DNA of 34,132 nucleotides from contig DATLTC010000022.1 in NCBI GenBank assembly GCA_035533755.1, positions 1 to 34,132 on the forward strand, read 5' to 3'. The DNA is from Gemmatimonadaceae bacterium (GTDB taxonomy: Bacteria; Gemmatimonadota; Gemmatimonadetes; Gemmatimonadales; Gemmatimonadaceae). The notes beneath the pieces were generated by a model. The model made no database searches and was not told where the DNA came from. It was given only the letters and a program-made list of their open reading frames with translations. How positions within the stretch are numbered: position 1 is the stretch's first letter; each line of letters opens with the position of its first letter. Both the position numbers and the translations under genes were made by a program. Shown one piece after another: positions 1 through 34,132 of the stretch.

Positions 1-45
1 GCACCGGTTCCGCGCCCACGCTTCAGACGTTCTAACGCGGCATTC

Positions 46-75
46 TTGACAGAATGGTAGACCGTCGACCATAGT
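46..75 (+). promoter_or_regulatory. Sigma-70-like promoter of the padR/permease operon
   Basis: A perfect -35 hexamer TTGACA lies at 46-51. CATAGT at 70-75, after an 18-bp spacer, is the best -10; CCATAG one base earlier gives a 17-bp spacer. Transcription would start near 82, leaving a leader of only about 17 nt before the ATG at 99. No Shine-Dalgarno sequence is visible in that leader. Two palindromic boxes overlap this promoter, so it is likely repressed by the product of the first gene. Confidence 0.55.
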
Positions 76-93
76 CTGGTAGACCCTCTACCT
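55..93. promoter_or_regulatory. Tandem palindromic operator boxes, probable PadR binding sites
   Basis: Box 1 (55-71, TGGTAGACCGTCGACCA) is a 17-bp palindrome with 7 of 8 arm positions paired. Box 2 (77-93, TGGTAGACCCTCTACCT) shares the left arm and has six paired positions. The box centres (63 and 85) are 22 bp apart, about two helical turns, so two dimers would sit on the same face of the DNA. Box 1 lies in the promoter spacer and over the -10, and box 2 covers the expected start site. PadR proteins commonly repress their own operon from such sites. Assignment of these boxes to this PadR is inference. Confidence 0.55.
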
Positions 94-98
94 GCCCC

Positions 99-452
99 AT
101 GCCCACCCGCCGTCCCGACCGCCCCGAGCTACTCCAGGGCACTCTCGACATGTTGATCCTCAAGACCCTCGTCTTCGGGCCAGCGCACGGACACGGCATC
201 GCCACGTACATCCGTCAGACCACGAACGACGTGCTCACCGTGGAGCACGGTTCGCTGTACCCGGCGCTGCACCGTCTCGCGCGCGCCGGGTGGATCGCGT
301 CCAAGTGGGAAGTTCCCGCTGGCCGGACGCGCGAGTACAAGTGCTACCGGCTCACGGCCCGCGGCCGCAAGCAACTCCTAACACAGGAGACCAAGTGGGA
401 GGAAATCGTGCGCGCCATTGGCCGGGTGATGCAACCCGCCACGGAAGGGTGA
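99..452 (+). CDS. PadR-family transcriptional regulator
   Basis: This 117-residue protein is a single winged-helix PadR domain filling residues 10-110. The family signature LQGTLDMLILKTL is near residue 12, and HGSLYPALHRLARAGWI is at about residues 50-66 (recognition helix and start of the wing). It lacks the long C-terminal helix domain of larger PadR proteins, as is usual for the short subfamily encoded beside ADOP permeases. The stop lies 3 nt before the GTG of the permease gene, so the two form an operon. It probably senses a small molecule or envelope stress and represses its own promoter through the palindromes upstream. The ligand cannot be read from the sequence. The ATG at 99 is the only start compatible with the promoter. 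Confidence 0.9.
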   Translation: MPTRRPDRPELLQGTLDMLILKTLVFGPAHGHGIATYIRQTTNDVLTVEHGSLYPALHRLARAGWIASKWEVPAGRTREYKCYRLTARGRKQLLTQETKWEEIVRAIGRVMQPATEG

Positions 453-455
453 CAC

Positions 456-3074
456 GTGTTCGACCGCCTCTCCCGAGGTTCCCGGCGACCTTCTGACGAC
501 GAGATCGCGCGGGAGCTGCGCGATCATCTGGAGCTCGAGGCCGAGGTAACGGGCGGGACCGCCGACGAGGCCGCCGCCTCGGCACGGCGCCGGTTCGGGA
601 ACCTGAGCCGCACCAGCGAGGATGTGCGGGCGATCTGGCGAGCGGCCTGCTGGGATCACCTGCGGGCCGATATGCGCATCGCCTTCCGCACGCTCCGCCG
701 GAGCAAGGCGTTCGCGACGTTCAGCATTCTGGCGCTGGCGCTCGCGATCACCGCCAACACCACGATGTCGAGCCTGATTGACGCGATCATCCATCCCGAG
801 ATGGCCTTCCCGCATCCGGAGCAGCTGGTCCTCGCCAGATTCGACAAGGCCCCAGACCTCCCGGGCGACGCTCCGTCCCATCCAACCGGAGCCGACCTCC
901 GCCAGGTCTTGGGCACGTCCGGTCGCACCTATTCCGCGGCGAGCATGTGGCTCGACGACGGGATGTCGCCCCCCGTCGCCATTCAGACGGGGACCCAGCA
1001 CCTACGCGTGACCGAGACGGATATCGCGGGCAACTTCTTCGACGTGGTCGGGAGCCGCCCGCTCTACGGCACCCTGTTCCACGATTCCACTGCCGTCAGT
1101 CAGCGTGTGGTGGTGATCAGCGAGCGTCTCTGGCGTCAGATCTCGGACGGGCGCCAGACGTTCGCTCCCTTCTCCCTCTCGATCCTCTGGCCCGCCTCCA
1201 CGGCGACGTACACCGTGATCGGTGTCGTCCCCCATGACGGGGCGCCGCCGGTGAATACGGACCTCTTCCTGCCGTCAGGATATGCCCGTGGGGTTGCCCT
1301 GCTGCGCTTGAGACCCGGATTCTCGCGCGAGGCCTTGCTGGCGGAACTCAATGTCCTGGCAGCGCGCCTCGATCCGCATCATTCGCGCCTCGCACACTTC
1401 GATCTGACTCCTGCGGTCGTCTCACCAGCGCGGAACCTCGACCTCGTGGCGGCGCTCGCCGTGGCCACCTTCGCCGTCCTGCTCATCGCCTGCGCGAATA
1501 TCGCGAATCTGCTCGTCGCCCGGGGCATGGCCCGGAGCCGCGAGCTTGCCACGCGGATGGCGCTCGGCGCCAGCCGATGGCAGGTGGCGCGACTCCTGTT
1601 CGCGGAGAGCGGGCTCATCGCGGTCGCCGGCGGGACGCTGGGGGTGCTCCTGTCGCTCTGGACGATACACATTCTGAGCGCCACGCTGCCCGCCAACCTG
1701 CAGTACCTCGGCCTGGTCGAGCCCCAACTGTCGTGGCGTGTGGTGGCGGCGGGCATGGGACTCACCGTCGTGGCGGCCGCGGCGCTGGGTGTGGCGCCCA
1801 TCGTAGGGCTGATGCGCGCCGACGTCGGCACGATTCTGAAGGGGGCGAGCGGCCGGCACACAACGGGTGGGCGGACCCGCTTTCGGTTACTCGTGGTCGC
1901 CGAGGTCGCCGGTGCGCTGACGCTGATCGTCTCGGCATCGATGCTGGGCGCCGTCGCGGGGCGCATTCGCGTCGTTGACTACGGATACGACGCCAACCAT
2001 CTCCTCCAGGTCGAGGTACGAGAGGCATCGCTGCAACCCGGCAATGTCGGCGACTACGGCCGCCCGCCGACCGAGGCCGTCGTCGCGAAACGGTACGACG
2101 AGTTGCGGCGACTCCGGGCCATGCCGGGAGTGGTTGCGGCCACGGCGCAGTGGCCATGGTTCATCGGGGGCCGGATCCGCATCGACGATCCCGGGGGAGG
2201 CGAGCCGCTTACCCTCACGGCCGCGGCGCGAATTGCCGAGGTCGCACCCAATTACTTGCGCGCACTCCGGATTCCCGTCGTCCGTGGACGCGACTTCCAC
2301 ACCAGCGAAGACGGCCCACTCCCGTCCGTGATCATCGACCAGATCGCCGCGCACTGGCTGTGGCCGGGCGCCGACCCGATCGGGCGTCTGATGGAGTTCT
2401 CGCCACAGGGGCCCTGGATGCGTGTAGTCGGCGTGATTCGCCAGCCGATTTTCAGTATCGAATGTGTGGAGGGCCCCTGTTCGGAGCCCACAATCCTCAT
2501 CGCGAACGGCGCGGCCTACCGCCCGCGAATGCGCGCCACCCAGTACGTCATCCGGACCAAGGGGGACCCCTCGGCGTTCGTGGGGCGGTTGCGTCAGCGG
2601 ATGGCGGCGGACTACCCGAGCGGCGTTCCCGCCATCGCAACGTGGGACGATGTCACCGGGTTCGCTCCAGTCACCAAGATGTACGATTTCGTCGGGTCAC
2701 TGTTCGGCCTGTTCGCCGCCATCGGCATGCTGCTGGCGCTCATCGGCGTGTACGGCGTGGCCGCCTATGCCGCCGAGCAACGGGCCCGCGAGTTCGGGGT
2801 GCGCATCGCGCTCGGAGCACAGGCACGCGACATCGTACGCCTGGTGCTGCACGACGGGAACGCTACGGCGTTGCTCGGGCTGGCCGTAGGGCTCATTTTC
2901 GCCAACTGGGCGGAAAGCCTGCTGGCCCACTATCTGTTCGGGTACGACGCGCTGGCGCCGGCGTTCATGCTGGGGGCCATGGTCGCACTCTTCGGGGCGA
3001 CCGTCGCGGCGGGCATCCCGCCGGCACTACGCGCGGCCCGGGTCAACCCGGTGGATACGCTCCGGGCGGAATAG
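456..3074 (+). CDS. ADOP-type ABC transporter permease (FtsX/MacB-like, double permease)
   Basis: This 872-residue inner-membrane protein starts with GTG, preceded by a GGAAGGG Shine-Dalgarno-like stretch. Residues 1-70 form the soluble prefix domain typical of ADOP permeases (DDEIARELRDHLELE, then an ARRRFGN segment). A first membrane helix follows at about 84-110 and a periplasmic MacB-PCD-like region after it. The first FtsX unit begins near residue 328 (ACANIANLLVARG, then a RMALGASRWQVARLL coupling loop). A second periplasmic region leads to the second FtsX unit near 744 (GVYGVAAYAAEQ, then FGVRIALGA). The two FtsX units in one chain are the family hallmark. No ATPase gene lies next to it, so the partner ATPase must be encoded elsewhere. 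The family is linked to efflux or envelope stress; the substrate is unknown. Confidence 0.88.
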   Translation: MFDRLSRGSRRPSDDEIARELRDHLELEAEVTGGTADEAAASARRRFGNLSRTSEDVRAIWRAACWDHLRADMRIAFRTLRRSKAFATFSILALALAITANTTMSSLIDAIIHPEMAFPHPEQLVLARFDKAPDLPGDAPSHPTGADLRQVLGTSGRTYSAASMWLDDGMSPPVAIQTGTQHLRVTETDIAGNFFDVVGSRPLYGTLFHDSTAVSQRVVVISERLWRQISDGRQTFAPFSLSILWPASTATYTVIGVVPHDGAPPVNTDLFLPSGYARGVALLRLRPGFSREALLAELNVLAARLDPHHSRLAHFDLTPAVVSPARNLDLVAALAVATFAVLLIACANIANLLVARGMARSRELATRMALGASRWQVARLLFAESGLIAVAGGTLGVLLSLWTIHILSATLPANLQYLGLVEPQLSWRVVAAGMGLTVVAAAALGVAPIVGLMRADVGTILKGASGRHTTGGRTRFRLLVVAEVAGALTLIVSASMLGAVAGRIRVVDYGYDANHLLQVEVREASLQPGNVGDYGRPPTEAVVAKRYDELRRLRAMPGVVAATAQWPWFIGGRIRIDDPGGGEPLTLTAAARIAEVAPNYLRALRIPVVRGRDFHTSEDGPLPSVIIDQIAAHWLWPGADPIGRLMEFSPQGPWMRVVGVIRQPIFSIECVEGPCSEPTILIANGAAYRPRMRATQYVIRTKGDPSAFVGRLRQRMAADYPSGVPAIATWDDVTGFAPVTKMYDFVGSLFGLFAAIGMLLALIGVYGVAAYAAEQRAREFGVRIALGAQARDIVRLVLHDGNATALLGLAVGLIFANWAESLLAHYLFGYDALAPAFMLGAMVALFGATVAAGIPPALRAARVNPVDTLRAE

Positions 3075-3265
3075 CGATCCGCAGAAACTCGACGTGCGGG
3101 CCGCCGGGATCGTCGCTGGTTTCTCTATGCCCTTTTTTATGCCCGACGCGGATAGCTGCAGAGGGCGGAACAGCAACGATACCGAAGGCATAGAAGCGGC
3201 ATAACTGCGACTTCAGGCCGACCAGATGACATCGTAACACATTGTAAATCAACGACTTGTAAAAG
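3075..3265. other. Non-coding spacer of low G+C between the permease gene and a tRNA
   Basis: These 191 bases hold no credible gene. By hand count, 3121-3240 is about 53% G+C and 3241-3265 about 28%, against roughly 70% around it. A six-T run is flanked by two TATGCCC copies near 3126-3144. The most A/T-rich part abuts the 3' end of the CAU tRNA gene, which is where tyrosine integrases usually insert. No integrase or direct repeat of the tRNA end is visible, so an old insertion scar is only a possibility. Confidence 0.4.
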
Positions 3266-3339
3266 TAGCAGGGGTGGGACTCGAACCCACGACCCCGGCA
3301 TTATGAGTGCCGTGCTCTAACCACCTGAGCTACCCTGCC
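3266..3339 (-). tRNA. tRNA with CAU anticodon (elongator Met, or Ile after lysidine modification)
   Basis: The minus strand folds into a complete 74-nt cloverleaf. The acceptor is GGCAGGG/CCCTGCT, the D stem GCTC/GAGC, the anticodon stem CGGCA/TGCCG with loop CTCATAA, and the T stem GTGGG/CCCAC with loop TTCGAGT, followed by discriminator A. The CCA end is not encoded (the gene is followed by CTTTT). The first acceptor pair is G1-U72. It is not the initiator, because the anticodon stem lacks three consecutive G-C pairs. Elongator Met and the minor Ile tRNA both carry CAU, and I cannot separate them by eye. It lies downstream of the initiator tRNA gene, beyond a hairpin. Confidence 0.93.
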
Positions 3340-3384
3340 CCGTCTCCTGCGCTGGCCGATAACCTAATCACAGCCTCGCTCAAC

Positions 3385-3415
3385 AGAAACCGGCCGGCCC
3401 TTTCGGACCGGCCGG
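3385..3415 (-). terminator. Rho-independent terminator after the initiator tRNA gene
   Basis: Read on the minus strand, CCGGCCGGTCC (3415-3405), a GAAA loop and GGGCCGGCCGG (3400-3390) make an 11-bp stem with a single G-U pair, capped by a stable GNRA tetraloop. TTTCTGTT follows. The hairpin begins 5 nt after the tRNA-fMet gene. The T tract is imperfect, so termination may be partial. It could also help define the 3' end of the tRNA precursor. Confidence 0.65.
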
Positions 3416-3419
3416 CTAA

Positions 3420-3493
<74 letters not shown>

Positions 3494-3504
3494 TCAGTAC
3501 CCGA

Positions 3505-3532
3505 AACCTAGTCCCGCGGGGAACCCCGTCAA
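3505..3532 (-). promoter_or_regulatory. Possible promoter of the initiator tRNA gene
   Basis: On the minus strand, TTGACG (3532-3527) is followed after 16 bp by TAGGTT (3510-3505), and the tRNA begins 11 nt further on. The -35 overlaps the stop codon of the ATPase gene. The -10 match is weak by sigma-70 standards, but the element (CTAGGTTTCG) resembles the TTAGCTTTG-like boxes upstream of other genes in the window. Read-through from the ATPase gene is the alternative source of the tRNA. Confidence 0.4.
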
Positions 3533-5379
3533 GCCCGATCGCGACTCGTGCGCAGGGCATTGAGAATCACCGCCACGTCGATCGCCTCCTGCAACAGGGC
3601 GCCCACGGTGGGCACGATGTACCCGCGCGCCGCGAAGAGCATGGCCACCCCGCTCAGCCCCAGTCCCACCCAGATGCTCTGCCGCGCCACGCGCATGGTG
3701 CGCCGCCCGATCCGGATGGCCTCCACGACGCGCGCCGGCTCATCCACGAGAATCACGATGTCCGCGGCCTCGGCGGTGATGCCGCCGCCGTGGCCCGCCA
3801 GCGCGATCCCGACGTCGGCGGCGGTGAGCGCCGGCGCATCGTTGGTGCCGTCGCCCACCATCATCACGCGCGCGCCTTCGTGCCGCAGACGATTCACCAC
3901 GGCCACCTTGTCCTCGGGCAGGAGATCGCCGTGCACTTCGCTGATCCCCACCTCGGCTGCCACCGCCCGCGCGTTGGGCGCATGATCGCCCGAGAGGAGC
4001 AGGGTGTGCCGGATGCCCAGCCGCGCCAGGTCGGCGAACACCTCGGCGATGCCGGGCCGCACGCGATCGGCGTATTCGACGATGCCCGCCAGTTGGCCAT
4101 CCACCGCGATGTACGCCCGTAGCCCGCTCCCGCCACGCTCCAACTCGGCCACGACCTCCACCGCCATGCGCCCTTGCTCGAGAATGTACGAACGCGCGCC
4201 CACCGCCACCTCGTGCCCCTCGACGTCGCCGGAGAGCCCGCGCCCGGGCGACTCGCGGAGGTGCCGTGCCGCGGGCAGCACGCCCGCGCGGCGCTCGGCC
4301 TCCTGCACGATCGTGCGCGCCAGCAGGTGCCCCGATCCCTGCTCCACCGCGCCCGCCAGCCGCAGCAGGCTCTCCTCGGTGAAGCCCCTGGCCGGCACCA
4401 CGCGGCTCACGGCGGGCATGCCCACGGTGAGCGTGCCTGTCTTGTCGAACACGGCGGTGTCCACGGCGCTCAACTGCTCCAGCGCGCCGCCATTGCGCAC
4501 GATCACCATGCGCCGGGCCGCGGCATTGATGCCGCCGATGATCGCGATCGGCGTGGCGAGGATGAGCGGGCACGGGGTGGCCACGACGAGCACCGCCAGC
4601 ACGCGCACCCAGTCTCCGGTGGTGACATACGCCAGCGCGCAGACGCCGAGCGTGAGCGGCGTGAACCACACCGCGTACCGGTCGGCCAGCCGTTGCAGGG
4701 GCGACTTGCTCTCCTGCGCGTGCCGCACCAGGTCGACGATGCGCGCATACTGGCTCTCGTTGGCCAGCGCCGTGGCGCGAATGGTGAGCGCGCCCTCGCC
4801 GTTGGCGCTGCCGCTCATCAGCGCCACGCCCGCCTGCGCGTCCACGGGCATCGGCTCGCCGGTGAGCCGCGACGCGTCCACCAGCGAATGGCCGTCGGTC
4901 ACCACGCCGTCGCAGGGCACCAGTTCGCCCGGCCGCACGAGGAGCAGCTCGCCCACCTGGATGTCGTCCACGACGATGTCGATCACGCCGGCGCCGTCGG
5001 CCAGGCGATGCGCCGTGCGCGGCGCGGCCGCCTCGAGCTCGCGAATGGCGCGCGATGCTCGGCCTTCGGCGTAGTGCTCGAGTGCCTCGCCGCCGGTCTG
5101 CATGAGCACCACCACGAGCCCCGCCAACGGCTGGCCCAGCAGCACAGCGCCGACGATGGCGAGCATGGCCACGAGGTCGGTGGCAAAGTGGCCGGCCAGC
5201 GCGCCGCGGAGCGTGCGCCAGACCACGGGCGCGCCGACCACGATCAGACCGCCCAGCCACACCCAGCGGCTGGCCGCTCCGCCCGCGGGACCGGCGCGCG
5301 CCACGGCGCCGGCGATGATGACCGCCAGCGTGGCAACGGGCAGGACGACGGCGCGGCTTCTCAGGAACTCAGTGCGCAC
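3529..5379 (-). CDS. P1B-type heavy-metal-translocating P-type ATPase of unassigned subtype
   Basis: This 616-residue protein has the full P-type core but no N-terminal metal-binding domain. It shows the actuator loop SRLTGEP, the phosphorylation site FDKTGTLTVG (Asp312) and the hinge MVGDGTNDAPAL. Three features are unusual for ZntA or CopA relatives. The TM6 motif is ATPCPLILATP (Cys270-Pro-Leu), not CPC or SPC. The nucleotide-domain His-Pro dipeptide is His351-Leu352 (SGHLLA). The last helix carries QEAIDVAVILNALR near 597, with acidic residues where Zn/Cd pumps have one Asp. Metal transport is likely, but the metal cannot be named. The start ATG overlaps the end of the universal stress protein gene by 11 nt, so they are coupled. 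Confidence 0.85.
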   Translation of the reverse strand: MRTEFLRSRAVVLPVATLAVIIAGAVARAGPAGGAASRWVWLGGLIVVGAPVVWRTLRGALAGHFATDLVAMLAIVGAVLLGQPLAGLVVVLMQTGGEALEHYAEGRASRAIRELEAAAPRTAHRLADGAGVIDIVVDDIQVGELLLVRPGELVPCDGVVTDGHSLVDASRLTGEPMPVDAQAGVALMSGSANGEGALTIRATALANESQYARIVDLVRHAQESKSPLQRLADRYAVWFTPLTLGVCALAYVTTGDWVRVLAVLVVATPCPLILATPIAIIGGINAAARRMVIVRNGGALEQLSAVDTAVFDKTGTLTVGMPAVSRVVPARGFTEESLLRLAGAVEQGSGHLLARTIVQEAERRAGVLPAARHLRESPGRGLSGDVEGHEVAVGARSYILEQGRMAVEVVAELERGGSGLRAYIAVDGQLAGIVEYADRVRPGIAEVFADLARLGIRHTLLLSGDHAPNARAVAAEVGISEVHGDLLPEDKVAVVNRLRHEGARVMMVGDGTNDAPALTAADVGIALAGHGGGITAEAADIVILVDEPARVVEAIRIGRRTMRVARQSIWVGLGLSGVAMLFAARGYIVPTVGALLQEAIDVAVILNALRTSRDRA

Positions 5380-6268
5380 GCCGCTCCGGTGAGATCGCGA
5401 ACACGGAGCACCGCGCGCCGCGGATGAGCTTGGTGGACGTGCGGCCGAGCAGCGTGCGAACGATGATGTTGTGCCCGTGCGTCCCGGTCACGATCAGATC
5501 GGCCTGCGTGCGTTCGGCGTAGCCCAGCAGTTCCCGCGCCGGATCGCCGTAGAGCACCACCTCGTCGACGGCGATGTGCCCGGGGATCGCCAGCCGCTTG
5601 CGGGTCTCGATGAAACTGGTCTTCACGGCGTTCTCGTACGCGTCGTCCCACGCCGGCCACACGCCCATCGAGATGTCGCGCGGCACGACGTGCGCCATCG
5701 TGATCTTCGCGCCGTCGCCGAGGAGCGGCAGCGCGGCCAGCAGCGCGCGTTCGCTGGTCTCGCTGAAGTCCATCGCGGCCACCAGACGCGTGGGCAAGGC
5801 GGTGGCCTTGGGCCCCACCGCGAGCACGGGGACGTCGGCCAGCCGCAGCACGCGTAGCGCCGTCTCGCCACCGAACCAGCGGTCCACCATCCGGTGCTCT
5901 CCCAACCCCAGCACGATGAGATCGGCATGGCAGTCGTGGGCCACGCGGGCGATCGTCGCATCGGGCGGTCCGTCGATCTGCTCCACCGTCCAGACGGACG
6001 ACTCCGGCACCAGTCGCGAGAGCTGGTCGCGCACGCGCTGTTCGAACTGTTGGTGGCGCGCCTGCTCGATTTCCGGGGTCAGCGGCAGATTACCCTCGGG
6101 CGTGACGGCCGGCAGCGCCTCCACGGCGGTCACCACCCGCACCTTGGCGGCGTCGCGCGCCGCGAGCTGCCGGGCCACGGTGATCGTCGATTCCATGGCC
6201 GACGAGCCATCGCTCGCCAGCAACACGATCCTCAACTTGCCGTCCAACGGGTGCTGTGCGGTGGTCAT
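5369..6268 (-). CDS. Universal stress protein with two tandem Usp domains
   Basis: This 299-residue cytoplasmic protein carries two Usp folds, at about 10-145 and 155-295. The second has a recognisable nucleotide loop, GTHGHNIIVRTLLGR, near residue 265, matching the G-2X-G-9X-G pattern of ATP-binding Usp proteins except that Arg follows the last Gly. The first has only a degenerate version (GLGEHRMVDRWFGGE). Tandem Usp proteins typically act in hypoxia, starvation or dormancy responses. Here the partner is the metal ATPase that overlaps its 3' end. The ATG is preceded by a strong GGAGGGGG Shine-Dalgarno. A 143-bp region with a palindrome separates it from the FtsB-like gene, so it probably has its own promoter. 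Confidence 0.9.
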   Translation of the reverse strand: MTTAQHPLDGKLRIVLLASDGSSAMESTITVARQLAARDAAKVRVVTAVEALPAVTPEGNLPLTPEIEQARHQQFEQRVRDQLSRLVPESSVWTVEQIDGPPDATIARVAHDCHADLIVLGLGEHRMVDRWFGGETALRVLRLADVPVLAVGPKATALPTRLVAAMDFSETSERALLAALPLLGDGAKITMAHVVPRDISMGVWPAWDDAYENAVKTSFIETRKRLAIPGHIAVDEVVLYGDPARELLGYAERTQADLIVTGTHGHNIIVRTLLGRTSTKLIRGARCSVFAISPERRAH

Positions 6269-6377
6269 GCGCCCCCTCCGGATACTGGCCTGCGGTGGTG
6301 CTCGCCGAGCGACGCCGGAATGCTACCGGAGCGTGTTGCCTATAGATGTCCCGGATTTGCCGGTTCGCTGCCCGAAG

Positions 6378-6409
6378 AATTCCCCGTCGTTGTGGGACAA
6401 TTCCCCACA
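6378..6409. promoter_or_regulatory. Palindrome and GGGGAATT repeats upstream of the usp/ATPase pair
   Basis: TGTGGGACAATTCCCCACA (6391-6409) has 6-bp perfect outer arms. On the minus strand it contains GGGGAATT (6406-6399), and a second GGGGAATT lies at 6385-6378, exactly 21 bp away, about two helical turns. The palindrome begins 3 nt after the stop of the FtsB-like gene and lies about 125 bp upstream of the usp start. It lacks a T tract, so an operator is more likely than a simple terminator. The binding protein is unknown. The GGGAC-spacer-CCC form loosely recalls the DosR dormancy box, but that is resemblance only. Confidence 0.4.
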
Positions 6410-6411
6410 GA

Positions 6412-8789
<2,378 letters not shown>

Positions 8790-8793
<4 letters not shown>

Positions 8794-9737
8794 GCCGAAA
8801 GGTGACTGTGCCCCCGCCCCGCCGCAACGCGGCGCCCGCCGTCATTCACGAAAACCAGATGCGGCTCGCCGGGAACGGCCCGTCCGATCGCCGTGAGCGG
8901 AATGCCGAACCGCGCGGCGAAGGCCGCCCCGTCGAGCGATCCCGGAGCGGAAACCAGCAGTTCGTACTCCTCGCCGCTGGCCAGCGCGTCGAGGGGGGAC
9001 ACCCCGTCCACCACCGGAATGGCCGCCAGGTCGAGGTCGATGCACCGCTTGCTGGCCGCCGCGAGATGGCCGGCGTCGGCCGCCAGACCGTCGGAAATAT
9101 CGATTGCGGCAGTGGCGCCGGCCTCGGCCAGCCACAACGCCTCCGCGATCCGCGCCTTGGGATGGGCAAAGCGCTCGCGGTATGCGGGGGCCGGCGGGCG
9201 CCCGCCAAGGAATGCGCTCAGCGCCGCGCCCGAGCCGCCCAGGCGGCCGGTCACGTACAGCGTGTCGTGGGCGCCGACTCCCGCTCGCGGAAGCGGGTGC
9301 GCGGCGTGGCCCAGCACGGTGGTGGTGATGCTCAGTTCGGAACCCTCCGACAGGTTACCCCCCACCACGATGGTATCGGCGGCTGCCGCGGCCTCGCCGA
9401 TGCCGTCGGCGAGCGCGTCGAGCGCGTCACGCCAGCTGTCCGGGATCACGAACGCCGTGAGCATGCCAAGCGGACGCGCCGCCATGGCCGCGAGATCGCT
9501 GAGCGCCGCCGTGGCGGCGCGGTAGCCGATTTCCGTCGGCGTGAGCCAGGGACGCCGGAAGTGCACGTTCTCGACGGTGACGTCGATGCTGGCCACGAGG
9601 AGTTGACCCGGCGGCACCGCCAGCAGCGCCGCGTCGTCTCCCGTGCCGGCGCTGCGGGCATCCAGCCGGTGGAGCAGCCGCCGAATGGCGTCGAACTCGG
9701 CGCCGGCGCCCAGCGCCACGTGGCGGTCACCGGTCAC
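8790..9737 (-). CDS. thiL: Thiamine-monophosphate kinase
   Basis: This 315-residue cytoplasmic enzyme phosphorylates thiamine monophosphate to the diphosphate coenzyme. ThiL features in order are GTGDDAALL near residue 30, the substrate strand SIDVTVENVHF, GYRAATAALSDLAAMAARPLG, the glycine-rich TGRLGGSGAAL, IDISDGLAADAGHL, and ASGEEYELLVS near 260, where the usual motif is GGEDYELL. The Asp-to-Glu change is conservative. The GTG start at 9737 overlaps the stop of the NAD(P)HX repair gene as GTGA. No other thiamine genes are in the window, so context does not add to the call. Confidence 0.93.
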
Positions 9738-11425
9738 GAGCGCCGTTCCACCGCCGGCAGCTCGGCGAGCACGGGAGGCGCCGGCACGTCCGACCGCAGG
9801 CGCCAGACGTCGGGCAGCGCGTGGAGCACGTCGTCGAGCGTGAGCCCCCGGGCATCGCGACGCGGCAGTTGCGCGCCCCCGGGCCATGACAACGCGTACC
9901 CGGAGCGGTCGTCGCCGTCGCCGAGGGACTCGTCGAGATCAGCGCTGAAGGGCGCGGCCTCGCGCGGCGCGCCGAACTGCGCGCGCTCCGCCGCGCGGCC
10001 GTGCACCCACGCGGCGCAGGCGGCAGCCGGCGTGGCCTGGCCCATCTGCGCGAGCAGCGTGACGGTGATCCCGGTGAGGACGTCGCCGCTGCCGCCGGTG
10101 GCGAGCACCGGCGTGCCGCTGGCGCTCACGAGGCGGGCGGCGCCGTCGGGCGAGAAGATCACCGTGGGCGTGCCCTTGAGCAGCAGCGCCACGCGGAGGC
10201 GGACCGCGGTGCCGCGCCCGATGTCGAACCGGCGCTCGAGCACTTCGGGAACGGTGGTCTGCGAGAGGCGCGCGTATTCGGCCGGGTGCGGCGTGAGAAT
10301 CGCGGGGCGGCCGCCGAGCAGCGCGGCGAGGGGCTCGAGATCGCCCGCGAACACGTTGAGCGCGTCGGCATCGAGCACCACGGGACCCCGCCAGCGGCCG
10401 AGGATGCGGGCCACGAGTTCGCGTGACCGCGGCGTGTTGCCCAACCCGGGGCCGATGGCGACGGCGTCGGCCCACCCGGCGATCTGGTCGTCGACCGCCG
10501 CATCGGTGAGGGGCCATGGACCGGTGAGCGCGGCGGGATCGGCGCGGCGCACGGCGTCGAGCGACGCGGGGTCGGCCAACACCTTCACCATGCCGGCGCC
10601 GCTGCGCAGCGCGGCGCGCGCGGCGAGGATGGCGGCTCCCGACATCCCCTCGGCGCCGCCCACGATCACCACCTTGCGGCGCGCTCCCTTGTGCGCGTCG
10701 GCGTGGATGACCGGCACCTGCTGCGCCACCCACGGCTCGTCCACCAGGAGCGGCGCGTCGTCGGGCAGCGCGGCGTGCTCGCCGAGGCCGATGTCGATCA
10801 CCACGAGATTGCCGCACACCCCACGCGACACCAGCTGTCCGCGCTTCACGGTGCCGAAGGTGAGGGTGAGGTCGGCGGTGAGCGCGTGCGTGGCGTCGCC
10901 GGTGGTGGCCTCGAGCCCGGTGGGCAGATCGATGGCGGCCACGCGGGTGCCCGCGTCGCGCTGCGCGGTAACCAGCGCCGCGGCGTCGGCGATCGCGCCG
11001 CGCGGGGCGCCGGCGGAGCCGGTGCCGAGCAGCGCGTCGACCACGACGTGGTAGCGGGTGGCGCGTGCTTGGGCGATGGCGACCTCTCGCGGCGGGTGCG
11101 GAATCGCGGCGCGAGCGCTCTGGCGCGCGGACACCGCATCGGCGGTGCGGGCCACCACCGCTTCGCACACGTCCACCGGGATGCCGAGCGCGGCCAGCAC
11201 GCGGGCCACCACCCAGCCGTCGCCTCCGTTGTTGCCGGGCCCGCAGCAGACGAGCACCGGACGATCGTCGAGGGGGCCGAAGCGGCGCTCGATCTCGACC
11301 GCCGCGCTGACGCCGGCCACTTCCATGAGGGCACGCGAGGGCGTGCCGGCGGCGATGGCGGCCGCGTCGCGTGCCGCGGCCTGGGCAGCGGTGACAACGC
11401 GAACGAGGAGCCGGGGACCGGTCAT
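9734..11425 (-). CDS. nnrDE: Bifunctional NAD(P)H-hydrate epimerase and ADP-dependent dehydratase
   Basis: This fused repair enzyme of 563 residues restores hydrated NAD(P)H. The N-terminal YjeF epimerase half (about 1-210) starts VRVVTAAQAAARD and holds CCGPGNNGGDGWVVARVL. The C-terminal dehydratase half (about 225-490) shows VVIVGGAEGMSGAA, AIGPGLGNTPRSREL, VVLDADALNVF, ILTPHPAEYARL and the phosphate loop ATGGSGDVLTG. About 70 further residues form a low-complexity tail that ends in a DVLHALPDVWR helix. The ATG at 11425 puts the epimerase motif at the normal distance; a second in-frame ATG at 11443 adds six residues. It is followed by a 4-nt overlap with thiL. Confidence 0.95.
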   Translation of the reverse strand: MTGPRLLVRVVTAAQAAARDAAAIAAGTPSRALMEVAGVSAAVEIERRFGPLDDRPVLVCCGPGNNGGDGWVVARVLAALGIPVDVCEAVVARTADAVSARQSARAAIPHPPREVAIAQARATRYHVVVDALLGTGSAGAPRGAIADAAALVTAQRDAGTRVAAIDLPTGLEATTGDATHALTADLTLTFGTVKRGQLVSRGVCGNLVVIDIGLGEHAALPDDAPLLVDEPWVAQQVPVIHADAHKGARRKVVIVGGAEGMSGAAILAARAALRSGAGMVKVLADPASLDAVRRADPAALTGPWPLTDAAVDDQIAGWADAVAIGPGLGNTPRSRELVARILGRWRGPVVLDADALNVFAGDLEPLAALLGGRPAILTPHPAEYARLSQTTVPEVLERRFDIGRGTAVRLRVALLLKGTPTVIFSPDGAARLVSASGTPVLATGGSGDVLTGITVTLLAQMGQATPAAACAAWVHGRAAERAQFGAPREAAPFSADLDESLGDGDDRSGYALSWPGGAQLPRRDARGLTLDDVLHALPDVWRLRSDVPAPPVLAELPAVERRS

Positions 11426-11468
11426 GGCGCGGAGGCGGCGCATGGCGGCGCCGCGCGGTGCGGCGCGG

Positions 11469-11669
11469 CTATTTCTGCGACGGGCCCACCGTACGGCCGT
11501 AGCTGAGTTCGCCGTTGTCGATGCGCACGTTGAATCCGCACTCGGGGTTGCTGCAGGCCCACGCCTTGTAGGTGATGGGCGCGCCGTCGCGGCCGTAGTC
11601 GCTGAGTGGCAGGAGCGTGCCGGCGCCGCACTTGCGGCAGGCGGGCCACTCGATGCCCGGCGTGGTCAC
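11469..11669 (-). CDS. Small zinc-ribbon protein
   Basis: This 66-residue protein has four cysteines in a zinc-ribbon layout: CRKC (Cys11, Cys14) and CSNPEC (Cys39, Cys44), separated by a hydrophilic loop with SDYGRDGAPITYKAW. The C-terminal strand is FNVRIDNGELSYGRTV. The fold resembles a rubredoxin-like or FmdB-type ribbon, but the second knuckle is CX4C and I recognise no named family. The GTG at 11669 overlaps the stop of the preceding gene as GTGA and is preferred over the ATG at 11690, which would extend into that gene. Translational coupling to the Minf_1886 protein suggests the two act together. Confidence 0.75.
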   Translation of the reverse strand: MTTPGIEWPACRKCGAGTLLPLSDYGRDGAPITYKAWACSNPECGFNVRIDNGELSYGRTVGPSQK

Positions 11670-12052
11670 GCGTGGATGGCTCCGCACCACGGATAGCCGC
11701 GCTCGAAGGCGTCGTCGAAGTCGAATGCATCGACGAACTCGTCGCGGTTGTCGGTGGGCTGGCTGAGCAGCAGGTCCAATTCGACGAGCGTGAACACGAC
11801 GTCGCCGATGTCGGCGCTGCTGTGGATGCCCCAGTGCTCGAGCACGAGGCGGGCGATGACGCCGAACCGTTCGAGGGCGAGGTCGCGACAGGCGCAGGCC
11901 AGTTCGGCCCCCGAGATGTGGCGGCGCTCGGGCAGCCGCTGCTGGCAGTACTCCAGCGAGGCGAGCACGAACAGGTACGCACGCTCGTCGAACCGCCGCT
12001 CGTGGAGCAGGATGCGGTCCATGATGCCATCGCGAAAGGTCAGCTCAGCCAC
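11666..12052 (-). CDS. Minf_1886-family protein of unknown function
   Basis: This 128-residue soluble, acidic protein shows FDERAYLFVLASLEYC, then HISGAELACACRDLALERFG, then VLEHWGIHSSADIGDVVFTL. These blocks characterise the uncharacterised Minf_1886 family, widespread in Planctomycetes, Verrucomicrobia and related phyla. It has no membrane helix or signal peptide. It is the first gene after a good promoter, and its stop overlaps the start of the zinc-ribbon gene. No function is known. The link to NAD(P)HX repair and ThiL is positional only. Confidence 0.8.
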   Translation of the reverse strand: MAELTFRDGIMDRILLHERRFDERAYLFVLASLEYCQQRLPERRHISGAELACACRDLALERFGVIARLVLEHWGIHSSADIGDVVFTLVELDLLLSQPTDNRDEFVDAFDFDDAFERGYPWCGAIHA

Positions 12053-12108
12053 GGGTTCTCAACCGGTGTCAGTCGGTGAATGCCGGGCGCCGTTGCCCGA
12101 CGCGTGAC

Positions 12109-12137
12109 ATTATGCGGGGTTTGCCGCCCGATCACAA
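12109..12137 (-). promoter_or_regulatory. Sigma-70-like promoter of the Minf_1886-to-ATPase gene chain
   Basis: On the minus strand, TTGTGA (12137-12132) and CATAAT (12114-12109) are separated by exactly 17 bp, the best-spaced vegetative promoter in the window. Transcription would begin near 12102, leaving a leader of about 50 nt. That leader contains a small hairpin, GGGC-AACGGC-GCCC, near 12086-12099. The promoter lies in the only gap of notable size (94 bp) between the two long minus-strand gene chains. Confidence 0.6.
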
Positions 12138-12146
12138 CTCCCCAAT

Positions 12147-13493
12147 TCACCGGCGCCGTCCGACGGTGGCGTAGTACACCGGGATGCCGGCCACGACAAC
12201 GCCGAGCACGGCAGCCGTGGCCCAGCGGCTGGACGGCGAAACGAGCGCGTTAACCAGCAGGTAGACGGTGGACATCACGAACAGGAGCGGCACCACGGGA
12301 TACCCCGGCACGCGGAATGCCGGACGGTAGCCCTGGCGGCGCCGCAGCACGAAGATCGACGCCACGCCGAGCGCGTAGAACGGCACGATCGCGGTGACGA
12401 ACGTGTCGGCCAGCTGCTCGAAGCTGCGCAGCAGCACGAAGATGACGCCGAGCGCGCTGCTCAGTCCGATGGCCACGTACGGCGTCTGGAATTTGGGATG
12501 GACGGCCGCCACGCGCCGGAAGAAGAGCCCGTCGTCGGCCATGGCGAAGAAGATGCGCGGCGCCGTGAGCAACGAGCCGGTGAGGGTGCCGAAGGTGGAG
12601 AGCATCACCGTAACGCCCACGAACGCCACGCCCGGGGTGCCGAGCAGGCGCTGCGCCACGTCGGCGGCCACGAGGGGCGAGCGGCGCACCTCGCTCACCG
12701 GCATCACGGCCAGATACGCGAGGTTGGCCAGCAGGTAGATGCCGATCACGGCGAGGGTGCCGGTGATCAGCGCCCGCGGGATGTTGCGCTGCGGATCGCG
12801 CACCTCGCCGGCCACGAAGCTCAGGTCGGCCCATCCGTCGTACGCCCAGAGCGTGGACACGAGCGCGAGGCCGAACGCCGGCAGGGCGAAGCTGCCGGCG
12901 GGAGCGACCGGCGTGTAGTAGCCCCCGGTGCGCGGCAGGCCGATGGCGAGCGCGAACAGGATGATGAACAGCAGGCCGCCGTACTTGGCAACCGTGGTGA
13001 GGTTGAGCACCAGCGAACTCCACTTCACGCCGATGATGTTCACGGCGCCGAGCGCGGCGATGGCCACCGCCGCCAGATAGTGCGCGTAGTTGTCGATGGG
13101 AGCCGTGGTCGGATCGTACCCGGCCACGCGAAAGGCGTATTCGGCGAAGGTGATGGCGATGGCGCCGAGCGACGCGGCGCGGATGATGACCAGCTCCGAC
13201 CATCCGAACAGGAAGGCCGGCATGCGGCCGAAGCCTTCGCGGATGTACACGTACACGCCGCCCGTCTCGGGATAGGCGCTCCCGACCTCGGCCAGGGTGA
13301 GGGCGCCGCAGAGGGCGAACAGCCCGCCCATGACCCACACGGAGGCCAGCGCGAGGGGACCCGGCAGCCGGTCGGCGATGCCGGCCGGCGACCGGAAGAT
13401 TCCCGACCCGATGGTGGACCCGACCAACACGGCGACGGCGCTCCAGAATCCCAGCCGTCTGGGCAGCACGCCGCGTTCCGGGGGGGCGCTCAT
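12147..13493 (-). CDS. APC-superfamily amino acid permease
   Basis: This 448-residue inner-membrane protein has about twelve hydrophobic segments. The first contains [18 protein letters not shown] near residue 23, the helix-break substrate motif of the amino acid-polyamine-organocation superfamily. A second family block, [20 protein letters not shown], is near 215 and resembles the LAT/SteT branch of exchangers. The substrate cannot be read; leucine dehydrogenase and GlyA upstream make an amino acid plausible. The ATG overlaps the glyA stop as ATGA. It is the last gene of its chain, followed by the 94-bp gap. The frame remains open upstream into glyA, but that extension is antisense to sense and not a fusion. 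Confidence 0.9.
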
Positions 13494-14788
13494 GCCGTGG
13501 CGACGACGTCCTGCATGGGGTACAACGGGAACGCGGCGGCCATCTCCCGCACCTCGGCACGCACGGCGTCGATCGTGGCGGCGTCTTCCGGCGCGCGCAG
13601 CACGCGGTCGATGAGCGTGGAGATGCGCACCATGTCGGGCTCGTGCATGCCGCGCGTGGTCACTGCCGACGTGCCGACGCGGATGCCGCTGGTCACGAAC
13701 GGCGAGCGCGTCTCGCGGGGCACGGTGTTCTTGTTCACCGTGATGCCGGCGGCATTGAGCGCTGTCTCCGCCAGCTTGCCGGTGAGCGCATCGCCGCGAT
13801 TGCGGAGGTCGATGAGCATGAGGTGGTTGTCGGTGCCGCCCGACACGATCTGGAAGCCGTCGGTGATGAGCGCCGCGGCGAGGGCGCGGGCGTTGGCCAC
13901 GATCTGCGCGCAGTAGCGCTTGAATGCGGGCTCCAGCGCCTCGCGGAAGGCCACCGCCTTGGCGGCGATCACATGCTCCAGTGGGCCGCCCTGCGTGCCC
14001 GGGAACACCGCCTTGTCGATGGCCTTGGCGTGCTCGGCGCGGCAGAGGATGAGGCCGCCGCGGGGGCCACGCAGCGTCTTGTGCGTGGTGCTGGTGACGA
14101 AGTCGGCGAATGGCACGGGCGACGGATACACGCCCGCCGCCACGAGGCCGGCGAAGTGCGCCATGTCCACCATGAGCAGGGCGCCCACCTCGCGCGCCAC
14201 GTCGGCGAACGCCGCGAAGTCGACGACGCGCGAATAGGCGCTGTAGCCGGCAATGATCAGGCGCGGCCGGTGCTCGCGGGCCTTGGCACGCATGTCGTCG
14301 TAGTCGATGAGCCCTTCGTCGGTCACGCCGTACGACACGGCGTTGTAGAGCAGGCCCGAGAAGTTGACCGGCGAGCCGTGGGTGAGATGGCCGCCGTTGG
14401 AGAGCGCCATGCCGAGGAAGGTGTCGCCCGGCTTCAACACGGCCATGAACACCGCCATGTTGGCCTGGGCTCCGGCGTGCGGCTGCACGTTGGCGTGATC
14501 GGCGCCGAACAGTTGCTTGGCGCGATCGATGGCCAACTGCTCCACCTGATCCACGATCTCGCAGCCGCCGTAATAGCGCTTGCCCGGCAGCCCCTCGGCG
14601 TACTTGTTGGTGAGCGGCGAGCCCATGGCTTCGAGCACGGCCGGCGACACGAAGTTCTCGCTCGCGATGAGCTCGATCCCGTCGTTCTGCCGCGAGATCT
14701 CCTGCATGATGAGGCCGGCGATCTCCGGATCGGCAGCGCGCAGCGCCGTGCCCGGCGGGCAACGGTCCCAGTCCACCCAGTGATTCAT
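13490..14788 (-). CDS. glyA: Serine hydroxymethyltransferase
   Basis: This 432-residue PLP enzyme converts serine and tetrahydrofolate to glycine and 5,10-methylene-tetrahydrofolate. Family blocks are [18 protein letters not shown] near residue 30, [52 protein letters not shown], and the PLP-lysine motif [14 protein letters not shown] with Lys237. The length is normal. The ATG at 14788 is the start of the conserved region and overlaps the rpiB stop as ATGA. Its one-carbon product is needed by the purN and purH pathway encoded at the other end of the window. Confidence 0.97.
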
Positions 14789-15252
14789 CGTATCGTCTCG
14801 CCCGCAAGAGGGGGCCGCTCGATCTTCACCACGCGCCGTTCGTGGCGGCCTCCCTCGAACGGCGTGTCCAGCCAGGTCTTGAGAATGCGCACCGCGTCGT
14901 CGTCGGTCACGAACCGGGCCGGCAGCACGAGCACGTTGGCGTCGTTGTGCTGCCGTGCCAGCGCCGCGATCTCCGGCGTCCATGACACCGCGGCCCGCAC
15001 GCGCGGATAGCGGTTGGCCACGTACGACATCCCGAGGCCGGTGCCGCACAGCAGGATGCCCCGCTCAACCTCTCCCTCGGACACGCGTTTCGCCAGCGGG
15101 TGCGCGAAGTCGGCGTAGTCGGTGGAGGCCGCGGAATCGGTGCCCAGGTCGTCCACCTCGTAGCCCATGCCGCGGAGCGCGGCTTCGAGCCGTTGTTTCA
15201 GCTCGAAGCCGGCGTGGTCCGAGGCGATGGCGATCCGCTCGCGGCCGTCCAT
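14785..15252 (-). CDS. rpiB: Ribose-5-phosphate isomerase B
   Basis: This 155-residue cytoplasmic enzyme interconverts ribose 5-phosphate and ribulose 5-phosphate. RpiB signatures are [14 protein letters not shown] at 7-20, [20 protein letters not shown], the active-site [18 protein letters not shown] (catalytic Cys in CGTG), and [21 protein letters not shown]-terminal extension of about ten residues after the usual end is rich in Arg and Pro. The ATG at 15252 begins just after the leucine dehydrogenase stop (5-nt gap). Allose or galactose isomerases share the fold, but the lone single-gene setting favours RpiB. Confidence 0.93.
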
Positions 15253-15257
15253 CAGCG

Positions 15258-16328
15258 CTACTTGTTCGGCCACTGCGGCCAGGTACGCATCATCGAACCC
15301 ACGGTCTTGATGCGCATCTCGGCCAACCGGTCGGCGGCCACGTACGTGGGCACCTTGTCCTGCTTGGCGATGGCGAACACGCGGAGCACGGTGTCGTAGA
15401 TCTCGTCGGCCTTGCGGAAGGCGCGCTCCAGGGTCCAGCCGGCCAGTTCGCCGTACACGTTGATCACGCCGCCGGCGTTGGCCACATAGTCCGGCGTGTA
15501 GAGGATGCCCTTCTTCTCCAACGCCGTGCCGTGCCGCTCCTCGAGCAACTGGTTGTTGGCGGCACCGGTGACGATCTCCACCTTGAGCTGCGGGATCGTA
15601 TGGTCGTTGATGACGGCCCCCAGCGCGCAGGGCGCGAAGATGTCGGCCTCGACCGTGTAGATGTCGTCGAGGGCCACGCCGCGCGCGCCGAACTCGGTCA
15701 CCACGCGCTTCACGCGCTCGGCGTCGATGTCGGTGACGACGAGCTTGGCGCCCGCCTCGTGCAGTTCCTTGGACAGGTAGTATCCCACGTGGCCGCACCC
15801 CTGCACCGACACCGTCTTGCCGGCGAGGTCGTCGGAACCCCACGTCTCCTTGGCCGCGGCCTGGATGGAACGGAACACGCCGTGCGCGGTGACGGGCGAC
15901 GGATCGCCCGACCGGCCGGCGAGGCCGCTCACATAGTCGGTCTCCATGTGCACGAAGTCCATGTCGGCGGTGCTCGTGCCCACGTCCTCGGCGGTGATGT
16001 AGCGCCCGCCGAGCGACTCCACGAACCGGCCGTGGGCGCGGAACAGCATCTCGCGGCTGGCGGTCTTGTTGTCGCCGATGATCACCGACTTGCCGCCGCC
16101 CAGGTTGAGGCCGGCCACGGCGTTCTTGTAGGTCATGCCGCGCGCCAGCCGCAGCGCGTCGACGATCGCGTCCTCATCGGACGCGTAGCTCCAGAAGCGC
16201 GTGCCGCCCAGCGCGGGCCCGAGCGTGGTGCTGTGGATGGCGATGAGGCCGCGGTAGCCGGCGGCGGCGTCCTGGCAGAGCACGAGCTGTTCGTGGCCCA
16301 TGCCGGCGATGGTATCGAAAATCTTCAT
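15258..16328 (-). CDS. Leucine dehydrogenase (Glu/Leu/Phe/Val dehydrogenase family)
   Basis: This 356-residue NAD-dependent enzyme is predicted to deaminate branched-chain amino acids to 2-oxo acids. The substrate loop [10 protein letters not shown] is at 37-46. Lys68 (GMTYKNA) and Lys80 ([13 protein letters not shown]) match the substrate-binding and catalytic lysines of Bacillus leucine dehydrogenase. The NAD domain has [17 protein letters not shown]. The short, non-glutamate-type length also favours Leu or Val specificity, though Phe cannot be excluded. Downstream position after acyl-CoA dehydrogenase fits branched-chain amino acid catabolism. Confidence 0.92.
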
Positions 16329-16343
16329 CGGAGTCGCTCGAAA

Positions 16344-17522
16344 TCAGAGGGAAGAGGATGCCAGATGGGAATACAACTCGCGCGCAATCACGATCCGCTG
16401 GATCTCCGAGGTGCCCTCGTAGATCTCCGTCACCTTCGCATCACGGAACAACCGTTCGACGGGATAGTCCTTCACGTATCCGTACCCGCCGAAGATCTGC
16501 ACCGCCTGGGTGGTCACCCACATGGCGGACTCGCTGGCCATCAACTTGGCCATGGAACTGAACTGTGTCACGGGGGCGCCACGATCCTTGGCCGTGGCCG
16601 CAGCGTGGAGCAGCGCCCGGGCCGCCGACACGCGGGTGGCCATGTCGGCGAGTTTGAACTGGATGGCCTGGAATTCCTTGATCGGCTTGCCGAACTGCCG
16701 CCGCTCGGCCGCGTAGGCCGCGGAGTATTCCAGCGCCGCGCGCGCGATGCCCACCGACTGCGCGGCGATGCCGAGCCGCCCGTTGTCCAGCGACTGCATG
16801 GCGTACAGGAAGCCGCTGCCGGGTTCGCCGAGCAGGTTGGCCGCCGGCACCCGCAGGTTATCGAACGCCAGCTGCACGGTGGGCGAGGCCCGGAGGCCCA
16901 TCTTGTCCTCCTTCTTGCCCATCCGGAATCCCGGCATGTCGGGGGTGACGATGAACGTGCTGATGCCGCGGGCGCCGCGGCGGTCGCCGGCGCTATCGGT
17001 GCGCGCCATGGCGAGGATCACGTCGCCCTTGGTGCCGCTGGACACCCAGGCCTTGGTGCCGTTGAGCACCCAGTAGTCGCCGTCGCGCTCGGCCTGCGTG
17101 CGCAGCGACGCGGCGTCGGACCCCGCGTCGGGCTCCGAGAGCGCGAAGGCGCCCAGCATCTCACCGCGCGCCATCGGTCTCAGGTATCGCTGCTTCTGCT
17201 CCTCGGAGCCCCAGCGAAGCAGCATCTGCGTGGGCAGCGAGTTGTGGACGCTCATCATGACGGCCACCGACGCGTCCACGGCCGCGATCTCCTCGAGGGC
17301 CAGCAGATAGGTGAGCGTGTCGAGCCCCAGGCCGTCGTACTGCTCGGGGATCATCATGCCCAGAAAGCCCAGGGCCCCCATCCGGGGCACCAGCGACGGC
17401 TCGAAGTACGCGTCGCGGTCCCAGGCGGCGCTGTGCGGCGCGAGCTCCGAGCGCGCGAAGTCGCGCGCCATCTTCTGGATTTCCCGCTGCTCTTCGGTGA
17501 GGGGGGTGAGAGCCCAGGGCAT
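16344..17522 (-). CDS. Acyl-CoA dehydrogenase
   Basis: This 392-residue FAD enzyme oxidises acyl-CoA to the 2-enoyl-CoA. It has the AcdH N domain (1-125), the FAD-binding middle block GAFALSEPDAGSDAASLRT, KAWVSSGTKGDVI, and the C domain RRQFGKPIKEFQAIQFKLAD. The catalytic Glu is in KVTEIYEGTSEIQ at about residue 369, the position of short-chain and branched-chain dehydrogenases. No electron-transfer flavoprotein is encoded nearby. Chain-length specificity is not certain; butyryl-CoA or 2-methylacyl-CoA are the best guesses given the leucine dehydrogenase neighbour. The start overlaps nothing; a 6-nt gap follows the preceding gene. Confidence 0.94.
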   Translation of the reverse strand: MPWALTPLTEEQREIQKMARDFARSELAPHSAAWDRDAYFEPSLVPRMGALGFLGMMIPEQYDGLGLDTLTYLLALEEIAAVDASVAVMMSVHNSLPTQMLLRWGSEEQKQRYLRPMARGEMLGAFALSEPDAGSDAASLRTQAERDGDYWVLNGTKAWVSSGTKGDVILAMARTDSAGDRRGARGISTFIVTPDMPGFRMGKKEDKMGLRASPTVQLAFDNLRVPAANLLGEPGSGFLYAMQSLDNGRLGIAAQSVGIARAALEYSAAYAAERRQFGKPIKEFQAIQFKLADMATRVSAARALLHAAATAKDRGAPVTQFSSMAKLMASESAMWVTTQAVQIFGGYGYVKDYPVERLFRDAKVTEIYEGTSEIQRIVIARELYSHLASSSL

Positions 17523-17528
17523 GTGCGC

Positions 17529-18374
17529 TCAGTACGTATAGAAGCCGCGCCCAGACTTCCGTCCCAGCCATCCGGCCGCGACGTATTTGCGCAGCAGCGG
17601 GCAGGGACGGTACTTGGGATCGCCCAGCCCGTCGTGCAGCACCTCGAGAATCGCGAGGCAGGTGTCGAGTCCGATGAAGTCGGCCAGCGTGAGCGGGCCC
17701 ATGGGGTGGTTCATGCCCAACTTCATCACCGTATCGATGGCGTCCACCGTGCCCACTCCGTCCATGAGACAGTACACCGCCTCGTTGATCATCGGCATGA
17801 GAATGCGGTTGGCGATGAACCCCGGAAAATCGTTCGCCTCCACCGGCGTCTTGCCCACCGCCCGGCTCAGTTCCACCACCTTGGCGGTGGTGGCGTCGCT
17901 GGTGGCCAGTCCGCGGATGATCTCCACCAGCTGCATGACGGGCACGGGATTCATGAAGTGCATGCCGATCACGAGCTCGGGGCGTTTGGTACGGCCGGCG
18001 ATCTCGGTGATCGAGATGGAACTCGTGTTGGTGGCGAGGATGGCGCCGGCGGGCGCCTTGGCGTCGAGCTCGGCGAAGATCTTCGCCTTGAGCTCGCGGT
18101 TCTCGGTGACGGCTTCGATCACGAGCGACGCGTCGGCCACGGCGTCCAGCGTGTCGCGATCGGTGATGCGGCCGAGGATCGCGTCCCTGTCAGTCTGCTG
18201 GAGGGCGCCCTTCTTGATCTGGCGGTCGAGGTTCCTGGCGATCGTCTCGCGCCCCTTGGCGAGCGCGGCGGTGGAGATATCGATCATCGTCACCGGATAG
18301 CCGGCCTGCGCGAACACGTGCGCGATGCCGTTGCCCATCTGGCCGGCGCCGAGCACCGCAATGCGCTCCGTCAT
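17529..18374 (-). CDS. 3-hydroxybutyryl-CoA dehydrogenase
   Basis: This 281-residue NAD(P)-dependent enzyme oxidises (S)-3-hydroxyacyl-CoA. The Rossmann motif VLGAGQMGNGIAHVFAQAGY is at the N terminus. Further blocks are NTSSISITEIAGRTKRPE, the catalytic-His segment GMHFMNPVPVMQLVEI, NDFPGFIANRILMPMINEA and GMNHPMGPLTLADFIGLD. It is the stand-alone short form (about 280 residues) found with butyrate metabolism and not the fused FadB type. It sits between the CPBP protease and acyl-CoA dehydrogenase genes with tiny gaps. An enoyl-CoA hydratase gene is missing from the window, so the cycle is incomplete here. Confidence 0.95.
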   Translation of the reverse strand: MTERIAVLGAGQMGNGIAHVFAQAGYPVTMIDISTAALAKGRETIARNLDRQIKKGALQQTDRDAILGRITDRDTLDAVADASLVIEAVTENRELKAKIFAELDAKAPAGAILATNTSSISITEIAGRTKRPELVIGMHFMNPVPVMQLVEIIRGLATSDATTAKVVELSRAVGKTPVEANDFPGFIANRILMPMINEAVYCLMDGVGTVDAIDTVMKLGMNHPMGPLTLADFIGLDTCLAILEVLHDGLGDPKYRPCPLLRKYVAAGWLGRKSGRGFYTY

Positions 18375-18375
18375 G

Positions 18376-19239
18376 CTATGACTCCTCGCGGCGCCGTCGC
18401 CGCGCGTAGAGATACGTGAGTGCCGCCATCATCCCCACCGCCGCGGCGAGCCCGCCCTCGGGCCCCCAGGCACCGCCGGTGAGCCAGGCGGATCCAGCGT
18501 CCACCATCCGATAGTTCGGCGCATCGAGCGGAAATCCGCTCACCGCCGAATGCAGCGCCACCGCCATCGTCCAGTTCCACGCAAAGTGCGCCATCCACGC
18601 GGCGTACAGACTGCCCGTGGCCAGCACCACCGCGCCCAGAAACACGCCGGCCAACGTCACCAGGGTGACCGATTCCACCGTGGCGCCATTGTTCGCCAGA
18701 TGCAGCAGGCCGAACCCCACGCTCGTGACGCCGAGCGCCGCCGGCCATCCCAGCGCCTCGCGGAGCACCGAGAACAGGTAGCCCCGCGTGAGCAACTCTT
18801 CCAACAATGCCGCGGGCAGCAGGAACCACGACACGCGGGCTGCCGCGCCGATCCAGCTTCCCGCGCCCGCCGGCACCCACCGCAATTGGTGCGCCGCCAG
18901 CAGCGTCAGGCAGGGAATTCCGATTGCCAACGCGCCCAGCACCCACCCTTCGAGCCACGCCGCGGGCCGCGCCGCGCCGCGCCCCATCCACACCGCGCTC
19001 CACGGCCGCTTGTCCACCACCCGCAGCGCCACCACGTGCCCCACGAGCAGTCCGAACACCCCGAGCCATCCGTCCACGCTCACATTCAGCCCAACCGCCG
19101 ACGACGCCGCGATCAGCCCAGGCGCCACGAACACGTCGGCCATCGCCCACCCCAACAGCGTCGCGGCCGCGAAGATCGCGATGCGCCATGGGGCCCGGAG
19201 CGCGCCGCCCGGCGCGAAGAGGAGGGACGAGCCGGTCAA
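18376..19239 (-). CDS. CPBP-family intramembrane metalloprotease
   Basis: This 287-residue membrane protein has about seven helices and all the CPBP (Abi/Rce1-like) motifs: Glu147-Glu148 with Arg152 (LEELLTRGYLF), His180 (FGLLHLANN), and His218 with Asn222 (HFAWNW). Such glutamate proteases process prenylated proteins in eukaryotes and bacteriocin or signalling peptides in some bacteria. The substrate here is unknown. The start is an unusual TTG at 19239 that overlaps the bioY stop as TTGA, in line with the neighbouring junctions. No in-frame ATG precedes the first helix. The product ends in a basic RRRRRE tail. Confidence 0.85.
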   Translation of the reverse strand: MTGSSLLFAPGGALRAPWRIAIFAAATLLGWAMADVFVAPGLIAASSAVGLNVSVDGWLGVFGLLVGHVVALRVVDKRPWSAVWMGRGAARPAAWLEGWVLGALAIGIPCLTLLAAHQLRWVPAGAGSWIGAAARVSWFLLPAALLEELLTRGYLFSVLREALGWPAALGVTSVGFGLLHLANNGATVESVTLVTLAGVFLGAVVLATGSLYAAWMAHFAWNWTMAVALHSAVSGFPLDAPNYRMVDAGSAWLTGGAWGPEGGLAAAVGMMAALTYLYARRRRREES

Positions 19240-19787
19240 TCCGCGCGCGAGGACGCCGGCGAGCGCGTGACCGCCGCAGCCGCCAGCGCCTTGACGGCGT
19301 CGAGGGCCACGAACGGCGCCACGCCGAGCAGCGCGGCCCGCGTCAGGCTGCCGGTGAGCACCGCCAGCTGCGCCAGTCCGCCCACGTACAGCATGAGGAT
19401 GCCGGCGCCGGCCGCGAGCGCGCGCCCGGAGAAGTCGCGCGTGCGCGATGCCAGCAGTCCGGCCACGTACGCCGCCACCGGATACGCGAGCAGGTAGCCG
19501 CCCGTGGGTCCGAGAAACCGCAGCACGCCCGGCGCACCCAGAGGCGCGAACACGGGCAGGCCCGCCGCGCCGGCCACCAGATACACCATCATGCTCGCCG
19601 CGCCGAACACCGGCCCGAGCATCATGCCGGCCAGGACGACGAGCAGCGGCTGGAGGGTGATGGGCACCGGCGTGAACGGCAACGGGATCGCCACCTGCGA
19701 CGCCGCGGCGAGGGCAGCCGAGAATCCGACGATCCCGAGGATGGCGAGACGCCGGTCCTGGACGAGCGCAGTGGTCTTCATGGTCAC
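19236..19787 (-). CDS. bioY: BioY biotin transporter, substrate-binding S component
   Basis: This protein of about 183 residues has six hydrophobic segments. The BioY signatures are VAIPLPFTPVPITLQPLLV near residue 33, LAGMMLGPVFGAASM, and LRFLGPTGGYLLAYPVAAY near 90. BioY binds biotin and works with the EcfA/EcfT energy-coupling module, though some BioY proteins transport alone. No EcfA or EcfT gene is in the window. A GTG at 19787 overlaps the thiolase stop as GTGA, and an in-frame ATG follows at 19781. Biotin is the cofactor of acyl-CoA carboxylases used in the catabolism encoded around it. Confidence 0.92.
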   Translation of the reverse strand: MTMKTTALVQDRRLAILGIVGFSAALAAASQVAIPLPFTPVPITLQPLLVVLAGMMLGPVFGAASMMVYLVAGAAGLPVFAPLGAPGVLRFLGPTGGYLLAYPVAAYVAGLLASRTRDFSGRALAAGAGILMLYVGGLAQLAVLTGSLTRAALLGVAPFVALDAVKALAAAAVTRSPASSRAD

Positions 19788-20995
19788 GAGTCCCGGGTTA
19801 CACTGAGGGCGACCGCGTCTCCGCCGCCCAGGCAGAGGGTGGCGAGTCCGGTGTGGAGGCCGCGATCCTGCAGAGCATACAGTAGCGTGGTGAGCACGCG
19901 GGCGCCGCTGGCGCCGATGGGGTGGCCGAGCGCGATCGCGCCGCCGTTCACGTTCACACGGTCCCAGTCCCAACCCAGCCCCGCGCCGTCGGCGAGGGCC
20001 TGCGCGGCGAACGCTTCGTTGGCTTCGATGAGATCGTAGTCGCCGATCTTCGTGCCGCTAAGCTTCATGAGGTTCCGCACCGCGTAGATGGGCGCGAAGA
20101 ACAGCTCCTTGGGCTCCACGCCGCCGGTGGCGTACGCGGCGATGCGCGCCATGATCGTGAGCCCGTGGGCCTTGGCATACGCTTCGGAGGTGACGACCAC
20201 GGCAGCGCCGCCGTCGTTGAGGCTCGACGCGTTGCCGGCGGTGACGCTGAGTTCGTCGGCCTTGCTGGTCTTGTCGCCGAACGCGGGGCGCAGCTTGCCC
20301 AGCGACTCGGCGGTGGTGTCCTTGCGCGGGCTCTCGTCGGTGTCGACGATGGTGGGCCCCTTGCGGCCCGGCACCTCGACGGGGGCGATCTCGCGCTTGA
20401 ACCTGCCCGCTTCGATCGCGGCCACCGCCTTGCGGTGCGAATTCGCGGAGAACTCGTCCTGCATCTGGCGCGTGATGCTGGCCTTGCGCGCGGTGTACTC
20501 GGCGTGCCCGCCCATATGGACGTCGCACGCGGCGCACCAGAGGCCGTCGCGGATCATGCCGTCCACCATGGGCTGATCGCCCAGCTTCACGCCGCCGCGC
20601 ATACCATATACGTAGTATGGCGCGTTGGACATCGACTCCTGGCCGCCGGCCACGATCACCTCGCGATCGCCGGCCTTGATGGCCTGCGCGGCGAGCATCA
20701 CGGCTTTGAGTCCCGAGCCGCACACCTTATTGACGGTGAGCGCCGAGACGCCGGCCGGGATGCCGGCCTTGAGCTGGGCCTGGCGCGCCGGCGCCTGCCC
20801 CACGCCGCCCTGGATGACGTTGCCCATGATGACTTCCTGGATCTCGGAAGCCGGGATGCCCGAGCGCTCGAGGGCGGCCTTGATGGCGGCGGCGCCGAGA
20901 TCGGGGGCAGAGAGCGTCGAAAGGCCGCCCAGGAACTTCCCGATGGGAGTTCGGGCGGCGCTGACGATGACGGGGGTACGGGTTGGATCTGACAT
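19784..20995 (-). CDS. Acetyl-CoA C-acetyltransferase (thiolase)
   Basis: This 403-residue thiolase has the nucleophile Cys92 (NKVCGSGLKAVMLA), His358 (ALGHPIGASG) and the second active cysteine Cys388 (ATLCLGGGDAVAL). The usual GGG(M/Q)G after that cysteine is GGGDA here, a small departure. The length and a CGSG-GHPIG-CLGGG order fit a biosynthetic or degradative acetoacetyl-CoA thiolase. The ATG at 20995 has no Shine-Dalgarno and is only 5 nt after a TAGCTTTG element, so the mRNA may be leaderless if that element is a promoter. It completes a set with 3-hydroxyacyl-CoA and acyl-CoA dehydrogenases downstream. Confidence 0.95.
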   Translation of the reverse strand: MSDPTRTPVIVSAARTPIGKFLGGLSTLSAPDLGAAAIKAALERSGIPASEIQEVIMGNVIQGGVGQAPARQAQLKAGIPAGVSALTVNKVCGSGLKAVMLAAQAIKAGDREVIVAGGQESMSNAPYYVYGMRGGVKLGDQPMVDGMIRDGLWCAACDVHMGGHAEYTARKASITRQMQDEFSANSHRKAVAAIEAGRFKREIAPVEVPGRKGPTIVDTDESPRKDTTAESLGKLRPAFGDKTSKADELSVTAGNASSLNDGGAAVVVTSEAYAKAHGLTIMARIAAYATGGVEPKELFFAPIYAVRNLMKLSGTKIGDYDLIEANEAFAAQALADGAGLGWDWDRVNVNGGAIALGHPIGASGARVLTTLLYALQDRGLHTGLATLCLGGGDAVALSVTRDS

Positions 20996-21000
20996 GGAGA

Positions 21001-21008
21001 CAAAGCTA
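21001..21008 (-). promoter_or_regulatory. TAGCTTTG element before the thiolase gene
   Basis: On the minus strand, GTTAGCTTTG ends 5 nt before the thiolase ATG. It matches the Bacteroidetes -7 consensus TAnnTTTG exactly. A start point a few bases downstream would fall at or next to the ATG. The same ten bases occur in the leader region of valS at 23781-23790. I see no clear -33 TTG partner. Confidence 0.35.
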
Positions 21009-21038
21009 ACGAGGAGCGCGGAGCGGAGAAACGGCGCC

Positions 21039-22997
21039 TCAGTTCCCCGCGCCCGTCTCCAACTTGGGGAGCGCCCGCTCCCTCGCCTCCCGAACCACCG
21101 TGGAAATGAAGTCTTCCACCCCCATCAGTTCCTGCTTCTTGCCCTCTCCCCGCGCCCGCACCGCGACCGTATCGGCCTCGGCCTCGCGCTTTCCCACCAC
21201 CGCCATGTACGGCACCTTCATGACCTCGCCGTCGCGGATGCGGTAGTTCAACGTCTCCTTGCGGTCATCCAGATGGGCCCGGATGCCGGCGTCGCGCATC
21301 CGGCGGGTGATCTGCCCCGCCACGTCGGCCACCTCGTCGGTGATGGGCAGCACTCGCACCTGCTCGGGGGCCAGCCACACCGGGAAGGCGCCGGCGAAGT
21401 GCTCGATGAGGATGGCGATGAAGCGCTCGAAGCTGCCGCTCACCGCGCGATGGATCACCACCGGCCGGTGCATGGCGTTGTCCTCGCCCACATACTCGAG
21501 GTCGAACCGTTCGGGCGCGTTGTAGTCCAGCTGGATGGTGCCCAGCTGCCAGAGGCGGCCCAGCGAATCGGTGACGTCGAAGTCGATCTTGGGGCCGTAG
21601 AACGCGCCGTCGCCGGGCTTCAACTCGTACGGCATGCCGGTGGCTTCGAGCGCCGAGCGGAGCGCGCCCTCGGCGCGATCCCAGAGCGCGTCGTCGCCGA
21701 TGCGCGTTTCGGGGCGGGTGGCGAACCGCACCGTGGCCGTGAGGCCGAACGTCTTGTAGTAGTCCAGAATCAGGCCCGCGAGAAAGCGCACCTCGTCGGC
21801 GATCTGGTCTTCGGTGAGGAAGATGTGGCAGTCGTCCTGCTGGAACTGGCGCACGCGCGTGAGCCCCGAGAGCGCGCCCGTCACCTCGTTGCGGTGCAGC
21901 ACGTCGAAGGTGGCCAGGCGGAGCGGCAGCTCGCGATAGGAGTGCTTCTTGGACAGGTACAGCAGGTAGTGCGACGGGCAGTTCATGGGCTTGAGCGACA
22001 TGTCGTGCTCCTGCGTCTCGCTGTCGAGCACGAGGAACATGTTCTCGCGGTACTTGCCCCAGTGGCCCGAGATCTCCCACAGCCCCTTGTTGTACAGCAG
22101 CGGCGTGCGCACTTCCTGGAACTTCTCGCGCTGCAGTTGGCGCACGTAGTCCACCAGCGCGTTGTAGATGGTGGTGCCGCGCTCGGTCCAGAACGGGGCG
22201 CCGGGCGAGAACTGGTGGAACAGGAACAGGTCGAGCTGCTTGCCGAGCACCCGGTGGTCTCGGCGCTTGGCCTCCTCGATGCGATGGAGGTAGGCGTCGA
22301 GATCGTCCTTCTTGAACCACGCCGTGCCGTAGATCCGCTGCAGCATCTGGCGGTGCTCGTCGCCGCGCCAATAGGCGCCGGCCGTGTGCAGGAGCTTGAA
22401 GTGCTTGAGGTGCGAGGTGTCGGGCACGTGCGGGCCGCGGCACAGATCCACGAACGGGCCGTCGGTGTACGTGGAGATGACCTCGTCCTCGCCCAGCTCG
22501 GCCAGCCGCTCCAGCTTGAGCGGGTCGCCGGCGAACACCTGCTCGGCCTCACGGCGCGAGACCTCGGCGCGCACGAACGGCAGCTTCTCGCGCACCACCT
22601 TGGCCATCTCCTCCTCGAACCGGACCAGATCCTCGGGGGTGAACGGGTGGTCGACTTCGAAGTCGTAGTAGAAGCCGTCGTCGATGGAGGGGCCGAACCC
22701 GATCTTGGCCTCGGGGCGCACGCGGCGCACGGCCGTGGCCAGCAGGTGGGCCGTGGAGTGGCGCAGCACGTCGAGCGCCCGCGCATCGCGCGAGGTGAGC
22801 ACGCGGAACGTGCCGCTCTCGCGCAGCGGCGTCATCAGATCCTGCACCTTGCCGTTCACTTCGACGGCGACCGCCGCCTGCAGCAGCCGTTCGCCGATCG
22901 ACTTGACCACCTCACCGGGGAGCGTGCCGGGCGCGACGTCGCGTGTCGCGCCGTCGGGCAGCGTGAGCGTGAGCATGTCCGAAGGCCGATCGATCAT
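21039..22997 (-). CDS. thrS: Threonyl-tRNA synthetase
   Basis: This 652-residue class II synthetase has all domains: TGS (1-65, starting MLTLTLPDG), the editing domain with HSTAHLLATAVRR and GFYYDFEVDHPF, and a catalytic core with the Zn-site segment LKPMNCPSHYLLYLS. After these come LPLRLATFDVLHRNE, TRVRQFQQDDCHIF, and the C-terminal anticodon domain (PVWLAPEQVRVLPITDE). The ATG at 22997 is chosen over a TTG at 23006 that would add three residues; an ATG eight codons in is a third option. It starts 14 nt after the stop of a small membrane-protein gene. The gap to the thiolase gene is 43 nt, with no terminator. Confidence 0.97.
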   Translation of the reverse strand: MIDRPSDMLTLTLPDGATRDVAPGTLPGEVVKSIGERLLQAAVAVEVNGKVQDLMTPLRESGTFRVLTSRDARALDVLRHSTAHLLATAVRRVRPEAKIGFGPSIDDGFYYDFEVDHPFTPEDLVRFEEEMAKVVREKLPFVRAEVSRREAEQVFAGDPLKLERLAELGEDEVISTYTDGPFVDLCRGPHVPDTSHLKHFKLLHTAGAYWRGDEHRQMLQRIYGTAWFKKDDLDAYLHRIEEAKRRDHRVLGKQLDLFLFHQFSPGAPFWTERGTTIYNALVDYVRQLQREKFQEVRTPLLYNKGLWEISGHWGKYRENMFLVLDSETQEHDMSLKPMNCPSHYLLYLSKKHSYRELPLRLATFDVLHRNEVTGALSGLTRVRQFQQDDCHIFLTEDQIADEVRFLAGLILDYYKTFGLTATVRFATRPETRIGDDALWDRAEGALRSALEATGMPYELKPGDGAFYGPKIDFDVTDSLGRLWQLGTIQLDYNAPERFDLEYVGEDNAMHRPVVIHRAVSGSFERFIAILIEHFAGAFPVWLAPEQVRVLPITDEVADVAGQITRRMRDAGIRAHLDDRKETLNYRIRDGEVMKVPYMAVVGKREAEADTVAVRARGEGKKQELMGVEDFISTVVREARERALPKLETGAGN

Positions 22998-23011
22998 CTG
23001 GGGCAATGAGA

Positions 23012-23167
23012 TTAGAGAAGCGGCGTCACGAGGCGCTCGTACCGGAAGTACAGCGCCACGCCGCCGAGAATCACCAGTCCGATCACGGCCCAGAGGACGA
23101 TGCGCGGAACCGGAAACACCTCGGTCTCGAGGTCTTGGTCCTTCTTATATAGCCGCGAGACGCGCAT
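23012..23167 (-). CDS. Small single-pass membrane protein
   Basis: This 51-residue product has a charged N terminus (MRVSRLYKKDQDLETEVFP), one membrane helix at about 22-42 (RIVLWAVIGLVILGGVALYF) and a short tail RYERLVTPLL. I recognise no family. The ATG at 23167 lies about 45 nt downstream of a candidate divergent promoter, and the stop is 14 nt before the thrS start, so it would be the first gene of the thrS chain. No strong Shine-Dalgarno is visible. The clean helix between charged flanks and the position argue that it is real. Confidence 0.6.
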   Translation of the reverse strand: MRVSRLYKKDQDLETEVFPVPRIVLWAVIGLVILGGVALYFRYERLVTPLL

Positions 23168-23217
23168 GGTCGGGACGCCAGGGGAATCGGGTGCCGGACG
23201 GTCGCTGAATGCCGTCT

Positions 23218-23229
23218 CGTAAGCTATCG
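23218..23229. promoter_or_regulatory. Shared divergent promoter core between the thrS and BON-protein genes
   Basis: The 96-bp gap between the two divergent genes contains CGTAAGCTATCG. Read on the plus strand it gives TAAGCTATCG, 34 nt before the BON-protein ATG. On the minus strand it gives GATAGCTTACG, about 50 nt before the small membrane-protein ATG. Both readings resemble the TTAGCTTTG elements seen elsewhere in the window. One near-symmetric core could serve both directions. No second -10-like element stands out in the gap. Confidence 0.35.
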
Positions 23230-23263
23230 TTCCGGGACGACCTACGCCACGGGGACGGCTCGC

Positions 23264-23737
23264 ATGACAGCCCATTCGCACGACCGCGACGGATCCACCA
23301 CCGGCTCGCAGATCGCCAGCGCTCTGGCCGGCGCGGTGGCGGGAGTGGCCGTGGGCCTGCTGCTGGCGCAGACGCTGGGCGGGGTCTCGGGCATCCGATC
23401 GCGCCTCCGCGGCCGGCGGGACGGGGCGCCGCTCGCGGACCCGGGCGATGACTGGTTCGACGAGGAGCCGGACGACGAACTCCTCGACGAGCCCGGGGAC
23501 TTCGACACCGACGAGGAGTTGGGCGAACGCGTGCTCGAAGCGTTCAGCAACGACCCGACGCTCGCCGAGCGGGCCATCGACATCGACGTGGGGCCCGATG
23601 CCACCGTCGAGTTGACGGGATGGGTGGACGACGAGCGCGAGATCGACTACGCGGCCACCGTGGCGGGCGGCGTGCCAGGCGTGCGCCAGGTGGTCACGGA
23701 GCTGGCCGTTCAGGGCAAGGGCCGGCGCCGCCACTAG
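23264..23737 (+). CDS. BON-domain protein with N-terminal hydrophobic segment
   Basis: This 157-residue protein starts with a hydrophilic stretch, then a glycine/alanine-rich hydrophobic segment at about 16-42 (SALAGAVAGVAVGLLLAQTL) like those of YtxH-type membrane anchors. A basic patch (RSRLRGRR) follows, then a very acidic linker (about 58-88, rich in Asp and Glu). The C-terminal BON domain at about 88-150 has VELTGWVDDERE and a GVPGVRQVVTELAV strand. BON domains bind membranes or envelope structures. The acidic linker is the odd part. It is transcribed divergently from the thrS chain, and valS follows after 86 nt. Its role is unknown. Confidence 0.82.
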   Translation: MTAHSHDRDGSTTGSQIASALAGAVAGVAVGLLLAQTLGGVSGIRSRLRGRRDGAPLADPGDDWFDEEPDDELLDEPGDFDTDEELGERVLEAFSNDPTLAERAIDIDVGPDATVELTGWVDDEREIDYAATVAGGVPGVRQVVTELAVQGKGRRRH

Positions 23738-23782
23738 GCGCTGGCGACGGCCGCCGCTCTTCATGGCCCTCGCCCGCGGCGT

Positions 23783-23790
23783 TAGCTTTG
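23783..23790 (+). promoter_or_regulatory. TAGCTTTG element before valS
   Basis: GTTAGCTTTG at 23781-23790 lies 33 nt upstream of the valS ATG and is identical over ten bases to the element before the thiolase gene. It fits the Bacteroidetes -7 consensus TAnnTTTG. Expected transcription start is near 23796. No convincing -33 TTG is seen upstream. The 86-bp gap after the BON-protein gene contains nothing else I can recognise, such as a T-box. Confidence 0.35.
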
Positions 23791-23823
23791 AAGATTCCGC
23801 CGCCCACTCCCGCCACCGAGCCG

Positions 23824-26622
23824 ATGGCCAGCCCCAGCACCGAACTCTCCGACCGCTACGATCCCGCCGCCACCGAAGCGGAGATCTATCGCCGCTGGCG
23901 TGACGCCGGCGCGTTCGGCGCCGATGCCGGCGAGTCGTCGCGGGCCGGCGGCGCGCGGGATCCGTTCACGCTCGTCATGCCGCCGCCCAACGTGACCGCG
24001 GTGCTGCACGTGGGACACGGCCTCAACAACACCGTGCAGGACGTGATCGTCCGCTGGGCGCGGATGCAGGCCCGGACCGAGGCGCTCTGGGTGCCCGGCA
24101 CCGACCACGCCGGCATCGCCACGCAGAACGTGATCGAGAAGCAGCTGGCCGCCGAGGGCAAGACGCGGTTCGACGTGGGCCGCGACGCGTTCCTCACGCG
24201 CACCGAGGCGTTCGTGGCCGACACCGGCGGCACGATCCTCAAGCAGCTCGAGGCGCTGGGCTGCTCGGCGGACTGGTCGCGCACCGCGTACACGTTCAGC
24301 CCCGAGCTGTCGCGCGCCGTGCGCGAGGCGTTCGTGCGGTTGTTCGACAAGGGGCTCATCTACCGTGGGCACCGCGTGATCCACTGGTGCCCGCGCTGCC
24401 TCACCTCGCTCAGCGACGAGGAGGCGGAGTTCCAGGAGGAGACCGGCAAGCTCTACCACGTGGCCTACCCCGTGTCCGGCGATCCGTCGCGCACGGTGGT
24501 GGTGGCCACCACGCGCCCCGAGACCATGCTCGGCGACGTGGCCGTGGCCGTGAACCCGGCCGACGAGCGCTATCGCGATCTCGTGGGCCGGTCGGTGCGG
24601 CTGCCGATCGTGGATCGCGACATCCCGGTGATCGCCGACGAGTACGCCGACCCGGCGTTCGGCACGGGCGTGGTGAAGATCACGCCGGCGCACGACGCCA
24701 ACGACTTCGAGGTGGGCCGGCGGCACGGGCTCGCGATGCCGGTGGTGATCGACGAGACGGCGCACATGAAGGAAGTGGCGGACGCCGCCGGCCGCGTGAG
24801 CGCGTCGCTGGCGGGGCTCGACCGGTTCGAGGCCCGCGACCGCATCGTGGCCGCGCTGCAGCAGTCGGGCGCGCTGGTGAAGACCGAGACGCACACGCAC
24901 AACGTGCGCCACTGCTACCGCTGCGACACGGTGGTGGAGCCGCGGCTGTCGGACCAGTGGTTCGTGAAGATGGCGCCGCTGGCCAAGCCGGCGCTCGACG
25001 CCGTGCGCGCCGGCGCCATCCGCATCCTGCCCGAGCGGTGGGAAGCGGTGTACGTCCACTGGCTGGAGGGCATCCGCGACTGGAACATCTCGCGGCAGCT
25101 CTGGTGGGGGCACCGGGTGCCGGTGTGGTACTGCGACGCATGCCAGCCGCCCAACGTGTTCGCCAGCCGGCACGATCTCACCGCGTGCCCCAACTGCGGG
25201 GGCGCGGTGCGCCAGGACGAGGACGTGCTCGACACCTGGTTCTCGTCGTGGCTGTGGCCCATCTCCACGCTGGGCTGGCCGGACGACGCGGCGCTCGATC
25301 TCCGCGCGTTCTATCCCACCGACGTGCTGGTCACGGCCCCGGAGATCCTGTTCTTCTGGGTGGCCCGCATGATCATGGCGGGGTACGAGTTCATGGGGCG
25401 CGCCCCGTTCCACACGGTGCTGCTGCACGGCACCGTGCGCGACATGAATCACGTGAAGATGTCCAAGTCGTTGGGCAACGGCATCGATCCGCTGGACGTG
25501 ATCCGGCTGTACGGGGCCGACGCCCTGCGGTGGACGCTGATCTCCGGCATGGGGCTGGGGGCCGACGTGATCCTCGATCCCGGCGATCTCGAGAAGTCGT
25601 TCGCCGCGGGGCGGAACTTCGCCACCAAGCTGTGGAACATCGGCCGGTTCCTGCTGTCCAACGTGGGCGATGCGCCCGTCCCCGCCCTCGCCACGATCGC
25701 GCCCCAGCGGCTCACGCGCGCCGACGCATGGATCCTGTCGCGGCTCGACGCGGCGATCGCCGAGTGCGGCGCGGCGCTGGGCCCGTTGCGTCCCACCACG
25801 CCGTACGCCGGCGTGGACGGCGTGGCGTGGCGCCCCGAGCAGCGGTATCAGGGGATGCGGCTCAACGAATACGCGGAGACGGCCCGGCGGTTCGTGTGGA
25901 GCGAGTTGGCCGACTGGTACGTGGAGGCCGTCAAGGGGCGCCTGTCCGCCGGAGGGACCGACGGCGAGGTGGCGCGCGCCGTGCTCGTGCACGCATTCGA
26001 TCACGCGCTGCGGCTGTTGCATCCGATCGTGCCGTTCATTACTGAATCCATATGGCAGCGGCTGCCGTCCCGCCGCCCGCACGCGCTCCTCATGCAGGCG
26101 GCGTGGCCACAGGCCACGGCGCTGCCCGGGGACGGGGCGCGGGAATTCGAGTTGGTGCGCGACGCCGTGATGGCGCTGCGCCAGGTGCGCGCCGAATACG
26201 CCGTGCCGCCGGGCAAGCCGGTGGACGTGGTGGCCGTGCCGCGGGCCGGCGGCCGCGACGGCGTGGACGCGCGCGCCGTATTCGCCGCCGAAGCGCCGGT
26301 GATCGGGCGCCTGGCCCGCGCCGCGGTGACGGTGGGCGTGGCCCCCGAGGGCGCCGCGGCGCACGCCATCCTCCCCGACGGCTCGGAGTTGGTGGTGCCG
26401 CTGGCCGGCCTGATCGACGTCGAGAAGGAGTGCGCCAGACTCCGGGCGGATCTGGGCGGGCTGGAACAGCAGATCGGCGCCCTCGAGGGACGCCTGAACA
26501 ACGAGAAGTTCACCGCCAAGGCGCCGGCCGCCGTGGTCCAGAGCGAGCGCGACAAACTGCGCGACTGGACCCTCCGCCGCGATCAACTCCGCGACAAGGT
26601 GCGCACGCTGTGCGGCGGCTGA
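23824..26622 (+). CDS. valS: Valyl-tRNA synthetase
   Basis: This 932-residue class I synthetase has HVGH at 62-65 (the HIGH motif, in PPPNVTAVLHVGH) and KMSKS at about 545-549 (KMSKSLGNGIDPLDV). The editing domain lies between them, with TTRPETMLGDVAVAVNP. Cysteine pairs occur at WCPRC, HCYRC, WYCDAC and ACPNC, the last two forming a probable extra zinc knuckle in the catalytic region. The anticodon domain follows, and the C-terminal coiled coil typical of ValRS is at about 865-930 (KECARLRADLGGLEQQIGAL). The ATG at 23824 precedes the conserved YDPAATEAEIYRRW. Its last 13 nt overlap the lipoprotein gene. Confidence 0.97.
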   Translation: MASPSTELSDRYDPAATEAEIYRRWRDAGAFGADAGESSRAGGARDPFTLVMPPPNVTAVLHVGHGLNNTVQDVIVRWARMQARTEALWVPGTDHAGIATQNVIEKQLAAEGKTRFDVGRDAFLTRTEAFVADTGGTILKQLEALGCSADWSRTAYTFSPELSRAVREAFVRLFDKGLIYRGHRVIHWCPRCLTSLSDEEAEFQEETGKLYHVAYPVSGDPSRTVVVATTRPETMLGDVAVAVNPADERYRDLVGRSVRLPIVDRDIPVIADEYADPAFGTGVVKITPAHDANDFEVGRRHGLAMPVVIDETAHMKEVADAAGRVSASLAGLDRFEARDRIVAALQQSGALVKTETHTHNVRHCYRCDTVVEPRLSDQWFVKMAPLAKPALDAVRAGAIRILPERWEAVYVHWLEGIRDWNISRQLWWGHRVPVWYCDACQPPNVFASRHDLTACPNCGGAVRQDEDVLDTWFSSWLWPISTLGWPDDAALDLRAFYPTDVLVTAPEILFFWVARMIMAGYEFMGRAPFHTVLLHGTVRDMNHVKMSKSLGNGIDPLDVIRLYGADALRWTLISGMGLGADVILDPGDLEKSFAAGRNFATKLWNIGRFLLSNVGDAPVPALATIAPQRLTRADAWILSRLDAAIAECGAALGPLRPTTPYAGVDGVAWRPEQRYQGMRLNEYAETARRFVWSELADWYVEAVKGRLSAGGTDGEVARAVLVHAFDHALRLLHPIVPFITESIWQRLPSRRPHALLMQAAWPQATALPGDGAREFELVRDAVMALRQVRAEYAVPPGKPVDVVAVPRAGGRDGVDARAVFAAEAPVIGRLARAAVTVGVAPEGAAAHAILPDGSELVVPLAGLIDVEKECARLRADLGGLEQQIGALEGRLNNEKFTAKAPAAVVQSERDKLRDWTLRRDQLRDKVRTLCGG

Positions 26623-27881
26623 TCGCGCTCCTGGTGCTCGCCGGCTGCGCCTCGATGGCCGCCATCCCCGGCGGTCCCGAGGATCACACCCCGCCCGTGG
26701 TGGTGGGCATCACGCCCGACACGCAGTCGGTGAACTTCCATCGCGACGCCGTGGACTTCAAGTTCGACGACGTCGTGAACGATCAGTCGGGCCCCACGCG
26801 CGATCTCAATGGGCTGTTCCTGATCTCGCCGCGCGACGGCGCCCCCCGCATCTACTGGCACCGCGATCACATCGACGTGCGGCCCAAGGGCAAGTGGCTG
26901 CCCAACACCGCGTACACGGTCACGCTCCTGCCCGGCCTGTCCGATCTCAGCAACAACGTGATGAAGAACTCGGTCTCGGTGACGTTCAGCACCGGACCCA
27001 CGATTCCGCCCTACGGCGTCCTCGGCCGCGTGTTCGATTGGGTGGCGCAGAAGGTCGCCCCGAACGCCGTCGTCGAAGCCATCCAGCGCCCCGACAGCGT
27101 GGTGTACTTCGGGCTCGCCGATTCCACGGGACAGTTCCACCTCGGCCCGTTCGGCGCCGGCACGTACACCGTGATCGCCTTCATCGATAAGAACAAGAAT
27201 CTCGACCAGGACCCGGGCGAACTCTGGGACAGCGTCCAGGTGAAGATCGACAAGACGCAGCCGTATCTCGAGATGCTCGCCGCCCGGCGCGACACCCTTG
27301 GCCCGCGCATCGCCACGATCGCGGCCGACGACAGCGTCACGCTCCGCGTGACGTTCGACAAGCCGCTCAGCCCCACCGCGCCGATCGACACCAGCCGGTT
27401 CAGCGTGCGCACGGCCGACTCCGTGCACCTGTCGATGCTCTGGGCCAAGTCGCTGCAGCAGTATCAGGCCGAAGTCGCCAAGGAGCACGCCGATTCCGCC
27501 CGCGTGGCCGATTCCCTGGCCGCCATCCGCGACACGACCAAACGCGCCAAGCCCGCCCCGCTGCCCGCGCCGCCGGTGAAGACCGAGCCGGAGCCGCCCA
27601 AGCCGTCGCAGCCGGCGCCGCCTTCGGTGGTGATCATCCGGCTCGCCCTCGGCTCGCACCTCCTACCGCTCAAGCAGTACCGCGTCACGGCCACGGACCT
27701 CGTGAACCTGCTCGGCTACAAGGCCACGTCGTCCCGCGTGTTCGCCACGCCCAAGCCGCCCGAAGCGCCGGTGAATCCCGATTCCACCAAGGGCTCCGCC
27801 AGACCCGACTCCGCGGCGCTCAAGCGCCCGCCGCCCAAGCGCGCCGGAGGCGGACGCGGGGGCGGGAGCGGAGCGCCGTGA
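26610..27881 (+). CDS. Ig-like domain lipoprotein of FCB type
   Basis: This 423-residue protein begins VRRLIALLVLAGC, a minimal 12-residue signal peptide with a lipobox and lipidated Cys13. A GGPED-TPP motif follows, the mark of a lipoprotein family common in Bacteroidetes. An SbsA-type Ig-like domain spans about 27-130 (ending NSVSVTFSTG). A carboxypeptidase-regulatory-like beta domain is at about 135-215 (GPFGAGTYTVIAFIDKNKNLD). A second Ig-like domain starts near 233 and is interrupted at about 290-325 by an Ala/Asp-rich helix and a Pro-rich stretch. The tail is basic and glycine-rich. It is probably anchored in the outer membrane. The GTG start overlaps valS by 13 nt. Function is unknown. 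Confidence 0.85.
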   Translation: MRRLIALLVLAGCASMAAIPGGPEDHTPPVVVGITPDTQSVNFHRDAVDFKFDDVVNDQSGPTRDLNGLFLISPRDGAPRIYWHRDHIDVRPKGKWLPNTAYTVTLLPGLSDLSNNVMKNSVSVTFSTGPTIPPYGVLGRVFDWVAQKVAPNAVVEAIQRPDSVVYFGLADSTGQFHLGPFGAGTYTVIAFIDKNKNLDQDPGELWDSVQVKIDKTQPYLEMLAARRDTLGPRIATIAADDSVTLRVTFDKPLSPTAPIDTSRFSVRTADSVHLSMLWAKSLQQYQAEVAKEHADSARVADSLAAIRDTTKRAKPAPLPAPPVKTEPEPPKPSQPAPPSVVIIRLALGSHLLPLKQYRVTATDLVNLLGYKATSSRVFATPKPPEAPVNPDSTKGSARPDSAALKRPPPKRAGGGRGGGSGAP

Positions 27882-29233
27882 CCGATCCGCGCCGTGCCAT
27901 CCCCAGCGTGAGCGCCCTGCTCGAACTCGCCGAGGTGCGGGAACTCCAGCAGATCGCGCCGCGCGGATTGGTGGTGGACGCGGTGCGGCGGGTGCTCGAC
28001 GACGTACGCCAGGGCGCGCCCACACCGGCGGCCGATGCCGAGTGGGCGGCCCGCATCTCGAGCGCCGTGGCGCGGGCGCAGCGCCCGTCGCTGCGCCCGG
28101 TGCTCAACGCCACGGGCGTGGTGCTGCACACCAACCTCGGTCGCGCCCCACTGGCCGAACCGGCCGTGCGCGCCATCCGGGCCGTGGCGTCGGGGTTCAG
28201 CAATCTCGAATATGACCTGGCCGCCGGCACCCGCGGTTCGCGCTACACGCACTGCGTGGGCCTGCTGCGCGAACTCACCGGCGCCGAGGACGCCGTGGTC
28301 GTGAACAACGGCGCCGCGGCGGTCATGCTCGCCCTCAACACGCTGGCCGACGGCCGCGACGTCATCGTCTCGCGCGGCGAGTTGGTGGAGATCGGCGGCA
28401 GCTTCCGCGTGCCCGAGATCATGGCCAAGAGCGGCGCCCGCCTGGTCGAGGTGGGCACCACCAACCGCACGCACCTGGCCGACTACGAGCGCGCCATCGG
28501 CCCCGACACGGGCGCGATCGTGAAGGTGCACCGCAGCAACTTCGCCATCGACGGATTCGTGGCCGACGTCGGTGTGGCCGACCTGGTGAAGCTCGCCGCG
28601 CCGCGCGGGCTCCCGGTGCTGCACGACCTGGGCAGCGGGCTGATGATCCCGCTCGACGCCATCGGGCTCACCGGCGAGCCCACGGTGGCCGACATCGTCC
28701 GCGCCGGCGCCACGCTGGTGGCGATGAGCGGCGACAAACTCCTGGGCGGCCCGCAGGCCGGCCTGCTCGTGGGATCGGCCGCCGCCATCGAACGCGTGCG
28801 CGCCAACCCGATCACCCGTGCCGTGCGCGTGGACAAGCTCACCATCGCCGCCCTCGAAGCCACGCTGGCGCTGTACCGCGAGCCGCGGCAGGCGCTGGCC
28901 GAGATCCCGACGCTGCGCATGCTGGGCACCGTGGTCGAGGAGTTGCAGGAACGCGCCCACGCCATCCGCAAGCGGCTGCGCCCGATGCCCGATGTCACCG
29001 TCGTGGCCACCGAGGCCACGGTGGGCGGCGGCGCCTTCCCCACGGCGCGCATTCGCTCCGTGGCGCTCTCCATCGGCGGCGACGCCGGGGCGCTCGACGC
29101 GCGGTTGCGCACGGGCGAGCCCGCCGTGGTCGGTCGCATCTCGGGCGGGCGCATGATCCTCGACCTCCGCGCCATCCCGCCGCGCGACGACCACGCGCTC
29201 GTCGGCGCCCTCTCGCGGGCCCTCGACGCATGA
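27878..29233 (+). CDS. selA: L-seryl-tRNA(Sec) selenium transferase
   Basis: This 451-residue PLP enzyme converts seryl-tRNA(Sec) to selenocysteinyl-tRNA. SelA blocks are the N-terminal tRNA-binding helices (1-75), LNATGVVLHTNLGRAPLAE near 78, NNGAAAVMLALN, SRGELVEIGGSFRVPEIM, VGTTNRTHLADY, and the PLP-lysine segment MSGDKLLGGPQAG with Lys287. The full length and the intact N domain argue for true SelA and not the shorter SelA-like paralogues. It implies a selenocysteine system (selB, selC and selD must be elsewhere). The GTG start overlaps the lipoprotein stop as GTGA, and its own stop overlaps gmhB as ATGA. Confidence 0.93.
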   Translation: MTDPRRAIPSVSALLELAEVRELQQIAPRGLVVDAVRRVLDDVRQGAPTPAADAEWAARISSAVARAQRPSLRPVLNATGVVLHTNLGRAPLAEPAVRAIRAVASGFSNLEYDLAAGTRGSRYTHCVGLLRELTGAEDAVVVNNGAAAVMLALNTLADGRDVIVSRGELVEIGGSFRVPEIMAKSGARLVEVGTTNRTHLADYERAIGPDTGAIVKVHRSNFAIDGFVADVGVADLVKLAAPRGLPVLHDLGSGLMIPLDAIGLTGEPTVADIVRAGATLVAMSGDKLLGGPQAGLLVGSAAAIERVRANPITRAVRVDKLTIAALEATLALYREPRQALAEIPTLRMLGTVVEELQERAHAIRKRLRPMPDVTVVATEATVGGGAFPTARIRSVALSIGGDAGALDARLRTGEPAVVGRISGGRMILDLRAIPPRDDHALVGALSRALDA

Positions 29234-29781
29234 GCGGCCTACCGGCGGCGTTCCTGGATCGCGACGGCACGCTCATGCACGACTTCCACTTCACCGACCG
29301 CCCCGAAGACGTGCTGCTGCTCCCCGGCGCGGCCCGGGCCGTGCAGCGGCTCAACGACGCCGGCGTGCCGGTGATCCTGGTGACCAATCAGTCGGGGATC
29401 GCGCGCGGATTCTTCACGATGGCCGATTACGAGCGCGTGAACGCCCGCCTGCGCGAGTTGCTGGCCGAGGAGGGCGCGCACCTGGACGATGCGTATGTCT
29501 GCCCCCACCACCCCGAGTTCTCCGGCGAATGCGCCTGCCGCAAGCCCGGCACGCTGCTGTTCGAAGAGGCGGCGCTGGACCACGGGCTCGACGTCGTGCG
29601 ATCGGTGTTCGTGGGCGACCGCTATCGCGACGTGCAGCCCGGCCTCACGCTGGGCGGGCTGGCGATCCTCGTTCCCAACGACGAGACGCCGGCCGACGAT
29701 CTCGCCAATGCGCGCGACCACGCCGCCGTCGCCAACACGCTCGGCGACGCGGTGACGCGGTTTCTGGGGCGGGCCCCGTGA
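29230..29781 (+). CDS. gmhB: D-glycero-D-manno-heptose 1,7-bisphosphate 7-phosphatase
   Basis: This 183-residue HAD-superfamily phosphatase acts in ADP-heptose synthesis for lipopolysaccharide cores. It has the nucleophile motif FLDRDGTLMHDF at 8-19, motif II VTNQSGIARGFF, the zinc-binding loop CPHHPEFSGECACRKPG (three Cys and two His) and motif III VFVGDRYRDVQPG. These are characteristic of GmhB, including the zinc loop that histidinol phosphatase relatives share. It overlaps selA and purN by 4 nt each. No other heptose gene is in the window. It suggests a Gram-negative cell envelope with heptose. Confidence 0.92.
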   Translation: MSGLPAAFLDRDGTLMHDFHFTDRPEDVLLLPGAARAVQRLNDAGVPVILVTNQSGIARGFFTMADYERVNARLRELLAEEGAHLDDAYVCPHHPEFSGECACRKPGTLLFEEAALDHGLDVVRSVFVGDRYRDVQPGLTLGGLAILVPNDETPADDLANARDHAAVANTLGDAVTRFLGRAP

Positions 29782-30464
29782 CCGCGCGGCTCGCCGTGCT
29801 CGCGTCGGGCGGCGGCTCGAACCTCCAGGCGATCCTCGACCACTGCGACCGGCTGGGCGCGCGGAGCGCCGGCCAGGTGGTGCTGGTGGCCTCCGATCGC
29901 CCGTCGGCCCGCGCCCTCGAGCGCGCGCGGGCCCGCGGCATCGCCACCGGCGTGATCCGGACCAACGCGCACCCCGACGGCGCGCCGCTCGCCGCGCTGT
30001 TGCGCGAGGCGCGGGTGGACTACGTGGTCCTGGCGGGATACCTTCGGCTCGTTCCGGCGGACGTGGTGCGCGCGTACGCGGGACGCATCGTGAACGTGCA
30101 TCCCGCGCTGTTGCCCGCATTCGGCGGACCGGGCATGTACGGTCACCGGGTGCACCAGGCCGTGATCGACGCCGGAGCGGCGGCCAGCGGCGCCACGGTG
30201 CACTTCGTGGACGAGGCGTTCGACCAGGGCGCGATCATCGCGCAGTGGCCGGTGCCCGTTCACCGGGACGACACCGCGGATTCATTGGCGGCGCGGGTAC
30301 TCCGCGTGGAGCATGCGCTCTATCCGCGCGTGGTGCAGGCGCTCGCCGCCGGCCGCGTGCGCCAGGGCCAGCCCCCGCGCACGGGGAACGCCGAACAATT
30401 TCCACTCGCCGATCGCGACGATCGGCATCTCGCCGAGGACATCGAGCATGCGTTGGACCTCTAG
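29778..30464 (+). CDS. purN: Phosphoribosylglycinamide formyltransferase
   Basis: This 228-residue folate-dependent enzyme forms N-formyl-GAR, the third step of purine synthesis. It has LAVLASGGGSNLQAILDHC at 5-23 (phosphate loop), LAGYLRLVPADVV, the catalytic NVHPALLPAFGG (Asn and His) and VHFVDEAFDQGAIIAQ (catalytic Asp). The usual NIHPSLLP is NVHPALLP. The C terminus is about 20 residues longer than in E. coli. The GTG start at 29778 overlaps the gmhB stop as GTGA and puts the conserved region at residue 4. The stop lies 17 nt inside the following peptidase gene. Confidence 0.95.
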   Translation: MTARLAVLASGGGSNLQAILDHCDRLGARSAGQVVLVASDRPSARALERARARGIATGVIRTNAHPDGAPLAALLREARVDYVVLAGYLRLVPADVVRAYAGRIVNVHPALLPAFGGPGMYGHRVHQAVIDAGAAASGATVHFVDEAFDQGAIIAQWPVPVHRDDTADSLAARVLRVEHALYPRVVQALAAGRVRQGQPPRTGNAEQFPLADRDDRHLAEDIEHALDL

Positions 30465-32559
30465 ACTCGCACGCACCGGCCTGTGGTTCGCATCCCTCGC
30501 GCTGGCTCCCGCCGCCGGCGCGCAATCCCCAGCGCCCGGTTCGCCGCTCATCCACGTGGTGCAGCGCTGGATCGGATTGCCCACCGCTCCGGGACGCGAG
30601 CGGTTCGCCACCGATCGCATCCAGGCCGCCGACCGCGGCTGGACGCGCGATGCCCTGGGCGACCTCGTCAAGACGCGCGGGTCGGGCGCGCCGGTGCGCG
30701 TGGTCGCGTGCGGACTCGACGCGCCCGCCTACATGATCAGCCAGATCACCGACGACGGCTACCTGCGCGTGCAGATGGACGGCAACGGCGCCCGCCGCCC
30801 CCTGTGGGACGACTTTCACCTGGGCCAGCGCATCCTCGTCGAGACGGGCAATCCCGCCACGCCCGACTCGGTGAAGTTCGTGCCCGGCGTATTCCTGGTC
30901 CGCAGCACGCATCTGTGGCGGGGACAGCCGGCCACCAACGGCGTCCCCACGGTGGACGACCTGTGGATCGACGTCGGCGCGCGCAACGCCGCCGAGGCGT
31001 CGCGCATGGGCATCCGGCTGCTCGACCCCGTGTTCCGCGATCTCCCGCCGTGGCAGGTGGCCAACTACGTCACCGGTCCCGACGCCGCGTCGCGCGCCGG
31101 GTGCGCCGCCGTCGAGGCCGCGTCGCAGGGCACGCCGGCCACGGGCACCGACATCTTCGTCATCGCGGTGCAGAGCAGCTTCAACTGGTCGGGGCTCACC
31201 GGCGTGCTGTCGCGCACGCACAACGCCGACTCGGTGATCGTCGTGACGGCGTCGCGCGTGCGGGCCGCCGACACCACCGCCGCCGTGGGCGTGGAACCGA
31301 TGCGGCTGGCCTCGCTGGCCGGCATGCACGTGGGCGCCGCGTACGCGCTGGCCGTCCGGTCGCGGTATCCCAACACGCTGGTCGAGAGCGTGAGCAGCTC
31401 CGACCTGCGCGCGCTGTTCGAGCGGGTGGCATCGGCCGCGGACGTGCGGACCACCGCCAAGCCGGCGATGCCCGTGGCCACGCTTCCGATCGCGGCCGAG
31501 CGCCATGACAGCCTGTCGCGCGACGCCGACCTGCTCGCCCGCCTGACCGACCGCTACGCGGTCTCGGGGCACGAGGGCCCGGTGCGCGATCTGATCCGCG
31601 ACGCGCTGCCGGCGTGGGCTAAGTCGCGCGCCGTGGTCGATTCGGCCGGGAACATGTACGTGGCCGTCGGCCCCGATCGCGACACGGTGGTCATCGTCGC
31701 GCATATGGATGAGGTGGGCTTCGACGTGGCCAAGGTGAACCCCGACGGACTGGTGGAACTGCGCATGCGCGGCGGATTCTACACGTCGCTGTGGGCCGGC
31801 CAGCCGGCGCTGCTGCACCGCGACACCGACGTGCAGGGCTCCACCGGTGTGCGCGACTGCGCGGCCACCAGCGCCACGGCGCTCAAGGGCGTGTTCGTGC
31901 CGCCCGACGACGTGCTCGCCCGCAACTCGCGCACCGTGTATGCCTGGTTCGGCCCCGATCCGGCCGCGCTCGGCGTGGCGCCGGGAATGACCGTCACCGC
32001 GTACAAGTGCGCCACGCGACTCGGCGCGCTGCGATTCACGGCCCGCGCCATCGACGATCGCGCGGGAGACACCTCGCTGCTGCTCGCCATGGACATGATC
32101 GATCCGGCCAAGCTCGACCACAAGGTGATCTTCGCCTTCTCCACGCGCGAGGAGATCGGGCTCAACGGCGCCGAAGCGTTGGCCGCCGAGTTCCGCACGT
32201 CGGTGCGGCGCGTGCTGGCCATCGATACGTTCGTGTCGTCCGACTCGCCGCTCGAGGACAAGCGATTCGCCGACACTCCGATCGGCATGGGCCCCGTGGC
32301 CCGGATGATGGACAACTCGAGCGTGACCCCGCCCGACGAGATGGCGCGGCTGTTTCGCATCGCCGCCGCGCACGGCATCCCGCTGCAGAACGGCACCACC
32401 AACGGCGGCAACGACGGCTCCGCGTTCACGCGCTACGGCGTGGTGGACGTGCCCATCGGGTGGCCGCTGCGCGATAGTCATTCGCCCGCCGAGGTGATCG
32501 ACCTGCGGGACGTGCGCTCGCTGGCGCGGCTGGTGGCGGCTTTGGCGGTAGGACGGTAG
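30448..32559 (+). CDS. Secreted double M42-family peptidase with degenerate N-terminal half
   Basis: This 703-residue protein has a Sec signal peptide (cleavage after about residue 25, APAAGA) and two M42 aminopeptidase-like halves. The C-terminal half (about 385-700) keeps the dinuclear metal site: His419 and Asp421 (AHMDEVGF), Asp536-Asp537 (IDDRAGD), Glu568-Glu569 (TREEIGLNGAE), Asp593 and His678 (DSHSPAE). The N-terminal half (about 30-370) keeps M42 landmarks (DDLWIDVGARNAAEASRMGI) but has lost ligands: ACGLDAP for AHMDE (Cys88), DAASR for DDR (Asp212), and VQSSFNW for VQEEVGL (Ser243-Ser244). It overlaps purN by 17 nt. Likely a periplasmic aminopeptidase. Confidence 0.85.
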   Translation: MRWTSRLARTGLWFASLALAPAAGAQSPAPGSPLIHVVQRWIGLPTAPGRERFATDRIQAADRGWTRDALGDLVKTRGSGAPVRVVACGLDAPAYMISQITDDGYLRVQMDGNGARRPLWDDFHLGQRILVETGNPATPDSVKFVPGVFLVRSTHLWRGQPATNGVPTVDDLWIDVGARNAAEASRMGIRLLDPVFRDLPPWQVANYVTGPDAASRAGCAAVEAASQGTPATGTDIFVIAVQSSFNWSGLTGVLSRTHNADSVIVVTASRVRAADTTAAVGVEPMRLASLAGMHVGAAYALAVRSRYPNTLVESVSSSDLRALFERVASAADVRTTAKPAMPVATLPIAAERHDSLSRDADLLARLTDRYAVSGHEGPVRDLIRDALPAWAKSRAVVDSAGNMYVAVGPDRDTVVIVAHMDEVGFDVAKVNPDGLVELRMRGGFYTSLWAGQPALLHRDTDVQGSTGVRDCAATSATALKGVFVPPDDVLARNSRTVYAWFGPDPAALGVAPGMTVTAYKCATRLGALRFTARAIDDRAGDTSLLLAMDMIDPAKLDHKVIFAFSTREEIGLNGAEALAAEFRTSVRRVLAIDTFVSSDSPLEDKRFADTPIGMGPVARMMDNSSVTPPDEMARLFRIAAAHGIPLQNGTTNGGNDGSAFTRYGVVDVPIGWPLRDSHSPAEVIDLRDVRSLARLVAALAVGR

Positions 32560-32633
32560 GAGCGTAGGGGGGTAGGACGGATGACTGCAGAACGCCGTTT
32601 ACCAACTACTCCCCTACCGTCCTACCGCCCTAC
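32544..32633. repeat. GTAGGACGG repeat with two alternative inverted-repeat pairings
   Basis: Arm A (32544-32560, GGCGGTAGGACGGTAGG) is perfectly complementary to 32613-32629. Arm B (32564-32580, GTAGGGGGGTAGGACGG) is complementary to 32617-32633 with one mismatch. The right arm cannot pair with both. Arm A contains the last three codons and TAG stop of the peptidase gene. The unit GTAGGACGG occurs twice on the left. It fills most of the 110-bp gap before purH and could be a genome-wide repetitive element, a bidirectional terminator or an attenuator. No T tract follows. Confidence 0.75.
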
Positions 32634-32669
32634 TCTCACAATTACGACCCAACTTCAATTCCACACCCC

Positions 32670-34132
32670 ATGCGCGCTCTGCTCTCCGTATCGAATAAAT
32701 CCGGCCTCGTGGAATTCGCCACGGGGCTCGTCGCCCTCGGCTGGGAGCTGGTCTCCACCGGCGGCACCGCACGCACGCTGCGCGAGGCCGGCCTCGCCGT
32801 GCGCGACGTCAGCGAGGTCACCGGCTTCCCGGAGATGCTCGACGGCCGCGTGAAGACGCTGCACCCGGTGGTGCACGGCGGATTGCTGGCGCGGCGCGAC
32901 CTGCCCGAGCACATGGCGGCGCTGGCCGAACATCACATCGCGCCGATCGATCTCGTGGTGGTGAACCTGTATCCGTTCCGGGAGACGGCCGCCCGGCGCG
33001 GCGTCGCGCCGGAAGAGGTGATCGAGAACATCGACATCGGCGGCCCCAGCATGCTGCGCTCGGCGGCCAAGAACTTCGCGTCGGTGTACGTGGTGGTGGA
33101 CCCGGCCGACTACGGACGCGTGCTGGCGGCGATCCAATCCGGCGACGACGACCTCGATCTGCGGCGGTTGCTGGCCGGCAAGGTGTACGCGCACACGGCG
33201 TCGTACGACGCGGCGATCGCCGCCTGGTTCGCGCACGAGCGCGAGGAACTGTTCCCGGCCACGGTGACGATGAGCTTCGAACTGGCGCAGTCGCTGCGCT
33301 ACGGCGAGAACCCCGGCCAGGCGGCGGCGTTCTACGTGGAACGGCCGGGCGCCGGCCTCTCGGCGCTGGTGCAGAAGGGCGGCAAGGAGCTCTCGTTCAA
33401 CAACCTCATCGACCTCGAGGGCGCGCTCCTGGCCATCGAACCGTTCGCCGGCACCACGGCGTGCGCGATCATCAAGCACACCACGCCGTGCGGGCTGGCC
33501 CTTGGCGCCACCGCGCGCCAGGCGTACGAGAAGGCGCTGGCCTGCGATCCGGTGTCGGCATTCGGATCGGTGATCGCGTTCAACGTGCCGGTGGACGAAG
33601 ACACGGCGAACGTCGTGGCCAGTCTGTTCGTGGAGTGCATCGTGGCGCCGTCGTTCTCCGACGCCGCGGTGGAGGTGTTGGGGCGCAAGAAGAACCTCCG
33701 CGTGCTCGAGGGCACGGCGATGTGGCCGCCGCACAGCTTCGACTACAAGCGCGTGCGCGGCGGCGTGCTGGTGCAGGAGCGCGCCCCGGGCGTGATCGAC
33801 GACGCGGGGTGGACGGTGCCCACCAAGCGGCAGCCCACCGCCGACGAGCTCAAGGACCTGCTGTTCGCGTGGCGGGCCGTGGCGAGCGTGAAGAGCAACG
33901 CGATCGTGCTCACCCGCGACGGCGCGACGATCGGCATCGGCGCCGGCCAGATGTCGCGGGTGGACGCGTCGTTCATCGCGGCGCACAAGGCGCGCACCAC
34001 GGGCCACGACACCAAGGGCTCGGTGATGGGGTCGGATGCGTTCTTCCCCTTCCGCGACGGCGTGGACCAGGCCGCCGAGGCGGGCGTGGCGGCCATCATC
34101 CAGCCCGGCGGCAGCGTGCGCGACGCCGAGGT
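32670..34132 (+). CDS. purH: Bifunctional AICAR formyltransferase/IMP cyclohydrolase, 3' end cut by the window
   Basis: The 487 visible codons cover almost the whole enzyme, which makes IMP in the last two purine steps; roughly 20-30 residues are missing. The IMP cyclohydrolase domain (about 1-195) has LLSVSNKSGLVEFA, STGGTARTLREAG, GRVKTLHPVVHGGLLARRD and NIDIGGPSMLRSAAKNF. The formyltransferase domain has LRYGENPGQAAAFY, KELSFNNLIDLEGAL, the catalytic IKHTTPCGLA and VKSNAIVLTRDG, ending near GSDAFFPFRDGVDQA. The ATG at 32670 has no Shine-Dalgarno upstream (TTCCACACCCC), so translation may rely on another signal or a short leader. It follows the GTAGGACGG repeat. Confidence 0.96.
   Translation, partial: MRALLSVSNKSGLVEFATGLVALGWELVSTGGTARTLREAGLAVRDVSEVTGFPEMLDGRVKTLHPVVHGGLLARRDLPEHMAALAEHHIAPIDLVVVNLYPFRETAARRGVAPEEVIENIDIGGPSMLRSAAKNFASVYVVVDPADYGRVLAAIQSGDDDLDLRRLLAGKVYAHTASYDAAIAAWFAHEREELFPATVTMSFELAQSLRYGENPGQAAAFYVERPGAGLSALVQKGGKELSFNNLIDLEGALLAIEPFAGTTACAIIKHTTPCGLALGATARQAYEKALACDPVSAFGSVIAFNVPVDEDTANVVASLFVECIVAPSFSDAAVEVLGRKKNLRVLEGTAMWPPHSFDYKRVRGGVLVQERAPGVIDDAGWTVPTKRQPTADELKDLLFAWRAVASVKSNAIVLTRDGATIGIGAGQMSRVDASFIAAHKARTTGHDTKGSVMGSDAFFPFRDGVDQAAEAGVAAIIQPGGSVRDAE

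Follow-up and report, generated by a model that had tools for sequence, protein, structure and literature searches.

A probably exported M42 peptidase homologue of the Gemmatimonadaceae with its metal site and loop histidine divided between two halves

The window analysed here is a stretch of 34,132 nucleotides from a Gemmatimonadaceae bacterium (GenBank assembly GCA_035533755.1, contig DATLTC010000022.1, positions 1 to 34,132 of the forward strand). It carries a run of overlapping genes in the order selA, a gmhB-like gene, purN and a gene for a two-domain M42 peptidase homologue. The last of these (30448–32559, + strand) overlaps purN (29778–30464, +; TIGR00639 above cut-off) by 17 bases and is followed by purH (32670–34130, +; TIGR00355 above cut-off), which runs off the window; the two TIGRFAM assignments bear out the position between purN and purH that an earlier note on this DNA had given. 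The gap between the M42 gene and purH spans 110 bases and contains a strong hairpin. A palindromic element is found here (32544–32637), with a predicted fold of −55 kcal/mol and a z of −5.6. Its 70 two-strand matches in the same genome place it at some tens of sites, and it looks like a dispersed REP/MITE-type repeat. Elsewhere in the window, selA (27878–29233) scores above its curated cut-off, and as selB is found at another place in the genome, a selenocysteine system is likely. Two tandem tRNA-Met genes lie on the minus strand (3265–3493).

The M42 gene encodes a protein of 703 amino acids. By direct reading, it begins with a signal-peptide-like N-terminus (residues 1–25; 30448–30522, +) that ends in AGA before Gln26. 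There follow an N half (residues 26–345; 30523–31482, +), an inter-domain linker of residues about 346–356 (31483–31515, +), near which the structural model has a lower-confidence stretch around residues 341–350, and a C half (residues 357–703; 31516–32556, +). Pfam Peptidase_M42, for which the curated cut-off is 23.2 bits, matches the whole protein at 9.6e-60, the N half alone at 1e-13 (51.5 bits) and the C half alone at 2.1e-45 (155.5 bits), and it is matched by 69 of 69 N-half members. The two-headed M42 layout described in the earlier note is thus confirmed in its reading frame, its coordinates and both of its halves. An AF2 model of the whole protein, with 53 sequences as input, has a pLDDT of 89.2 and a pTM of 0.90. 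Structure comparison of the whole protein matched the C half only, and the N half was therefore folded and searched apart (69 sequences as input; pLDDT 90.8, pTM 0.90). Against PhTET1, the C-half model gives a Z of 40.5 over 319 residues at 2.1 Å and the N-half model a Z of 28.9 over 278 residues at 2.6 Å, the latter matching M42 structures along its entire length. In these confident predictions both halves are complete M42 folds, and the possibility raised earlier, that residues 26–370 do not adopt the M42 fold, falls away given the pLDDT and Z of the N half.

Homologues were drawn from whole genomes within the same phylum and their halves aligned jointly, giving a set of 74 N halves and 73 C halves from many genera and one distant Burkholderiales MAG. 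The complete dinuclear site (HxD, DD/NR, EE, D, H) is found in 73/73 C halves. In the window protein it consists of the metal/catalytic motif H419-M-D421 (31702–31710, +), D536-D537-R538 with the bridging Asp (32053–32061, +), the general base and metal ligand E568-E569 (32149–32154, +) and the metal ligands D593 (32224–32226, +) and H678 (32479–32481, +); H419, D421, D537, R538, E568, E569, D593 and H678 are each kept in all 73. The site is absent from 74/74 N halves, in which the metal ligands and the catalytic Glu are gone. Where the first His would stand, 70/74 have Ala, Gly or Pro and none has His; the EE pair is not retained, being replaced in the window protein by Ser243-Ser244 (31174–31179, +); and the position of the last His holds a His in one row of the alignment only. 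In the joint alignment this last position falls on Asn309 of the window protein, and the HMM alignment has a gap there. What the N half does retain is D91, the Asp of HxD, and R216, the Arg of DDR. A first joint alignment had an equivalent of D593 kept in many N halves, but this was rejected as unreliable, as other alignments give a gap or another residue.

That the first half has lost its metal site and the second keeps all ligands, as the earlier note had it, therefore holds throughout the set. Its list of individual residues was right about the replacement of Glu-Glu by Ser243-Ser244 and wrong at two positions: D91 pairs with the Asp of HxD, D421, which puts the lost His at Gly89 and Cys88 one residue before it, and the bridging Asp corresponds to Ser215 rather than Asp212. 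The same note had suggested a search for homologues with an intact first half, of which this copy might be a mutant. None of the 74 N halves is intact, and the missing ligands are conserved as missing, so a local mutation of an intact two-site enzyme is ruled out among the homologues examined. We class the C half as an M42 enzyme minus one common family feature, and the N half as an M42 homologue that is no enzyme.

The feature in question is a conserved loop histidine, which is common among M42 peptidases without strictly defining them. In the N half, the M42 loop of the insertion domain has its canonical length (residues 147–177; 30886–30978, +; 31 amino acids vs 30 in single M42s) and carries His155 (30910–30912, +), the equivalent of the M42 loop His (PPH motif, H123 of TET2). 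The C half has a shortened loop lacking the conserved His (residues 481–502, GVFVPPDDVLARNSRTVYAWFG; 31888–31953, +), and the median length among C halves is 22 amino acids against the 30 of single M42s. The aligned loop His is found in 74/74 N halves and 19/19 single M42s, and in 0/73 C halves. An independent alignment, to an HMM made solely from single M42s, gave the identical pattern, which rules out misalignment. In 17/73 C halves a His does occur elsewhere in the loop region, at positions that do not align, and this counts against a role of His155 in trans. The Burkholderiales copy (locus L004), at 35% identity, has the same reciprocity of metal site and loop His as the others. It is this reciprocal loss, of the metal site from N halves and of the loop His from C halves, that is new here.

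The mobile loop that bears the conserved His belongs to the M42 insertion domain and reads P121-P122-H123 in TET2. According to Gauto et al. (PMC8993905), H123 of TET2 may sit close to the active site of the neighbouring subunit, and its loss weakens substrate binding; against a role in trans, the distance between loop His and active site ranges from about 4 to over 20 Å across the structures surveyed, and a possible chemical role of the His was termed minor by the authors (PMC8993905). As each half of the present protein has lost what its partner kept, the simplest cause would be that the halves always act together, with the N loop serving the C site. Judged by sequence, the more than 70 related pairs suggest a single working active site common to both halves.

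Where the metal site was lost, the N half carries a conserved pair of cysteines. Cys88 (30709–30711, +) directly precedes the lost metal-binding His (Gly89), and Cys219 (31102–31104, +) lies three residues past R216, the Arg of what was once DDR. Both are present in 73/74 N halves, the exception being L004, in which the N half has Ala at both positions and no Cys at all. Exactly two cysteines are found in 58/74 N halves, and the position of Cys88 is always Ala in C halves. Given an exported protein, a Cys88–Cys219 disulfide across the empty metal site is likely.

Signal-peptide-like N-termini were recognised by eye in the fused proteins and in each ORF of the split pairs described below, and Ala25 and Gln26 are kept in 82% and 93% of relatives, respectively. 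The protein is probably exported and would then be expected in the periplasm. The earlier note had pointed to the signal peptide, but export would not be unique to this protein. Four single-domain M42s from other genomes, with all ligand positions filled, also have signal-peptide-like starts (L120, L121, L124, L135), so export alone is unremarkable. These four have the loop His, and Glu rather than Asp at the position of D593. At 30520–30526, Gln comes right after a signal-peptide-like AxA, as it does in 93% of N halves; this recalls the Q-rule (Gln after the signal peptide), which has been termed exclusive to Bacteroidetes (PMC10653852).

The two halves are not always fused. In two other families (f2 and f3) of the same taxonomic order they are mostly separate ORFs, and in 20/20 split loci examined in detail these overlap by exactly four bases, ATGA or GTGA, so that the second ORF starts inside the stop codon of the first. 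The second ORF continues into an intact catalytic half in 19/20, the C frame being broken in one, and further split pairs were seen beyond these 20. The only C-type genes seen to lack an upstream N gene lay at the end of a contig or were fragmentary. The fused genes nearest the window and many split loci have the order purN, N half, C half, purH in common, and hence a pair of pseudo-subunit and enzyme was fused or split. Other fused copies sit away from purN and purH; the purine neighbourhood remarked on in the earlier note is thus conserved in only part of the group, and a purine role is not implied. A tree made by a quick method with a midpoint root has three groups, made up of the N halves (support 98), the C halves (99) and the single M42s (96), and fused and split sequences separate alike within the N and C groups. 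The Burkholderiales copy is fused and branches outside both the fused and the split groups. This lone fused homologue (L004, 5989–8037) is possibly a case of transfer or of a binning error, and a search of 300 Burkholderiales genomes with its protein gave no other full-length homologue. Among plasmids, no full-length match was found. In one genome (G208) the fused pair occurs twice, on separate contigs (L045 and L067).

We put at roughly 60% the probability that the window protein is an exported aminopeptidase whose halves form an obligate pseudo-heterodimer within a single chain, with a composite active site and a disulfide-braced dead site. The C half (357–703) would provide a complete dinuclear M42 aminopeptidase core minus the loop His, and the N half (26–345) would contribute the M42 fold with its loop and His155 retained and its metal site gone. 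The halves would pair like two subunits of the usual M42 dimer, which would allow the N-half loop to put His155 at the C-half active site and help hold the substrate there, as proposed for TET2. The dead site would be braced by the Cys88–Cys219 disulfide rather than by metal, and in sister lineages the same pair would come from two genes that overlap, each with a signal peptide of its own. Gene linkage, the occurrence of split and fused forms, the reciprocal loss and the confident joint model all argue for the pairing, while the trans role of His155 is proposed from sequence and from the published work on TET2. That reciprocal degeneration of paralogous subunits has made the active site obligately composite, with a disulfide-closed dead site and with both two-gene and fused forms, is a proposition we consider evenly balanced. 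The suggestion in the earlier note that the first half is a built-in dimer partner is well supported by the split genes with their four-base overlap and by the reciprocal loss of metal site and loop His. An altered oligomer form, which it also suggested, is plausible, because pairing of M42 paralogues has precedent and metal occupancy governs M42 assembly.

Other roles for the N half have to be weighed against this. It might be a structural partner only, which pairs with the C half by way of the insertion domain and prevents the 12-mer or alters its shape, with His155 kept for fold or assembly; the outcome would be an open dimer or an altered shell for larger substrates. The M1 metal site has been linked to the oligomer interface of M42 enzymes, and dodecamer formation is driven by metals (PMC8993905; PMC7948507), so that a metal-free half should not assemble normally, and the insertion-domain motif D175-x-G177 is invariant among N halves. 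However, a purely structural role leaves unexplained why the loop His is lost in 73/73 C halves and retained in 74/74 N halves, and we think it unlikely. We are more doubtful still of a module for peptide binding or sensing, which would use the old pocket to deliver or select substrates with no catalysis. Near that pocket, D91, R216 and E313 are almost invariant among N halves, but they are also general M42 scaffold residues, and the former active-site positions vary (Ala, Gly, Pro; Ser, Arg, His, Lys), unlike a conserved pocket.

Selection bears on whether the N half has a function at all. By the Nei–Gojobori method, dN/dS for seven closer pairs is 0.04–0.24 in N halves and 0.04–0.20 in C halves, and for two pairs of the window's genus 0.46–0.49 and 0.24–0.32, respectively; the N-half value is below 0.5 in all nine pairs. 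The N half therefore evolves faster than the C half yet is constrained, under purifying selection. Its faster divergence would suit a decaying duplicate without function, but the N half is present in all intact loci across many genera, and its invariant residues and conserved Cys pair do not fit such decay. Together with dN/dS, this conservation rules out a decaying domain, and we give a functionless duplicate hardly any credence.

If the composite-site reading is correct, the pair would offer an example of a pseudoenzyme that may have been retained for its contribution to an active site, with natural fused and split versions that can be compared. What the mobile M42 loop does, and whether its His acts on a neighbouring subunit, is unsettled, and here the metals and the loop His are naturally separated. 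Trans action could be probed directly by mutating His155 or a C-half ligand, an approach that is less clean in a symmetric homododecamer. With most subscription journals outside the coverage of our search, we found no literature on an M42 pseudo-subunit or on M42 in Gemmatimonas. A review of metallopeptidase pseudoenzymes describes inactive homologues paired with active relatives, as here, and M42, M20 and M28 are unmentioned in its main text (PMC11266112).

Among known M42 systems, PhTET1 and PhTET2 (PDB 2wyr, 1y0r) have the fold that is common to both halves, with all their ligands found in the C half and their loop and His in the N half. The TETs are single-domain 12-mers with a metal site and loop His in each subunit, whereas these are divided here between two halves, and the present fused or co-encoded protein differs also in being predicted to be exported. 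The YtoP–YsdC pair of Bacillus subtilis (PDB 9a5r), supported by in-cell cross-links, is likewise a pairing of M42 paralogues (PMC10090944); YtoP and YsdC are two separate proteins in contrast to the fusion here. The PhTET2–PhTET3 hetero-dodecamer is a mixed M42 assembly such as we propose, but it is built in vitro from homodimers of two enzymes, where the present protein would join a pseudo-subunit to an enzyme (PMC4220976).
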